64,000 nt of DNA from Sulfurimonas xiamenensis (GTDB lineage Bacteria > Campylobacterota > Campylobacteria > Campylobacterales > Sulfurimonadaceae): NCBI RefSeq assembly GCF_009258045.1, contig NZ_CP041166.1:992001-1056000 (forward strand), given 5' to 3'. A model generated the notes under the pieces. The model searched no databases. It saw only the letters and a list, made by a program, of their open reading frames with translations, and was not told the DNA's origin. This document shows positions 1 to 64,000 of this stretch, in pieces; position 1 is the stretch's first letter, and every line of letters begins with the position of its first letter. The position numbers and the translations under genes were made by a program.

Positions 1-434
1 ATAACCGGCTCTTTCTCAGCACCCTTAGCATACGCTTTGCCCTCTATTGTCTTTAAAATAACCTCTTCACCTGATATCTCTTTTTTTTCATCAATCTGCT
101 TTAGATGCACTTCTTTAAAAAAATAGTACTCTTTTTCTTGCGGAAGATAGACAACTTTTTGGGCTTTGCCTTTATATAGTGCACCTTCAAGTGTTTGTAT
201 ACTAAAAGAAGCATTTCCTTCTGCAATAAACTTTGTCGGTTCTTGGTTTGTGTTTGTATAAATGGTGACCTTCGATGCATTTAATTCATCATTGCCCCGA
301 ATCACATTAACATCACCTTCAAAAACAGATACACCTGTTTTTTGATCTGCATTAAAGCTGTTTGCTTTAACTTTTAACTCTAAGGAAAATAGTGCCGTTG
401 TTAAAAAAATTGTTAAAAAAATTATTTTTTTCAT
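1..434 (-). CDS. lptA: LPS export protein LptA (partial, runs off window)
   Basis: The frame is open from an ATG at 434 to the window edge (144 codons seen). It begins with a hydrophobic signal peptide (MKKIIFLTIFL) and continues as an OstA/LptA-type beta-jellyroll with the pattern 'ADQKTGVSVFEGDV', typical of the periplasmic bridge that carries lipopolysaccharide from LptC to the outer membrane. The start overlaps the lptC stop by 4 bases (ATGA), which implies translational coupling. The family is about 150-180 residues, so little of the C-terminus is missing. The family call is firm and rests on sequence and context. Confidence 0.85.
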   Translation of the reverse strand, partial: MKKIIFLTIFLTTALFSLELKVKANSFNADQKTGVSVFEGDVNVIRGNDELNASKVTIYTNTNQEPTKFIAEGNASFSIQTLEGALYKGKAQKVVYLPQEKEYYFFKEVHLKQIDEKKEISGEEVILKTIEGKAYAKGAEKEPV

Positions 435-952
435 TTAGTACTCTCTTTTAATTGATATATTGCTTTTACATCTTTTGACTCTACTCTTTGTAAAGAGTTA
501 TTATATTTTAATTCTCTTCCGGTAACTCTATTAGTGCCCTTATAAAGCACATAATCTCCATCTGCAGTAGCAATATTTGTTTTTTTATTATAAACTGCCT
601 TTTGCGTCTCAAAGGTCAATCCATCTTGTCTAAAATAGACAACATCTCCATTTAAATAAACGATGTCATCTTTGTATATTCCGCTGTTTGATTTCATATT
701 TGCTATATACTTTTTTGAATTATCTGTATAATCCATTTTGTCAATCGTATATCTATCTGCATATCTAATTGCTTTTTCACCGTTCATTAATGTAATCAAT
801 CCTTTAGAATCAAGTTCATACATAGTAAAAAATGAGATACTAAAAAGAGGTACTTCGGTAAAAGATTGTTGTTTTATCTCCAAGGGCTTAAATAAAAAAA
901 GTATCATAATTAAACATACAGAAATAAATAAAAAATAATAATTTATATTCAT
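431..952 (-). CDS. lptC: LPS export ABC transporter periplasmic protein LptC
   Basis: 173 residues with one N-terminal membrane helix (about 3-22) and a periplasmic domain. The pattern 'GDVVYFRQDGLTFETQKAVYN' region resembles the LptC/YrbK fold. LptC is a bitopic inner-membrane protein that receives lipopolysaccharide from LptBFG and passes it to LptA. It lies between kdsC and lptA with nearly no spacing, the usual order in Campylobacterota. Primary sequence similarity in this family is weak, so context carries much of the call. Confidence 0.8.
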   Translation of the reverse strand: MNINYYFLFISVCLIMILFLFKPLEIKQQSFTEVPLFSISFFTMYELDSKGLITLMNGEKAIRYADRYTIDKMDYTDNSKKYIANMKSNSGIYKDDIVYLNGDVVYFRQDGLTFETQKAVYNKKTNIATADGDYVLYKGTNRVTGRELKYNNSLQRVESKDVKAIYQLKESTK

Positions 953-953
953 A

Positions 954-1448
954 CTATATCCAAACAGATAAAAACTGATCTCTTAAATCATTCTCATCAA
1001 TTAATATATCTATCATTTCCCTCACAGCGCCATCACCGCCGTTACATGTAAGAACCGTATCAACAAGCTCTTTAATCTCTTTTACTCCATTTTTTGGAGT
1101 AAAACTTCTGCCAGCTTTTTTCAACATCTTATAATCATTCAAATCATCGCCAATAGCAGCTACTTCATAATTTTTAAGCTCAAGCAAATCTATAAGTTCG
1201 CTTAATGTTTTTTCTTTGTCTTTAATATGTTGAAACAGATGCACAATACCAAGCTCTTTGGCTCTTCTTTGAACTATTTCAGAATTTCTTCCGGTTATTA
1301 TTGCAACATAATAACCCATCTTAATCCAAGAACTAATAGCCAGACCGTCTTTTACATTGAATTTTTTTGTTTCTGTACCATCAGATGAGTAGATTATATC
1401 TCCATCTGTAAGGCAACCGTCGACATCTAATACGATAAGCTTAATCAC
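954..1448 (-). CDS. kdsC: 3-deoxy-manno-octulosonate-8-phosphatase KdsC
   Basis: A 164-residue capless HAD phosphatase. It has motif I DVDG (residues 8-11, nucleophile D8), motif II around T52 (ITGRNS), and motif IV GDDLND near residue 100. It dephosphorylates Kdo-8-phosphate during lipid A core synthesis in the cytoplasm. Translation starts at GTG, and the start overlaps the hisB stop in a GTGA junction, so the two are probably coupled. Neighbouring lptC/lptA support the LPS role. Length matches the YrbI family. Confidence 0.88.
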   Translation of the reverse strand: MIKLIVLDVDGCLTDGDIIYSSDGTETKKFNVKDGLAISSWIKMGYYVAIITGRNSEIVQRRAKELGIVHLFQHIKDKEKTLSELIDLLELKNYEVAAIGDDLNDYKMLKKAGRSFTPKNGVKEIKELVDTVLTCNGGDGAVREMIDILIDENDLRDQFLSVWI

Positions 1449-2017
1449 AGCATATCTTTTGTACTCGGAATACCGATTTTTTCATTTTTTTGCATTGCAC
1501 GACGCATAGCTACAGCAACTGATTTAAAAGCGGCTTCTATAATATGATGCTTGTTTTTTCCTCTAAGTGCTACAATATGTGCGCTAATTCTTGCATTTGA
1601 GACAAAAGCTTTAAAAAATTCTTCAACTAGTTCCGTATCAAACTGTCCTACTTTTCCAGTCACATCAACTTCATAAACCAGGTATGGACGATTGCTTAAA
1701 TCCAAATCGCAGCTAACACAAGCTTCATCCATCACAATATTTGCACTGCCGAATCGTTCCATGTTTTCAACAGGATAAATTGTTTCAGACAAAAGAGAAC
1801 CTAGAACAATTCCGACATCCTCTACACTGTGATGATCATCTATATATGTGTCACCCTTGCATGCAATATCTAAATCTATCAAAGAGTGTTTAGAAAAACT
1901 CTCTAACATATGATCTAAAAAACCCACACCCGTATTTATATTGCTTTTGCCTTTTCCATTAAGAGACAAGGAAACAACGATATCTGTCTCTTTTGTTTTT
2001 CTGCTTTTGCTAATCAT
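1445..2017 (-). CDS. hisB: Imidazoleglycerol-phosphate dehydratase HisB
   Basis: A 190-residue single-domain enzyme that dehydrates imidazole glycerol phosphate to imidazole acetol phosphate in histidine synthesis. The metal-binding histidine motifs are visible: 'GFLDHML' and 'DDHHSVEDVG' in the first half and 'KNKHHIIEAAFK' in the second. It lacks the N-terminal HisN phosphatase domain of the enterobacterial fusion, as usual outside gamma-proteobacteria. It is isolated from other his genes and sits between rlpA and kdsC, with a 4-base gap and a 4-base overlap. Confidence 0.95.
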   Translation of the reverse strand: MISKSRKTKETDIVVSLSLNGKGKSNINTGVGFLDHMLESFSKHSLIDLDIACKGDTYIDDHHSVEDVGIVLGSLLSETIYPVENMERFGSANIVMDEACVSCDLDLSNRPYLVYEVDVTGKVGQFDTELVEEFFKAFVSNARISAHIVALRGKNKHHIIEAAFKSVAVAMRRAMQKNEKIGIPSTKDML

Positions 2018-2021
2018 TTGT

Positions 2022-2834
2022 TTAATCCTCTCTTACAATAAATGAATCTTTAAAATTTCCAAGTGATTTATAATCTCTAGCCTCTTGTTCACTTCTAAAA
2101 CCTTTAAGCCAAACTTTAAACATTCTTCCGTTTTGTGTTTGCATATCTTTTATAATTGTCTTGTACCCATCAATATTATCGTACTTTTGTTGTGTCAAAA
2201 GAGCTCCTTCAAATCTGCTAAAAGATGCGATTTGAAGTGCAAAATTAGCTATTTGTTGATCTTGAGGAACATCTTTTAACTCTTCTTGCAATGGTACTTG
2301 TTTTTGCTCTTTTGAATGAAAACCAAGTATTTTTATTGTAACAGGAGCTGTTCCGTCATCAATCATATCTATTTTTCTCGCAGCCGTATTGGAGAGATCA
2401 ATAATTCTTGTCGCAATAAAAGGCCCCCTATCGTTAATCCTTACAACAGTGCTTAAACCATTTTTTTTATTTGTAACTTTTACAATTGTATTCATCGGCA
2501 GAGTTTTGTGAGCAGCTGTCATATCATACATATTGTATGTTTCGCCATTAGAAGTCAGTTTTCCATGAAAATCAGGACCATACCAACTTGCATTACCACT
2601 AAACTCATCACCTACATTTACTACGGTCGGATAGTATTTTATACCTCTTATTACATAAGGATTCATCGTAGGATGCCTATAATCCTTTTTACTAAGTATA
2701 GGGCTGTGTGAATTTTCATCTAGCGAATAAGATGTTGTTTTATCAAAATCAGTGTATGCTCTTTTTCCTCTTGTGCTGCATCCAGTAATAAAAATTAAAA
2801 GCAAGACAATTAGAAAAACAGATACTTTATTCAT
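2022..2834 (-). CDS. rlpA: RlpA-like septal ring lytic transglycosylase lipoprotein
   Basis: 270 residues. A lipoprotein signal peptide ends in the lipobox FITGC (Cys19). A double-psi beta-barrel follows at about 80-170 with 'ASWYGPDFHGK' and the catalytic-region motif NDRGPF. A C-terminal SPOR domain at about 195-268 is the domain that binds denuded glycan at the division septum. RlpA cleaves peptide-free glycan strands. The gene overlaps the upstream mltD by 8 bases, so two lytic transglycosylases are co-expressed. Confidence 0.88.
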   Translation of the reverse strand: MNKVSVFLIVLLLIFITGCSTRGKRAYTDFDKTTSYSLDENSHSPILSKKDYRHPTMNPYVIRGIKYYPTVVNVGDEFSGNASWYGPDFHGKLTSNGETYNMYDMTAAHKTLPMNTIVKVTNKKNGLSTVVRINDRGPFIATRIIDLSNTAARKIDMIDDGTAPVTIKILGFHSKEQKQVPLQEELKDVPQDQQIANFALQIASFSRFEGALLTQQKYDNIDGYKTIIKDMQTQNGRMFKVWLKGFRSEQEARDYKSLGNFKDSFIVRED

Positions 2835-4053
2835 ATAGCTTTAACCTCTCACCCTCTCTAATCAGACTTCCATCAAGTTTGTTCTGAAGCTGTATATTTT
2901 TAATACTGACTTTATATGCTTTTGAAATAGATTCTAAAGTATCCCCTTTTTTTACCAAATAGTAAAATTCACTATCTATTTTTTCAACATTTGCCCGATT
3001 GTCTATCGGGATAATCAGTTTTTGATTTAAACTAAGCATACTCTTTTTTAAATTATTGAAATCCATAATCATTTTATATGGAACATTATATTTTTTGCCT
3101 ATATTGTAGAGACTTTCACCCTTTTTAACAACATGTATTTTGTAAATATTTTTAATTTTTTCTTCAAAATATTTTTGTTTAAATTCTGAGAGTTTTATAT
3201 ATGGAATATATATATCATAACCATTAAGATATGGAGGTATAAAATCATACTTTAAGTGTCTATTTAATTTTTTAAGCTCTTCCATTGGAATTCCCACTAG
3301 TTTAGAAACTCTTTTTAATGACTCTCCTCTTGGTACTCTAACTGTAGATATAGAGTATGCATTTGCTCTGTTTAAAAGATGTTCATATTCACTTTTCAAT
3401 AAAAACTGCTCATCATTTCCCATTATAGCCAATGCCACAATTTTTCTAATATAGAGTCTGCTCTCTTTTGGTATATACCTCTTTTTAGGATTTAACAAAA
3501 TAGAGAGATCATCACTTTGCGCACTCTTTATAGCTCTACTCAATCTTCCTTCACCGCAGTTATATGCAATAGCTGCTAAATACCATTTGCCAAATTTTTC
3601 ATAAAGGTAGGAGAGATATTTTGCGGCTGCTTCTGTTGATTTTACAAGATCTCTTCTCTCATCAACATAATCATCAATTTTAAGACCGTATATTTTACCT
3701 GTCTCAGGCATAAACTGCCATAAGCCAGAGGCTCTCTTAGCAGAATATGCCTGTATAGAAAAATGTGATTCTGCCATTGCGAGGAAAAGAAATTCTGCAG
3801 GAACTCCATGCTTTGCTAAAATATTCTTTATTGCCGGAATAAAAAGATAAGCATCATTCATCGCTTGAAAAAAGTGTTTATTTTTATAAACCGTCATATT
3901 GCTGTTTTTCATCTGATTCATTATCGGGTCATATAAAAAAGATGCTTCAATATCAAAAGATTCTAAGATGGTTATCTCTTTGGTGTAATTTGAAGTGTAT
4001 GTAAGATTTGCACTCAACAAAAATGGTAGTATTAACAATAAAATATATTTCAA
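2827..4053 (-). CDS. mltD: Membrane-bound lytic murein transglycosylase D, SLT plus LysM
   Basis: 408 residues with an N-terminal signal sequence (MKYILLLILPFLLS), no obvious lipobox, an SLT domain at about 85-200 with the catalytic Glu in 'AMAESHFS' and the 'GLWQFMP' motif, then LysM repeats. Two LysM repeats are clear, at about 305-350 (VKKGESLYNIG) and 364-407 (VKKGDTLESIS). A weaker third lies at about 235-290. It cleaves the MurNAc-GlcNAc bond in the periplasm. First gene of the rlpA-hisB-kdsC-lptCA run. Confidence 0.9.
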   Translation of the reverse strand: MKYILLLILPFLLSANLTYTSNYTKEITILESFDIEASFLYDPIMNQMKNSNMTVYKNKHFFQAMNDAYLFIPAIKNILAKHGVPAEFLFLAMAESHFSIQAYSAKRASGLWQFMPETGKIYGLKIDDYVDERRDLVKSTEAAAKYLSYLYEKFGKWYLAAIAYNCGEGRLSRAIKSAQSDDLSILLNPKKRYIPKESRLYIRKIVALAIMGNDEQFLLKSEYEHLLNRANAYSISTVRVPRGESLKRVSKLVGIPMEELKKLNRHLKYDFIPPYLNGYDIYIPYIKLSEFKQKYFEEKIKNIYKIHVVKKGESLYNIGKKYNVPYKMIMDFNNLKKSMLSLNQKLIIPIDNRANVEKIDSEFYYLVKKGDTLESISKAYKVSIKNIQLQNKLDGSLIREGERLKLYE

Positions 4054-4100
4054 AATGACAGCTCTTATTTTAAATTTAAAAAATACATTTTATCCAAATG

Positions 4101-4132
4101 AATATTAAATAGAGTTAAGACTCTTTAATATT
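4101..4132 (-). terminator. Hairpin at the end of tatD
   Basis: AATATTAAATAGAGT is followed by loop TAAG and ACTCTTTAATATT, giving a 13-bp stem with one bulge that reaches into the tatD stop codon. It separates recN-tatD from mltD and the genes downstream. There is no strong U-tract right after the stem, so termination efficiency is uncertain. Confidence 0.4.
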
Positions 4133-4907
4133 AAGAAATATTAAAGAGTACAAGGGCATTTTGAGTTGTTATTTTTTTTACATCTTCCAGTGGTATTTCT
4201 AAAAGTTCAGAAATTTTTTTTGCAATAAAGGTTGTATAAAGAGGTTCATTTCTTTCACCTCTATGCGGAGTCGGTGTCAAGTATGGACCATCTGTCTCAA
4301 TAAGAAGCTTGTTTTGAGGTATTTTTGGAAGTGCATGGAGAAGTTTTTTTGCATTTTTAAATGTCAAAACCCCTCCTATCCCAAAATAAAATCCCTCTTT
4401 TGCAAGACTTAAAAGCTCTTCATCCGCATTATAGCAGTGCAAAACTCCTCCAACCTCTTTTGCATTATATGCTTCAAGAATCTTTTTTGAATCTTTTGAA
4501 GCATCTCTTATATGTACAATAAGCGGTTTTTTATACTTTTTTGCAATTTCAATCTGTGCTATAAAAATCTCTTTTTGCTTCTTCTTTTCTCTCTCTTTTT
4601 CTTCATCACTTCCCTCAAGTCTAAAATAATCAAGTCCGCATTCGCCTACTGCAACGCACTTTGGATGATTAATATACTTCTCAAACTCCAGCGTATCAAA
4701 AGCATATATATCATAAGGATGAACGCCGATTGCAAAATAGATATCACTATTGCTCTCAGCTATCTCTATGGCTCTTGTGAGATTTACAGGATCTGCCCCC
4801 GGAATTATAAAACGCTCTACTCCCCCTTCTCTGGCTCTTTTGAGCACTTCATCTAAATCATCTATATATCTCTTGTCGTCTAAATGTACATGTGTGTCAA
4901 TTATCAT
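4131..4907 (-). CDS. tatD: TatD family metal-dependent deoxyribonuclease
   Basis: A 258-residue TIM-barrel hydrolase. Metal ligands are visible in DTHVHLDD near the N-terminus, GECGLDY near residue 90, VHIRDA near 135, HCYNA near 160 and ETDGPYL near 205. The family cleaves DNA from the 3' end and acts in repair, and some members act in D-aminoacyl hydrolysis. It lies 28 bases after the recN-like gene on the same strand, consistent with a repair unit. Confidence 0.88.
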   Translation of the reverse strand: MIIDTHVHLDDKRYIDDLDEVLKRAREGGVERFIIPGADPVNLTRAIEIAESNSDIYFAIGVHPYDIYAFDTLEFEKYINHPKCVAVGECGLDYFRLEGSDEEKEREKKKQKEIFIAQIEIAKKYKKPLIVHIRDASKDSKKILEAYNAKEVGGVLHCYNADEELLSLAKEGFYFGIGGVLTFKNAKKLLHALPKIPQNKLLIETDGPYLTPTPHRGERNEPLYTTFIAKKISELLEIPLEDVKKITTQNALVLFNIS

Positions 4908-4935
4908 TTCTAACTTTTCCTTTTGCAGGTATTAC

Positions 4936-6474
4936 TTATTTTGTGTGTAAATTTAGCAGTTCTTTAGCAAACTCTCTAGCTTCTTGTGTAATGCTCTCGC
5001 CGCTTATTATTCTTGCTATTTCATCTACTCTCTCATCAAATCCAAGTTCTGTTACATAAGATTCATCACTTTTTTTATGCACCAAAAAGTGCTGATCGCC
5101 CATAGATGTAAGTTGCGGTTGATGCGAAATTACAAAGATTTGAAAATGCTTTGAGAGTTCTTTTAACACCTTTGCAACACTCATAGATTCTTCACCGCTA
5201 AGATTGGCATCTATCTCATCAAGCATCAAAACGCCGCCATTTTTACTCATAAACTCAGATTTTAGAGCCAAAATGGCAAGACGAAGTCTGTTAAACTCAC
5301 CTGTACTCACCTTTTGTAAATCGGTAGCATTTAGCTTGATGTCTACTTTATCTTTTCCGGAAATTCCATACTCAATATCACTTATTTCCAACTGTGCATC
5401 TCGAAGATAGAGCTCTTTTAGATATTCGTTTAAATTGTCTTTTAAAGATTTTAGTTCATTATGACGAAGATTACTTATATTGCATGCCAAATCTTTTACT
5501 TTTTTATAAAGCGTTGTTTCCCTGCTCTGTAAATCACCTTTTGTAATCTCTATATTTTCATACTTTTGCAGTTCTAAAATTTTTTGTTGTTTGTACGAAA
5601 GAGCTTCTTCTATGCTTCCATATCTTCTTTTGAGATCACTTAACTCTTCTATCCGGTTTAAAATCTCTTCAATATCAATTTCATCAAGAGCATTAAACTT
5701 CTCCTGGGCACTCTCCATAATTGCTCTTAATTCATTCATAGTATCACTAAAAAATGAATTCTCCACATTTAATAGCTCCAGGGCATTAAAAACATTATGC
5801 TCATACTCAAAAACAACATTTGCTTTGGATATGGCTTCTAGAGCTTTCTCTTTTTTTGAGAGCTCTTTTTTAATCTCCAAAAGCTCTTCATCCTCTGAGA
5901 TTTTTGGATTTATATCCTCTATTTTTTTAATCTCAAATGCTGCAAACTCTTTAAGTTCTACAATCTTTTTTTGCTCATCTTCTATAGCCAAAAGTTCTTT
6001 TTTTACTTTTTTGTGCTCTAAAAAAGCCTCTTTGTACTCATCTTTTAGTTTGTTTATCTTGTGATTTTTCTTCTCTATCCTCTTATCCAAAATAGAGAGC
6101 AGATTTTCATTTTCAAAATCGCTGAAATCTCTTAATGAAAGATGCTTTAAGTAATTTAAAGATAAACTCTTTATTACTTTTTTTGAAATACTTTGATTAT
6201 TTATAAAGTATCTTGATTTCTCTTTTTTAAGATGTTTAAATATATAAACATCATCAGACTCTATACCATACTCATCGGCATCTAATTCCCAGGAAACAAC
6301 AGATTCGCACAATGAGGCATCACATGTAGTTGTGCCAAATGAAGATAAAATTGAACTCATTAAAAGCGATTTTCCGCTTCCGCTGGGACCAGTAAATACA
6401 ACTAACCCACCCTTTAAATTTAGCTCAATTTCTTTAAAACTAAGATAATCTTTTAAATAAAATCTCTCTATCAT
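4936..6474 (-). CDS. recN: RecN-like SMC-family DNA repair ATPase
   Basis: 512 residues with the SMC/ABC head-coil-head layout. Walker A is GPSGSGKS (29-36), and a long Glu/Lys-rich coiled coil occupies about 130-330. The C-terminal signature and Walker B include 'GGVLMLDEID'. RecN helps double-strand break repair by holding broken ends. It is shorter than the roughly 550-residue enterobacterial protein, which is common in Campylobacterota. A -10-like TATAAT lies about 30 bases upstream, and an AAGGTA ribosome-binding site precedes the ATG. Confidence 0.85.
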   Translation of the reverse strand: MIERFYLKDYLSFKEIELNLKGGLVVFTGPSGSGKSLLMSSILSSFGTTTCDASLCESVVSWELDADEYGIESDDVYIFKHLKKEKSRYFINNQSISKKVIKSLSLNYLKHLSLRDFSDFENENLLSILDKRIEKKNHKINKLKDEYKEAFLEHKKVKKELLAIEDEQKKIVELKEFAAFEIKKIEDINPKISEDEELLEIKKELSKKEKALEAISKANVVFEYEHNVFNALELLNVENSFFSDTMNELRAIMESAQEKFNALDEIDIEEILNRIEELSDLKRRYGSIEEALSYKQQKILELQKYENIEITKGDLQSRETTLYKKVKDLACNISNLRHNELKSLKDNLNEYLKELYLRDAQLEISDIEYGISGKDKVDIKLNATDLQKVSTGEFNRLRLAILALKSEFMSKNGGVLMLDEIDANLSGEESMSVAKVLKELSKHFQIFVISHQPQLTSMGDQHFLVHKKSDESYVTELGFDERVDEIARIISGESITQEAREFAKELLNLHTK

Positions 6475-6502
6475 TCATAAGTACCTTGTAAAATATTTTC
6501 AA

Positions 6503-6508
6503 ATTATA
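6503..6508 (-). promoter_or_regulatory. Candidate -10 box for recN-tatD
   Basis: A perfect TATAAT on the minus strand, about 30 bases upstream of the recN ATG in an AT-rich gap. Epsilonproteobacterial sigma-70 promoters rely mainly on the -10 box, so no -35 match was required. Confidence 0.4.
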
Positions 6509-6545
6509 CTTTATTGTTAAAAATCTTTTTGCTTATTTCATTTTA

Positions 6546-7079
6546 TCAATCAACTAACCGAGGAGGAAACTCTTTTAACATTATGGTTACAATTTCATTA
6601 TAGTAGTCGGTTCGCTCTTGCGGTGATTTAAAATCTTTTTTATCCTGAGTAATTGAAGTGCTCCAAAATGTTTTTTTTGTATTTGGATCTATCATATTTA
6701 TGAGAATAGTCTCCTCATCTGTAAATATTATCTGATTTGCCGTACTCATGGAAAATCCCATACTTCTTGTAAAAGTACCTACACCAAAGCCCACACCTAC
6801 ATTTGATGGGACATCCTCTTTGATTGAACTTTTAAAATCAATGTGAAAATCAGCTCTCTCTTTTGCTGTGCCCAGATACCCTTTTAATTCCATCTCATTT
6901 ACAATAGCTTCGCGAATACGCTCATCATTAAGCGTATCATAACTCTGCTCAGCATTATAAACAACACTAAATGTAGAAAGCGTATTTATTTGAAATGCCG
7001 GATCATAATCGATATCAGGTTTTTTCGTTGCACAACCAACTATAAACAGCAGTAAAAAAGGAATTATATATTTAAACAT
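6546..7079 (-). CDS. DUF4136-type lipoprotein
   Basis: 177 residues with a lipoprotein signal peptide and lipobox FIVGC (Cys16), so probably anchored to the inner leaflet of the outer membrane. The mature part matches the DUF4136 pattern: an early 'YDPAFQINTLSTF' segment and a Gly-rich strand 'VGVGFGVGTF' near 95. The biochemical function of the family is unknown. It lies 17 bases after nadK on the same strand. Confidence 0.72.
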   Translation of the reverse strand: MFKYIIPFLLLFIVGCATKKPDIDYDPAFQINTLSTFSVVYNAEQSYDTLNDERIREAIVNEMELKGYLGTAKERADFHIDFKSSIKEDVPSNVGVGFGVGTFTRSMGFSMSTANQIIFTDEETILINMIDPNTKKTFWSTSITQDKKDFKSPQERTDYYNEIVTIMLKEFPPRLVD

Positions 7080-7096
7080 TTGGTCTCCTTTGAAAA

Positions 7097-7951
7097 TTAT
7101 TCACCCCATCTTAGTTTCTCTTTTAATACCTCAAAATAATTATACTCTTCTTTGTGTATCAATTTAACTGTTTTAGCAGCAAGTTTTATATGTACGCTTT
7201 CACCAAGTTCTAATTCGTGTACATCCTGTCCATCTATAATTATTAGAGCTCTCTCTTCTGATGTTTTCATCTCTATAGCATATCTCCCCGGAAGTACAAC
7301 TGGTCTTTGAGTTAAAGAGTGAGGACAAATAGGAGTAAGTGCAAATACATTGCTCATAGGAAAAAGAACCGGTCCACCTGCTGAGAGATTATATGCAGTT
7401 GATCCTGTTGGAGTTGAGAGAATTACTCCATCACCATAATATGTGTTAAAAGATTTTGAATCAACAAGTGTTTCTATATGTATCATATTTGAAACTCTTG
7501 TACGAGTAAGCACAATATCATTAAAAGCGTAATACTTAACCTCTTTTGTATTTTTTATAACAGTAGCTTCAAGTACGGCTCTTTCATCGGTTCTATATCT
7601 GTTTTGAATAATTTTTTCCACAAATGCATCAAGTTCATCAAGTGAGAGATCCGCTAAAAAACCGAGATTGCCGGCATGAACACCGAGTATGGGGATATCA
7701 AAATCAAACGACTTTCTAACAGTAGATATAAGCGTGCCGTCACCACCGAAACTTATGATAAAATCACACGCCATACATATATTTTTGAAGCTTTCACCAC
7801 TCATTCCGATCATTTTGGCACTTCTGCTCTCAAGTAAAACATCTATATTGTGATTTTTAAAAATATTTTCTATCTTTATATATCCATCCCTTAACTCTGG
7901 AGTTAACGGTCTTAGAACTACGCCGATTTTTTTAATCTTTTTACTTTCCAA
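7097..7951 (-). CDS. nadK: NAD kinase
   Basis: 284 residues. It phosphorylates NAD to NADP in the cytoplasm. The family fingerprint GGDGT is at 69-73, and the NAD-binding segment 'STPTGSTAYNLSAGGP' is near 180. The best start is a TTG at 7951 (MESKKIKK), preceded by AAAGAGA. No in-frame ATG is available before the conserved domain. A TATAAT box lies about 30 bases upstream. It is divergent from aspS. Confidence 0.93.
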   Translation of the reverse strand: MESKKIKKIGVVLRPLTPELRDGYIKIENIFKNHNIDVLLESRSAKMIGMSGESFKNICMACDFIISFGGDGTLISTVRKSFDFDIPILGVHAGNLGFLADLSLDELDAFVEKIIQNRYRTDERAVLEATVIKNTKEVKYYAFNDIVLTRTRVSNMIHIETLVDSKSFNTYYGDGVILSTPTGSTAYNLSAGGPVLFPMSNVFALTPICPHSLTQRPVVLPGRYAIEMKTSEERALIIIDGQDVHELELGESVHIKLAAKTVKLIHKEEYNYFEVLKEKLRWGE

Positions 7952-7978
7952 AATATCTCTTTATAAATTGTTTTATAG

Positions 7979-7984
7979 ATTATA
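7979..7984 (-). promoter_or_regulatory. Candidate -10 box for nadK
   Basis: TATAAT on the minus strand preceded by TG (TGTATAAT), about 28 bases upstream of the nadK TTG start. It lies in the nadK-aspS divergent gap. Confidence 0.45.
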
Positions 7985-8044
7985 CACTCTTTGGTGTTAA
8001 AATAAAAAATATTACTCCTAATTATGCGATAAGCCAAATTTAGA

Positions 8045-8050
8045 TACAAT
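8045..8050 (+). promoter_or_regulatory. Candidate -10 box for aspS-adk
   Basis: TACAAT, one mismatch from consensus, 32 bases upstream of the aspS ATG, followed by a plausible leader with the AGGA-like site TAGGACT. Confidence 0.35.
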
Positions 8051-8081
8051 CGCGAAAATTATTTACTAGGACTCTATATTT

Positions 8082-9836
8082 ATGAGAAGTCATTATTGTA
8101 CAGATTTAAGTGAAGCAAATGTTGGAGAAGATGTTGTTCTAACAGGTTGGGCAAACAGTTACCGTGATCACGGTGGGATTATTTTTATTGATTTAAGAGA
8201 CAAAAGCGGACTTATTCAGCTTACATGTGATCCTGAAGACAATGCAGAGGCGCATAAAACGGCAGACGGCGTTCGTGATGAGTATGTTCTTATAGCTAAA
8301 GGAACAGTCCGTCATCGTGGAGAGGGTCTTGTAAATCCTCGTCTTAAAACAGGAGCTATCGAGGTTATAGTAAAAGAGCTTATTATAGAGAATAAGTCGG
8401 CTCCAATCCCTTTTGTTATCGGCGATAAAAATGTCGGCGAAGAAACAAGGCTTAAATACCGTTACTTAGAGCTGAGAGACCCTGCCATGTATGAAGCATT
8501 TCGTCTTCGCTCAAAAGCCGCAATTGCTGCAAGAAACATACTTGATGCAAACGGTTTTTTAGAGGTTGAGACTCCGATTTTAACAAAATCAACTCCTGAG
8601 GGTGCCAGAGATTACCTTGTTCCCTCTCGCGTACACAATGGTGAGTTCTACGCACTTCCACAATCCCCGCAGCTTTTCAAACAGCTTTTGATGGTAGGCG
8701 GATTTGACAGATACTTTCAGATAGCAAAATGTTTTCGCGATGAAGATCTAAGAGCTGATCGTCAGCCTGAGTTTACTCAAATAGATGTCGAGATGAGCTT
8801 CTGCGATCAAGAGGATGTTATAAAAGTAGCAGAGGATCTTCTTGAAGCTATGTTTGGCGCTTGCGGTATCGATGTTAAACCTCCATTTAAACGCATTTCA
8901 CACTTCGATGCTATGGAGTGGTACGGTTCTGACAAGCCTGATTTGAGATATGACCTTAAGATGGTTGATGTTATTGACATTTTTGAGAGATGTGACAATG
9001 AAATCTTTACCAATATTGCAAAAAAACCACACACAAACCGCATTAAAGCTCTGAAAGTACCCGGTGCAGATTTAGTTTTCTCAAAAAGAGAGATGAAAGG
9101 TTTTGAGGATTATGTTCGTAAATTTGGAGCGCAAGGTCTTGGCTACTTTCAGATGAAAGAGGATGGTCTTAAAGGTCCTCTTATTAAGTTTTTTAGCGAA
9201 GATGATATTGCACTTTTAGTTGAGAGACTAGGTATGGAAGTTGGTGATGTTGTTTTCTTTGGTGCAGGCGATAAAAAAACAGTATGGGACTACATGGGGC
9301 GCCTTAGAATCTTTATCGCTGAACATGAGAAAATGAACCTTGTGGATAAAGATGCTTTTGAATTTGTATGGGTTGTTGATTTTCCTATGTTTGAGGTTGA
9401 AGATGGAAGAGTAAAGGCGCTTCACCATCCATTTACACAACCAAAAGATACCGATAAAGATGATGTTGAAGAGATAGAATCTATCGCTTATGACATTGTT
9501 TTAAACGGTACCGAACTTGGCGGGGGAAGTATTCGTATCCACAAGCCTGAAGTTCAAGAAGAGGTTTTCAAACTGTTGGGTATTGATGAGGAAGAGGCAA
9601 AAGAAAAATTTGGTTTCTTGCTTGATGCTCTTAAATTCGGCGCTCCTCCACATGGTGGTTTTGCAATCGGATTTGACAGACTTATGATGCTAATCACGAA
9701 AAAATCAAGTATCCGTGATGTTATCGCATTCCCTAAAACGCAAAAAGCTTCATGTATTCTTACGGATGCTCCAAGCAGTGTTGATAACACACAGCTTCGC
9801 GATCTTCATATTAGACTTCGTGAACAGGTAAAATAG
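8082..9836 (+). CDS. aspS: Aspartyl-tRNA synthetase (bacterial type)
   Basis: 584 residues. An N-terminal OB anticodon-binding domain occupies about 1-110. The class II catalytic core has motif 2 '[16 protein letters not shown]' near 215-230 and motif 3 'GFAIGFDRL' near 525, and the bacterial GAD insertion lies between. It charges tRNA-Asp. In relatives such as Helicobacter the enzyme is non-discriminating and also charges tRNA-Asn. This window does not settle that. The gene is followed after 7 bases by adk. Confidence 0.95.
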
Positions 9837-9843
9837 TTATCTT

Positions 9844-10409
9844 ATGAAAAAGCTTTTTTTAATCATCGGAGCGCCAGGCTCCGGTAAGACCACGGATGCA
9901 GAGTTGATTGCAGAGCAAAACAGTGAAATAACACACTACTCTACAGGCGATATGCTTCGCGCAGAAGCCGCAAGCGGCTCTGAACTTGGCTCGGAAATAA
10001 AGAACTACATCTCTAAAGGTCTTATCGTTCCTATCAAAATAGCAATGGAGACTATTGTAAGCGCGATTAAAAATGCACCTACAGATATAATTGTTATTGA
10101 CGGCTATCCAAGAAGCATGGAACAATTAACAGCTTTAGACAAATATCTAAAGAGTGACTCATCTTTAGAGCTTTGCAGTGTTATCGAGGTTGAAGTAAGC
10201 CAAGAGACGGCAAAAGAGAGAGTTTTAGGTCGTTCTCGCGGCGAAGATGACAAAGTTGAAGTTTTTAACAACCGTATGAAAGTTTATACAGAACCACTGA
10301 GTGATATAAAAAAGTTTTATATAGAAAAAAATCTTCTTCACACAATTAGCGCAGAGAGAAGCATCGAAGAGATAGTCTCAGAGATGCACTCTTTTATAAA
10401 ATCCAAAAT

Positions 10410-10413
<4 letters not shown>
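9844..10413 (+). CDS. adk: Adenylate kinase, short Campylobacter-type
   Basis: 189 residues. P-loop GAPGSGKTT is at 8-16, AMP-site 'STGDMLR' near 34-40 and 'DGYPRSM' near 84. The LID region is reduced to a few residues ('GRSRGEDD'), the short form found in Campylobacter and Helicobacter. It interconverts ATP plus AMP with two ADP. It is cotranscribed with aspS and convergent to a second, long-LID adenylate kinase. Confidence 0.88.
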
Positions 10414-11092
<679 letters not shown>

Positions 11093-11112
11093 CTATCTAT
11101 TTTATTAGTGAT

Positions 11113-11118
11113 ATTATA
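11113..11118 (-). promoter_or_regulatory. Candidate -10 box for the long-LID adk
   Basis: TATAAT on the minus strand 30 bases upstream of the ATG. It lies in the gap after the small acidic-protein gene and suggests separate transcription. Confidence 0.4.
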
Positions 11119-11172
11119 TATAAATGAAGTTAAAAATAACTATAAGAAAATCACCTTATATATTAATTGCTT

Positions 11173-11460
11173 TTACTCCTCTTTAAATCCAAAATCGTCT
11201 TCATCGCTCTCATTTTGAGCCTCTAAAATATCATCGATAAGTTCTTTGCACTCATCCTCTTCAATATCTCCGCTTTTTATATCATTTAAAACATCTTGCA
11301 AATCTGCTTTAAACTCACGAAGTTCTTCTATCTCCTCCTTAGCATCCTCACCTGCTTCCTTGCTGTCAGCGATCTCTTCAAAAATTTCATCCAATCTATC
11401 ATTGATATCTGGAATAACACTTTTTGTTATTAACTCTTCTAGTTTTTGTGCATATGACAT
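11173..11460 (-). CDS. Small acidic coiled-coil protein, function unknown
   Basis: 95 residues, very rich in Glu and Asp, with heptad-like spacing over about 15-85 and no signal peptide or membrane helix. I do not recognise a named family. Proteins of this kind recur in Campylobacterota as uncharacterised cytoplasmic proteins. The start is divergent from the CinA-like gene at a 59-base gap that holds a symmetric AGTATAATACT. No function is claimed. Confidence 0.65.
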   Translation of the reverse strand: MSYAQKLEELITKSVIPDINDRLDEIFEEIADSKEAGEDAKEEIEELREFKADLQDVLNDIKSGDIEEDECKELIDDILEAQNESDEDDFGFKEE

Positions 11461-11483
11461 ATAATTTCCTTAACTGTTTTTAG

Positions 11484-11489
11484 TATAAT
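11484..11489 (+). promoter_or_regulatory. Candidate -10 box for the CinA-like gene
   Basis: TATAAT inside the near-palindrome AGTATAATACT, 31 bases upstream of the ATG at 11520. Because of the symmetry it may also serve the divergent small acidic protein. Confidence 0.4.
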
Positions 11490-11519
11490 ACTTAAAAAAA
11501 ATGAAACGGTAGATAAAAA

Positions 11520-12251
11520 ATGAATTTTTATGCTTGTATTATAGGTAGTGAAATATTAAATGGTCGCAGAGTAGACAAACATTTTGATTTTTTAAAAAAT
11601 GAGCTTCAAAAATATGGACATGAACTTTTTGCATCTTTTATAATAAAAGATGATAAAGAGTTGATTAAAAAAATATATCAACTTGTAAAAGATGATAAAA
11701 AAAGCGTTATGTTCTCATTTGGCGGTATCGGTGCAACACCGGATGATTTAACAAGAGCCATTGCAGCAGAGGTATTTACCTCTAAGGCGCTCAAACGAAA
11801 CAAAAAATTTGAAAAGGATATTATAGATAGATTTGGCGAAGATGCTTTTCCTCATAGAATTAATATGTCTGATTTACCGCAAAATTCTGAACTTTTATTT
11901 AATCCTGTTAACAATATGTCCGGTTTTTCACTTGAAAACAGATATTTTTTTGTTCCTGGATTCCCGCAAATGTCACACCCTATGATAAGCACTGTTATAA
12001 AAAAATTATTTAATAAATCTAAAAAAAAATATAGAGTCTCTCTTTTAGCACAAACAAGTGAAAATACACTTATTGATTTGATGAAACAGGTTCCTGAAGA
12101 TATCGAACTCTCATCTTTGCCAATACTTAACAACCAAACTGCTTCTGTTGAAATATCGCTTTGTGCAGAAGATAAGCTGCACGCAGAAAACTATTTTAAA
12201 CTATTTACAGATTTTTTAAAAAAAGAAAAAATAGCCTACAGCTTAGTTTAA
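11520..12251 (+). CDS. CinA N-terminal-like (MoaB/Mog fold) protein
   Basis: 243 residues matching the N-terminal molybdopterin-binding-like domain of CinA: 'GSEILNGRRVDKH' at the start and the 'FGGIGATPDDLT' motif near 67-78, with a 'FVPGFPQM' segment near 147. The C-terminal NMN deamidase domain of full CinA is absent, so this is a stand-alone domain. In related proteins the fold hydrolyses ADP-ribose or nucleotide derivatives. The actual substrate here is unknown. Confidence 0.75.
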   Translation: MNFYACIIGSEILNGRRVDKHFDFLKNELQKYGHELFASFIIKDDKELIKKIYQLVKDDKKSVMFSFGGIGATPDDLTRAIAAEVFTSKALKRNKKFEKDIIDRFGEDAFPHRINMSDLPQNSELLFNPVNNMSGFSLENRYFFVPGFPQMSHPMISTVIKKLFNKSKKKYRVSLLAQTSENTLIDLMKQVPEDIELSSLPILNNQTASVEISLCAEDKLHAENYFKLFTDFLKKEKIAYSLV

Positions 12252-12283
12252 TATTTATAATTTTTAGGTTTTAAAAAGAGTGA

Positions 12284-12787
12284 TTACCTTGCATAATTTC
12301 TGTTTTTTGGCGCATTTTCATCATAGTCAAGTAGAAGTAAAATGCTTTTTTTATTTGTTTTTCTTGCAAAATCTACAACACTTATACCTTTTACATCAAC
12401 TGCATTTTTATCTGCACCGCACTCAATAAGAAGTTTTGCTATTTCAACTCTTCCATAGCAAGCAGCAGCCATAAGCGGAGTAAATCTGCTTCTTCTTTTT
12501 GTGCTGTTGACATCTACTCCCTTTGAAATCATGTATTTAACCATCTCCATATTGCCATATGTGACTGCCATATCAAAAATTGTAACGCCCTCTTCGTCAA
12601 AATCCCAAATATCAGCACCATTTTCAATCAAAAGCATAATTAAATCAAAATCACATCTATATCTTAAAGAAGATGCCAAAACAGACTCGCCATTTTCATT
12701 TGCTTCATTTACATCAGCGCCCTCTCTGATATATTTTTTAATACCTGTAAAATCATTATTTTTTAAAAATTCAATCCATTTATTCAT
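12284..12787 (-). CDS. Ankyrin repeat protein
   Basis: 167 residues with about four ankyrin repeats, for example 'DLIMLLIENGADI', 'MEMVKYMISKGVDVN' and 'VEIAKLLIECGADKN'. There is no signal peptide, so it is probably cytosolic and binds a protein partner. No partner is evident from context: it is convergent with the CinA-like gene and divergent from dapD. Confidence 0.8.
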   Translation of the reverse strand: MNKWIEFLKNNDFTGIKKYIREGADVNEANENGESVLASSLRYRCDFDLIMLLIENGADIWDFDEEGVTIFDMAVTYGNMEMVKYMISKGVDVNSTKRRSRFTPLMAAACYGRVEIAKLLIECGADKNAVDVKGISVVDFARKTNKKSILLLLDYDENAPKNRNYAR

Positions 12788-12827
12788 AGTGAAAGTATAT
12801 ACTAAATTGTTATTAGTAATGTTTAAG

Positions 12828-12833
12828 TATAAT
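12828..12833 (+). promoter_or_regulatory. Candidate -10 box for dapD
   Basis: TATAAT within AAGTATAATAC, 31 bases upstream of the dapD ATG. Confidence 0.45.
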
Positions 12834-12863
12834 ACTTTTCATAAATTATTTAAGCGAGAATTC

Positions 12864-14060
12864 ATGGAAATCATTCAAACAACAGATGCTTTTAAAGCAC
12901 TTATAGAAAATATTAAATCATCAATAAAAGGATACAAAGATCCTTTGGCATTTGGTATATGTAGAGTTGACTTAGGACAGTTAAATCTTGATAAAACTCT
13001 TCAAGCTACATATCCTATAATAAACTGGAATGAAAACTTTGGCAGTGCAGCTATTTTCATAAAAGCTTTAGCTGAACAGGGAATTGATGTAGATTTTAAT
13101 GAGAGTGAAGTAGTTTGCAATATCAACACTACCTTTTTAAAAAATTGTTTAAATGCTTTTACTCCTTATGCAGATGAAGCATACGGCGATGCACATAAAA
13201 ATATTCAGGTTGTATCTGCTCTATATAACCAAATTATGAACAGCGGCTCTTTAGAGGGTGAGTTTAAAATAACATTTCTTTTTGCAGATGAGCCGCTCAA
13301 GAGCGTTGAAGCAACTTATTTGAAGCTATATGCCCTCTCTCAAGCAAAAGTTGAACTAAGAGGCATAAACTTAAACGGTGCATTTGGCGCGCTGCCAAAT
13401 GTTGCTTGGTCAAACGGGCAGCCTATTGAGCTTGATTATCTTCGTGAATTTGAGATTGAACTAAAGCTTGCAAATGAGTACCCGAGTATCGATTTTGTAG
13501 ATAAATTTCCAAGATTCTTACAGCATATTATTCCAGCTGACAATACAAGAATTCTAGATACTTCAAAAGTAAGATTTGGGGCTCAATTGGCAGCTGGTAC
13601 AACAGTTATGCCAGGTGCTTCTTATATCAATTTTAATGCAGGAACAACTGGTCCTGTAATGGTTGAAGGTCGTATTTCAAGTTCTGCAGTAGTTGGGGCA
13701 GGAAGTGATGTTGGCGGCGGTGCTTCTATCTTGGGTGTATTAAGCGGGACAGATGGAAATCCTATAACAATCGGTAAAAATACACTTTTGGGAGCAAATT
13801 CTACATGTGGTATTCCTCTTGGCGATGGATGCATTATTGATGGAGGATTGGCGATTTTCGCTGGAACAAAAGTATATATTAACGATGATGAGATAACTAA
13901 ATTAAAAGAAGTTAACACAAATGCGACTTTTTCAAATATTATGAAAGCATCCCAATTAGCAGGGCTTAACGGACTTCACTTTAGACAAAATTCTCAAACT
14001 GGACAATATATAGCACAAAGAAGTACAAGAGAGATTAAGCTAAACGCTGATTTACACTAA
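12864..14060 (+). CDS. dapD: Tetrahydrodipicolinate N-succinyltransferase DapD
   Basis: 398 residues, the longer DapD form common in Campylobacterota. The C-terminal left-handed beta-helix region has the stretches 'SSAVVGAGSDVGGGASI' and 'GANSTCGIPLGDGC' near 270-330. It transfers a succinyl group to tetrahydrodipicolinate in lysine and meso-diaminopimelate synthesis. The ATG at 12864 (MEIIQTTDAF) is chosen because the open frame further upstream is antisense to the ankyrin gene and a TATAAT box sits just before this start. A hairpin follows. Confidence 0.88.
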   Translation: MEIIQTTDAFKALIENIKSSIKGYKDPLAFGICRVDLGQLNLDKTLQATYPIINWNENFGSAAIFIKALAEQGIDVDFNESEVVCNINTTFLKNCLNAFTPYADEAYGDAHKNIQVVSALYNQIMNSGSLEGEFKITFLFADEPLKSVEATYLKLYALSQAKVELRGINLNGAFGALPNVAWSNGQPIELDYLREFEIELKLANEYPSIDFVDKFPRFLQHIIPADNTRILDTSKVRFGAQLAAGTTVMPGASYINFNAGTTGPVMVEGRISSSAVVGAGSDVGGGASILGVLSGTDGNPITIGKNTLLGANSTCGIPLGDGCIIDGGLAIFAGTKVYINDDEITKLKEVNTNATFSNIMKASQLAGLNGLHFRQNSQTGQYIAQRSTREIKLNADLH

Positions 14061-14069
14061 TAAAAATAT

Positions 14070-14101
14070 ATAGGAGTGAGTTTAAAAAATTTCACTCCTA
14101 T
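14070..14101. terminator. Bidirectional terminator, dapD / pentaheme cytochrome
   Basis: ATAGGAGTGA pairs with TCACTCCTAT across an A/T-rich loop (10-bp stem) between two convergent genes. The stem touches the cytochrome stop codon. Confidence 0.6.
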
Positions 14102-15216
14102 TATTCCACAACAATTGATTTTTCTGTTCCTATATATGGCTTAATGATATCTTTAGTTGAAATATCTAACTTTTTAGCTATATTTGGATTTATTATATAA
14201 CTTATCCAGGTTGATTTTATTTCATCACCTTTTTGAAGTTTAGGTACACTGTATTTGACAATTTTTGTATTCATTGCTTTTAGATTTTGATTTATTTTAT
14301 AGCCTGTAGCAGTATGAGGCATAGATTGGTTACTTTTAGCATCTTCAAACACAACAATAAATGTCGCTTCTTTATCTTCTATTGGATTCTCAGCAAAATT
14401 GCTCCAGATAATATTGCCGTCTCTAAGCACAACTGTTTTTACAAATTTTAAACGCATTGGATGTGTGATAATAGAGTGACCCATTTTGTTTTCAATAGTC
14501 AACTCGATCGTATTGTCTTTATACTCGAGTGATAATTTAACGGCTTTTTTTATCATCTTGTCAGAGTGAATTCCTAGAAATGAATGTGTAGCATACTCAC
14601 TTCTATTCTTTTTATTGAATTTTTCATTACCGCCCGTAGATTTTGGCATATGACACCCTATGCAATCACTTTTTGAATTATATTGATCTTTTGTATTGCA
14701 AACTTCAAATCCATGGCTGTTCTCTTTATGAGAGTGACATCCCATGCAAACTTCACTGTTTTTATATATTTCATTACTTTGTACATTATGTTTGTCACTT
14801 GATTCAGAATTCTTTAAATTTCCAAACATAGTGGGCTTGTCATTGCTGGAGCTATTTAAAAAATTTATATTGTAAGGCTTGGAGTAGTGTATTTTGGTAA
14901 TTTGATGACAATAAGAGCATGAAACTCCATCTGTTTGTCTTTTTTCATGAGCATTTGGCTGTTCTTGTCCACGAATCATAGCACCTAAATTTTTAGTAGC
15001 TGGCATATGACAGAGTGCACATGAATATTTATCTTTGCTTGAGAACTCTTTGACTTTTCTATGCACTTCATCACTAAAGAGGGATGATTTATGATGCATT
15101 GAAGTAGAGTGCTCATGATAAATTTTTTCATGACACTCTTTACATGTTTCACTATCAAGATATTTTGCCTGCAACACTACATTTATAATAAAAAACAAAA
15201 TTAAAATAGTCTTCAT
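14101..15216 (-). CDS. Pentaheme c-type cytochrome, cytochrome c554-like
   Basis: 371 residues with a signal peptide (about 1-17) and five CXXCH haem sites: CKECH 25-29, CALCH 66-70, CSYCH 100-104, CMGCH 157-161 and CIGCH 185-189. A haem-free C-terminal half of about 180 residues follows. The N-terminal part resembles the multihaem cytochrome c554/NapC-associated family. It is exported and probably carries electrons in the periplasm. No reductase partner is encoded nearby, so its pathway is not identified. Confidence 0.82.
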   Translation of the reverse strand: MKTILILFFIINVVLQAKYLDSETCKECHEKIYHEHSTSMHHKSSLFSDEVHRKVKEFSSKDKYSCALCHMPATKNLGAMIRGQEQPNAHEKRQTDGVSCSYCHQITKIHYSKPYNINFLNSSSNDKPTMFGNLKNSESSDKHNVQSNEIYKNSEVCMGCHSHKENSHGFEVCNTKDQYNSKSDCIGCHMPKSTGGNEKFNKKNRSEYATHSFLGIHSDKMIKKAVKLSLEYKDNTIELTIENKMGHSIITHPMRLKFVKTVVLRDGNIIWSNFAENPIEDKEATFIVVFEDAKSNQSMPHTATGYKINQNLKAMNTKIVKYSVPKLQKGDEIKSTWISYIINPNIAKKLDISTKDIIKPYIGTEKSIVVE

Positions 15217-15247
15217 TTTTACTCCAAAAATAATTTTTTCATCATTT

Positions 15248-15253
15248 ATTATA
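15248..15253 (-). promoter_or_regulatory. Candidate -10 box for the pentaheme cytochrome
   Basis: TATAAT on the minus strand 32 bases upstream of the ATG at 15216, followed by a TTTGGAG ribosome-binding site. Confidence 0.4.
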
Positions 15254-15300
15254 CAATAAATATTTATAATTAATATTTTTTTAAATTATAAATAAAAGAT

Positions 15301-16620
15301 TTATTTTTGAGTAATGATATTCATACTTACTAAATTATTAAGTATTTCTGACTCTTTATCATAGTTTTCTTGAAATTTTCCAAGTTTTAACGAGCTGAAA
15401 ATCGGTTTCCCTATTATAATTCTGCCTTCTATTCCATCTCTGCTGGTCTTTATTCCCCAAATATTGTGAAATACAATAATTTCATTATTGTAAGTTCCAA
15501 CATATAAAACAACATGTCCTTTTTTATATAAAAGCGTTTGAAACGGGATTGCTTTTTCTTTTATAACTTCTATCTTCTCTTTATTGGTTAAATTTTTCAA
15601 ATTTATAACATTTCCAATTTTACTCTGTTGGTATGAATTTCTAGGCAGCCAAATACCAAAAGGTGCAAACATATCTCGAAGCATTGATGAACAATCTCTT
15701 TGTTTGTACATTCCGCCCCATCCATAATTTGTTTTTGATACTTCATTAACAATTTTAGTTAAATTTTCTTGATTTAATTTCATTATCTCTTTACTGGCTA
15801 TATCTTTAGAAATTTTAGAATTTATAAAAAGCGGTTGTGATTTTTTAAATGATGTTGCTGTTAAAATTGTATATGTATTTTCATCTTCTGACACAAGAAC
15901 AAACATCATTCCGATTTTTGTTTTAAACAAAAATCTGCCTTCACTATCATATATAGGTTCATTCTCTTTTGTAATAGCAACTTGTTGAGCTTTTTGCCAA
16001 AAATCAATATCTCTCTTTTTTAAAATAACAAATGCATCAGTTTTTAGCCACCCAGATGCATAACTGCTAAATATAAAAGCCCACTCTCTGTCTTTTGAGT
16101 AGTGTGAAATAAATATAGGCTCATTTGCATGTATAGTACTGTTTTGAAGATAATCAAATGGGTACCCCTCTCCCGCAAGAGATGGATTCTTAAATAAAGG
16201 TCTGTGAGTTGGGAAAGATCTAATATCACTCTCTTTGAGCGTTAATGCCTTTTCATTGACTGTTCCATATGACTCAAAATTTGAATTTTCTCTTATGCTG
16301 TCAAAAAAATCTTCTTTTAATAGTTGTAAATTTTCTCCATAACTTTCCCCCATTTTATATGATTCAAATGGCCACATTACGCTTTTCGCGTCCTCTTGTG
16401 GTTTATCAATATTCCATATACTAAAATAGTATTTTTTATACTCTTTTTGAATATCATAAAGAGAGGAATTACTATCTATATTTTTCGCAAAACAGCTTAC
16501 ATCTTGAGGTATATTTAATAGATCATATATTTTTATTTGATTATTATCAGCATATTTAAAATTATTTGAAGAACAGCCTATAAATAAAACCATAAATAAA
16601 AATATCAAAATATACTTCAT
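15301..16620 (-). CDS. NlpC/P60 lipoprotein with SH3 domains
   Basis: 439 residues. Lipoprotein signal with lipobox LFIGC (Cys16). The layout matches the N-NLPC/P60, SH3b1, SH3b2, NlpC/P60 family: the catalytic Cys in 'QRDCSSMLRDM' near 305 and the His in 'KGHVVLYVG' near 370. It is expected to cut peptidoglycan stem peptides in the periplasm. It lies 11 bases after the repressor gene on the same strand. Confidence 0.8.
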   Translation of the reverse strand: MKYILIFLFMVLFIGCSSNNFKYADNNQIKIYDLLNIPQDVSCFAKNIDSNSSLYDIQKEYKKYYFSIWNIDKPQEDAKSVMWPFESYKMGESYGENLQLLKEDFFDSIRENSNFESYGTVNEKALTLKESDIRSFPTHRPLFKNPSLAGEGYPFDYLQNSTIHANEPIFISHYSKDREWAFIFSSYASGWLKTDAFVILKKRDIDFWQKAQQVAITKENEPIYDSEGRFLFKTKIGMMFVLVSEDENTYTILTATSFKKSQPLFINSKISKDIASKEIMKLNQENLTKIVNEVSKTNYGWGGMYKQRDCSSMLRDMFAPFGIWLPRNSYQQSKIGNVINLKNLTNKEKIEVIKEKAIPFQTLLYKKGHVVLYVGTYNNEIIVFHNIWGIKTSRDGIEGRIIIGKPIFSSLKLGKFQENYDKESEILNNLVSMNIITQK

Positions 16621-16631
16621 TTTTTCACCTT

Positions 16632-17291
16632 TTAGTCAACACTTCCAAATCTGCTGACAACTCTGCCAATAACCTCTATCTCATTTGGATCTAATGTTTG
16701 TGTTGAATAGATTTGATTGTCAGATATTATATCAATTTTACCATCTATTCTTTTTTGAACTCTTTTTATAAAAAGACCACCATGTGTTCTTATGGTAAAG
16801 ATTCCACCTCTTCGCAGGTCAGTTTTGTTTCTGTTTATAAAAACAATATCATTGTAACTAAAAGTAGGCTCCATCGAATCACCGGAGACATTAATAGCTT
16901 CTATATATTTTAATTCTCTCTCTCCTCCAAGCATAGTGACAAATTCATGTGGAATTTCAACACCCTGAACCTCCTCCTCTTCCAATTCGGCTCCGCCGCC
17001 GGCTGATGCACTTACATTACTAAAATATTTTATCATAAAAAATTTATTTGTCGCCTCAACTAGACTCTCCGGCGATTGACCATAGAGCAGCCAATTTATA
17101 GATATGGATTTAGTTGCGCAAAAATCTAAAAGTTCACCAAAAGGTATCTTGTTTCTCTTTTTCATAGTTGCAAAATTCATTTGACTTATGCCTAAGGTAT
17201 CTGCAACATCTTTATCAAGTACCTTTTTGCCTGCAAACTCTGTAGAAAGAATATTTTTAATCTCATCAACAATTTCAAGAAAATTTTTCAT
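16632..17291 (-). CDS. CI/LexA-type transcriptional repressor, S24 peptidase
   Basis: 219 residues. A CI-type helix-turn-helix lies at about 23-47. A possible cleavage site Ala97-Gly98 sits in SASAGGG. The S24 domain has Ser139 (SGDSMEP) and Lys176 (FIKRV) in the positions of the catalytic dyad. The ATG at 17291 is preferred because AGGGGG ends four bases before it. A TTG 21 bases upstream is in frame but has the ribosome site inside it. No phage genes surround it. Repeated TATATTGC half-sites in its promoter suggest autoregulation. Confidence 0.85.
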   Translation of the reverse strand: MKNFLEIVDEIKNILSTEFAGKKVLDKDVADTLGISQMNFATMKKRNKIPFGELLDFCATKSISINWLLYGQSPESLVEATNKFFMIKYFSNVSASAGGGAELEEEEVQGVEIPHEFVTMLGGERELKYIEAINVSGDSMEPTFSYNDIVFINRNKTDLRRGGIFTIRTHGGLFIKRVQKRIDGKIDIISDNQIYSTQTLDPNEIEVIGRVVSRFGSVD

Positions 17292-17300
17292 ATAACCCCC

Positions 17301-17375
17301 TATATTGCTCAAATATATAAAATTATAGTATTTTTTTGCAATATAGTCAAAAAATATATGACAAAATGCAATATT
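17301..17375. promoter_or_regulatory. Repressor promoter with repeated TATATTGC half-sites
   Basis: TATATTGC at 17301-17308 faces GCAATATA at 17338-17345, and a third half-site GCAATATT lies at 17368-17375. The minus-strand -10 TATAAT for the repressor is at 17322-17327, between the first two. The sites are placed to cover both the repressor promoter and the start of the divergent micro-ORF unit, as in CI/Cro control regions. Binding is inferred. Confidence 0.45.
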
Positions 17376-17424
17376 TTATATTTTTATTTTACTTTTTTTG
17401 TAATATTTAAAAAAAGGATTTAAT

Positions 17425-17508
17425 ATGACAATTATGGTAAAAAATGTACAAACTTTATTAAAAAGATTTGAGGAGAATATAGAAAAATGGGCTCAAAAAT
17501 TTTTTTAA
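17425..17508 (+). CDS. Micro-ORF divergent from the S24 repressor
   Basis: 27 codons plus stop (MTIMVKNVQTLL, ending KWAQKFF), with a good AAAGGA ribosome-binding site six bases before the ATG. The peptide is predicted to be a short amphipathic helix with basic and aromatic residues. I recognise no family. It occupies the place that Cro or an excision gene has in phage control regions, and its stop overlaps the small membrane protein gene by 4 bases. It may be real or chance. Confidence 0.4.
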   Translation: MTIMVKNVQTLLKRFEENIEKWAQKFF

Positions 17509-17657
17509 ATTTTATTTTCTTTGTTTTTTGATCTCTTTTCATCAGCTTCTCTTTGGGCTTCTCTTGCAGTTGATTTATTTTTATGATAGCCACCAAAAAC
17601 AAAAACCATGAAGAGAATAAAAAGTGTTGTCATTGCTATATCGATAAATGTATCCAT
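17505..17657 (-). CDS. Small single-pass membrane protein
   Basis: 50 residues starting MDTFIDIAMT, with one membrane helix at about 7-22 and a charged Lys/Glu-rich tail. AAAAGGAAAAAAA precedes the ATG. It lies 15 bases downstream of trmL, probably in the same transcript. No family is recognised and no function is claimed. The strong ribosome site and clean topology argue that it is expressed. Confidence 0.55.
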   Translation of the reverse strand: MDTFIDIAMTTLFILFMVFVFGGYHKNKSTAREAQREADEKRSKNKENKI

Positions 17658-17672
17658 TTTTTTTCCTTTTAA

Positions 17673-18137
17673 TTATTTGTAAAAAGAGTCATAATTTTGT
17701 CTTATTGCTTCATAAAGTACTATTCCAGTACTTATAGCCAGATTTAAACTTCTGCCCTCTTTAGTCATAGGTATGGTTATATTTTGCTCTTTATATTTAT
17801 GCAAAATATTTTCCGGAATTCCCGCTGTTTCACTTCCAAAAAATATATAATCACCCTCTTTAAATTGTGCTTTAAAATAGGGCTTGTCTGTTTTTGTAGT
17901 AGCAAAGTAGGCATTATCTTTGATAGTGTTGTTTGTGAAAAAATCATCTATACTTTCCCATACGAGCAGATCTAGTTTGTGCCAATAATCAAGCCCTGCT
18001 CGTCTTACTGCTTTTTCATCAATATCAAAAGCGATAGGCTTTATGATATGCAGGGTTGCACCGGCATTAACACATAATCGCCCTATTGCACCGGTATTGT
18101 TAGGAATTTGTGGATTTACTAAAACAAGATTAAACAA
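17673..18137 (-). CDS. trmL: tRNA (cytidine/uridine-34 2'-O)-methyltransferase TrmL
   Basis: 154 residues, the compact SPOUT methyltransferase with a trefoil knot. The knot motifs are 'NNTGAIGRLC' near 13, 'FFGSETAGIP' near 98 and 'RSLNLAISTGIVLYE' near 130. It 2'-O-methylates the wobble base of tRNA-Leu. It lies 8 bases after purU. Confidence 0.9.
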   Translation of the reverse strand: MFNLVLVNPQIPNNTGAIGRLCVNAGATLHIIKPIAFDIDEKAVRRAGLDYWHKLDLLVWESIDDFFTNNTIKDNAYFATTKTDKPYFKAQFKEGDYIFFGSETAGIPENILHKYKEQNITIPMTKEGRSLNLAISTGIVLYEAIRQNYDSFYK

Positions 18138-18145
18138 TGATTATC

Positions 18146-18988
18146 CTAAAAGATTACAGTTTTATTAGCAAAAACAAATATTCTGTCTTCAAGTGCCAAC
18201 TTTAGTGCTCTGGAGAGAACAACTTTCTCTACATCTTTGCCTGAGCGCTGCATATCTCTCCACCCATAAGCATGATTTACATGAATAACTTCCTGTGCAA
18301 TAATCGGACCTTCATCCAGATTGTTATTTACAAAGTGCGATGTAGCTCCAATAATTTTAACACCTCTGTCATAAGCTTGTTTATATGGGTTTGCTCCTAT
18401 GAAAGCCGGTAAAAATGAGTGGTGTATATTTATAATTTTATTTTCGTATCTCTCTACAAATCCAGGTGTTAATATTCTCATATATTTTGCCAAAACTATA
18501 TAATCTATATCTTTAAAAGTAGACAAATAGTCAATAATTTTTTGCTCATGTTCTGCTCTGTTTAAACCTTCATGAGAGATATAAACAAATGGTATATTAA
18601 ACCTATCCACCAAAGATTCTAAATCATTATAGTTTGATATTACTGCCAATATATTTGCTTCGAGCTCTCCGGCTTCATGTCGAATAAGTATATCGCCAAG
18701 AGCATGCATCTCTTTTGTAGCCATAATAACAATATTTTTATTTTTTGGTGCTATTACCTCAATGTTTGCACTATTTGGAATAGCATCACTAATTGATTTA
18801 TGTAATCTGTCCAATTCTATATCACCGTCAACAACACTTCGCATAAAAAATTTATTACTGTCTTTGTCTACAAACTCACTATTTGTAAGAATATTTAAAT
18901 CATTTTTATAAAAAACGGTCGATATTTTGTGAACCAGACCTTTTTCATCATTAGCATCAATAAGAACTCTGTATTGACTCATTTGCAA
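18146..18988 (-). CDS. purU: Formyltetrahydrofolate deformylase
   Basis: 280 residues. An N-terminal ACT domain (about 5-80) is followed by a formyltransferase-fold catalytic domain with 'NIHHSFLPAF' near 190 and an Asp in 'NNNLDEGPII' near 225. It hydrolyses 10-formyl-THF to formate and THF, balancing one-carbon pools. It lies downstream of leuB with a 57-base gap. Confidence 0.92.
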   Translation of the reverse strand: MQMSQYRVLIDANDEKGLVHKISTVFYKNDLNILTNSEFVDKDSNKFFMRSVVDGDIELDRLHKSISDAIPNSANIEVIAPKNKNIVIMATKEMHALGDILIRHEAGELEANILAVISNYNDLESLVDRFNIPFVYISHEGLNRAEHEQKIIDYLSTFKDIDYIVLAKYMRILTPGFVERYENKIINIHHSFLPAFIGANPYKQAYDRGVKIIGATSHFVNNNLDEGPIIAQEVIHVNHAYGWRDMQRSGKDVEKVVLSRALKLALEDRIFVFANKTVIF

Positions 18989-19045
18989 CTTCCTTTTTCT
19001 TAACTTTATAAAGTAACTGATAAATATTTACTAAAGCTAATATTT

Positions 19046-20113
19046 TTATTTTGCTGCATAATTAGCAATAATTGAGCCCATTTCACTTGTAGAGCATATC
19101 TCTTTAGCATCATATTGAGCTAAATCTTTTGTTCTATATCCCTCTTTTAATGCTCTTTTTACAGCGGCATCTATCTTATCTGCCGCATCATTTTCGCCAA
19201 GAGCGTATCTAAGCATCATTGAAGCCGATGAGATAGTTGCAATAGGGTTTGCAATTCCCTGTCCTGCAATATCAGGTGCTGAACCATGAATAGGCTCATA
19301 AACACCGATTTTTGCGCCGACGGAAGCCGATGGGAGAAGCCCTATAGAGCCTGAGAGCATACTTGCTTCATCGCTTAATATATCGCCGAAAATATTTCCG
19401 GTAAGCATTACATCAAACTGTCTAGGGTCGCGAATAAGCTGCATTGCAGCATTATCCACATACATATGAGAGAGTTCAACTTCAGGATACTCTTTTGAGA
19501 CTTCGGTAACTACATCTCTCCAAAGCTGAGATACATCTAAAACATTTGCTTTGTCGATTGAACAGACTCTCTTGCTTCTTGTCATAGCGATCTTAAAAGC
19601 TTGATGGGCAATTCTCACAATCTCATCACGAGTGTAGACCATAGTGTTGTAGCCCCTATTCTCATCACGCCCTTTTGGCTCGCCGAAATAGATTCCGCCG
19701 ATAAGCTCGCGAACAACCATCAAGTCAACGCCCTTAACGACTTCAGCCTTTAAAGAGGAAGCATTAATAAGTTCATCATATACAACCGCAGGACGCAGAT
19801 TTGCATAAACACCAAGCTCTTTACGGAATCTCAAAAGTCCGCTCTCAGGTCTTTTCTCACGGGGAAGATTATCCCATTTTGTACCGCCGATTGCACCAAA
19901 AAGCACTGCATCGCTGTTTAGAGAGATGTTAATCGTCTCTTGAGGAAGAGGATCGCCGGTGATATCGTAAGCGCAACCGCCCATTAAAGCCTCTTCATAA
20001 GAGAACTCTATATCACAGCATGAAGCTACCGCATCTAAAACTTTTACCGCTTCATCTATAATCTCCGGACCGATACCATCACCCTTTATAAGTGCAATTT
20101 TATATGTTTTCAT
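19046..20113 (-). CDS. leuB: 3-isopropylmalate dehydrogenase
   Basis: 355 residues, NAD-dependent beta-decarboxylating dehydrogenase of leucine synthesis. Visible motifs: 'GDGIGPEI' at 11-18, substrate-site '[15 protein letters not shown]' near 94-108, and metal/NAD segment '[11 protein letters not shown]' near 245 with '[17 protein letters not shown]' near 273. The start overlaps the leuD stop by one base (TAATG), so the two are coupled. Confidence 0.96.
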
Positions 20114-20616
20114 TATTTACCTTTAATCTCATTTTGTGCAAAATTCATAAGTCCGCCTGCATCTATAAGCTCTTGCATAAAAGCAGGGATAGGAGTAAAG
20201 CTATATGTTTTGCCTGATGTTTTGTTTGTAATAGTTCCATTATTCATGTCTATGCTTATTTCATCGCCCTCTGCAATCTCATGGCTCTCTTTAAGCTCAA
20301 ATATAGGAAGCCCCATGTTAAATGCGTTTCTATAGAAAATTCTTGCAAAAGTAGGAGCAATAACTGCTGCAACACCCGCTGCTTTAAGAGCTATAGGTGC
20401 ATGTTCACGCGAACTTCCACAACCAAAATTATCCTCCGCAACTATTACATCACCTCTGCTCATTTTGTTTACAAACTCAGGGTCAGCATCTTCCATAACA
20501 TGTTTTGCCAGCTCTTCAGGCACTGATGTATTCAAATAGCGAGCCGCTATAATTAAATCCGTATCAATATCTTTTCCAAATCTCCAAACTTTGCCGTCAA
20601 TATTTGCTTTTTGCAT
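20113..20616 (-). CDS. leuD: 3-isopropylmalate dehydratase small subunit
   Basis: 167 residues, the LeuD swivelling domain, with '[15 protein letters not shown]' near 13-27 and '[12 protein letters not shown]' near 63-74. It partners LeuC, not present here, to isomerise isopropylmalate. It is the short form typical of archaea and many Campylobacterota. A TATAAT box lies 38 bases upstream. Confidence 0.94.
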
Positions 20617-20653
20617 ATAAATTCCTAATCATCTATTCTAAATTAATTTTGCG

Positions 20654-20659
20654 ATTATA
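20654..20659 (-). promoter_or_regulatory. Candidate -10 box for leuD-leuB
   Basis: TATAAT on the minus strand preceded by TGGG, 38 bases upstream of the leuD ATG. It probably drives leuD, leuB and perhaps purU-trmL. Confidence 0.45.
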
Positions 20660-20706
20660 CCCAAAATGAAATTTTAGTTTTATAAAGAGCCTTTATGATT
20701 TAAATA

Positions 20707-22236
20707 TTACTTTTTTAATTTCACTTCGTAAAGATCTTCTCTTCTGTCTTTTAAGTTTGTAACACCTCCAAATGTATGCAGCTCTTTTAAGAGATCCAAA
20801 TCAACATCCGCAACAAGTATCATCTCCGTGTTTGGTGTAGATTCCGCTTTTATACCGTTTGAAGGAAATGCAAAGTCACAAGGCGTAAATACTGCTGATT
20901 GTGCATACTGTATATCCATATTACTGACATTTGGCAGGTTTCCTACACATCCGGCAATGGCAACATAACACTCATTCTCTATCGCACGCGCCTGAGAGCA
21001 GACTCTTACCCTTGAGTAGCCATTTTGCGTATCCGTTAAAAACGGAACAAATAATATCTCCATCCCCTCTTTTGCCAGCAATCTTCCAAGCTCAGGAAAT
21101 TCGGTATCATAGCAAATCAACACACCTATCTTACCGCAGTCCGTATTGAATGTTTTAATCTCATCAGAACCTTTTAAACCCCAGATGCGCTCTTCATCCG
21201 GTGTTACATGTATCTTTGAGTATTTCTCGGTAGTACCGTCGCGTCTGCATAAAAAACCTACATTGTAAAGATGCCCATCAACGAGTTCAGGCATGCTTCC
21301 TGTGATAATATTTATATTGTATGAGATAGCCAGCTTTGAAAACTCATCACGAAATCTCTTCGTGTAGCCTGCGAGCTCTCTTATCGCCTCTGCTTCGTTT
21401 AGATGGTTATGTTTTGACATTAACGGTGCATTAAAAAATTCCGGAAAGAGCGCAAAATCACTTCTATAATTTGATACAGCGTTTATAAAATATTCTGCTT
21501 GTTCAAGCACCTCTTCGATGTTATTGTACGGTCTTACTTGCCACTGAATTAGACCGAGCCTTATTACAGTTTTTTGCGTAAGCGGATTTTTCTTAGGTTG
21601 TGTATAGTAAATATTATTCCAGCCCAAAAGTGCTGCATATTCACAACTCTCTTTATCTCCCTCAAGATAGTTTTTAATTACGCGCCTTACACTAAAATCA
21701 TTTGAGAGTTGAAAATTTAATACCGGATCATCAATCTCTTTCTCTTTTACCTTTTGAATATACTCTCTTGGAGTGATTTTATTTGCATATTTGGAGTAAT
21801 TCGGCAACCTGCCTCCAAAGATTATTCCTTTTAAATTCAGCTCTTCGCATAGCTCTTTTCTATAGTCATAAAGCCTTCTTCCAAGCCTTAAGCCTCGATA
21901 TTTTTTACTTACAAAAACATCAACGCCGTAAAGAATATTACCAAGAGGATTGAAGGTGTCAAATGTATAGTTTCCTGTTATCTGCTTGTATGTGTGATTA
22001 TCTTCAAATTTATCATAATCAACAATCAAACTTAGCGCAAAACCTGCAAATTCACCGTCTATTTTTATGCTTACCTGCCCTTTTGGAAATTTGTTGATCA
22101 AAATAGCAAGTTCTTCTCTGCTCCATGTGGAATCTTTTAGATGTCTATATTCATCTTTCATTAGATCTACCACTGCTTCATAATCATCCATTTCTAAATA
22201 ATTTAACTCAATTTTTTCTATATTTTTTAAATTCAT
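20707..22236 (-). CDS. GNAT acetyltransferase - carbon-nitrogen hydrolase fusion
   Basis: 509 residues in two domains. Residues 1-215 form a GNAT acetyltransferase with the acetyl-CoA loop region 'KKYRGLRLGRRLYDYR' near 111-126. Residues 225-505 form a nitrilase-superfamily amidase with the triad Glu266 (FPEFF), Lys341 (YSKIHV) and Cys375 (LICYD). The fusion suggests sequential acylation and amide hydrolysis on one substrate, or acyl transfer. The substrate is unknown. This fused architecture recurs in bacteria. No pathway partners are adjacent. Confidence 0.85.
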   Translation of the reverse strand: MNLKNIEKIELNYLEMDDYEAVVDLMKDEYRHLKDSTWSREELAILINKFPKGQVSIKIDGEFAGFALSLIVDYDKFEDNHTYKQITGNYTFDTFNPLGNILYGVDVFVSKKYRGLRLGRRLYDYRKELCEELNLKGIIFGGRLPNYSKYANKITPREYIQKVKEKEIDDPVLNFQLSNDFSVRRVIKNYLEGDKESCEYAALLGWNNIYYTQPKKNPLTQKTVIRLGLIQWQVRPYNNIEEVLEQAEYFINAVSNYRSDFALFPEFFNAPLMSKHNHLNEAEAIRELAGYTKRFRDEFSKLAISYNINIITGSMPELVDGHLYNVGFLCRRDGTTEKYSKIHVTPDEERIWGLKGSDEIKTFNTDCGKIGVLICYDTEFPELGRLLAKEGMEILFVPFLTDTQNGYSRVRVCSQARAIENECYVAIAGCVGNLPNVSNMDIQYAQSAVFTPCDFAFPSNGIKAESTPNTEMILVADVDLDLLKELHTFGGVTNLKDRREDLYEVKLKK

Positions 22237-22297
22237 AAAAATTCCTATTTGTATTTTTTTTCATATATTTCAAATTAAAACAATATTTTAATTTGAA

Positions 22298-22303
22298 ATT
22301 ATA
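22298..22303 (-). promoter_or_regulatory. Candidate -10 box for the GNAT-nitrilase gene
   Basis: TATAAT on the minus strand, 62 bases upstream of the ATG at 22236, within the AT-rich divergent gap to rpoD. Confidence 0.35.
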
Positions 22304-22376
22304 CTAAAAGTAATTTTATATATCTTATATAATATTTTACTATCTATATAAGAAGAGAAAATTAAGACTATTTGGG

Positions 22377-22382
22377 TATAAT
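22377..22382 (+). promoter_or_regulatory. Candidate -10 box for rpoD
   Basis: TATAAT in TTTGGGTATAATCC, 44 bases upstream of the rpoD ATG, with AAGGTG as the ribosome-binding site. Confidence 0.5.
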
Positions 22383-22425
22383 CCACCTTTGAAAAAACTT
22401 AACAAGCCAACAAGGTGCATTATAC

Positions 22426-24282
22426 ATGACAGCAAAAGAACTCAATAAAGCTATTGAAACATTTTTTACAAATCAAAAACCAAAAGAGTGTTTAACTTAT
22501 GAATCACTTATAGACCTTTTTGATAAGCAGCCAACCACCGCACAAGCAAATAATATCTATAAACTTATACAAAAATATAAAGCTTGTATATACACATCAT
22601 CCGAACATGCAAAACTTCTTAACGACAAAGAGGCAGAAGCAAGAAGAAGCGCTCAAAGAAAGATGATTGAAAACAATGAAACTGACAATTTTGATATATT
22701 AAAAGAGCATGAGCTTTTAGAATGGTCTCGTTCAGATTCTCCTGTTCGTATGTATCTTCGAGAAATGGGACAAATTCCGCTTTTAACAAAAGAAGAAGAG
22801 ATAGAAATCTCAAAAAAAATAGAAGCCGGAGAGAGCATAATTATCGATGCTATATGCTCTGTTCCATACCTGATAGATTTTATCCTGGATTACAAAGAAC
22901 CACTGATTAATCGTGAAAGAAGAGTAAAAGAGTTATTTAAAAGTTTTGAAGATGACAACGATGATTCGGATAATGATGATGACAATGATGATAATGAAGA
23001 GAGTGAGAATGAAAAAACATTAACAGTAAAAGACAAAACCAGAGTTGAAAAAGTTACTATAAGTTTCAAAGCACTAGAAAAAGCTAAAAAAGAGTGGATA
23101 AAAACAGCAGAGAAAGCACCTGAAAATTTAGACGGAGAACTTACGCCTGAAATTATCTACTATTATCTGGCTATTACATACAAAAAAGCTATTTTAAAAG
23201 AAACACTATTAGACTTAGGTCCTACTTCTAAACTTATAAACGAACTTGTAAAAGCTATGGAAACTGCACTTAAAAGTGATGAAGGGTATGATAAAGAGTT
23301 AAAAAGATTAGAGTATAAACTTCCACTATTCAATGCTACGCTCAAAGCAAATCATAAAATTTTACTTGAAAAAATTTGTGATTTAAATAAAGAGGACATT
23401 GCTACAATGGTTCCTGAAGCTACTATGGTCAGTACATATATGGAGATTAAAAAGCTTGTACAAACCAAAGAGGCTTCAAAAAACAGCTTTGACATGGAAC
23501 CTGAAAAGCTAGCAGATATTTTAGAGCAGATCAAACGCGGTAAAAATATCTCTGAAATCTCAAAAACTAAGATGGCAAAATCAAACCTAAGACTTGTAGT
23601 ATCCATTGCAAAAAGATATACAAACCGCGGTCTTCCATTTCTTGATCTAATTCAAGAGGGAAATATTGGTCTTATGAAAGCAGTTGATAAATTTGAATAT
23701 CAAAAAGGTTATAAATTTTCAACATATGCAACATGGTGGATCCGTCAAGCAATTTCGCGTGCTATAGCTGATCAAGCAAGAACTATTCGTATCCCGATAC
23801 ATATGATAGAGACAATCAACCGTATCAATAAAATTATGCGTAAACACCTTCAAGAACATGGAAAAGAGCCTGATGTTGAAATAATCGCACAAGAAGTCGG
23901 ACTTTCTGTTGAAAAAGTTAAAAATGTAATTAAGATTACAAAAGAGCCGATAAGTCTTGAAGCGCCTATAGGCAGTGAAGATGATGGGCGTTTTGGTGAC
24001 TTTATTGAAGATAAAACATCATTGTCACCATCTGATTCAATTCTTAAAGATGATTTAAGAGTCCAGATAGAGAGTGTTTTAGAACAATTAAATGAAAGAG
24101 AAAAAGCTGTTATTAAACTTCGTTTTGGAATTATGGATGATGAGTCTGACAGAACACTTGAAGAGATAGGAAAAGAGCTAAGTGTAACGCGTGAAAGAGT
24201 CCGCCAAATCGAATCAAGCGCAATTAAAAAACTAAAACATCCTAAAGTAGGAAGAAAACTTAAAAACTATATGGAAGAGTAA
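22426..24282 (+). CDS. rpoD: RNA polymerase sigma factor RpoD (sigma-70)
   Basis: 618 residues. Region 1.2 includes '[17 protein letters not shown]' near 104-120. An acidic Asp/Asn-rich spacer lies near 178-196. Region 2.3/2.4 has '[20 protein letters not shown]' wording near 425-444, and region 4 has '[20 protein letters not shown]' near 580. It directs RNA polymerase to housekeeping promoters. It is divergent from the GNAT-nitrilase gene and followed after 11 bases by a PAS/kinase-like gene. Confidence 0.97.
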
Positions 24283-24293
24283 CGAACAAAAAT

Positions 24294-24977
24294 ATGACAT
24301 TTGAGCAACAATGGATTGAATATGACTACAACCCTTTTGTGCTCTTTAGTTCAAACGGAAAAGTTATATCATTAAACTCACAGGCACAATTTTTACTTGG
24401 TGCAGCAACCACTGAAGAGCTTTTTAATCTTGCGACAACATATGCAAATGTGTCATTTGGTTTTAAAACAACTTTTATTGAGCTAGAGTTTGGAAGATAT
24501 AGGTTTTTTGCTTTAACTGTGGGGTATGAAAATGATGATGCAATAGGTATAAAATTATATCAGTCACCCTCTTTTAAACTAAACAATCAAAAACTTATAG
24601 GTGAACCGACAAATATCTATACATTAGTTGATCTATGCATAGCGACATATTCTATTAATTCAAAAATTATTTTTGAAAAAGATTTTGATCCTACAATTCC
24701 CGAAATCATTATAGATTCAAATAATTTTATAAAACTGCTAAATAAAATATACTCTTGTTATGCGGAGAATGCAAAAATTTCAACAAAAATATTTTACAGA
24801 GTCGGTGAACATATTAAATTTGATGAAAAAAAATATAGTATTTTTTCCATTGAAATAAGTTCACAAAACAGTAACAAAGAAAAAATAAATGAGTTAAAAG
24901 TTTTTACTGCAAATACAAATTTTTATATTGATATTCAAAAAAAGATAACCATAAACATCCCTATGATTACCTCTTAA
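24294..24977 (+). CDS. PAS-like / degenerate histidine kinase-like protein
   Basis: 227 residues. The N-terminal part ('NPFVLFSSNGKVISLNSQAQFLLG') reads like a PAS domain. The C-terminal half has 'IPEIIIDSNNFIKLLNKIYSCYAENA', which recalls the N-box region of histidine kinase ATPase domains, but no phospho-acceptor His box or G-boxes are seen. It is probably cotranscribed with rpoD and overlaps the convergent gene's stop by 4 bases. The family assignment is tentative, and a regulatory partner for transcription is only a guess. Confidence 0.5.
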   Translation: MTFEQQWIEYDYNPFVLFSSNGKVISLNSQAQFLLGAATTEELFNLATTYANVSFGFKTTFIELEFGRYRFFALTVGYENDDAIGIKLYQSPSFKLNNQKLIGEPTNIYTLVDLCIATYSINSKIIFEKDFDPTIPEIIIDSNNFIKLLNKIYSCYAENAKISTKIFYRVGEHIKFDEKKYSIFSIEISSQNSNKEKINELKVFTANTNFYIDIQKKITINIPMITS

Positions 24978-25498
24978 AATAGATCTTTTGAAACAATATA
25001 ACCTACTATGATTCCTACAAGCAGAGATGGGAGATAAGTAGATATATCAAGTACCTGATTGTTTTTAAGTGCTATAAAACCTAAAATCAAAAACAGATAT
25101 GGAATAAGCCTAAAGAGTGAAATACTTGCTCTGCCGCTTTTTTTAATATCTTTGACATTTAATATTTTTATCTTTTTTTTCTCTTCTTTAACGATAGCCT
25201 TCAAATCAAGCTCATCTATTGGCGCCTCGTTTATATCCATATCATTGTAAAGTTCATAAGGGTCTTCTATGGTATCTAAAAGATCTCTTTTTTCATTAAT
25301 ATTTTGAGAATCAACTTCACTTTTTACTGTTCTCTTATAGGCATATATTGAACCTAAAATGATAAAAAAACTGCTTAAAAATGCTATTTGCAAATTTATA
25401 AAGAATTCAAAAGAGATAATATTTGTCAACAAAATTATTGATTCGACAAAAACTATAAGTTTAATAGTTTTTTTCACTCTCATCCTCATCTTCATCAT
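24974..25498 (-). CDS. Membrane protein, function unknown
   Basis: Up to 174 residues, with hydrophobic helices at about 10-30 and 33-50, a charged acidic middle part, and two more helices near 125-170. The first ATG overlaps the upstream gene by 38 bases. A GTG at 25477 with ATGAGGA before it is an equally good start. I recognise no named family. It is the third gene of a hemL operon, next to an AtpI/AtpZ-like protein, so an association with membrane assembly is possible. Confidence 0.55.
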   Translation of the reverse strand: MMKMRMRVKKTIKLIVFVESIILLTNIISFEFFINLQIAFLSSFFIILGSIYAYKRTVKSEVDSQNINEKRDLLDTIEDPYELYNDMDINEAPIDELDLKAIVKEEKKKIKILNVKDIKKSGRASISLFRLIPYLFLILGFIALKNNQVLDISTYLPSLLVGIIVGYIVSKDLF

Positions 25499-25787
25499 CT
25501 TGAAGCTGTTTTTTTATAGCATAACGAGGCTCTTTTGCTAACTCTTCATACTCTTTATACTGCTTTGAATATGCTTTATAAACATTTAATATAGCCGCTG
25601 CAATACCTATAAAAACTCCTATCCATAAAGTCCAACCGGCACCTGTTAAGTTTTTAAGCAAGATGCCTATACCAACACCCATAACAACTGCAACTGCTAT
25701 GGAAATGCCCAATGACAGATTGTCAGCTGCCTCTATAATCGGTTTTATTTTAGGAGTTTTTTCTTCCTTTTTTTCATTTTCAACCAT
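25461..25787 (-). CDS. AtpZ/AtpI-like membrane protein
   Basis: 108 residues with two adjacent membrane helices at about 27-45 and 52-70 and a Gly-rich turn '[20 protein letters not shown]', typical of the AtpZ/AtpI family linked to F-type ATP synthase rotor assembly and magnesium transport. The C-terminus is highly acidic. The start overlaps the hemL stop by 8 bases. No atp genes are in the window, so the ATP-synthase role is by family resemblance only. Confidence 0.65.
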
Positions 25788-27072
25788 TTGTTATCTCTTT
25801 AAAAACTTTAGCACTCGCTTTTATCGTATCTTCTATCATCTCATCTGTAACTGCAGTTGAAATAAAACCGGTTTCATAGAGTGAACATGCAAAATAAAAT
25901 CCTTCTTGAAGCATTTTAGAGTGAAACTTAGCAAAAAGTTCTGCGTCAGAGTTAGATGCATCGGCAAAGTTTTTAACAGGTTTTTCATTAAAAAAGAAAC
26001 CAAACATGCTCCCTCTTGTATCTATCTGCATAGGTATACCAAAAGATTCTGCCTCTTTTTTCATTCCCTCAACCAATCTTTTTGCCCTTTGATTAAGAAC
26101 TGAGATCACTTGCGCATTTGCCTTTAGTTTAGAGATGGCAGCAAGTCCTGCAGCCATTGCAACAGGATTTCCGCTTAATGTTCCTGCTTGATAAACCGGA
26201 CCCTCAGGTGAGAGTTTTGCCATTATCTCGGCTCTTGCACCAAAAGCACCCACTGGCATACCGCCGCCGATAACTTTCCCAAGCGTAACAATATCCGGCT
26301 TTACTCCCGTAATAGACTCTGCTCCATTTACACTAGCGCGGAAACCGCTCATAACTTCATCAAATATAAGCAAAGTTCCATTGGCATCACAAAGCTCTCT
26401 TAGCTCATGTAAGAACTCTTTATCTGCAGGAACTAATCCCATATTTCCCGCGATTGGCTCTATAATTACACATGCAATCTCACTTGAGTCTTTAAAACAT
26501 TTTTTTACACTTTCTATATTGTTATATTCAGCTAAAAGAGTATGTTTTGTAAAATCAGCCGGAACACCTGGTGAACTAGGATTTCCAAATGTAGCAGCGC
26601 CACTTCCTGCCTGAACTAAAAGAGAGTCGCTGTGTCCATGATAACATCCAGTAAATTTTACAATATCATCTCGTCCGGTGTATCCACGAGCAAGGCGTAT
26701 TGCACTCATAACAGCTTCTGTTCCGCTGCTAACAAATCTAATCTTGTCAATAGAATCAAACATTGATACAACAAGCTCAGCCAAATCACTCTCGGCTTGT
26801 GTCGGCGCACCAAAACTAAGTCCATGTTTTACTGCTTCTATAACAGCACTCTCTATCGCTTCATCTCTATGTCCAAATAGCAAAGGTCCCCAACTTTGTA
26901 CAAAATCTATATATCTATTTCCATCTATATCAATTAAATATGCTCCATCTCCTTCTGCAATAAACAGAGGAGTTCCTCCAACACTGCTAAATGCTCTAAC
27001 CGGAGAATTTACTCCACCTGGAATTAAATTTTGTGCCTGTTTGAAAGCTTTTAATGAATTATCTATACTCAA
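25780..27072 (-). CDS. hemL: Glutamate-1-semialdehyde 2,1-aminomutase
   Basis: 430 residues, PLP-dependent class III aminotransferase fold. It converts glutamate-1-semialdehyde to 5-aminolevulinate in the C5 haem pathway. The PLP Lys lies in '[17 protein letters not shown]' near 270, with 'FDEVMSGFR' near 240. The start is TTG ([10 protein letters not shown]) with AAGGTGA upstream, since no ATG precedes the conserved N-terminus. A TATAAT box lies 34 bases upstream. Confidence 0.95.
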
Positions 27073-27105
27073 TTTTTCACCTTGTTGTTGTGTTTGATTT
27101 TTGTA

Positions 27106-27111
27106 ATTATA
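27106..27111 (-). promoter_or_regulatory. Candidate -10 box for hemL
   Basis: TATAAT on the minus strand, 34 bases before the hemL TTG start, in the divergent gap to the TonB-like gene. Confidence 0.45.
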
Positions 27112-27168
27112 GCTAATAACTATTAATCTATGTTGGTTATAATAATTGAAATTTTTTTAAGGAATTAC

Positions 27169-28110
27169 TTGAATCGTTCATATTTTGCCCTCTTTGTAGC
27201 TCTTTTAATTCATATTTTGCTGCTGCTTATATTTTGGTTTCTTGGCACTATAACACCGGAAATTGAAAAAAAAGAGAATAAAAAAGAGAATAAAATAAAA
27301 ATTTCATTAAAAGAGATGCCAAAAAAGCATAAGGATAGCGGAGATATTAAAAAAGAGGATACTAAAAAACCAAAAGAGATAGCTCCCCCTATGCCAAAAG
27401 GGAGTCAACTTAAAAAAATAGAAAATTCTCTGCAACAAAAACCGCCTATAGAGTTTAAGCCAAAAAAAGTTCAACCAACAAAGAGCAAAAAATTACCTAT
27501 GGAAAAAGCAAAATCTATTGTTGAACAAAAAAAAGTTGAACAAAAGATAAAAAAAGAGAGCAAGGTTGAAATCAAACAGCCAAAAATAGAACCTCTTCCG
27601 CCGACTAAGCCATATATACCTTTAACATCTCTGCCAACACCTCCGAAAAAGGAAAAAGAGAGTAAAAAAGAGTCTTACGACTGGTTATATGAGGATAGAT
27701 CAAAAGAGGAAAAAAAGACAAAAGAGAGTAAAAAAGAGAACGGAAGCAGTATTGGAAATTCAAATTTAAAAGAGCTTTACGGAGATGAGTTTGGCAAGCT
27801 GACCCCGGGACAGCAAAAATATCTTATTGACAATCAAGAGATAATGAGAAGAATAACGCAAGAGGTTTTAAATAGGGTAGCCAGAGTAAACCTTTCAAGA
27901 GATATAAATGTAAACAGTACAAACATCGTAGAGTTTTATCTTCATCCAAATGGAGATATGACAGATTTTAAATTTCTCAAAAAAAGCGGGTATTATGTTT
28001 TAGACGATACTACAAAAGAGACGATTGAATACGCTTACAGCAGATATCCACGGCCAAATGAAAAAATATTAGTTCGATACAATGTTTTTTATAATTTGGC
28101 CGGATACTAA
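27169..28110 (+). CDS. TonB/TolA-like energy transducer
   Basis: 313 residues from a TTG at 27169, chosen for its AAGGA site five bases upstream. A frame extension to 27130 lacks such a site. One N-terminal membrane helix (about 6-25) is followed by a long Lys/Pro/Glu-rich stalk (about 30-220) that spans the periplasm, and a TonB-type C-terminal domain with 'IVEFYLHPNGDMTDF' near 260 and 'YSRYPRPNEKILVRYN'. It couples the proton gradient to outer-membrane receptors or Tol. No exbBD or tol genes are adjacent. Confidence 0.75.
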   Translation: MNRSYFALFVALLIHILLLLIFWFLGTITPEIEKKENKKENKIKISLKEMPKKHKDSGDIKKEDTKKPKEIAPPMPKGSQLKKIENSLQQKPPIEFKPKKVQPTKSKKLPMEKAKSIVEQKKVEQKIKKESKVEIKQPKIEPLPPTKPYIPLTSLPTPPKKEKESKKESYDWLYEDRSKEEKKTKESKKENGSSIGNSNLKELYGDEFGKLTPGQQKYLIDNQEIMRRITQEVLNRVARVNLSRDINVNSTNIVEFYLHPNGDMTDFKFLKKSGYYVLDDTTKETIEYAYSRYPRPNEKILVRYNVFYNLAGY

Positions 28111-28116
28111 CTCAAT

Positions 28117-29055
28117 TTATTCCTGCTTATTTTTGTTTAGCAGTGCCAATGCTCCCTTATATATAGGTTCATCTATATATCCGTACTCATCATCTTCAAA
28201 ACCAGTCATCCCCTCTTCTCTTTTAAGTTCAAAGAGTTTAATTATAGTTTTGGCTCTCATAATTTCTCGCTCTTCATCTGCAAATTTTTTATTAACAAGC
28301 TTGGCCTGCTCAGGAGAAATACACCCTTTTGAATCATAACCCATGATTTTTTCTAAAGATATCCATTGTTCAAATTCATCTAATTTTTTAAATTCCTGAT
28401 ATACAAAAGAAACTGCTTTTACATCAATTGTTTTACATGTAATCAAAAAATGTGACAAAATATATGTCATAGTTGGATTATCTATATTTATCAAACTTTG
28501 TGGAAGATTCATATCTGCAAAAAGATCCAGTATGCCAAGATAAAATGTTGTAACTCTTTTATCCACTTTTAAAAGTGCTAAATTATTCCAAGCCTCTTTT
28601 GTTTCTATTGAGAGATGCAGTTCTGTTTTTTCATCCAAGAGTGCATAAACTGATTCTACCTCTTTTGGATCTTTTATTTTTGGAACTCTAATTGCATCAG
28701 GCATAAATTGATTTAAGTATGCTATCTCTTCAAATCCTCCCTCGTTAAGAGCATTTACACGAACCACCAATTTTTTATCACATTTTTTATAATAAGATAA
28801 AAATATAGCGCACAAAACAAGACCAAAAGGTTTATCCTCTTTGCTTACACCATCTTCAAGATTTAAAATTATACAATCAGCCTCAACCGATTCTATTTTT
28901 GTCAGGTGATCTATATTATTGCATGAAAGCATTAAAGCCGAACGAAAATCTTTTCTTCTGTTTATCATTCTATATGTTGGGGTTGCCAACGCATCAAGTG
29001 CCACTAAATCTCTACTATCATAAGCAGCTTGTATCTCTTTTAAATTATTTAACAT
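28117..29055 (-). CDS. HpcH/HpaI aldolase / citrate lyase beta-like protein
   Basis: 312 residues with the CitE-like TIM barrel: 'CIILNLEDGV' near 61-70 with the metal-site Glu-Asp, 'LVVRVNALNEGG' near 94, and 'ELHLSIET' near 147. The superfamily cleaves or forms C-C bonds in acyl-CoA substrates. No CitD/CitF partners are nearby, so it is not a citrate lyase subunit in the usual operon. Its start overlaps... the downstream end of the monoheme cytochrome gene by 11 bases, implying co-expression. Confidence 0.72.
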   Translation of the reverse strand: MLNNLKEIQAAYDSRDLVALDALATPTYRMINRRKDFRSALMLSCNNIDHLTKIESVEADCIILNLEDGVSKEDKPFGLVLCAIFLSYYKKCDKKLVVRVNALNEGGFEEIAYLNQFMPDAIRVPKIKDPKEVESVYALLDEKTELHLSIETKEAWNNLALLKVDKRVTTFYLGILDLFADMNLPQSLINIDNPTMTYILSHFLITCKTIDVKAVSFVYQEFKKLDEFEQWISLEKIMGYDSKGCISPEQAKLVNKKFADEEREIMRAKTIIKLFELKREEGMTGFEDDEYGYIDEPIYKGALALLNKNKQE

Positions 29056-29395
29056 TTGATATATTCTCTTTCTTTTTTTCTTGCAGATAAAAATAGAGTG
29101 CCTTAATCTCTTTTTGAGTTAAAAAATATCTTGGCATACCATTTTTTCTCACATTTAGTGATTTAAAAAAATCATTAAAATCCATACTGTTTATTACCGG
29201 ACCGACAAAACTTTTTTTTTCATTTTTATGTTCATATGTAGCTACAATCCTGCCCTCACCAAATTCTCCATGACATTTATGGCACCCTATGCCTCTTGGG
29301 TTTTTATAAAGAGAAGAAGCATACTCCAAAGGTGTAATAAAACTACTCTCAGCCAATAAAGAAAATGGCAATAATAAAAACAAAGCATTTCTCAT
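29045..29395 (-). CDS. Monoheme cytochrome c
   Basis: 116 residues with a signal peptide (MRNALFLLLPFSLLA) and a single haem site CHKCH near 38-42, then 'NGMPRYFLTQKEIKALYFYLQ', whose Met is the likely axial ligand region. The ATG at 29395 is preferred: AAAGG lies seven bases upstream, and longer frames would run into the folD start. It is a small soluble periplasmic electron carrier of class I type. Confidence 0.78.
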   Translation of the reverse strand: MRNALFLLLPFSLLAESSFITPLEYASSLYKNPRGIGCHKCHGEFGEGRIVATYEHKNEKKSFVGPVINSMDFNDFFKSLNVRKNGMPRYFLTQKEIKALYFYLQEKKKENISNVK

Positions 29396-29420
29396 AAAGC
29401 GACCTTTTAACATATAAAGG

Positions 29421-29426
29421 TATAAT
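29421..29426 (+). promoter_or_regulatory. Candidate -10 box for the folD operon
   Basis: TATAAT 29 bases upstream of the folD ATG, with GAGGT as ribosome-binding site. It lies between the divergent cytochrome and folD starts. Confidence 0.5.
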
Positions 29427-29454
29427 AACAAAAAAATAATATTATGAGGTTTAA

Positions 29455-30312
29455 ATGCAACTTCTTGATGGTAAAGCACTCTCAGCAAAGATAGAAACAA
29501 AAATAGTTAATGAAGTAAAAGAGTTTAAAAGCAAAACAGCTTCAGTTCCAGGTTTAGCAGTTATTTTGGTAGGACAGGATCCGGCAAGCGCAGCGTATGT
29601 AAACATGAAGAAAAAAGCATGTGACAGAGTTGGTTTTTACTCTGTTACACATGAGATGCCAGAAGACATCTCTCAAGAGGCAATTGAAAAAACAATCATT
29701 ATGATGAATGACAATCCAAATATTGACGGAATTTTAATTCAGCTGCCTCTCCCTGCACAAATAGATACGACAAAAATACTTGAATTGGTAAATCCGAGCA
29801 AAGATGTGGATGGTTTTCATCCATACAATGTCGGCAGATTAATGATAGGACTTGATGGTTTTGTCCCTTGTACTCCTCTTGGCGTAATGGAACTTTTATC
29901 AGAATACAGTATAGACATTCAAGGAAAAAACTGCGTAGTAGTAGGAGCATCAAATATAGTTGGAAAACCGATGGCATCTCTACTCTTAAATGCAAATGCA
30001 ACGGTTGAGATTTGCCATATCTTTACGGATGATTTAAAAAAGCATACTCTTAATGCTGATATTCTTTTAGTTGGGGTTGGTGTAATAAATCTTATAAAAG
30101 AAGATATGGTAAAAGATGACGCTATTATTATTGATATAGGAATCAACCGTGCCGATAACGGAAAATTAGTAGGTGATGTTGACTTTGAAAATGTTGCAAA
30201 AAAATGCTCCTATATAACTCCGGTTCCAGGCGGAGTCGGTCCAATGACAATTGCTATGCTTCTAAGCAATACTCTAAAAGCTGCAAAAATGCATGCAAAT
30301 GAAAGAGAGTAA
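29455..30312 (+). CDS. folD: Methylenetetrahydrofolate dehydrogenase / cyclohydrolase
   Basis: 285 residues, bifunctional enzyme that oxidises 5,10-methylene-THF and hydrolyses the methenyl form to 10-formyl-THF. It has the substrate-site 'YVNMKKKACDRVGF' near 49-62 with the catalytic Lys, 'DGILIQLPLP' near 91 and the nucleotide-binding 'VVGASNIVGKPMA' near 164. The stop codon is directly followed by the lepB ATG. Confidence 0.96.
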   Translation: MQLLDGKALSAKIETKIVNEVKEFKSKTASVPGLAVILVGQDPASAAYVNMKKKACDRVGFYSVTHEMPEDISQEAIEKTIIMMNDNPNIDGILIQLPLPAQIDTTKILELVNPSKDVDGFHPYNVGRLMIGLDGFVPCTPLGVMELLSEYSIDIQGKNCVVVGASNIVGKPMASLLLNANATVEICHIFTDDLKKHTLNADILLVGVGVINLIKEDMVKDDAIIIDIGINRADNGKLVGDVDFENVAKKCSYITPVPGGVGPMTIAMLLSNTLKAAKMHANERE

Positions 30313-31122
30313 ATGAAAAATTTTTTACACAAAACCTACAAATTTTCTAATTCATGGACTGGAACTATAATAATAGTTCTTTTTGTTATATTTTTTATTG
30401 CTCAAGCTTTTAAAATTCCAAGCGGTTCCATGAAAGATTCTCTGCTTATCGGAGATCATCTTTTTGCTAAAAAATTTGCATACGGTATTCCTATGCCTCA
30501 TATTCCATTTTTGGAAACCTCTATTATGCCATGGAGTGATCGTCTGCGTTTAATGGATGGAGATACTCCAAAAAGGGGAGATATTGTAATTTTCAGACCG
30601 CCGCACAATACAAAACAGCACTTTGTAAAAAGGTGTGTTGCGCTCCCTAATGATGAACTTTTTATTTTAGACAAAGATTTATATATTCATCATCATGAAG
30701 GTGACAAGTGGATTGAAAATAATTTTAAAGAAGAGGATATTATTATTTTTGCGGGAAAACTTTGGGTTAAAAATCCATACATGAAAGAGCACCCCGGAAT
30801 TCATCATGATAAAAAAATTACAAATAACGGTCAATATCCAATGCCTATATTTAATTTTGCTCCAATCAAAATTGATGAAGACCACTACTTTATGATGGGT
30901 GACAACCGTGACCACTCAAATGACAGCCGTTTTTGGGGAGCCGTTCCTTATGAAAATATAGAAGGAACGCCTTGGTTTGTATACTTTAGTATAGATGAAA
31001 ACTGGGAAATCAGATGGGACAGAATCGGAAAAACGCCTACGGATCTAGAGACTCCTGCTCACTTAAACAAAGCTATAGCAGAGAGAATAAAAAAAGACAA
31101 AGATGATTATGGAATCTATTGA
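30313..31122 (+). CDS. lepB: Signal peptidase I
   Basis: 269 residues with one clear N-terminal membrane helix (about 16-33) and the Ser-Lys catalytic dyad: Ser39 in 'IPSGSMKDSLLIGD' and Lys106 in 'HFVKRCVALP'. Box E 'MGDNRDHSNDSRFWG' is near 197-211. It removes signal peptides on the periplasmic side of the inner membrane. The ATG abuts the folD stop (TAAATG), so the two are coupled. Confidence 0.95.
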   Translation: MKNFLHKTYKFSNSWTGTIIIVLFVIFFIAQAFKIPSGSMKDSLLIGDHLFAKKFAYGIPMPHIPFLETSIMPWSDRLRLMDGDTPKRGDIVIFRPPHNTKQHFVKRCVALPNDELFILDKDLYIHHHEGDKWIENNFKEEDIIIFAGKLWVKNPYMKEHPGIHHDKKITNNGQYPMPIFNFAPIKIDEDHYFMMGDNRDHSNDSRFWGAVPYENIEGTPWFVYFSIDENWEIRWDRIGKTPTDLETPAHLNKAIAERIKKDKDDYGIY

Positions 31123-31786
31123 TTTACTTAAAATTTTAGCTGCTGTACTCTCCTTGATTGTAGCTATTGTCGGGCATGAAATAATGCACGGATGGGTAGC
31201 GTACATGTATGGTGACACTACTGCCAAAAATGCAGGAAGACTCTCAATAAACCCTATTTCGCATATAGATCTTGTTGGAACAATTATAGTTCCTGCAACA
31301 ATGTATTTTTTGCCGATACTTTTAGGTGGAGAGAGCGGATTTTTATTTGGATGGGCTAAACCTGTGCCAATCAATATGGCAACTGTAATCAGAAGAGCCG
31401 GTTATAATGGCGCAATGCAGGTTGATTTAGCGGGAATAGTTTATAACTTTACCTTAGCGGTATTGGCTTCTATTGTTATTGTTATGATGAGTCAGCCAAA
31501 TACTTCTGACAGTTTATTTTATGTTTTGGCTTATCTTTTTGTATTTCAACTGCTTATTATAAATGTTGTTTTGGGCGTTTTCAACCTACTCCCGATTCCT
31601 CAATTTGACGGTGCGCACTTTTTAATGCACCTCTCATTAAAGTATAAAATAAATTCCATAGCTGAGTTCTTTTATAAAAATGAAAGATATGGAATAATTA
31701 TAGTTTTGATAATTCTTATGACACCATTAAAGAATTATCTATTATTACTCCCTGTACAGACTATTTTAAGTCTGTTATTATCATAA
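31103..31786 (+). CDS. Site-2 protease family (M50) membrane metalloprotease
   Basis: 227 residues, about five to six membrane segments. The zinc motif HEIMH is at 25-29, and the third ligand lies in 'NLLPIPQFDGAH' near 172. It is the short rhomboid-like S2P form without a PDZ domain, as found in Campylobacterota. It may cut within membrane anchors of regulatory proteins. The substrate is unknown. It overlaps lepB by 20 bases if the first ATG is used, or 14 from the second. Confidence 0.85.
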   Translation: MIMESIDLLKILAAVLSLIVAIVGHEIMHGWVAYMYGDTTAKNAGRLSINPISHIDLVGTIIVPATMYFLPILLGGESGFLFGWAKPVPINMATVIRRAGYNGAMQVDLAGIVYNFTLAVLASIVIVMMSQPNTSDSLFYVLAYLFVFQLLIINVVLGVFNLLPIPQFDGAHFLMHLSLKYKINSIAEFFYKNERYGIIIVLIILMTPLKNYLLLLPVQTILSLLLS

Positions 31787-31799
31787 AATAAGGAAAAAA

Positions 31800-32237
31800 A
31801 TGAAATTTTATATTGCTACAGATCATGCAGGCTTGGATCTTAAAGATTATACCGTTGAACTATTAAAAACAAAAGGTCACGAAGTTATAGATTTAGGACC
31901 ATTTTCAAAAGATAGAGTTGATTATCCTGATTATGCCGTAAAAGTTTCAGAAGCAGTTTTAGCAGACAAAGAGGCACAAGGCATTCTTATTTGCGGCTCC
32001 GGAATAGGAATGAGTATGACAGCAAATAGACATAGCGGAATTCGTGCTGCACTTTGCCATGATGCATATACTGCAACTGTTGCCCGAGGACATAATGATG
32101 CAAATGTATTATGCTTTGGAGAGAGAATCATAGGAAAAGGTGTATGCGAGTCTATACTTGACGCTTGGATTGCAGGTAGTTTTGAAGGTGGTCGTCATAT
32201 ACAAAGAGTAGCAAAAATCGAAGCAATTAAATCTTAA
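31800..32237 (+). CDS. rpiB: Ribose-5-phosphate isomerase B
   Basis: 145 residues of the RpiB/LacAB fold. 'ATDHAGLDLKDY' at the N-terminus carries the sugar-phosphate site, and the active-site Cys lies in 'GILICGSGIGMSM' near 62. It interconverts ribose-5-phosphate and ribulose-5-phosphate. The start has AAGGAAAAAA before it. It is cotranscribed with the M50 protease gene and apt. Confidence 0.93.
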   Translation: MKFYIATDHAGLDLKDYTVELLKTKGHEVIDLGPFSKDRVDYPDYAVKVSEAVLADKEAQGILICGSGIGMSMTANRHSGIRAALCHDAYTATVARGHNDANVLCFGERIIGKGVCESILDAWIAGSFEGGRHIQRVAKIEAIKS

Positions 32238-32262
32238 TACTTTTATAAAAAAGCGTATTAAT
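32235..32262 (+). promoter_or_regulatory. Imperfect hairpin between rpiB and apt
   Basis: TTAATAC and GTATTAA form a 7-bp outer stem with a few A-T pairs inside, just before the apt ribosome site. It could be a weak attenuator or processing site. Only the inverted repeat is seen. Confidence 0.25.
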
Positions 32263-32276
32263 ATAAGGAAAAAAAT

Positions 32277-32825
32277 ATGACACTTAGCGCTACAGAGAGA
32301 GAAATCATAGAAAACTCCATAAGAGATGTAAAAGATTTTCCAAAGCCCGGAATTGTATTTAAAGATATTACAACTCTTTTAAACAATGCAAAAGCTTACG
32401 GCGTGCTTATGAATCATCTCTATCAAAGGTATAAGGAATATAATTTAGATTATATAGCAGGCATAGATGCGAGAGGATTTATTTTTGCTGCATCACTTGC
32501 TCAAATGCTTGGAGTCGGTTTTGTGCCTATCCGTAAAAAAGGCAAACTGCCATATACCACAATCAGTGAAAAATATTCACTGGAGTACGGTGTAGATGAA
32601 GTAGAGATTCATATTGATGCATTTAGTGAAATTTCAAATGCAAAAGTACTTCTTATTGATGATTTAATCGCTACCGGCGGTACAGCAAATGCTGCAGCAA
32701 AATTGATAAATCAAGCAGGTGCATCCTGTGTAGAAGCTTGTTTTCTTATAGCTCTTGATTTTTTAGACGGACAAAAAAATTTAAAAGAAATAACTAATGT
32801 ATATTCTTTAATAGAGGTAAAATAA
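32277..32825 (+). CDS. apt: Adenine phosphoribosyltransferase
   Basis: 182 residues with the PRPP-binding motif '[17 protein letters not shown]' near 124-140 and '[11 protein letters not shown]' near 60. It salvages adenine to AMP. The stop overlaps the trpB ATG by one base (TAATG). Length is normal for the family. Confidence 0.95.
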
Positions 32826-34024
32826 TGTATATTCCTTCTCCTTCAAAATTTGATCCAAAAAATGGACACTTTGGTATGTTTGGCGGCAGATATGTTCCTG
32901 AGACATTGATGCCTGCGCTTTTAAAACTCGAAGAGGAGTATAATAATATCCGCTTTGATGAAGATTTCTGGAAAGAGGTAAATTACTATCTTTCAGATTA
33001 TGTCGGCCGCCCTTCTCCTCTTTACTATGCAAAAAACATTTCAGATGAACTTGGTGCAAAAATCTATCTAAAAAGAGAAGATTTAAATCATACCGGCGCA
33101 CATAAAGTAAACAATGTTATAGCTCAGGGGCTTATGGCTAAGAGACTTGGCTATAAAAAAATAATAGCAGAAACGGGTGCCGGCCAGCATGGAGTTGCAA
33201 CAGCAACTATTTGTGCGCTTTTAGATTTAGAGTGTGAAATATTTATGGGTGCAAAAGATGTAGCCCGTCAAGAACTTAATGTTTTTCGCATGAAACTTCT
33301 TGGTGCAAAAGTAAACAGTGTTGAGAGTGGAAGCAGAACACTAAAAGATGCCATGAATGATGCAATCCGTCACTGGGTAACAAATACAAGAGATACTTTT
33401 TACATTATAGGAACCGTTGCCGGACCGCATCCCTACCCTATGATGGTAAGAGATTTTCAGGCTATTATCGGTTATGAAGCAAGAGCGCAAATTTTAGAAA
33501 AAGAGAATCGCTTGCCGGATCATGTGATTGCATGTATCGGAGGCGGAAGCAACGCTATTGGTACATTTCAACACTTTTTAGAAGATAAAGAAGTTGAGTG
33601 TATTGGTATAGAAGCCGGCGGACACGGTATAGAAACCGGTCAACACGGCTGTTCTCTTAACAAAGGACGCCCAGGTATACTGCATGGTCAAATGAGTTAT
33701 CTGCTTCAAAATCATGATGGACAAATTTTAGAAGCTCACTCAATATCGGCTGGGCTTGACTATCCTGGGATAGGACCCGAACACTCTTTTCATCATGACA
33801 ATAAAACAGTTACATATGATTATGCTACAGATAAAGAAGCACTCGATGCATTCGTATGGTTATCTCGCAAAGAGGGAATTATACCGGCATTTGAAAGTGC
33901 ACATGCTATAGCTTATTTGAAAAAAATGCCAAATATAAAAGATAAATTAATTATTGTAAATTTATCAGGTCGCGGTGACAAAGATATGATTCAAGCAAAA
34001 GAGTTGTTAAATTTTGACAATTAA
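32825..34024 (+). CDS. trpB: Tryptophan synthase beta chain
   Basis: 399 residues, the canonical TrpB1 form. PLP Lys is in '[12 protein letters not shown]' near 88-99, and the phosphate-binding loop is '[12 protein letters not shown]' near 237. It condenses indole and serine. No trpA or other trp gene is adjacent. It sits between apt and pepA with a one-base overlap on the left, so the trp pathway genes are dispersed or this copy salvages indole. Confidence 0.95.
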
Positions 34025-34039
34025 AATAGAGGAAAAATT

Positions 34040-35455
34040 ATGAATATTCAATTAGTAAATAAAGAGATATCTGATATTGATTCAGAAGTTTTAATAGAAT
34101 TTCTAACAAACAGTGAACTTAAAGATCATAAAGATGCAAAGATACTAAATAGTGCCGGCTTTAAGGCTGAGCAAGATTCTACATGTTTTTTATATGAAAA
34201 AGCTATTCTATTTTGTGGAGTTGATAACAAAAAAAGTGATGATTTAAGAAGCGCATGTGCCGCTATGATCAAAGTGCTTAAATCTTCAAACTATAAATCT
34301 GCAAAAATAAGTGTTGTAAACAAATCCGCTATAAAGGCTTTAGTTGAAGGTATAGTTTTAGGCGGATATGAGTTTAATGAGTATAAATCTGAACCAAAAA
34401 AAGTAGTTTTAGAGGATCTTTTTTTAGCATCTACAGATATTGATTTTGGTAATTTAGAAACTATCTTTAATGAAGCACTCACTGTTGCAAATGCTACATG
34501 TTTTACCCGCGATATAGTAAATAGAGCTCCACAAGAGATAAATCCGCAAACCCTAAGTAAATTAGCTAAAAAACTTGCAAAAGAGAACTCTTTGGAGTGC
34601 AATATACTTAAAGAAGATGATTTAGCAAAAGAGAGTATGGGTGCAATGCTTGCAGTAGGCCGTGCTTCTGTTCATGAAAGTGCTCTTATTCATCTGGCAT
34701 ATAAGCCAAAAAATCCAAAAAAAATCATCTCTCTTGTAGGCAAAGGTTTAACTTATGACAGTGGCGGATTAAGCCTAAAACCTGCCACTTCAATGGTTAC
34801 CATGAAGATGGACAAAGCTGGTGCATGTGCAGTACTTGGCATTATAAAAGCTGTAAGCGAACTAGGGCTTGATATTGAGGTTCATGCATTTATCGGTGCG
34901 GTTGAAAACATGGTAGGCGGGAATGCTTATAAACCCGATGATGTTTTAGTATCAAGAAGCAAAACTACCATCGAGGTAAGAAATACCGATGCCGAGGGGC
35001 GTTTGGTTTTAGCGGATGTTTTAGACTATGCGCAAGATACAGTAAATGCAGACTATATTTTTGATTTTGCAACACTTACAGGTGCATGTATGATTGCTCT
35101 TGGGCAGTACACAACCGGATTAATGGGACATTCACATAAACTAAAACATGATATTTCAAGAGCTGGAGCTGATTCAGGAGAGTTGATTAGTTCTCTGCCA
35201 TTTAATAATCATCTTAAAAAACTTCTAAAAAGTGAAATTGCCGACATCAGCAATACAGCTTCAAAACCATACGGCGGCGCAATAACAGCAGGACTCTTTT
35301 TAGATAAATTTATCCGTGATGAAAACAAAAACAGATGGATGCACTTTGATATAGCAGGTTCGGCTTATACTGAAGCTCCATGGGACTGTAATGTTTATGG
35401 AGCAACAGGTGCCGGAGTTCGTTTAATGTGTGAATATTTAAAAGATATAAAGTAA
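34040..35455 (+). CDS. pepA: Leucyl aminopeptidase (M17)
   Basis: 471 residues. An N-terminal macro-like domain precedes the catalytic domain, with metal ligands in 'VGKGLTYDSGGLSLKP' near 233-248, 'KMDKAGA' near 257 and 'NTDAEGRLVLAD' near 316-327. It removes N-terminal residues in peptide turnover. Last gene of the folD operon, followed by a hairpin. Confidence 0.95.
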   Translation: MNIQLVNKEISDIDSEVLIEFLTNSELKDHKDAKILNSAGFKAEQDSTCFLYEKAILFCGVDNKKSDDLRSACAAMIKVLKSSNYKSAKISVVNKSAIKALVEGIVLGGYEFNEYKSEPKKVVLEDLFLASTDIDFGNLETIFNEALTVANATCFTRDIVNRAPQEINPQTLSKLAKKLAKENSLECNILKEDDLAKESMGAMLAVGRASVHESALIHLAYKPKNPKKIISLVGKGLTYDSGGLSLKPATSMVTMKMDKAGACAVLGIIKAVSELGLDIEVHAFIGAVENMVGGNAYKPDDVLVSRSKTTIEVRNTDAEGRLVLADVLDYAQDTVNADYIFDFATLTGACMIALGQYTTGLMGHSHKLKHDISRAGADSGELISSLPFNNHLKKLLKSEIADISNTASKPYGGAITAGLFLDKFIRDENKNRWMHFDIAGSAYTEAPWDCNVYGATGAGVRLMCEYLKDIK

Positions 35456-35461
35456 CAAAAT

Positions 35462-35493
35462 TGCATTAAATATTTTTTTTTATATTTAATGCA
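35462..35493 (+). terminator. Hairpin after pepA
   Basis: TGCATTAAATAT, a loop of eight T, then ATATTTAATGCA: a 12-bp perfect stem just after the pepA stop. There is no U-tract after the stem, so it may end transcription weakly or protect the 3' end. It separates pepA from the acyltransferase operon. Confidence 0.5.
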
Positions 35494-35524
35494 CTGCATT
35501 TAGAGAAAAGTGATGTCATAATAC

Positions 35525-35530
35525 TATTAT
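35525..35530 (+). promoter_or_regulatory. Candidate -10 box for the acyltransferase-receptor operon
   Basis: TATTAT in ACTATTATAAATAG, 24 bases upstream of the TTG start. One mismatch from consensus. This supports an own promoter after the pepA hairpin. Confidence 0.3.
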
Positions 35531-35553
35531 AAATAGAACTTTAAAGGAGTTGC

Positions 35554-36150
35554 TTGAAATTTACATTTTTAGAGGTTAAAGAGAGTGATATATTAGAAAA
35601 GGTATTTGCATTTCGCTATAAAATACTTTTAGAAATATATCCGCAATATTTAAAAAAGTGCAACTTTTCAGATACCAAAGAGTATGATGAGTATGATAAA
35701 TATTCAGTACATTTTGCGGTACTAGATGAAAATGATGAAGTTGGTGCAACGGTAAGAATTATACACAACTCTCCTATTGGTTATCCCACAGAAAATAATA
35801 TGACATTTGACAGCAGCATGTTTGAAAGAGATAAACTCGGGGAGATGTCAAGAATCTTTGTAGATGCTAAATACAGAAATATAAAAACTACAAAAAGTAT
35901 TATGCAGGGGCTTAAACAAATCATATACAATAAAATGAAAGAGTTGGGCTTAGAGTATACATACGGCTCACAGGAAGCAAGCTTTTTAAGACTGCTGAAG
36001 ATGTACAAAATGAACTATCATACTATAGGTGAAGAACAAATGTATAAAGATGTTGGTTTTCGATATCCGTCCATTATATATACAAAAGAGTTTGGTGAAG
36101 ATAATCCGGATATTGCTCAATTCTGGAAAGAAGAATATGAAAAAAAATAG
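35554..36150 (+). CDS. LuxI/FeeM-like GNAT acyl transferase (candidate signal synthase)
   Basis: 198 residues from a TTG with AAAGGAG four bases before it. The order 'VFAFRYKI' (R21), 'YDEYDKYS' (D45, D48), 'GATVRII' (R68), and 'GEMSRIFV' (E97, R100) follows the LuxI/EsaI autoinducer-synthase and N-acyl-amino-acid-synthase (FeeM, exosortase-associated) pattern. D45, D48, R68, E97 and R100 match the numbering I recall for EsaI. The conserved Trp34 is not evident. These enzymes take an acyl chain from acyl-ACP. The acceptor is unknown. It overlaps the receptor gene start by 14 bases. Confidence 0.7.
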   Translation: MKFTFLEVKESDILEKVFAFRYKILLEIYPQYLKKCNFSDTKEYDEYDKYSVHFAVLDENDEVGATVRIIHNSPIGYPTENNMTFDSSMFERDKLGEMSRIFVDAKYRNIKTTKSIMQGLKQIIYNKMKELGLEYTYGSQEASFLRLLKMYKMNYHTIGEEQMYKDVGFRYPSIIYTKEFGEDNPDIAQFWKEEYEKK

Positions 36151-38209
36151 TTTGTTAAACTCACTCAAATTTAGTTCTGTTGTATTACTATTATTAGGTT
36201 TTGCTAATTTAAAAGCAAAAACAACTGATATAGTAGACTCGATATCTAATGATATGAAACATTTTGATGAAGTTGCAACGATTACAAAACAAAATGAGCA
36301 CTATCAGCCCTATATTATCTCTGTATTTCATGGAGAAGAGCTTGAAAAACTTGGTGTCTCAAATCTTAAAGAGGCACTGGAATTAGTCCCTGGGGTTGAT
36401 ATGACCACTGATAATTTAAACAATCAAACTCCTATTTTCAGAGGTTCAAACTCCAGTGCCTATGGGCAGTCAAAACTTTTTATAGACGGTGTATCTGTCA
36501 ATAATGTTTTTTCAGACGGTTATTCCGAATACCTCTTTTTTCCTATAGAGATGATTAAAAGAATCGAAGTAGTGAGAGGTCCGGGAAGTAAAACAGATGG
36601 TGTTAATGCTTATGCAGGATCTATCAATGTTATAACCTATGCAGAAGATTTTAAAGGATTTGAGTCTAATGATAAGCTAGTATTTAAGCATGGCTCGTAT
36701 GATTACTATATGGGCGGATTTATGAAAACCTATAAAAAAGATGATTTAAAAGTTTTTATAAATTTTTTCTACCAAGAAGATAACAAAAAGCTGCCTGCAG
36801 GTCCTGACGGTCTCTCACAAGGTGTATTGGGGACAGAAAATATAGCTCTCTCTCAATCAGGAGATGCACCTTTATGGCTAGAGTCTTACTCGCTTGGCAT
36901 CAATCTTCAATACAAAGATTTTTCAATCAAAGCAAGAGCACTTCAGCACAAACAAGGAAGTGCATATGGTATAAATCTTGCATTGCCGCAGGAAAGCGAT
37001 AGAATAAAAGCGCCAAATCACTATCTTGAACTAGGTTATAAAAAAGAGATGGGAGATTATAAAGCCGATATAAAAGCAGGAATAAAATATGACGCATTCG
37101 ATTCATATTCTAAATTACTGCCTGATGGTTTTGAAACAGACGGTATTGTCTTTAATGAAGGTGTATATGGAGAGCACTTTGCTGCACAAAGAACACTCTA
37201 TCAATCCTCTTATCTTAAATATAGCGGAATTAAAAAACATACTATTACTGCAGGTTACCGTTTTAAAAAAGAAGAAACCATAGATATGAGATCAAAACTT
37301 TCAAACAGAGAGAGCGGTGATGTAGAATTGGTTGATTATAGTGAAACATTTGCATTTTTTGATGCAGATGCCAAGCGAAATATTTTTACCTTCTCGCTTC
37401 AAGATGAATTCCTGTTTAACAATGCTTTTAGCTTTATTTACGGTTTTAATTATGAAGAGACATCATATAAAGATGCAGGATTTGAACCCAGAATCTCAAT
37501 GGTTTATCAAAAAGACAGAGAAAATATTTTCAAAGCCATGTATAGCCGTTCGCATAGAAATGCTTCATGGCAGGAGATGTTTACAATGAATAATTTAGCA
37601 AGAGTTGGAAACACAGATTTGGAGCCTGAAATAGTGGATGCTTTTGAAGTTGCATATATAAAAAAATTCTCAAGCGACTCCCATTTTCAAGCCAATCTTT
37701 TTTATCTGCTTAACAAAGATCAAATATATAACTCTTCCACAAATCCTGAGTATGAAAATGCAATGGATACAGATATTTACGGTTTTGAGCTTGAGTACAA
37801 AGGAAGCATACTTCCTGTTGATCAACTATACCTAAACTACTCTTATGTAGATGGAAAATCATATATAAATAACAAAGACAGAAGTGAATCTCTGCCAAAT
37901 GTCTCCCAGCATTTGGCTAAAGGGTACTATATCTATAATCTAAATAGCGCATTATCACTTAGTACTACTCTTAAATATGTCGGTTCAAAAGAGAGAATAT
38001 TTATAGATACGCGTGAAAAACTTGAAGCTTATTCAACAATAGACGCATCACTAAGTTATAGAAATCAAAAATATGATTATATGTTAACAGCCAGTGTTAA
38101 AAATCTATGTGATACAAAGGTTGTTTTTCCATCTGCGCCTAACACATATATAGATGATTATGAACAAGAGCGTAGAAATTTTCTTATAGCATTTACGAAA
38201 AAGTTTTAA
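36137..38209 (+). CDS. TonB-dependent outer membrane receptor
   Basis: 690 residues from an ATG at 36137, chosen because a signal peptide (MKKNSLLNSLKFSSVVLLLLG) begins there. The plug domain has 'LKEALELVPGVDM' and 'EVVRGPGSKTDGVNAYAGSINVITY' patterns. The 22-strand barrel ends in a terminal Phe (FTKKF). It takes up or senses a bulky ligand using TonB energy. The start lies inside the 3' end of the acyltransferase gene, so the two are translationally linked. The ligand is unknown. Siderophores, cobalamin and signal molecules are all possible. Confidence 0.85.
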   Translation: MKKNSLLNSLKFSSVVLLLLGFANLKAKTTDIVDSISNDMKHFDEVATITKQNEHYQPYIISVFHGEELEKLGVSNLKEALELVPGVDMTTDNLNNQTPIFRGSNSSAYGQSKLFIDGVSVNNVFSDGYSEYLFFPIEMIKRIEVVRGPGSKTDGVNAYAGSINVITYAEDFKGFESNDKLVFKHGSYDYYMGGFMKTYKKDDLKVFINFFYQEDNKKLPAGPDGLSQGVLGTENIALSQSGDAPLWLESYSLGINLQYKDFSIKARALQHKQGSAYGINLALPQESDRIKAPNHYLELGYKKEMGDYKADIKAGIKYDAFDSYSKLLPDGFETDGIVFNEGVYGEHFAAQRTLYQSSYLKYSGIKKHTITAGYRFKKEETIDMRSKLSNRESGDVELVDYSETFAFFDADAKRNIFTFSLQDEFLFNNAFSFIYGFNYEETSYKDAGFEPRISMVYQKDRENIFKAMYSRSHRNASWQEMFTMNNLARVGNTDLEPEIVDAFEVAYIKKFSSDSHFQANLFYLLNKDQIYNSSTNPEYENAMDTDIYGFELEYKGSILPVDQLYLNYSYVDGKSYINNKDRSESLPNVSQHLAKGYYIYNLNSALSLSTTLKYVGSKERIFIDTREKLEAYSTIDASLSYRNQKYDYMLTASVKNLCDTKVVFPSAPNTYIDDYEQERRNFLIAFTKKF

Positions 38210-38749
38210 ATGAAAAAAATAGTTTTACTCTCTCTTATTTTTATAAATATAGCTTATGGTTTTAGTTATAACGATATTTTGCTAAAAGCGCAAGCTTCTA
38301 TTTTTCCTAAAATTTTACTTCTTGATAAAAAGTTAAATAACAAACTTATCAATAAAGAGATAGTTTATACTATTGTTTATGAAAAAATTGATTATCTTAC
38401 AGCTTTAGAAATAAGCAACTTTATAGATAAAAACTACAACGGTTATTTCGGTAAATACCCCTACAGCATAAATTTAGTACAATTTTCAGATATATCAACT
38501 CAGACCGAGGCATCTGCAATTTATGTTTTAAATTCAGATAAAAATATTAGAAAAATTGTTGACATTGCAAAAACAAAAGGAGTTATAACATTTAGTTACG
38601 ATATTGATAATTTAAAAGAGGGTTTGCTCTTCTCTTTAATGTTAGAAAAATCAACTGTAATTTATCTTAACAAAGAGAACCTCTACACTAAAGATATAAA
38701 CTTTGTCGATCCACTTTACCAAATCGTCAAATTTATTGATAAACAATAA
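38210..38749 (+). CDS. YfiR-like exported protein (DUF4154-like)
   Basis: 179 residues with a signal peptide (about 1-17). The ATG follows the receptor stop directly. Segments such as 'ASAIYVLNSDKNIRKIVD' near 97 and 'GVITFSYDIDNLKEGLLFSLMLE' near 123 followed by 'VIYLNKENL' resemble the YfiR/DUF4154 fold. YfiR restrains the diguanylate cyclase YfiN from the periplasm. Its position between a receptor and a GGDEF-EAL protein fits that logic. Similarity is remote and needs profile support. Confidence 0.55.
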   Translation: MKKIVLLSLIFINIAYGFSYNDILLKAQASIFPKILLLDKKLNNKLINKEIVYTIVYEKIDYLTALEISNFIDKNYNGYFGKYPYSINLVQFSDISTQTEASAIYVLNSDKNIRKIVDIAKTKGVITFSYDIDNLKEGLLFSLMLEKSTVIYLNKENLYTKDINFVDPLYQIVKFIDKQ

Positions 38750-38832
38750 AAATAAAATAAAACTTTTATAATAATAATGTTACAATTTTTTTAATCAAAG
38801 AGAGTTATATAATTTAATGGCAAGGTGGTAAA

Positions 38833-40824
38833 GTGGAAAAAGAGAATTTAAAATCTCTCTCAAGCAAAATAGTTTTTTCAATCGCCCTTGCATCATTGTT
38901 TATCCTTTTAGGTTTTTTTACAGTTTTTGAAAAGATAAATAAAGAAGCTTTTTATCAAATCGAGGGAGAAAAAGCGGAAATAATTGCAAAAACTATAGAG
39001 CCGCTTATTGGGATGAATATCTATCTTGATATGAAAGAGAATGTCGAACAAATCACACGCCAACTTTTAGAAAATCCAAATATATTAGCCATAAAAATTC
39101 TAGCAAACAATGAAATAATCAGTGAAATGAAGTCTAATGCATATCAAAATAATTTAGATGACTCATTTATAGTTACAAAGAGTATTTTGCAGCCTAACTC
39201 TTATAAAGAAGTAGGTCGTCTTACACTTACCTATTCCAATAAAGAGTATAAAGAGTTAGTAGGTGAATTTACAGATATTTTACTTAAACTGCTTTTAGTT
39301 TTAACTTTGCTCTTTATCTTATTTGGTATATATATAAAGCGTCTTCTCTCTCCGCTTCGAAAAATTTCTAGATCATTAAAAAATTATTCTCCAAATAAAA
39401 ATATTAAATTCCCTTATGCATCGCAAAAAAATGAAATTGGATTAATCTCAAACGCTCTCAATGAGATGCAAGAAAAAATTTGCGAATATTCAAAAAAGCA
39501 AGAAAACATTAACAATTATCTTGAAGAACAAGTAGAAGAAAAAACAAAAGAGCTTCGTAAACAGCTCTATACAGATACTTTGACAGGATTACCAAATAGA
39601 TTTAGTCTTGTTAATTGTCTAGCTAGTATAAAAGATGGTGCACTGATTGTTTTAAATATAGATGATTTTAAAGAGATAAATGATTTTTATGGGCATGCGG
39701 CAGGTGATGGCATATTAAAAAAACTCTCAAATAGACTTAAAAATATATTTAAAGAAAATGAAACTGTTCAATTAAAATATCTATCCAGTGATGAATTTGC
39801 TCTTCTGTTTACACAAAAGCCTCAATTAAAAAATTTTATACAAACTATTGAAAAATTAATTTTTGCTATAGAAAAAATGATTTTTTTATATCAAGAAAAT
39901 GAGATTAATATTAGAGTAACCATAGGTGCAACCTATGAGATAGACAGAGCACTCGAAAAAGCTGATATAGCTCTAAAATCCGCAAGAAAACAACAAAAAT
40001 CTTTTTTACTATATGACAAAAAATTAAATATAGAAAAACAGTATAAAAATAATATGGAATGGGTGAAAAAACTTAATAAAGCACTTGAACAAGATAAAAT
40101 AGTTCCATACTTTCAACCTATTTTTGACAATACTACAAACAAAATCTCCAGCTATGAGTGTTTAATTCGTTTAATTAATAGTGACAATACACCTATTACC
40201 CCAGATATATTTTTAACAATTGCTAAAAAAAGCAGACTTTATAAAACACTAACTAAAATTATGATTGAAAAAAGCTGTCAATATTTTGAACATATCGATT
40301 CGAATTTTTCAATTAATTTATCTGTAGAAGATATACTCAACAAAGAGATCGTTACTTATATAAAACAAAAGATAAAACAATACAAAGTTGCAGATAAAAT
40401 TATTTTTGAAATTTTAGAGTCAGAAGGCATAGAAAATTATGAAGAGATATCTATCTTTATAAATGATATGAAAAAACTTGGCTGCAAAATAGCTATAGAT
40501 GATTTTGGAAGCGGATACTCAAATTTTGAATATCTCCTCAAACTAAATATCGATTATATCAAGATTGACGGCACGCTGATAAAAAATCTTGATAAAGATA
40601 TCAATGCCCAAATGATTGTTGGAATAATCGTAGAGTTTGCAAAAAGATTAAACATTGTTACCATAGCAGAATATGTCCACAGCAGAGAAGTTTTTGAAAA
40701 AGCCAAAGAGCTTAATATAGATCGTATTCAAGGGTTTTTTATAGCCAAACCACAACCAACTATCTCTTCTATCAAAGATAACGCACTATCTCTGATAGAG
40801 TCGGATGGGCAAAAATCATTTTAA
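38833..40824 (+). CDS. Membrane HAMP-GGDEF-EAL cyclic di-GMP protein
   Basis: 663 residues from a GTG with AAGGTGG upstream. Helix 1 is at 12-30, a periplasmic sensor at 31-150, helix 2 at 155-172, HAMP near 173-225, GGDEF near 250-400 and EAL near 415-660. The GGDEF signature is changed to SSDEF, so cyclase activity is doubtful. The EAL domain keeps E in ECL, 'NLSVED', 'DDFGSGYSN', 'KIDG' and 'IAEYV', so it probably hydrolyses cyclic di-GMP. The layout resembles YfiN. Its end overlaps lpdA antisense by 53 bases. Confidence 0.85.
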   Translation: MEKENLKSLSSKIVFSIALASLFILLGFFTVFEKINKEAFYQIEGEKAEIIAKTIEPLIGMNIYLDMKENVEQITRQLLENPNILAIKILANNEIISEMKSNAYQNNLDDSFIVTKSILQPNSYKEVGRLTLTYSNKEYKELVGEFTDILLKLLLVLTLLFILFGIYIKRLLSPLRKISRSLKNYSPNKNIKFPYASQKNEIGLISNALNEMQEKICEYSKKQENINNYLEEQVEEKTKELRKQLYTDTLTGLPNRFSLVNCLASIKDGALIVLNIDDFKEINDFYGHAAGDGILKKLSNRLKNIFKENETVQLKYLSSDEFALLFTQKPQLKNFIQTIEKLIFAIEKMIFLYQENEINIRVTIGATYEIDRALEKADIALKSARKQQKSFLLYDKKLNIEKQYKNNMEWVKKLNKALEQDKIVPYFQPIFDNTTNKISSYECLIRLINSDNTPITPDIFLTIAKKSRLYKTLTKIMIEKSCQYFEHIDSNFSINLSVEDILNKEIVTYIKQKIKQYKVADKIIFEILESEGIENYEEISIFINDMKKLGCKIAIDDFGSGYSNFEYLLKLNIDYIKIDGTLIKNLDKDINAQMIVGIIVEFAKRLNIVTIAEYVHSREVFEKAKELNIDRIQGFFIAKPQPTISSIKDNALSLIESDGQKSF

Positions 40825-42121
40825 CAAACTCATTGTGTGGAATCTTTTTTTCTATCGCTATAATAAACTCATGAATAATCTCTGTCGCTTCTGCACCGAT
40901 GATGGAAGCCCCGAGTATCTCACCGTTTTGTGAAGAGCTAATAATTTTTACAAATCCGGAGTCGTCTCCTGATATTTTTGCTTTTGCATTGGCTTTAAAG
41001 TAGGCTTTTTTAACCTCTACTTCAATTCCTTGCTCTTTTGCTTCTTGCTCATTTAAACCGCATGAGGCGATTTGCGGATCACAAAAGATGGTAAACGGAG
41101 TAACATGACTATTAGTCAAAGAGTCGCCCTTTACACTGTTTTGCGCGGCGATTCTCCCCTCAGTATAAGCAGTGTGAGCAAAACCCGGTGTGTTGATACA
41201 GTCACCTGCTGCATAGATATGTTTTTGTGTTGTTTGCAAAGCTTCATTTACCTCCACAAAACCTCTCTTATCACACTTGACCCCAGCCTTCTCAAGCTGC
41301 AGTTCTTTGCTGCAGGGTATCCGTCCGATGGCACAGAGCACAAGTTCAGAATTAAGCGTCTTTTCACCCTCAGGTGTTGCGACAAGAAGCTTTGCTCCGC
41401 TTTCATCTACTTCAACATTTGAAATTTCAGCAGAGGTCAAAACCTTAATGGAGCGTTTTTTAAAAGCGCGCAAAAGAGCTTTTGAGATCTCCTCGTCCTC
41501 ACGCGCTAAAAGCCGTGATCCGCGAACTACCATCGTCACATCTACGCCAAAAGCACTAAAAAATGTTGCAAATTCGCACCCTATTGCCCCTCCTCCGACA
41601 ATTATTATCGATGAAGGCATAGTCTGGAGATTAAAAACATCGCTGCTTGAGATAATACACTTGCCATCAAACGGAAGTTTTGGAACCTGCAGAACTTGCG
41701 AGCCTGTAGCTATTATGCACTTTTTAAACGCTACTGTTTCTCCTGAGAGTTCAATATGATTGCTATCTTTAAAGAGTGCTGTACCGTAGAGTATCTCGAC
41801 TTTGGCTTGGTCAAGCATCCACAACACACCGCTGCGAAGTTCATCTTTAAGAGCTATAGTTTTTTGGACAAGCTGTTTTAAATCCAAACCTTTCTCTTCT
41901 AAAGCCAAACCACAACTTTTAAAATATGGGATTTTGGATGTAAATGAGGAACTCTGCAGATAGTTTTTTGTCGGGATACACCCCTCATTTAGACATACTC
42001 CGCCTATTTTTTCTTTGCTCTGCTCTATTAAAAGCGTATTAACCCCGCTCTTTGCCAAATAAAGTGCGGCTTCATACCCCGCAGGACCTGCTCCAATAAT
42101 TACGGTATCTATCTCTTTCAT
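40772..42121 (-). CDS. lpdA: Dihydrolipoyl dehydrogenase (E3)
   Basis: 449 residues. FAD-binding GAGPAGYEAAL lies at 10-20, the redox disulfide is Cys43-Cys48 (GGVCLNEGCIPTK), the NAD site is 'IIVGGGAIGCEFA' near 173, and the catalytic His-Glu pair is in 'AHPTLSEIV' at the C-terminus. It reoxidises dihydrolipoyl groups of E2. Last gene of the dehydrogenase operon, overlapping lipA by 4 bases. Confidence 0.93.
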   Translation of the reverse strand: MKEIDTVIIGAGPAGYEAALYLAKSGVNTLLIEQSKEKIGGVCLNEGCIPTKNYLQSSSFTSKIPYFKSCGLALEEKGLDLKQLVQKTIALKDELRSGVLWMLDQAKVEILYGTALFKDSNHIELSGETVAFKKCIIATGSQVLQVPKLPFDGKCIISSSDVFNLQTMPSSIIIVGGGAIGCEFATFFSAFGVDVTMVVRGSRLLAREDEEISKALLRAFKKRSIKVLTSAEISNVEVDESGAKLLVATPEGEKTLNSELVLCAIGRIPCSKELQLEKAGVKCDKRGFVEVNEALQTTQKHIYAAGDCINTPGFAHTAYTEGRIAAQNSVKGDSLTNSHVTPFTIFCDPQIASCGLNEQEAKEQGIEVEVKKAYFKANAKAKISGDDSGFVKIISSSQNGEILGASIIGAEATEIIHEFIIAIEKKIPHNEFVKMIFAHPTLSEIVRYL

Positions 42122-42969
42122 CTTCTCTCCAGATATTCATGCGCCATATAGCTGCTGCGTGTATATGGCGAACTTTTTATATGCTTAAACCCCATCTCAA
42201 ACCCTTTTTTAGCAAAAAATTCAAACCTTTTGGGCTCTACATACTCCACTACACTTGTATGTTTAAGTGAGGGCGAGAGATACTGCCCAATACTTAGATA
42301 ACGGCATCCTACACCGAGCAAATCCTTCATAGCTTGAAGTACTTCTTCTTTCTTCTCTCCCAGACCTAGCATAATTGCACTTTTTGTAGCACATGTAGGA
42401 TTTGATGCAAGAAGCTTTTGCAGCACTCTTAATGAGCGATTATAATCGGCTCCTTTTCTTACATGGTATAGGCGGGGAACGGTCTCTAAATTATGCCCAA
42501 TAATTTCAGCTCCGCTCATTGCTATTTGCTTCAATGCAGAGTCATTTTCTTGCAGATCTGAGATTAAAAGTTCAACAACAATCGAACTATCCAAAGCTTT
42601 AATAGAGCATACTGTTTGACAAAAATGTTCAGCACCTCCGTCACTAAGATCATCTCTCGTTGGAGCAGTGATAACTACATGTTTTAGTCCAAGTTTTGAT
42701 ACAGCCTGAGCTATATTTTCAGGTTCAAGAGGATTGGGAGGCATTGGTTTTGCTCTACTGACGGCACAAAAGCTGCATGCACGAGTGCAGTGTACTCCAA
42801 GTATCATAAATGTTGCTACTCTCTGCCCAAAACACTCACTGATATTAGGACACATTGCTTCTTGGCAAATTGTATGAATATCTCCTTCACCAAGCAAAGT
42901 TATCATCTCTTTATGGGCGCTTGGAGTAATCTTTTTACGAAGCCACTCGGGCTTAGGAGCTCTTGGCAT
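42118..42969 (-). CDS. lipA: Lipoyl synthase
   Basis: 283 residues from an ATG at 42969 with AAAAGGTGGA upstream. An extension to 43038 is read inside the upstream gene and is not used. The auxiliary [4Fe-4S] cluster motif is 'CQEAMCPNISECFG' near 36-49, and the radical-SAM motif is CTRACSFC near 62-69. It inserts two sulfurs into an octanoyl-lysine on E2. It is flanked by the octanoyltransferase and E3 genes. Confidence 0.93.
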   Translation of the reverse strand: MPRAPKPEWLRKKITPSAHKEMITLLGEGDIHTICQEAMCPNISECFGQRVATFMILGVHCTRACSFCAVSRAKPMPPNPLEPENIAQAVSKLGLKHVVITAPTRDDLSDGGAEHFCQTVCSIKALDSSIVVELLISDLQENDSALKQIAMSGAEIIGHNLETVPRLYHVRKGADYNRSLRVLQKLLASNPTCATKSAIMLGLGEKKEEVLQAMKDLLGVGCRYLSIGQYLSPSLKHTSVVEYVEPKRFEFFAKKGFEMGFKHIKSSPYTRSSYMAHEYLERR

Positions 42970-43741
42970 AAATATTCCACCTTTTTTGTGTGTATTTATT
43001 TTGCATAAGTTCTTTAACACTCTGCTTTTCACTCGCACTAAGAGTATCTATCTCAATCTCTGCCTCATATGTTTCACAAAATGTTTCAACTGCTGTCTTT
43101 GAGAGCATTTTATATGCTGCAAAAACTCCAAGCTTTTGGAGTGTTGCCGCATCTTTTAGTCCAGATTCTTGCAAAAACAGGGATTCAAATAGTGTTTCAT
43201 TCAGACTTATCGGTATACTTCCATGCTGAAACATAGTGCTGCGAGTATAGCGCTGAGCATTACCTCCCATTTTTTTACCATCTATTATAATATCATAAGG
43301 TTCACGACCAGCCAAACAAATATTTGAGTGCCCACTTTGCAACCCAATTTTGCATGCAAACTCTGCATTTAACCCAAATTTTTTATATAAATTAATCAAA
43401 AAAGAACAAAGATAAAAATAATTCTCTTTCACACTTTTATCCTTTAAAAAATTATGCGCAAATATAAGCGAATAGGAGAGATCGTTATCATGAACCAAAA
43501 TACCGCCGCCGCTTAAACGGCGAACACAGGCAATTTTATTTTTTTCTAGTTTCTCTAAATCAACACTTTGCTCAATTTTAGAAAACCGTCCTGCACTTAA
43601 AGCTTTATTCCATCCATAAAAACGAAGAGTCGGGAAATCACTCTCTTTGTGATTTTTCAGCAATACTTCATCCACTGCCATATTCCACTCTGCACTCCCT
43701 ACTCCGGTATCAATAAATCTCCAGCGTCTATTTTTTAGCAT
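42953..43741 (-). CDS. lipM: LipM-like octanoyl-ACP:protein octanoyltransferase
   Basis: 262 residues of the LplA/LipB/LipM fold. 'WRFIDTGVGSAEWNMAVDE' at the N-terminus resembles the opening of LipM of Bacillus. Cys142 in 'SNICLAGREPYD' is in the position of the LipM catalytic Cys, and Lys157 in 'DGKKMGGNAQ' corresponds to the conserved Lys. 'RRLSGGGILVHD' is the lipoate site. It may be annotated as LplA elsewhere, but the Cys and adjacent ACP gene favour acyl transfer from ACP. Confidence 0.78.
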   Translation of the reverse strand: MLKNRRWRFIDTGVGSAEWNMAVDEVLLKNHKESDFPTLRFYGWNKALSAGRFSKIEQSVDLEKLEKNKIACVRRLSGGGILVHDNDLSYSLIFAHNFLKDKSVKENYFYLCSFLINLYKKFGLNAEFACKIGLQSGHSNICLAGREPYDIIIDGKKMGGNAQRYTRSTMFQHGSIPISLNETLFESLFLQESGLKDAATLQKLGVFAAYKMLSKTAVETFCETYEAEIEIDTLSASEKQSVKELMQNKYTQKRWNIYAKSS

Positions 43742-43754
43742 TACTTGTTAATCT

Positions 43755-43997
43755 TTAGAGCTGTTTGAGAAAATGCTCTGCCATATTATTTAATGTATCC
43801 ACTTTTGAATAGTCAGCTTCAGGTACTTCAATTCCCAGCTTCTCATTAAGAGCAGTAAGTATCTTTAAAAAATCAAATGAATCAATCTCTAATGAGCGCT
43901 GAATATTTTTATTCTCATCGATATCATCTTCTGAAATTTCGGGAGCAATCTCTAAAATCTGCTCGATTATAATTTTTTTTATCTCATCCATGTTCAT
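43755..43997 (-). CDS. Acyl carrier protein (operon-specific)
   Basis: 80 residues, acidic four-helix carrier with the phosphopantetheine Ser40 in 'EIDSFDFLKI'. The usual fatty acid ACP carries DSLD/DSLDTVE, so DSFDF marks a divergent, probably specialised copy. It lies between the E2 gene (4-base overlap) and the LipM gene, 13 bases apart. It presumably supplies the octanoyl group for lipoylation. Confidence 0.85.
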   Translation of the reverse strand: MNMDEIKKIIIEQILEIAPEISEDDIDENKNIQRSLEIDSFDFLKILTALNEKLGIEVPEADYSKVDTLNNMAEHFLKQL

Positions 43998-45139
43998 AGT
44001 AACTCCTGTGGTATTTGTAAAATCTGATTTAGTTTATCAAGAAATTTTCCTCCGATACGCCCATCGGTAGCGCGATGGTCTCCCGCAATCGTTGCTTGCA
44101 ATACCTTGCGGACACTAAGCGTATCACCCTCTGCCCATGGAGCATTCATAATGCGTCCAAATCCCACAAGTGCAACCTGCGGAGGATAAATAACTCCAAA
44201 AACACTCTCTGCTCCCAAATCACCGAGATTTGTTATTGTAATAGTCTGCTCCGTAATTTCACTGTTTCTTAGTTTGCCAGAGCGTGTACGCTCAATTAGA
44301 TTGCTTAATGATTTCATCGTGCCATCAAGATTGAGCTCGTGCGCATTTAAAATTGCAGGGGTTATCAATCCCTCTTTGCGAAGCGCTATTGCAATGCCGG
44401 GATTTATCTCTTTGCTAATCTCCAAAGCGTCATTCCTCCAAAAACCGTTAAGCTGAGGCACCTCTTTTAACGCATAAACAACGGCTTGAATTAAAAGAGC
44501 CGCAGGAAGAATGCGCTCTTGAATTGCTCTGTTTCTGTTAACTTCTTCAAGCCACTTTAAAGCAGGCGACATATTGATAGAGCTGCTAAGATAGTAGTGT
44601 GGTATCTGAGCATTTGAGAGGCTCATGGCTTTTGCAATAGCTTGCCTCATCCCGCTAGCAGGATGTTCACTTTTTTTAGGCACTGTTTCGGACTCTATAT
44701 CTCTTAAATGAATCTCTTTTTTATCACCCTGCACTTCAGAGAGTTCAACTCCAAGCTCTTTGGCTTTTTTACGCGCAGCGGGAGAGATTTTTATCCTCTG
44801 CTTGAATACTTTTTCATCTGTTTTTTTCTCTTCTGGTTCTAAAACTTTCTGAGGAGATTCGTCGATTTTGAACTCCTGAGACTCTTTTTCTTCAACCTCT
44901 TGCTCTTTACTTCGAATAACAGCTAAAGGCGTTCCGACGGCACAATCCGTCTCCTCTTTGACAAGAAGTTTTTCGATAACGCCATCTTCAAAAACTTCAA
45001 TCTCTATGACTCCTTTGCTTGTTTCTACTTCTGCAATAATATCTCCTTTGGAGACACTCTCGCCCTCTTTAACCTTCCACTCCATTAGTACTGCCGACTC
45101 CATGTCGGCACCTAAACTCGGCATAACAAATGTACTCAT
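43994..45139 (-). CDS. 2-oxo acid dehydrogenase E2 (dihydrolipoamide acyltransferase)
   Basis: 381 residues. One lipoyl domain is at 1-75, with the lipoyl Lys42 in '[12 protein letters not shown]'. A peripheral subunit-binding domain lies at about 117-150 ([14 protein letters not shown]). The acyltransferase core follows, with the catalytic His in '[15 protein letters not shown]'. Substrate is pyruvate or acetoin. Both are consistent with the AcoABC/Pdh family. Overlaps E1 beta by 4 bases. Confidence 0.9.
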
Positions 45140-46119
45140 AACTCCTCCATCACTTTTCGCGCCGCTGCGACAATCTTCTCGCTCTGCGGCATTGCAGCTT
45201 GTTCAAGATGATTTGCATATGGAAATGGAACCTCCTCTGAACATACGCGAGCCATCGGAGCATCCAGCTCATAAAAAGCCTGCTCATTTATTCGCGCCAT
45301 GATTTCAGCAGAGATACTGCCCGATTTCCACCCCTCATCCACTATGAGAACTCTATGTGTTTTTTTAACTGAATTTATAATCGTCTCATCATCAAGTGGA
45401 CGCAAAGAGCGCAAATCTATAACCTCTGCATCTATATCTTCTTTTGATAGCACTTCTGCCGCTTCAAGCGCTTTAAATAGGCTTATACCGTATGTAATAA
45501 TGCTTATATCTTTGCCTTGTCGATGTGTAAAAGCTTTTCCTATCTCTAATGCTTTTACCTCTGCATCAAATTCCCCCTTCATATTATACAAAAGAGAATT
45601 TTCAAAAATTAACACCGGATCAGGATCATCAAGCGCCAAACCTATCATATCGTACGCGTCCTGCACTGTTGCAGGAGTTAAAACTTTAAGTCCCGGAATA
45701 TGCGCGTACCATCCTTCCAGTGAATGAGAGTGCTGAGCCGCGAGCTGTTTTCCACCACCTGTCGACATACGAATAACAAGAGGAACATTGAACTGTCCGC
45801 CCGACATATGAAGCAGGGTTGCAGCATTATTCATAATCTGATCAAGAGCCAAAAGACTAAAATTTACCGTCATAATCTCTACAATAGGTCGCATGCCTCC
45901 GAGTGCAGCACCGATTCCGGCTCCCGTAAAAGCAGATTCACAAAGAGGCGTGTCTATAATTCGCTCGGCTCCAAACTCTTCTAAAAGACCTTTGCTAACA
46001 GCAAAGCTGCCTCCATACCTGCCGACATCTTCTCCCATTAAAAAAACTCTCTTATCTTTTTTCATTGCTTTATGCATTGCAGCTCTTAAAGCTTCGCGAT
46101 ATGTAGTCATTTCACTCAT
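45136..46119 (-). CDS. 2-oxo acid dehydrogenase E1 beta subunit
   Basis: 327 residues of the transketolase central and C-terminal domains. '[18 protein letters not shown]' near 27-44 and '[19 protein letters not shown]' near 57-75 are typical PdhB/AcoB signatures. It forms an alpha2beta2 heterotetramer with E1 alpha and uses thiamine diphosphate. Overlaps E1 alpha by 4 bases. Confidence 0.92.
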
Positions 46120-47090
46120 TGTTCTGCCTCCATTGAGTAAACAAATTTTTCTAAATCTTCAATAGGCTCTAATGTGCCGTTTTGGGCAAATTCAACCGCT
46201 TCATTTATGATTGAAGAGACCTCTTTTTCAATATCTTTTATATCTATCTGCTCCAAAGCTTTCATCTTTTTAAGCTCATTTTGAAAATTGAGTATAGGAT
46301 CTTTTTTCTTCCACTCATTTACCTCTTTTTTATCGCGGTAGAGTTCGGCATCAAACATAGAGTGTCCGCGAAAACGGTATGTGAGACACTCCAGAAAAAC
46401 AGGAACACCCTCTTTTTTTATTTTTTTAACTGCATCTTTAGCCGCTTTTGCGACATCAAGTACATTCATGCCGTCGACTTGCAACGACTCAATCTTATAG
46501 CAAGAGGCTTTTTTTGCAAGATTCGTCTCAGATTCACTCATTTTAAGCTCTGTACCCATTCCGTAGAGATTGTTTTCACAAACAAAAAGTATCGGCAGAT
46601 TCCACAAAGCCGCCAAATTAAGAGATTCATGGAATTCCCCCTCAGCTACGGCACCATCGCCAAAAAAGCAAACACTCACACGATCCTCTTTTTTCATCTT
46701 ATCTGCAAGAGCCATACCTACTGCAAGAGGAAGTCCGCCGCCTACAATTGCGCTTCCGCCGTAAAAACGCGTTGCAGCGTCAAAAAGATGCATAGAACCG
46801 CCGCGTCCGCGAGAACAACCTTCAACTTTTCCAAGCATTTCAGCCATAATTGCATTTGGTGATACACCGCGCACCAAAGCATGCCCATGTTCACGATAAG
46901 TAGCAAATATATTATCATCAGGAGTAAGCGCATCCATAACACCGACTGCTACAGCTTCTTCGCCGATATAAAGATGTAAAAATCCACGAATTTTTTCACT
47001 ACTGTACAACTCTACACACTTCTCTTCAAATCTTCGTATTAAAAGCATCTGCGTATAGTATTTTTTATAAATTTGCATTTTATTTTCCAT
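46116..47090 (-). CDS. 2-oxo acid dehydrogenase E1 alpha subunit
   Basis: 324 residues. The thiamine diphosphate motif runs from '[15 protein letters not shown]' near 143-157 to '[10 protein letters not shown]' near 175. '[10 protein letters not shown]' near 95 is the AcoA/PdhA substrate-site pattern. It decarboxylates pyruvate or cleaves acetoin. It starts 4 bases after the acyl-CoA synthetase stop. Confidence 0.92.
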
Positions 47091-47094
47091 AACT

Positions 47095-48846
47095 CTAATC
47101 CTCTAAAGTAGATGTATCACCCTCAGGCAAGCCCATTTCACGAGCTTTTAGTAACCGGCGCATTATTTTTCCGCTTCTTGTTTTTGGAAGATTTTGCTGA
47201 AACTCAATCTCTTTTGGCGCTACTGCCGCTCCAAGTTTTTTGCGCCCAAAACCTATTAGTTCTCGTTTTAACTCTTCGCTAGGCTCATACCCCGCTTTAA
47301 GCGACACAAAAGCCTTGACTATCTGCCCTATCATTGGGTCAGGTTTTCCGATAACTCCCGCTTCGGCAACGCTTGGATGCTCCATTAAAGCGCTTTCAAC
47401 CTCAAAAGGTCCAACCATGTGTCCAGAGGTTTTTATGATGTCATCAGAGCGCCCCACAAACCAAAAATAGCCCTTTTCATCCCTATATGCCAAGTCCCCA
47501 GAGAGGTACCATCCTCCGACAAAAGATTTCGCATAACGCTCCTCATTATGCAGATAAGAGCGAAACATAGAGGGCCAGCCCGGTTTTAGTGCCAACTCTC
47601 CCTCTTTGTTTGGCTCAGTAACTTCACTAGCTTCCCCTTTATCATCTACATGCACTATGGCTGCTTTGATTCCCGGAAGCGGACGCCCCATAGAGCCTGC
47701 ATAGATAGGCTCAGAGATATAGTTTGCAATCATTATTGCGCCCGTCTCTGTCTGCCACCAATTGTCATGGATGGGAAGTTTAAGTTTCTCTTTGCCCCAA
47801 ATAACAGCTTCTGGATTTAAAGGCTCGCCGACACTTTGAATCAATCTTAAAGCAGAGATGTCATACTCTTTTAATGGCTCCATATCAAGACGCATTAGGC
47901 GTCTTATGGCTGTTGGAGCAGTATACCAGACGCTTACTTTCTCATTTTGCAAAATTGAGTACCATCGTTTTGCATCAAATTCCCCTTCATCAACAACATT
48001 TGTCACACCATGAAGCCATGGAGTAATAATTCCGTATGAGGTTCCTGTAACCCATCCGGGGTCCGCTGTACACCAATAGATATCGTCTTTATGCAGGTCA
48101 AGTACATATTTACCGCTTATGTAGTGATTGTATATGGCTTTATGTACATGCACTACCCCTTTTGGCATTCCCGTAGTACCGCTTGTGAAGTGCAGAAGCG
48201 ACATATCTTCCGGATTAGTGTGTGCGATTTCGAACATATCATCAGCTTCATCCATCAAACGATTCCACGAACGCACCTGTTCGTTCTCATCTATATCTGC
48301 ATCTATTAATATGACTGTTTTAAGATCAGGAAGTTCTTTTAAGAGAGGAAGTACTTTCTTTTTAAAAAGTGTTTTTGTTGTAAGCAGTGCTTTTGCATCG
48401 CCTCTTTGAAGTCTTTGAAGTATGGGTTCTGGTCCAAACTGGGAAAAGAGAGGACACATAACGCTTTGGTTTTTAAGTATCCCTATAGAAGCGATATATA
48501 ACTCTGGAAGACGAGTTGAGAGTGTAAAAACACGATCGCCTTTTGCGATGCCCAAGCTTTTTAAAACATTGGCAAACTTTGCGCTTTGTTCTTTCATCTG
48601 TGCAAAAGTGAATTTACGCCTTTGCCCATCTTCTCCCAACCATATCAATGCACTTTTTTGAGCCAGCAAACCATTTGCATGACGGTCAATTGCTTCATGA
48701 GCAATATTTAATCCACCTGAAGGCAATCCTTCAAATTCTAAAGCAACTCTATCCCACTCAAAAAATTTATACTCTTTTTCATAATCTGTTAAATTAGGTG
48801 AAATTAAAAAATCTGTTTTATTTTTTTCAATTTTATGTTCTTTCAT
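47095..48846 (-). CDS. acsA: Acetate/acyl-CoA synthetase (AcsA-like)
   Basis: 583 residues from an ATG at 48846 with GGAGG seven bases before it. An upstream frame to 48927 lacks a site. ANL adenylating enzyme: P-loop '[14 protein letters not shown]' near 240, '[12 protein letters not shown]' near 383, and the C-terminal acetylatable Lys motif '[12 protein letters not shown]' near 560. It makes acetyl-CoA from acetate, or acts on a related acid. First gene of the dehydrogenase operon, which suggests joint control of acetyl-CoA entry. Confidence 0.88.
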
Positions 48847-48899
48847 TTTATAGCCTCCGAAAAATAACTCTCTAATACTATTAACAATTTCACACTTTT

Positions 48900-48918
48900 T
48901 TAATCGATACTTGATTAA
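48900..48918. promoter_or_regulatory. Palindromic operator-like site upstream of acsA operon
   Basis: TTAATC-N7-GATTAA, a perfect 6+6 inverted repeat centred about 63 bases upstream of the acsA ATG. It may bind a dimeric regulator of the eight-gene operon. No regulator is encoded next to it. Confidence 0.35.
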
Positions 48919-48994
48919 TTGTACCAAAAAATATCTCTAAAAGTTTAAATTTTTATTTTTTTTTATTTTATCTCTCTTTAGTGCTAACAGATGT

Positions 48995-49000
48995 TATAAT
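48995..49000 (+). promoter_or_regulatory. Candidate -10 box for the DUF4405-like gene
   Basis: TATAAT with upstream TGT, 39 bases before the ATG at 49039, and AAGGGG as ribosome-binding site. Confidence 0.45.
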
Positions 49001-49038
49001 TTTAACAGCTTTATTTATTAAAAGCATAAGGGGTATTT

Positions 49039-49638
49039 ATGAATTTAAAAAAAATCACATCTTTGACTATGCTTTTAACAATGTTGATTATGAGTTATAC
49101 TGGTATCATTCTATTTATAGCGCCAGAAGGTAGAGTTGCTCGCTGGATTGACTGGAGTTTTTTAGGACTTACGAAAACAGAAGCTGGGGAAGTTCACTCA
49201 ACTTTTATGATACTTTTTGTTCTAGCGACAATTTTACATATTTATTACAACTTAAAACCTATAGTAAGTTATTTAAAAAATAGCGCAAGGGAGTTGATTG
49301 TTTTTACAAAAGAGATGGTAGTTGCAACTCTTTTGACTATTGTTTTTTTAGTAGGAACGCTTACCTCTACAACTCCATTTGATAATTTTTTAGAACTAAA
49401 AGAAGTAGCAAAAGAATACTGGAAAAATATTTATGGAGAGCCGCCATACGGTAGAGCTGAACTCTCTTCATTAAAAACATTTATAAGAAAAAATCAGTTA
49501 AATGAAAAAAATTCTCTAAATGCACTTAAAACAAATAATATCAAGTTTGAAAACAGTAATGAAAAGCTTACGGATATCGCAAAAGCAAATAGTGTCAGTC
49601 CGCAAAAATTATATGAAATAATGCAAACTGATTTTTAA
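49039..49638 (+). CDS. DUF4405-like membrane protein with C-terminal helical domain
   Basis: 199 residues with three membrane helices at about 8-28, 54-72 and 92-110, including His53 and His67 that could bind haem. The membrane part resembles DUF4405 (cytochrome b561-like). The soluble tail ends in 'KLTDIAKANSVSPQKLYEIM', a short helix-turn motif repeated in this class of protein. Function is unknown, perhaps a quinone or haem-linked membrane component. It is alone on its strand, between the acs and glycogen operons. Confidence 0.6.
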   Translation: MNLKKITSLTMLLTMLIMSYTGIILFIAPEGRVARWIDWSFLGLTKTEAGEVHSTFMILFVLATILHIYYNLKPIVSYLKNSARELIVFTKEMVVATLLTIVFLVGTLTSTTPFDNFLELKEVAKEYWKNIYGEPPYGRAELSSLKTFIRKNQLNEKNSLNALKTNNIKFENSNEKLTDIAKANSVSPQKLYEIMQTDF

Positions 49639-49672
49639 AAAACCACAACCGGCAGCTTTTTTTATAGACTAT

Positions 49673-51583
49673 TTATCTGTTTTTTTTAAAAAAAACAACG
49701 CCCAAAGCCGGAAGTGTGATAAGAAGTCTGTTTGTTCGTCCATGCTGCTCTTTTGCTTCGGTTTTTAGCGGCTTCGTATTTGTTGCCCCCCAACCTTCAA
49801 ACTCTTTTGACTGAGAGTTGAAAATCTCTGTATAGACTCCTCTTTTTGGGACACCTATGGGATAGTTTTCCCTTAAACAGTCGGAAAAATTACAAACAAC
49901 AATAATTGGTTCATCCTTTTTATCACCTTTTCGGATAAAAGAGATAACATTTGATTTATAATCCCTTTCATCTATCCACTCAAAGCCATGGCTGTCTGTA
50001 TCAAACTTATAAAGAGAGGGCTCCTCTTTGTAGAGTCTGTTTAGCTCTTTGACGAGATTTTGCACCCCTTTGTGATTTGGATACTCCAAAACATTCCAAT
50101 CAAGACTCTGTTTGTAATTCCATTCCGAAAATTGTGCTATTTCACATCCCATGAAAAGTAGCTTTTTGCCCGGATGCGCAGTCATAAAAGCATAAAGCGC
50201 TCTTAAATTTGCAAATTTTTGGTTGTAGTCTCCCGCCATTTTATTGATAAGCGAGCCTTTCATATGCACAACTTCATCGTGGCTAAGCGGCAGTATGTAG
50301 TTCTCATTGTACATATAAACAAAGCTGAATGTAAGTTCATGATGATGGTGCTTACGCACAACAGGATCATTTTTCATATATTTAAGAGTGTCATGCATCC
50401 AGCCCATATTCCATTTAAATCCAAAACCAAGACCGCCAAGATCCACCGGAGCACTTACCATAGGATATGCAGTTGACTCCTCGGCGAACATCATAATATC
50501 ATCAAAAGCACCGTAAACAAAACTATTAAGATCTTTTAAAAATTTAATGGCGCCGAGATTTTCATTTCCGCCAAACTCATTTGGTATCCAATCACCCTCT
50601 TCTCTTGCATAATCAAGATACAACATCGAAGAGACCGCATCAACACGAATGCCGTCTATGTGATACTTCTCTAACCAGAACATCGCCGAGCTTATAAGAA
50701 AGGATCTTACTTCATCTTTGTCATAATTAAATATCGCACTTCCCCACTGCGGATGATATCCTTTGCGCGGATCTTTGTGCTCATACAAACAAGTTCCGTC
50801 AAAATTCATAAGTCCATGCCCGTCCATCACAAAATGAGAAGGCACCCAGTCCAAAATCACACCGATGCCAGCTTGATGCATAATATCGACAAACTCCATA
50901 AGCTCATCGGGATTGCCATATCTTGCAGTCGGAGCAAAATATCCATTGACCTGATATCCCCAAGAGCCCTCAAACGGATATTCGGTTATGGGAAGCAGTT
51001 CTACATGTGTAAATTGCATCTCAAGCAGGTATTTTGAGAGTTTATGTGCAGCTTGGGTATATGTTAAAAATGAACCATCTTCTGCCTTTTTCCATGAGCC
51101 TAAGTGAACTTCATAAACGGATATTGGCGCATGGTGGGAGTTGTGTTTTTTACGCGAGTGCATCCATGATTTATCTCTCCATTTATAGAAGTTGAGTGAC
51201 CAGATCTTTGATGCCGAGGCGGGAGCTTTTTCGGCATAAAACGCAAAAGGGTCAGCCTTGAGCGGATTTGGATTATGCTCTTTTGTATAGATGTGATATT
51301 TGTAGGTTATACCTGCTTCCACGCCCTCGATAAACCCCTCCCAAATTCCAGAATCGTCATCTCTTTTTTTGAGATGATGTGAATTTGGATCATAGTTGTT
51401 AAAATCGCCTCTTACGGAGACAGCCTCTGCATTTGGAGCCCAAAGCGCAAAATAGGTGCCGTGATTGCCCTCTCTATGCATTAAATGTGCTCCAAAGTGG
51501 TTATAAAGTTTTGTATGCTTTCCCTCTCTAAAAAGATAAACATCATACTCACTAAACCTGCTTACATCGTAAAAAACACTCAT
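49673..51583 (-). CDS. glgB: 1,4-alpha-glucan branching enzyme (GH13)
   Basis: 636 residues. An N-terminal CBM48 domain (about 25-125, 'TYFALWAPNAEAVSVRGDFN') precedes the GH13 catalytic domain, with the nucleophile Asp in 'DGIRVDAVSSMLY' near 315 and the acid Glu in 'MFAEESTAYP' near 368. It creates alpha-1,6 branches in glycogen. Last gene of the glycogen operon, 9 bases after glgA. Confidence 0.95.
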   Translation of the reverse strand: MSVFYDVSRFSEYDVYLFREGKHTKLYNHFGAHLMHREGNHGTYFALWAPNAEAVSVRGDFNNYDPNSHHLKKRDDDSGIWEGFIEGVEAGITYKYHIYTKEHNPNPLKADPFAFYAEKAPASASKIWSLNFYKWRDKSWMHSRKKHNSHHAPISVYEVHLGSWKKAEDGSFLTYTQAAHKLSKYLLEMQFTHVELLPITEYPFEGSWGYQVNGYFAPTARYGNPDELMEFVDIMHQAGIGVILDWVPSHFVMDGHGLMNFDGTCLYEHKDPRKGYHPQWGSAIFNYDKDEVRSFLISSAMFWLEKYHIDGIRVDAVSSMLYLDYAREEGDWIPNEFGGNENLGAIKFLKDLNSFVYGAFDDIMMFAEESTAYPMVSAPVDLGGLGFGFKWNMGWMHDTLKYMKNDPVVRKHHHHELTFSFVYMYNENYILPLSHDEVVHMKGSLINKMAGDYNQKFANLRALYAFMTAHPGKKLLFMGCEIAQFSEWNYKQSLDWNVLEYPNHKGVQNLVKELNRLYKEEPSLYKFDTDSHGFEWIDERDYKSNVISFIRKGDKKDEPIIVVCNFSDCLRENYPIGVPKRGVYTEIFNSQSKEFEGWGATNTKPLKTEAKEQHGRTNRLLITLPALGVVFFKKNR

Positions 51584-51592
51584 TTTATAGCC

Positions 51593-53074
51593 TTATTGGA
51601 GTTTTGAAACTCTCTTTTTGTGTATTGCATATCTGTAAACATCATCGTAGGATTTTGCAGCGTCATCCCATCCAAAATGCATGCACATTGCTCTTTTTTG
51701 CATCTCTTGAAATGCTTTTGGGTTATTGTAATAAACTCCAACCCCCCACATAATGGTATGATAAAGTGCGTGTGCGCTGGCATATTCAAACTTAAATCCG
51801 ACTCCGCTTCCTGCTGCTTCATCAAAATTTTCTATCGTATCATCAAGTCCGCCTGTTTTTCGAACAATGGGAAGAGTTCCGTATGCAAGCGAATAGATTT
51901 GATTAAGTCCACACGGCTCAAAAAGTGAAGGCATCAAAAAGAGGTCGCATCCCGCTTCTATTTTATGTGCCAAAACATCACTGTAGCCTACATGAAGCCC
52001 AAACCTGCCGCTATATTTTGAAGCAATATGGCTAAAAAATCCCTCTGCCCACTTCTCTCCGGTTCCAAGCATCACTATCTGCAAATCCTGCTTTAAGACT
52101 CCTTCGATTATTTCGGCAATAAGCTCTATGCCTTTTTGTTTTGCAAATCTGCCGACAAAACCTATAAGCGCAACATCGTCTCTTTGCTCAAGATGAAAAT
52201 GCTTTTGTATATCTCTTTTACAAAGAAGTTTTCCTTTCATATTTTTAACACTATATTTTGAAGCTATTTTATCATCTTTTTGTGGACTCCACTCATCATA
52301 ATCCACTCCGTTTAAAATTCCAAAAAGTTTATCTGCATGCGCTCTTATATGACTCTCCAAACCAAACCCGAACTCGCTTGTTTGTATCTCATGGGCATAC
52401 TTTCTCGATACCGTCGTTATGGCATCGGCATATGCAATACCGCCTTTTAAGAGGTTTATGCGATCCATACTCTCATAAGCCTCAGGATGAAAATGTTCCC
52501 ATCCGGATTCTAAAATATCCATGGCACCCTTATAAACATTTCCTTGATGTTCAAGGTTATGAAGCGTTAAAACGGTTGCAGCATCACCAAAATCATCTGC
52601 AAATCTTGTTTGAGCCAAAAGCGGTATGGCTGCCGTGTGCCAATCATTTGCATGGATAACATCAGGCTTAAAATCTATCATTTTACAAAGCCCAAAAACA
52701 GACTTTGAAAAAAAGATAAAGCGGTTATCATTATCCATATAGGCTTCGCCATAGTGATCATATAAACCTCCTCTTCCAAAATACTCCTCATAATCTATAA
52801 AGTAGATCATGGCATTGCTATTTGGAAGTTTTGTGCTGTATACACCCGCCCACAATTCACCCATAAAACCCATGGAGACACCCAAAGGACCTTCAATATG
52901 AGTTAATTTTGTTTTATCTATAGCATAATACCTCGGCATCACTACTACGACATTGTGTCCCATCTCGCTTAAAGCCCTTGGAAGTGCTCCCGCAACATCA
53001 GCCAAACCGCCGGTTTTGGCAAAAGGTGCAACTTCTGAAGCTACAAATAAAATATTGAGATTTTTTTTAATCAT
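51593..53074 (-). CDS. glgA: Glycogen synthase (GT5), copy 1
   Basis: 493 residues. The N-terminal glucosyl-donor site is 'APFAKTGGLADVAGALP' (about 16-32). 'HANDWHTAAIP' is near 141, and the C-terminal 'SLFEPCGLNQIYSLAYGT' with the catalytic Glu is near 383. It elongates glycogen from NDP-glucose. It overlaps the ROK kinase gene by 8 bases. A second GT5 gene lies two genes upstream. Confidence 0.93.
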   Translation of the reverse strand: MIKKNLNILFVASEVAPFAKTGGLADVAGALPRALSEMGHNVVVVMPRYYAIDKTKLTHIEGPLGVSMGFMGELWAGVYSTKLPNSNAMIYFIDYEEYFGRGGLYDHYGEAYMDNDNRFIFFSKSVFGLCKMIDFKPDVIHANDWHTAAIPLLAQTRFADDFGDAATVLTLHNLEHQGNVYKGAMDILESGWEHFHPEAYESMDRINLLKGGIAYADAITTVSRKYAHEIQTSEFGFGLESHIRAHADKLFGILNGVDYDEWSPQKDDKIASKYSVKNMKGKLLCKRDIQKHFHLEQRDDVALIGFVGRFAKQKGIELIAEIIEGVLKQDLQIVMLGTGEKWAEGFFSHIASKYSGRFGLHVGYSDVLAHKIEAGCDLFLMPSLFEPCGLNQIYSLAYGTLPIVRKTGGLDDTIENFDEAAGSGVGFKFEYASAHALYHTIMWGVGVYYNNPKAFQEMQKRAMCMHFGWDDAAKSYDDVYRYAIHKKRVSKLQ

Positions 53075-53900
53075 TTAAATCCTTTAATAAAAGTGCGCCT
53101 AGAAGCGGAGCATTTTTAAGTCTGCTTTTACAAATTTTAACTCCCTCAAGAGAATTTGAAAGCGCATAATTTTTGATGTTTTTCAATATAAACTCCTCTA
53201 AATGAGGATTTGCCTCTATTATACCGCCGCCTAAAACTAAAACCTGCGGATTAAATAGTGTTAGTGTTGTTCCAGCTGCCTTTAAAAGCGCATCATAAAA
53301 CATCTCTACTATTTCATACTCCTGTGCTTCTGCTAACTCTTTGAGTGAAACGCTGCATGAAAGTTTTTTATACTCCATCCACTTTGCCAAACCAGAACCC
53401 GAAGCATAAAGCTCCAGACAGTTGTCTCTGCCGCAACCGCATCTAAAAGGGGCTCTTTGATGTGGGATATGACCTAGCTCTGCAGCTACATTTTTAAAAC
53501 CACGAACAAGGCGCCCTCTCTCAACAATCCCAACGCCAAGACCTGTTCCAATATAGAGAGCGCAAATATTTTGAGACTCAAACTCTATTGCCTCCGCCAG
53601 AGCTGCGCAACTAAGATCATTTTCTATTTGAAGCAAAACAGAGTATTTTGATTCAATTCTCTTTTTAAGCTCATGCTCATCAACTAAAATATTTGGTGAA
53701 GATACTATTTTACCATTTTCTACCTGTCCCGCATAGGAGATACCAATAGTTTTCACATCTCTATATTTTGCTAGCAGCATCTCTATCCAGGCGCAAAGAC
53801 CTATCTCACCGCTTTTTGCTTCTGCATCGTCAACAAACTTATCTTTACTCCAAATCTCTGCTCTTAACTTTGTTCCGCCGGCGTCAATTGCGAGATTCAT
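53067..53900 (-). CDS. ROK family sugar kinase (glucokinase-like)
   Basis: 277 residues. 'AIDAGGTKLRAE' (4-15) is the ATP-phosphate loop, 'YIGTGLGVGI' lies near 116, and the ROK zinc motif 'CGCGRDNCLE' near 154-163 has a His in 'LGHIPHQRAP'. It probably phosphorylates free glucose released by glycogen breakdown. Mannose or N-acetylglucosamine cannot be excluded. It touches the second glgA by one base. Confidence 0.82.
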   Translation of the reverse strand: MNLAIDAGGTKLRAEIWSKDKFVDDAEAKSGEIGLCAWIEMLLAKYRDVKTIGISYAGQVENGKIVSSPNILVDEHELKKRIESKYSVLLQIENDLSCAALAEAIEFESQNICALYIGTGLGVGIVERGRLVRGFKNVAAELGHIPHQRAPFRCGCGRDNCLELYASGSGLAKWMEYKKLSCSVSLKELAEAQEYEIVEMFYDALLKAAGTTLTLFNPQVLVLGGGIIEANPHLEEFILKNIKNYALSNSLEGVKICKSRLKNAPLLGALLLKDLND

Positions 53901-55294
53901 TAAAGCACCTTTTTATAGAGCTTATAATAGAGCAAAGCACTCTTTTCAAATGAGAAATCACAATTCATATTAAATGATATCATATCATTAAACTTTTTAC
54001 TCTCTTTTTTAAGCCTTAGTGCTCTTTTTATGGCCATCAGCAGCGCTTTTTTAGTTGGTTTTGAAAAGAGAAATCCCCTCGCGCATTGCATCTTTTTTTC
54101 ATGCACACTGTCTGCCAAACCGCCTACTTTATGAACAATAGGAATGGTTCCGTATCGTGCGGCTATCATCTGATTTAGTCCGCAAGGCTCATAGAGAGAG
54201 GGCATAAGCAAAAAATCTCCTGCCGCATAGATTTGATGAGAGAGCTCCTCTTTGTAGCCTGATAAAAATTTAAAGTTTTTATACTCAGCCTCATAAGATT
54301 GAACTCTTTTTTTATAACTCTCCTCTCCATTTGCCAAAAGTACAAAGTTGATATCCTCTTTTAAAAAATCATGGAGTGATTCTAAGAGAAGGTCAAATCC
54401 TTTTTGATGTACCATACGGCTAATCATGATAAAAAGAGGCTTTTTGACATCCCTTAGAGCAATCTCTTTTTGAAACTCTTTTTTGTTCTTATACTTATTT
54501 TTCAAACTATCAGCACCAAAAGGAGACCAAAGAGCTTTATCATTTTGCGGATCAAAAACATCGGTATCGATACCGTTCATGATGCCCGTAAGTTTATGCC
54601 TGTTTGCCATTAAAAGTCCCTCAAGACCGCAGCCAAACTCTTTTGTCAGTATCTCTTTGGCATATGTGGGGCTTACCGTAGTTATCATATCGCTAAAAAT
54701 AATTCCGGCTTTTAAAAAATTTACTTTTCCATAAAACTCCAAAGCCTCCATAGTAAAGTATTTCTCCTCTATGCCTATGCGAGAGAGCGAATTTTTTTCA
54801 AAAACTCCTTGATAAGCGAGATTATGAATGGTAAAGATTGTCTTTATACCAAGATCTGCTCTTTTGACAAAAAGAGGCACAAGTGCGCTATGCCAGTCAT
54901 TTGCATGAATAAGCTCTATCTTTAAAATAGTTGCGAGCTTTACAACTGCGGCACTAAAGATGGCAAAACGAATATCATTGTTTGCATATTCGCCGCTCTC
55001 ATCACCATACATCTCTTTTGTAGAGCTTAAAAGAGCACAATGCACAAAATAGCTCTTTACTCCTCTATCCAGAGATTCATAAAGTTCTATTTCATACTCT
55101 GCGCCGCCAAGTTCCACACTAAAGTTTATTGCTGATTTTTGATAAGCTTTTTTATCCATAAAAGTGTAAAAAGGCATAACGCTAACTATTTGTGTATATT
55201 TGCTCAAAACTTGCACAAGAGAGTATGCCACATCAGCCAAACCGCCGCTTTTTGCATGTCCAAATATTTCACTTGCGCAAAAAAGCACTCTCAT
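53900..55294 (-). CDS. glgA: Glycogen synthase (GT5), copy 2
   Basis: 464 residues from an ATG at 55294 with AAAGGATG upstream. A longer frame reads into galT and is not used. 'GHAKSGGLADVAYSL' near 12-26 keeps the donor Lys, and 'HANDWHSALVP' and 'SLYEPCGLNQMIAARYGT' are present. It is clearly different from copy 1 in sequence, so the two are not a recent duplication. It may initiate chains, use another donor, or act on a shorter glucan. Confidence 0.9.
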   Translation of the reverse strand: MRVLFCASEIFGHAKSGGLADVAYSLVQVLSKYTQIVSVMPFYTFMDKKAYQKSAINFSVELGGAEYEIELYESLDRGVKSYFVHCALLSSTKEMYGDESGEYANNDIRFAIFSAAVVKLATILKIELIHANDWHSALVPLFVKRADLGIKTIFTIHNLAYQGVFEKNSLSRIGIEEKYFTMEALEFYGKVNFLKAGIIFSDMITTVSPTYAKEILTKEFGCGLEGLLMANRHKLTGIMNGIDTDVFDPQNDKALWSPFGADSLKNKYKNKKEFQKEIALRDVKKPLFIMISRMVHQKGFDLLLESLHDFLKEDINFVLLANGEESYKKRVQSYEAEYKNFKFLSGYKEELSHQIYAAGDFLLMPSLYEPCGLNQMIAARYGTIPIVHKVGGLADSVHEKKMQCARGFLFSKPTKKALLMAIKRALRLKKESKKFNDMISFNMNCDFSFEKSALLYYKLYKKVL

Positions 55295-56319
55295 TTTGCA
55301 TCCTTTGAATTCAAAAGTGCGGCACACTCTTCGGGAGAGACTGGATTTATCGCCATATCGGTAGATATTTCAAATCCACCTAAAGTGTAGATTCTAGGGG
55401 TTATTCTTATACTAAAGCGATAGTTTTTATGAAGATAGGACATATAACTCTCATTTTCAAAATTTGGATTTATGGGCGGAATATTGAAGTAGAGATTATA
55501 ATCAAAATCGCCAAGTTGTGCATGCAGTTTGCTAAAGACAACTTTTATGCAATCAGCAAGCGATAAGAGATCATCCCTTGAACAATACTCAAGGCTTGCA
55601 ATATTTTTCTTAGGCGCTATCATCACCTCAAAAGGGTACGCGCTCGCATAAGGGCAAAATGCTCCAAAACTCCCCTTGTTGTAAAGGACCCTCTCTTGCG
55701 CCAAAAGTTCATTATAGAGCATATCTTCAACTTTTCCCCTGCCATGTCTTCTGTAGTATCTCATATTGTGCTTTAAAAAGCTCTGTTCGTTTTGCGGAGT
55801 TATGGGAAGTGCAAGTATCTGTGTATGCGGATGCTCCTGTGTGGCTCCCGCACTAGATCCGTGATTTTTAAAAATGCTAAGATAGATGAGTCTTTTATCT
55901 TTTTTGAGATCCTCTATTCTAATGATAATAGTTCGCAGCCAATTCTCAATGCTAGCAACTTCAAGCTTTTGCATTGTACACTCATGGCACACAGAGTCGA
56001 TAAGTATCTCATGCGCACCTACTCCGGGGATATGCTCAAACATTCCGTCTCTTTGCGAAATATCTTCAAGTTCAATTTGAACAGCTTTATAAAAATTTGG
56101 GATCACTCTTGTTTTCCAGCCGACAGAGTCCGCACTATTGTCTCTTAGGGCAAAAATCTCTTTAGGAGTCAAAGACTCATTCCCCTCACAAAAAGGGCAT
56201 CTGCTCTTTGGAATTTTATGTGTGCTGCTATTTACATGCAGATCAGGTCTGTGAAGTCTCTCCGGAGCTATCAATACATACCTGTTATAAAAACGATCTC
56301 TTCTTATTTCAGACATCAC
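55291..56319 (-). CDS. galT: Galactose-1-phosphate uridylyltransferase-like (GalT)
   Basis: 342 residues of the HIT-fold GalT family. Zinc Cys pair in 'RCPFCEGNE' near 40-48. The nucleotidyl His motif HPHTQ near 163-167 lies in 'TQEHPHTQILALP'. In glycogen clusters such enzymes may transfer UMP or AMP between sugar phosphates, including ADP-glucose phosphorylase activity. The exact substrate here is unknown. It overlaps glgA copy 2 (4 bases) and the GH57 gene (11 bases). Confidence 0.82.
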   Translation of the reverse strand: MMSEIRRDRFYNRYVLIAPERLHRPDLHVNSSTHKIPKSRCPFCEGNESLTPKEIFALRDNSADSVGWKTRVIPNFYKAVQIELEDISQRDGMFEHIPGVGAHEILIDSVCHECTMQKLEVASIENWLRTIIIRIEDLKKDKRLIYLSIFKNHGSSAGATQEHPHTQILALPITPQNEQSFLKHNMRYYRRHGRGKVEDMLYNELLAQERVLYNKGSFGAFCPYASAYPFEVMIAPKKNIASLEYCSRDDLLSLADCIKVVFSKLHAQLGDFDYNLYFNIPPINPNFENESYMSYLHKNYRFSIRITPRIYTLGGFEISTDMAINPVSPEECAALLNSKDAK

Positions 56320-58342
56320 AAACCTCCAGTGATATATTTAGATCCAACGAATTTGAAAACGGTGTATAAATAAGCAGGGATACCTGCTGTGCTATAAGTT
56401 CAAAACCCTCCTCGCTCTGCGAGATCGTATCTGCTATGTACGCATAAAGAGTACATTTTTTATCTGTTGTGATTTTGAGATTTTTTTGCGTGTAGTCATC
56501 TTTTAGCACTATGTTCTCTACCTCCGTTAAAATAATCCCCTCCTCTACACTATGGGCGTTAATAGAAACTTTATGCGGGTGTGCAAAGTGAAAATTAAAC
56601 TCCATGCCATAATAAAGCTTATGCGTAAATTGGGTCGCAATACTGAGCTTAAGAGCAATTTTCTTAGAAGCAAAACTATATTTTTTAACAAGAGATGTTT
56701 CATATTTTTGATCTAAATATATACCACCTTCTCTTTTAAATGCTCTTTCTGCTTCATCAAATTCAAAAGATTGATTTGCAAAGTCACCGACCTCTTTAAA
56801 GTTTGCTCTCTTAAAACTCTCAAGCAGAAACTCATCTCTTGAGAGATGATCCACAAACGAGTATTTAGGATGCCAGTCGTAGATCAACTTCTCTTTCAGA
56901 GCGGCATCGACAACCACATCCGCATTATGTATTGTTGCTATTGTATCACTATTTTTCTTTTCAATATGAGTGTTTTGAGGAGGATTTAAAATCTTTTCAT
57001 GATATGCTTCATAACGGCGCATAAGAGTGTTTTGCCAATTAAAAAGCTTCTCTAGCGAACCAAATTCTACAAGAGAGCCGCCGTACTTTGATGAAAAAAC
57101 AAGACTTAAATCTTTCGTTAAAACCTTTAACTCTTTGTATCCGTCCATATCGATATCTTCAAAAACCATTTTGATTTTTTTTGTAGCAAGCGAAGCTTCA
57201 ATCTCTAAGAGATATTTATAGGCATTATCGCGTAAATTGGGAAGGTAGATTCCGCCAAAGAGACCATGCCAAAAAACATCATTTGTTTGAAGCTTATAAA
57301 GAGAGTCCAAAATATTTTTCTTCAGTCTCTCTTGATGCAATGAGTGCCGCAGCATTCTTTTATGAATATGGTTGGACTCATGGTATTTGAGAAAAAAGTT
57401 TTTCCAAATACCGCCTTTGATAAACGCCACTCCAGTACTTTGAAAATATTTTTCCCCAATCCTTTGTTTAAGTCTCTCAAGAGCTTGCGCTTGCACGGCG
57501 CCCAAACTCCACTCACCCATCTCAAAGTACGATGTATTGCTTAAATATGCTAATCCCTTTGAGTGATGTGTTTGAAGATACTCTTTGTAGTGCATGGTGG
57601 CAATTCTCTCATCTTTTACAACAGCCTTAACAAATCTCTCAAGCCACTTCTTCTCATAAACCCACTCATGTGTTTTTGGCCAGAGTCCAAACTTTTCCAT
57701 ATCATCAAAAATAACAGCTGCACTGTTTTTATTTTGCGCACACTTTAGAATCTCCTCTATTGCGCGCTCTATGTTAAAAAATGGAAGTGCGTAGCGAAGA
57801 GAGGATGAGATGGGAAAGAGTGCTATCTTCTCTCCCCCCTTTTCGCTCTCATAATATCCGTCCATTGCATTTGCATCAAAACCGTTGCTTAAAAAATGGT
57901 AATCATCCACGACGACATACTCTAGGCCACACGCTTTTAAATCCTCTATGACGGAGGCCTCCCACACCCTCTCTGTAAGCCAAGATCCCTTGGGGGTTGC
58001 TTTGAGATTTTTTTGCAGATAGAGGTTGAGTTTCTCTATCTGTGCTTTTGCATCTTTGGAAGAGATGGAGCTTAAAACAGGCTCATAATATCCGCCTCCG
58101 ACCCACTCGATAGAGCCTTTGTTTGTTAAATACTCTATGTTTGAGAAGAGTTTTGGATATTTTGTTTTTATCTCACTTAAGAGCCATCCGCTTGAGTGAA
58201 GCGCAAACTTAAACTCCGGATACTTTCTCATAGTCTCAAAAAAAGGAGCGTAACAGAGCTCTACAGATCTATCAACAGCATCACTGAAATTATCGACAGG
58301 TTGATGCATATGTACGCCAAAAAGCAAATTTATTTTTTTCAA
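56309..58342 (-). CDS. GH57 4-alpha-glucanotransferase
   Basis: 677 residues of the GH57 glucanotransferase type. Opening 'GVHMHQPVDNF' (9-19), catalytic Glu124 in 'WLTERVWEAS' and Asp214 in 'IFDDMEKFG', positions close to those of the Thermococcus enzyme. The DUF1925/1926-like C-terminal beta domains fill residues about 310-670. It disproportionates maltodextrins. It lies 9 bases downstream of a second GH57 gene. Confidence 0.88.
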   Translation of the reverse strand: MKKINLLFGVHMHQPVDNFSDAVDRSVELCYAPFFETMRKYPEFKFALHSSGWLLSEIKTKYPKLFSNIEYLTNKGSIEWVGGGYYEPVLSSISSKDAKAQIEKLNLYLQKNLKATPKGSWLTERVWEASVIEDLKACGLEYVVVDDYHFLSNGFDANAMDGYYESEKGGEKIALFPISSSLRYALPFFNIERAIEEILKCAQNKNSAAVIFDDMEKFGLWPKTHEWVYEKKWLERFVKAVVKDERIATMHYKEYLQTHHSKGLAYLSNTSYFEMGEWSLGAVQAQALERLKQRIGEKYFQSTGVAFIKGGIWKNFFLKYHESNHIHKRMLRHSLHQERLKKNILDSLYKLQTNDVFWHGLFGGIYLPNLRDNAYKYLLEIEASLATKKIKMVFEDIDMDGYKELKVLTKDLSLVFSSKYGGSLVEFGSLEKLFNWQNTLMRRYEAYHEKILNPPQNTHIEKKNSDTIATIHNADVVVDAALKEKLIYDWHPKYSFVDHLSRDEFLLESFKRANFKEVGDFANQSFEFDEAERAFKREGGIYLDQKYETSLVKKYSFASKKIALKLSIATQFTHKLYYGMEFNFHFAHPHKVSINAHSVEEGIILTEVENIVLKDDYTQKNLKITTDKKCTLYAYIADTISQSEEGFELIAQQVSLLIYTPFSNSLDLNISLEVCDV

Positions 58343-58351
58343 GCCACTCTC

Positions 58352-60391
58352 CTAAACAAACCATCTATCGCTAAAATCACTCTGTGTATCAATTTCAAGC
58401 ATTCCAAAACCGGGTAAAACCTGTATAACCATATCATCTTTTGATAATTCAAAACGAAAATAGAGTTTTTGCTTTTTGATAGCATTTTTAGCTATCTTGA
58501 TCTCTACCCAATCTTCATATGCAACTTCATACGCTATGGTGCTCTTTTTGCTTTTATACTCTTTTTTACCCTCAAAATCAAATGATACCTCTTCATCAAA
58601 ACCGATTGGATCGATGATTGTACGAAGCGTAAAATCAAAATTTTTAATTTCATCCATATCTGCTTCAAAAGCAAAATAGATATTTTCAAAATCCTGTCCA
58701 TAAAGCATCTTTTTAATGGGTCCTCTTTTTCTGTCCATAGTTGCATAAAATTTGCTTTCATAAACGACGCCGCACCCTATCCAGTCAAAAAAGGAGTCGT
58801 TTTTTCCGTTGATGTGAGGAGATATATGCGATTGCGGATAGATCCAAAAATCTTTGGAACTTCTTTTTTGAATGATGGGCTCAAAAAAATCAAAAGGAGG
58901 CTCTATTTGCATAAGGTTGTATATGCAGATAAGATGGGATCTAAAAAGCGCATCATATTCAAGACCAAATTCCGTATAGTGGTCATCTCCGTACCACCAA
59001 AACCAGTCAGAAGATTCTGCGGCTAAAAAATGCTCAGTTATTTTGGCATTTAGCGCATCATCAAGAGACTCTTTATGGTGCTCATAATCTCTTTTTGTTA
59101 TAAAGATAAGCTCCCATGCACGATTTTTTTCTCTCTGGCCAATCCATGTGTCAAGTTTACCGCCTATCCAGCTTCCGGCTGCCAGTTTATTCAATTTTTT
59201 TCTTGGAAGTTTCTTTATATCTTCTATATGCAGAGTATTTAACCATGCAGTACTGTTTATACTTTTATACAACTCATCAAAAAAATAAAAAGCGTTGTTT
59301 TCATAAAATTCCCATGCATTTTCACCATCTAAAATAACAAAAGCAGTAGCGCTCTTGTCTGTTTTATCTATCAAAAGCAGAGAAGAGATAAAATCTTTTA
59401 CAGCTATTTTTGCCTCCCAAAACCTATAGGTAAAACCTATTAAATCACTAAGCTGATGGTCCCTGAAACAGATGCACATACCATTGTAATCATAAGGAGT
59501 GTAAAGAGCTGCTCTCTTTTTTGAACTGATAGAACGAAAAAGAATATCTTCATCCGTTGCAATCCACTCTGCCCCGTAATCATAGAGCAGCGCTGCGCTC
59601 TTCTCATCCACTGCACCCTCGGCGGGCCAAAAGCCATCGGGTAAAAATCCAAAAGTCTTTACAAAAAGATCTTTGGCTTTTTGAATATGCAAAACGGCAT
59701 CCTCTTTTAAAGAGATACTGTACTCTGGAGTATTTGTTGAAGGATTTGCAGCTGTAGCGCTTTGCACATCAAGCAAAAGAGGCAAGATAGGATGATTTAG
59801 CGGAGTTGTGCAAAGAGAGAGGGTGCCTCTCTTTTTTAATTCAATATAATAATCAAAAATCCCCGCTATAAACTCTCTCAACTCTTCAAGCAAAGAGAGT
59901 TTGTCTTCATAGGTATAACCTCTCTGTTTTGCAAGAAGATCTTTTACCACTCTGCTGTTTGTTCTTAGATAAACACCGCACCATGAGAGTATAAAAAGAA
60001 CCTGCAAATCAAAAAATTCACCATCTTCATAACTCTCTTTTTTATAAAGTCTGCTATATGATTCTATAGAAGCGGCCATAGTTTCATAGGGAACGCTTTT
60101 ACAAATCTTTATCATCCATTTGTAATTTTGCATATCTAAAGAGCTCTGATCTTGCAGCCAGAGATTCAAAAACTTATCACTCTTTTGCGGATTTTCATAG
60201 TAGAGCTTCAACTGCAAAATAAGAGAGGGAGTTATATTGAAAGTGGCTTTTAAACCGCTATGTCTTGAGATCATCCATGGCATATCGTAATAATCTTTTA
60301 TGGCATGCAAAAATACCCAAGGCATCTGCATCACACCAGATTCATCTCTATAATCAGGCTGATGCATATGCCATATAAAAGCTAAATTCAT
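58352..60391 (-). CDS. GH57 alpha-amylase / amylopullulanase-like
   Basis: 679 residues from an ATG at 60391 (MNLAFIWHMHQPDY), the usual family opening. An extension by nine codons overlaps the upstream gene. The catalytic Glu258 lies in 'GFWPAEGAVDE' and Asp355 in 'VILDGENAWEFY'. It cleaves alpha-1,4 glucan chains in the cytoplasm. No signal peptide is present. One base separates it from the upstream stop codon. Confidence 0.86.
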   Translation of the reverse strand: MNLAFIWHMHQPDYRDESGVMQMPWVFLHAIKDYYDMPWMISRHSGLKATFNITPSLILQLKLYYENPQKSDKFLNLWLQDQSSLDMQNYKWMIKICKSVPYETMAASIESYSRLYKKESYEDGEFFDLQVLFILSWCGVYLRTNSRVVKDLLAKQRGYTYEDKLSLLEELREFIAGIFDYYIELKKRGTLSLCTTPLNHPILPLLLDVQSATAANPSTNTPEYSISLKEDAVLHIQKAKDLFVKTFGFLPDGFWPAEGAVDEKSAALLYDYGAEWIATDEDILFRSISSKKRAALYTPYDYNGMCICFRDHQLSDLIGFTYRFWEAKIAVKDFISSLLLIDKTDKSATAFVILDGENAWEFYENNAFYFFDELYKSINSTAWLNTLHIEDIKKLPRKKLNKLAAGSWIGGKLDTWIGQREKNRAWELIFITKRDYEHHKESLDDALNAKITEHFLAAESSDWFWWYGDDHYTEFGLEYDALFRSHLICIYNLMQIEPPFDFFEPIIQKRSSKDFWIYPQSHISPHINGKNDSFFDWIGCGVVYESKFYATMDRKRGPIKKMLYGQDFENIYFAFEADMDEIKNFDFTLRTIIDPIGFDEEVSFDFEGKKEYKSKKSTIAYEVAYEDWVEIKIAKNAIKKQKLYFRFELSKDDMVIQVLPGFGMLEIDTQSDFSDRWFV

Positions 60392-60392
60392 A

Positions 60393-62897
60393 CTACTTCT
60401 CTTTTGACCATATTTCAATTTTTTGCGTATAGCTCTTTAGCAGCGCCTCTGCTCCCTCTTTAGTGCTTGCTTGTATATAGAAATTGAGATGATCGCTGTA
60501 CTGATCAGGAATCATTAGTATCCAATCGGTCTCATTTTCCCAAATTTTTACACCATCTTCAGATGATGATCTTTTACCTTTGGCATCTTCTAAAAACTTT
60601 CGCATCATTTTACCTTTTAGGGCTTGCGAACACTCAATCTTTTCTTGCATATAGCAAAAATCATCAATTTTTCTAGATATTTCAGAGAGTTTATATTGAC
60701 TAAAACTAAGCATCTCCATAATCTTTAAACTTGCATATATGGCATCTCTGAATACGCCAAACTCGGTAAAAGCGAAATTGCCGTCAACTGTTGCTATTAA
60801 TGAGTACTCTCTAAGTTTTTGGGCTTTAAAATCAGAATATTTTCCTCTTTGAATATCAAGATTTTCAAATTTAAATATGTCGGGAGCCCATGTCGGTAAA
60901 ATGACTTTTTTTCTCGTCTGTGATGCATGCATATTTAACAAATAGAGAACTACTAAAAGTCCTTTTACCATATCTAAAATCTCACCTTCGTCAGTCACGA
61001 GATAGATGCGCTGTGCATTTGGATAGATCATAATACCAATATCACAACCAAGACTTGATACTATTTTTGAGATATTCTCCTCAGAGCGTTTTTTAAGTGC
61101 ATTGAAATTAGACAACTTTTGCTCATCATAATTAGCATTTAGCACTATGTTTTCTACACCAATTTCATTTAAGATTATTGAAAAAACATCACCCGTTGAC
61201 CCATGCATCAAATCAAGAACAACCTTAAATCTATTGGATTTTATTATGGTCTGATCTATTTTGCTCTTAATGGCAGCTTTATAACTATAGCACTCTTTAA
61301 AGTACATTGTCTCTTCAATCTCTCCAATGCGTAAAAAATCCACCCTTCGAAATTTTTCTGTAAAAAATGTTTTTTCGATGCTTTTTGCACTGTTTTGATC
61401 TATGCGGATAGCTTCTTCGTTAAAGAGTGTAATTTGAGAATTTGCAGAGTGAAAAACATCCTGTTTAAAGTGTGCTCCGCCAACTAAATCAGGATTTTTT
61501 GCAATAGTATATCTTAAAATAGACGGTGCTATGCTTCTTAGATCCAGTACATTAATTCCGGCAGATAAAAGTCCTCCCAAAAATGCTCTTTTTAACATTC
61601 TTGAACTTTTATCATGGTCTCTTCCAACTGCTACTTTTGCTCCTACAGGAAGCTGCGCTGCAAATGCTTCTGCCAATTTCGTAGCCATCTCGCAGGAGAG
61701 TTCAACATTGCTTTTGCCTGTTACTGTTCCATTTTCAAAGATAGAGTTTTTGTATCTGCTTCCAAAAACAAGATTATGACTTATTATTGAAGCAGCTTCA
61801 ATCTTTTTATTGGGCCAAATAATTACATCATGTTCAAAGGAGGCAAGTTCTCCGACTTCACACCCTTCTGAGAGAATAAGTCCGGCTTTTGCGGTTACAT
61901 TTTTATCAATTGAATTATTATTACAGATAACAGCATTATCAAGTTTTATATTTTTTTTCATCTTGACATCTTCCCAAATAACGCTATTTGAGATACTGCA
62001 TCCGTTTCCGATTGATACATTGTCACCGATAACTGAATTACTAAGTTTTACATCATCTTTTATCTTTACATGTTTACCAAGGACAACAGTCCCTAAAATT
62101 TTAACAGAGGAGTTTAGATTGTACTCTTCATCACTGTATAAAATGCCCTCTGTATATTTTTTAACAATGCCGTTAAATTTAAAAGCGACTCTTTCGTTTA
62201 AGATATCATCATATACTTCACGGTAACTCTCAGGGTTTCCTACATCTCTCCAATACCCCTCAAGATTATATCCCATCAAATCCACTCCCTTTTTCATAAG
62301 CAAAGGGAAAAGATCTTTTGCAAAGTCAAAATTTTCTCCTTGCGGGATATACTCCAATATCTCAGGTTCAATAACATAGATGCCTGTATTTATCGTATCG
62401 CTAAAAACTTCGCCCCAGCTTGGTTTTTCTAAAAATTTCTCTATGACATTATCTTCATTTGCTATAACTACACCAAATTGAAGCGGGTTTTCAACAGAAG
62501 TGAGCCCTATGGAGAGTTTTGCTTTTCTTTGCTTATGAAACTCAAATATTTTTTCAAAATTAAAATCAGTAACCAAATCACCGCTTATAACGATAAAATT
62601 CTCATCTCCGATATACTCCTCGGCCAGTTTTACAGCCCCCGCTGTTCCATAGTCATCATCAGGAACGACATAGGTTATTTTGATTCCAAACTCACTTCCG
62701 TCGCCAAAATAGTTTTGAATGATCTCAGGTTTAAAATAGAGCAGAACAATAAACTCTGAAATCCCAAGATCTCTTAGCATTATCATAGTGTGTTCCATCA
62801 TAGGTCTATTGACTATAGGCAACATCGGTTTTGGTCTTGAATGTGTTAAAGGTTGGATTCTTGTTCCAAATCCACCTGCCATTACTACTGCTTTCAT
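60393..62897 (-). CDS. Sugar-1-P nucleotidyltransferase fused to degenerate phosphomannomutase
   Basis: 834 residues. A nucleotidyltransferase domain (1-235) has 'AVVMAGGFGTRIQPLT' and 'KPM'. A left-handed beta-helix follows at about 245-370. A phosphohexomutase-fold domain (about 380-834) lacks the phospho-Ser SHNP motif (GAHFKQD at 474-480) and the DGDGDR metal loop (CDIGIM at 618-623). The nucleotidyltransferase likely makes an NDP-sugar, perhaps the donor for GlgA. The C-terminal half looks catalytically inactive. This fused type occurs in several phyla. Confidence 0.85.
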   Translation of the reverse strand: MKAVVMAGGFGTRIQPLTHSRPKPMLPIVNRPMMEHTMIMLRDLGISEFIVLLYFKPEIIQNYFGDGSEFGIKITYVVPDDDYGTAGAVKLAEEYIGDENFIVISGDLVTDFNFEKIFEFHKQRKAKLSIGLTSVENPLQFGVVIANEDNVIEKFLEKPSWGEVFSDTINTGIYVIEPEILEYIPQGENFDFAKDLFPLLMKKGVDLMGYNLEGYWRDVGNPESYREVYDDILNERVAFKFNGIVKKYTEGILYSDEEYNLNSSVKILGTVVLGKHVKIKDDVKLSNSVIGDNVSIGNGCSISNSVIWEDVKMKKNIKLDNAVICNNNSIDKNVTAKAGLILSEGCEVGELASFEHDVIIWPNKKIEAASIISHNLVFGSRYKNSIFENGTVTGKSNVELSCEMATKLAEAFAAQLPVGAKVAVGRDHDKSSRMLKRAFLGGLLSAGINVLDLRSIAPSILRYTIAKNPDLVGGAHFKQDVFHSANSQITLFNEEAIRIDQNSAKSIEKTFFTEKFRRVDFLRIGEIEETMYFKECYSYKAAIKSKIDQTIIKSNRFKVVLDLMHGSTGDVFSIILNEIGVENIVLNANYDEQKLSNFNALKKRSEENISKIVSSLGCDIGIMIYPNAQRIYLVTDEGEILDMVKGLLVVLYLLNMHASQTRKKVILPTWAPDIFKFENLDIQRGKYSDFKAQKLREYSLIATVDGNFAFTEFGVFRDAIYASLKIMEMLSFSQYKLSEISRKIDDFCYMQEKIECSQALKGKMMRKFLEDAKGKRSSSEDGVKIWENETDWILMIPDQYSDHLNFYIQASTKEGAEALLKSYTQKIEIWSKEK

Positions 62898-62932
62898 AAC
62901 TACCTCTCTATTGATTTTATAAAATTTCTCTA

Positions 62933-64000
62933 CTACAAATTAAACATTTTTTCATAATATTCTGTCGCCATGCGAGCAGAATCAAACTCGATTTCTATAT
63001 CGCTCATAGCACTCTTCATAATATTTACCCACTCATGAGGGTTGTCATAATAAGTAGGAATAATGCTGTTTTCTAAAATATCCATCATATTTTTATTATC
63101 AAGTCTGTCTTGTTCAAAAAATGGCAATTCATAATCAACCGGAGTAATTGTAAAAGCATTTTTACCATCTTTTGCAAACTCTGGATGCCAGCCGTCATGA
63201 ATGGAAAAATGAATGGAGCCGTTCATACTTGCAGTCATTCCGCTTGTTCCGCTTGCTTCACGAGTAATTCTTGGTGTATTGAGCCAAACATCACTTCCCT
63301 GTTTTAAAAGTTTTGAGAGAGTAAGTTCATAACCGACTAAAACTGCCATATTTTTAAATTTATGGCTTATATGGACCAGTTCATTAAATATATCAATAGC
63401 TCCGGTATCAGTGGGATAAGGTTTTCCTGCCCAAATAACCTGAATAGGTCTTTGTGTATTTGTCATAAGTTTTACAAATCTCTCATAGTCATATTTAAGC
63501 AATCCCGGTCTTTTATATTCTGCAAATCTTCTTGCCCAGACAATTGTCAAAACTTCAGGATCAAACATTTTTCCCGTTTGATCCGCTACCATATCAAAAA
63601 GCACTTTTTTTAAGTGTTTTTTTCTGGCAAGCAGCTCATAATCTTCGTGTTCATCTAGTGCGCGAATAAGCGTTTTATCTGTCCAGTACTTTTTATTTTG
63701 CGCATTGGTTATAGAGATGATTTCACATCGATCCTCAACATCATTCCACATCTCATTTGCAACAATACCATGTATTTTTGAAACACCGTTTGCTATCTTA
63801 GCACCCTTAAGAGCGCCTATAGTAAGACTAAAATTATCGCTCTTTTTGCAACCGCTTATATTTCTGGCTGTATTGAGATCCAAACCGTTGAAAAATCCCA
63901 TCTCATATAAAAAGTTTATATTGTGAACCTCATTACCCGCGGTTTCGGGCGTATGGGTTGTAAATACAACATGTTTTTTTACCGTTTCTATATCACCAAA
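62933..64000 (-). CDS. glgP: Alpha-glucan phosphorylase family (partial, 5' end outside)
   Basis: The C-terminal 355 residues of a GT35-type protein. The frame stays open to the window edge, with 'TTHTPETAGNEVH' before 63901. It has 'WARRFAEYKRPGLL' and 'REASGTSGM' followed by 'NGSIHFS'. Where glycogen phosphorylase has the PLP lysine (GTSGMK), this protein has Thr (codon 63233-63235). It belongs to the alpha-glucan phosphorylase family but may be a PLP-less or non-phosphorolytic form. It is in the glycogen operon. Confidence 0.75.
   Translation of the reverse strand, partial: FGDIETVKKHVVFTTHTPETAGNEVHNINFLYEMGFFNGLDLNTARNISGCKKSDNFSLTIGALKGAKIANGVSKIHGIVANEMWNDVEDRCEIISITNAQNKKYWTDKTLIRALDEHEDYELLARKKHLKKVLFDMVADQTGKMFDPEVLTIVWARRFAEYKRPGLLKYDYERFVKLMTNTQRPIQVIWAGKPYPTDTGAIDIFNELVHISHKFKNMAVLVGYELTLSKLLKQGSDVWLNTPRITREASGTSGMTASMNGSIHFSIHDGWHPEFAKDGKNAFTITPVDYELPFFEQDRLDNKNMMDILENSIIPTYYDNPHEWVNIMKSAMSDIEIEFDSARMATEYYEKMFNL

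Follow-up and report, generated by a model that had tools for sequence, protein, structure and literature searches.

Why should a candidate acyltransferase, a TonB-dependent receptor, an exported YfiR-like protein and a membrane-bound GGDEF-EAL protein be encoded side by side in Sulfurimonas xiamenensis, a member of the sulfur-oxidising Sulfurimonas group? Here, we analysed this four-gene locus, which lies in the 64,000-nucleotide stretch of DNA under study (the window) and belongs to a genome of 1.916 Mb in one contig. The original prediction proposed that a self-produced or environmental acylated ligand is sensed at the cell surface and that the YfiR-like protein relays this to cyclic di-GMP (c-di-GMP). 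Our results support the gene identities and their linkage, while the ligand, the relay and the direction of the c-di-GMP change are put forward as what we infer. The best reading, to which we give somewhat better than even credence, is a self-made acyl signal that is received at the outer membrane and controls c-di-GMP, the messenger by which cells switch between swimming and settling.

Table 1 Features of the locus, with positions in the window.
Feature	Position	Strand	Remark or basis
Probable ribosome binding site of AT	35544..35549	+	AAGGAG, read off the sequence
Acyltransferase gene (AT)	35554..36150	+	TTG start
TonB-dependent receptor gene (TBDR)	36137..38209	+	own ATG at 36137; Plug match
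YfiR-like gene, exported periplasmic protein, divergent DUF4154	38210..38749	+	fold, family relatives, hhalign
HAMP-GGDEF-EAL gene, inner membrane protein	38833..40824	+	EAL, GGDEF and HAMP matches

The four genes had been described as tightly spaced on one strand, and every detail proved right on re-reading: AT and TBDR overlap by 14 bases, TBDR and the YfiR-like gene meet with a gap of 0, and a gap of 83 bases precedes the GGDEF-EAL gene. A longer open reading frame of the receptor (726 residues, GTG at 36029) is a mechanical one only, the true start being the ATG listed in Table 1. Matches in a promoter and terminator scan were no commoner than in shuffled sequence. When the four window proteins were compared with the families named in the original prediction, EAL and Plug were matched, Autoind_synth and DUF4154 (PF13689) were not.

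An acyltransferase of the LuxI/FeeM-like branch

The window acyltransferase (ACYLTRANSFERASE) matches the Pfam model Acetyltransf_5 at 1.6e-9 and falls just under the cut-off of Pfam FeeM (24.2 bits, cut-off 27), with no match to Autoind_synth. Among its homologues (n = 31), Acetyltransf_5 was matched by all 31, FeeM by 26 and Autoind_synth by 24, with Autoind_synth above its cut-off in the relatives from L045, L049 and L270 and FeeM above its cut-off in those from L269, L270 and L273. The AlphaFold model of AT (pLDDT 95.4) came closest to TofI (Z 18.5), LasI (18.3), BjaI (17.7), RpaI (17.6) and FeeM (17.6), compared to a Z of 16.3 at most for generic GNATs, and a search of PDB sequences with the AT profile returned TofI (3e-4) and LasI (4e-3). 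Seven residues (R21, E43, D45, D48, E97, S99 and R100) are invariant across the 31 sequences; R68 is present in the window protein and most homologues. The conserved catalytic residues of LuxI are R25, E44, D46, D49, R70, E101 and R104 in V. fischeri numbering, and all invariant AT residues except S99 correspond to R25, E44, D46, D49, E101 and R104 of this set (PMC5539150). The equivalents of LuxI F28/F29 and W34/W35 are not kept in the AT family, the first position being Leu in the window protein and Phe in some homologues and the second being Trp only in an Arcobacter-type subtype.

Since the fold and these residues are kept and F29 and W35 are not, AT looks capable of N-acyl synthesis of the LuxI/FeeM type, but we refrain from classing it as an AHL synthase. 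Within the GNAT fold we place it in the LuxI/FeeM-like branch, as a candidate for the synthesis of a small N-acylated signal. The original call of an acyl signal synthase stands in so far as AT resembles AHL synthases and FeeM more than it does generic GNATs, and is weakened by the missing Autoind_synth match of the window protein. On the fold ranking and the conserved residues, we rejected the reading of AT as a generic GNAT.

A different role is conceivable. The best NCBIfam match of the AT family in 31 of 31 homologues is TIGR03694, an exosortase-associated acyltransferase, and four of the 31 show weak matches to OlsB. An acyltransferase of the ornithine-lipid or exosortase-associated type would make an envelope lipid, and TBDR and the YfiR-like protein would then monitor the condition of the outer membrane in the manner of YfiB in the YfiBNR system. 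The window AT, however, stays below the cut-off in all such matches (3e-17 for TIGR03694), the unit holds no exosortase or OlsA-type partner, and the TonB-box-like segment of the receptor points to a ligand that diffuses. We consider a function in envelope lipids very improbable.

By which receptor could an N-acylated signal be perceived? The LuxR-type AHL-binding domain (PF03472) had no match in the genome, on which ground we rejected a classical LuxI/LuxR system; this leaves TBDR as the obvious candidate receptor. Ordinary AHLs are generally taken to cross membranes without any TonB-dependent receptor. Hence, the AT product would have to be a larger, a charged or a long-chained molecule, unless the ligand is something else. 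A small acyl-carrier-protein-like gene at 43755-43997 (-) of the window, located between lipoate-ligase-like and lipoyl-domain E2 genes within a run of pyruvate-dehydrogenase/lipoylation genes that is oriented opposite to the module, might be a supplier of acyl groups.

Receptor, periplasmic protein and output enzyme

The receptor matches Plug (Pfam, 4e-18) and carries a conserved, TonB-box-like segment, FDEVATITK; no N-terminal signalling (STN) domain was found in it. TonB genes are present in the genome, and together with the TonB-box-like segment they suggest import of the ligand into the periplasm. The genome encodes three TonB-C-domain proteins, one of them at about 27110-28110 (+) of the window, a 327 aa open frame about 7.5 kb upstream of the module. 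In a Nitratiruptor-like group, the gene adjoining the module has a TonB-like start (L128, L130, L131, L134, L206, L207 and also L208, L210, L212, L213, L214), which would fit energised uptake.

TonB-dependent receptors mostly carry metal chelates. AT could accordingly make or finish an acylated public-good chelator or surfactant that is recovered by TBDR, with the YfiR-like and GGDEF-EAL proteins reporting successful uptake, e.g. of iron, to c-di-GMP, so that signalling would be subordinate to nutrition, and the siderophore receptor family TIGR01783 is indeed weakly matched by 33 of 33 receptors. The window receptor nevertheless scored below the cut-offs of the siderophore (106 bits, cut-off 223.5), B12 (84 bits, cut-off 599.7) and heme (71 bits, cut-off 316.9) receptor families, so that none of these three assignments is supported and the original prediction is not refuted on this point. 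The unit also lacks genes for an ABC permease, a periplasmic siderophore-binding protein, a ferric reductase and a peptide synthetase, and the conserved partners of the receptor are signalling proteins. Overall, we regard such a metallophore or nutrient circuit as unlikely.

The window YfiR-like protein had no meaningful match in Pfam or NCBIfam, including DUF4154 (PF13689). Its model (pLDDT 88.7) matched YfiR crystal structures with Foldseek E values of 5e-6 to 1e-4 and Z scores of 13.3-14.5 (rmsd 2.8-3.1 over 142-144 aa). Of 33 homologues, nine match DUF4154 (best 6e-6), more distant relatives found with the same profile pass the DUF4154 cut-off, and hhalign aligned the family with DUF4154 at 93% over the full length. 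As a PDB sequence search with the YfiR-like profile did not return YfiR among its matches, the assignment rests on the fold, the relatives and hhalign, and these uphold the label "YfiR-like" even though Pfam misses the window protein. A scan of genome contigs with this protein as query found nothing, and its alignment offers no usable conserved stretch, the receptor alignment being usable instead. In P. aeruginosa, YfiR represses YfiN until it is sequestered by YfiB, and it binds small molecules weakly (PMC4887326). The fold of the window protein also resembles solute-binding proteins (half of one), which makes direct ligand binding plausible.

The output protein is built as TM-periplasmic domain-TM-HAMP-GGDEF-EAL, with Pfam matches to EAL (1e-64), GGDEF (4e-21) and HAMP (6e-6); no Pfam sensor domain was found in it. 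The catalytic residues of EAL (E, N, ExxE, DD, K, E, Q) are conserved throughout the aligned homologues, the window protein among them. The domains and architecture of the predicted two-TM GGDEF-EAL protein were confirmed, but the copy in this genome has a degenerate GGDEF motif, YLSSDEF compared to SGDEF in most homologues. With a degenerate GGDEF and an intact EAL, the output is probably c-di-GMP breakdown, and judged by these motifs the window protein is probably a phosphodiesterase. A DgcN/YfiN model aligned to residues 6-370 (7e-32), probably mostly via GGDEF, and did not match the N-terminal part of the protein alone.

The N-terminal half, comprising sensor and HAMP, is common to the outputs of modules without AT, whereas their catalytic half differs and belongs to GGDEF-only enzymes and a histidine kinase. 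This sharing of the sensor half with exchange of the catalytic half supports a modular front end of TBDR, YfiR-like protein and sensor with swappable outputs. Proteins of 486-491 aa with the same sensor half adjoin AT-less receptor-YfiR pairs in L125, L137, L219 and L220; the partner in L220, the only one scanned with Pfam, is a histidine kinase. In another AT-less locus (L190:12812-14550), a small HTH and a HipA-like gene, possibly a toxin-antitoxin pair, follow receptor and YfiR-like gene in the usual place of GGDEF-EAL. Canonical DUF4154 proteins lie between TonB-receptor-like and GGDEF genes elsewhere in the Campylobacterota (L155, L157), and TBDR-YfiR-GGDEF looks like a general, little-studied arrangement.

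Co-inheritance, loss and replacement of the candidate synthase

Loci were sampled from AT and, since AT-anchored sampling could be biased, the sampling was repeated with the YfiR-like profile and then with the receptor in named genomes as anchors. Within the receptor clade in named genomes, the YfiR-like gene is adjacent in 56 of 57 receptor-anchored loci, and AT in 40 of the 52 with room upstream. All 54 complete modules carry AT, TBDR and YfiR on one strand, and GGDEF-EAL follows downstream on the same strand in 46 of them, while it lies divergently upstream in a Sulfuricurvum group. The junctions in these modules mostly overlap or touch, which is consistent with translational coupling. Modules were found in Sulfurimonas, Sulfuricurvum, Hydrogenimonas, Nitratiruptor and Arcobacter, MAGs included, so the co-occurrence in related genomes that had been anticipated extends across several families. 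Flanking genes recur within single lineages only (at most 11 of 48); their variation marks the four genes as the unit and is a further point against a metallophore circuit.

In the receptor tree, 66 of 66 AT-bearing rows fall into one clade of 83 with a support of 100; AT is missing at scattered tips inside this clade and never present outside it, and the Arcobacter modules are nested among Sulfurimonas rows. The distance matrices of AT and TBDR correlate strongly (Mantel r 0.89), a value which is weak evidence by itself as genes of one operon share their phylogeny anyway. Among 298 genomes of the phylum, a YfiR-like match occurs in 15 of 17 AT-bearing ones, the corresponding Fisher test ignoring kinship. 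L125/L185 and L225 represent additional, second receptors, a complete module being present in the same genomes. With these profiles, neither AT nor a YfiR-like gene was seen next to distant receptors from anammox, Nitrospirae and planctomycete MAGs and from Motiliproteus. The linkage of the four genes is not due to chance.

Many related TBDR-YfiR pairs have no adjacent AT, so the front end needs none and might sense a ligand made by others, with AT modifying that ligand or the sensor circuit. Against this, AT accompanies a single receptor clade, together with which it moves or is exchanged, and its features are of the synthase type and not of the generic GNAT type. This reading appears decidedly unlikely to us, and we continue with a self-made signal.

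What becomes of the module when the synthase is lost? In G053 and G073, AT is a pseudogene with receptor, YfiR and GGDEF-EAL intact. Such a decay is expected of a shared diffusible product, and it is equally typical of siderophore-like public goods, so that retention of the receptor after synthase loss also speaks for the metallophore reading. No AT was found in the genomes of the MAGs L188, L190, L219, L220 and L221, which may be incomplete. One sample label (355-202) covers the AT-bearing bins L173, L189 and L191 together with the AT-less bin L188. L124 and L200 are not counted as synthase losses, as a related AT occurs elsewhere in both genomes.

Two species (G417 and G046) have a receptor operon to which no AT is adjacent; a related AT is found elsewhere in the genome, directly after a gene of the leucine-carboxyl-methyltransferase (LCM) family. 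This LCM-linked subtype forms one fully supported clade with the receptor-adjacent ATs of Arcobacter L181 and L183, and in L181 the gene order is LCM-AT-TBDR-YfiR-GGDEF/EAL. LCM genes directly before a LuxI/FeeM-like AT with an LGW motif were seen at L181:6178-7705, L270:5957-7424 and L049:12755-14283; the window genome contains no LCM-type methyltransferase. A carboxyl methyltransferase ahead of AT points to a product with a free carboxylate, e.g. an N-acyl amino acid, that would be methylated in that branch. The gene order suggests that the AT product may be an N-acyl amino acid or its ester.

Proposed circuit and comparison with known systems

We propose a self-contained circuit that would operate much as quorum sensing does, with reception at the outer membrane. 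In its first step, AT would attach an acyl chain taken from acyl-ACP or acyl-CoA to a small amine, most probably an amino acid or a related compound, to give an exported N-acyl signal. TBDR would catch this signal from its own cell or from neighbours and pull it into the periplasm. There, following the analogy to YfiBNR and the co-inheritance of the genes, the YfiR-like protein may act as a switch: binding either the imported ligand or the receptor loaded with it, it would change its grip on the sensor domain of the GGDEF-EAL protein, and this protein would then alter c-di-GMP, here most likely via the EAL phosphodiesterase. Relatives without AT couple this front end of TBDR, YfiR and sensor to other outputs (GGDEF-only or histidine kinase) and probably respond to ligands made by others. 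Whether this amounts to a class of quorum sensing in its own right, running from a self-made N-acyl signal over TBDR and YfiR-like protein to a c-di-GMP phosphodiesterase without a LuxR-type or two-component receptor and including receiver-only species, we judge to be evenly balanced.

The acyl signals known so far are as a rule read in the cell interior, by LuxR, or by sensor kinases of the inner membrane. If the proposal is true, neighbours would be sensed in a new way, through an outer membrane receptor that is energy-driven, dedicated to a self-made acyl signal and tied directly to c-di-GMP. For Campylobacterota living in sulfidic waters and at vents, with no LuxR-type receptor here, this would offer a possible means to coordinate biofilm formation and dispersal, and it would give YfiR-fold proteins a possible role driven by a ligand, together with a concrete set of genes. 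No description of the AT-TBDR-YfiR-GGDEF/EAL combination was found in the open-licence literature, in which DUF4154 is named by a single paper; the parts are of known kinds, and the sensing of a self-made signal in this manner seems not to have been reported before.

Four known systems resemble the module in part. In FecA-FecR-FecI, a TonB-dependent receptor reports its ligand to the inside of the cell, and the module likewise would signal the ligand of such a receptor inward; it has no STN domain, FecR or sigma factor, however, and uses a YfiR-like relay and c-di-GMP output instead. With the LuxI family (TofI, LasI, BjaI, RpaI, EsaI), AT has in common the residues R / E-x-D-x-x-D / R / E-x-S-R and the fold (Z 17.5-18.5 for TofI, LasI, BjaI and RpaI); it differs in the F28/F29 and W34/W35 positions, in the missing Autoind_synth match and in a genome without a LuxR-type receptor. 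The N-acyl amino acid synthase FeeM likewise shares the fold (Z 17.6) and lends its Pfam family to 26 of 31 AT homologues, the window protein being just below the cut-off; we know of no FeeM that is linked to a receptor gene.

YfiBNR of P. aeruginosa and E. coli and HmsCDE of Yersinia also place a periplasmic regulator of the YfiR fold beside a TM-periplasmic domain-TM-HAMP-GGDEF protein, and both have an outer membrane partner, as in the Sulfurimonas module. In YfiBNR, this partner is the OmpA/Pal lipoprotein YfiB, whereas the module has TBDR in its operon; YfiN makes c-di-GMP, whereas the module output combines an intact EAL with a degenerate GGDEF in this genome. P. aeruginosa YfiR contains disulfide cysteine pairs (PMC4887326), while the mature window protein contains no cysteine, and YfiBNR has no leading acyltransferase gene, with which the module starts. 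The closest known system is hence YfiBNR, with YfiB exchanged for a TonB-dependent receptor, an output of the phosphodiesterase type and a synthase added.
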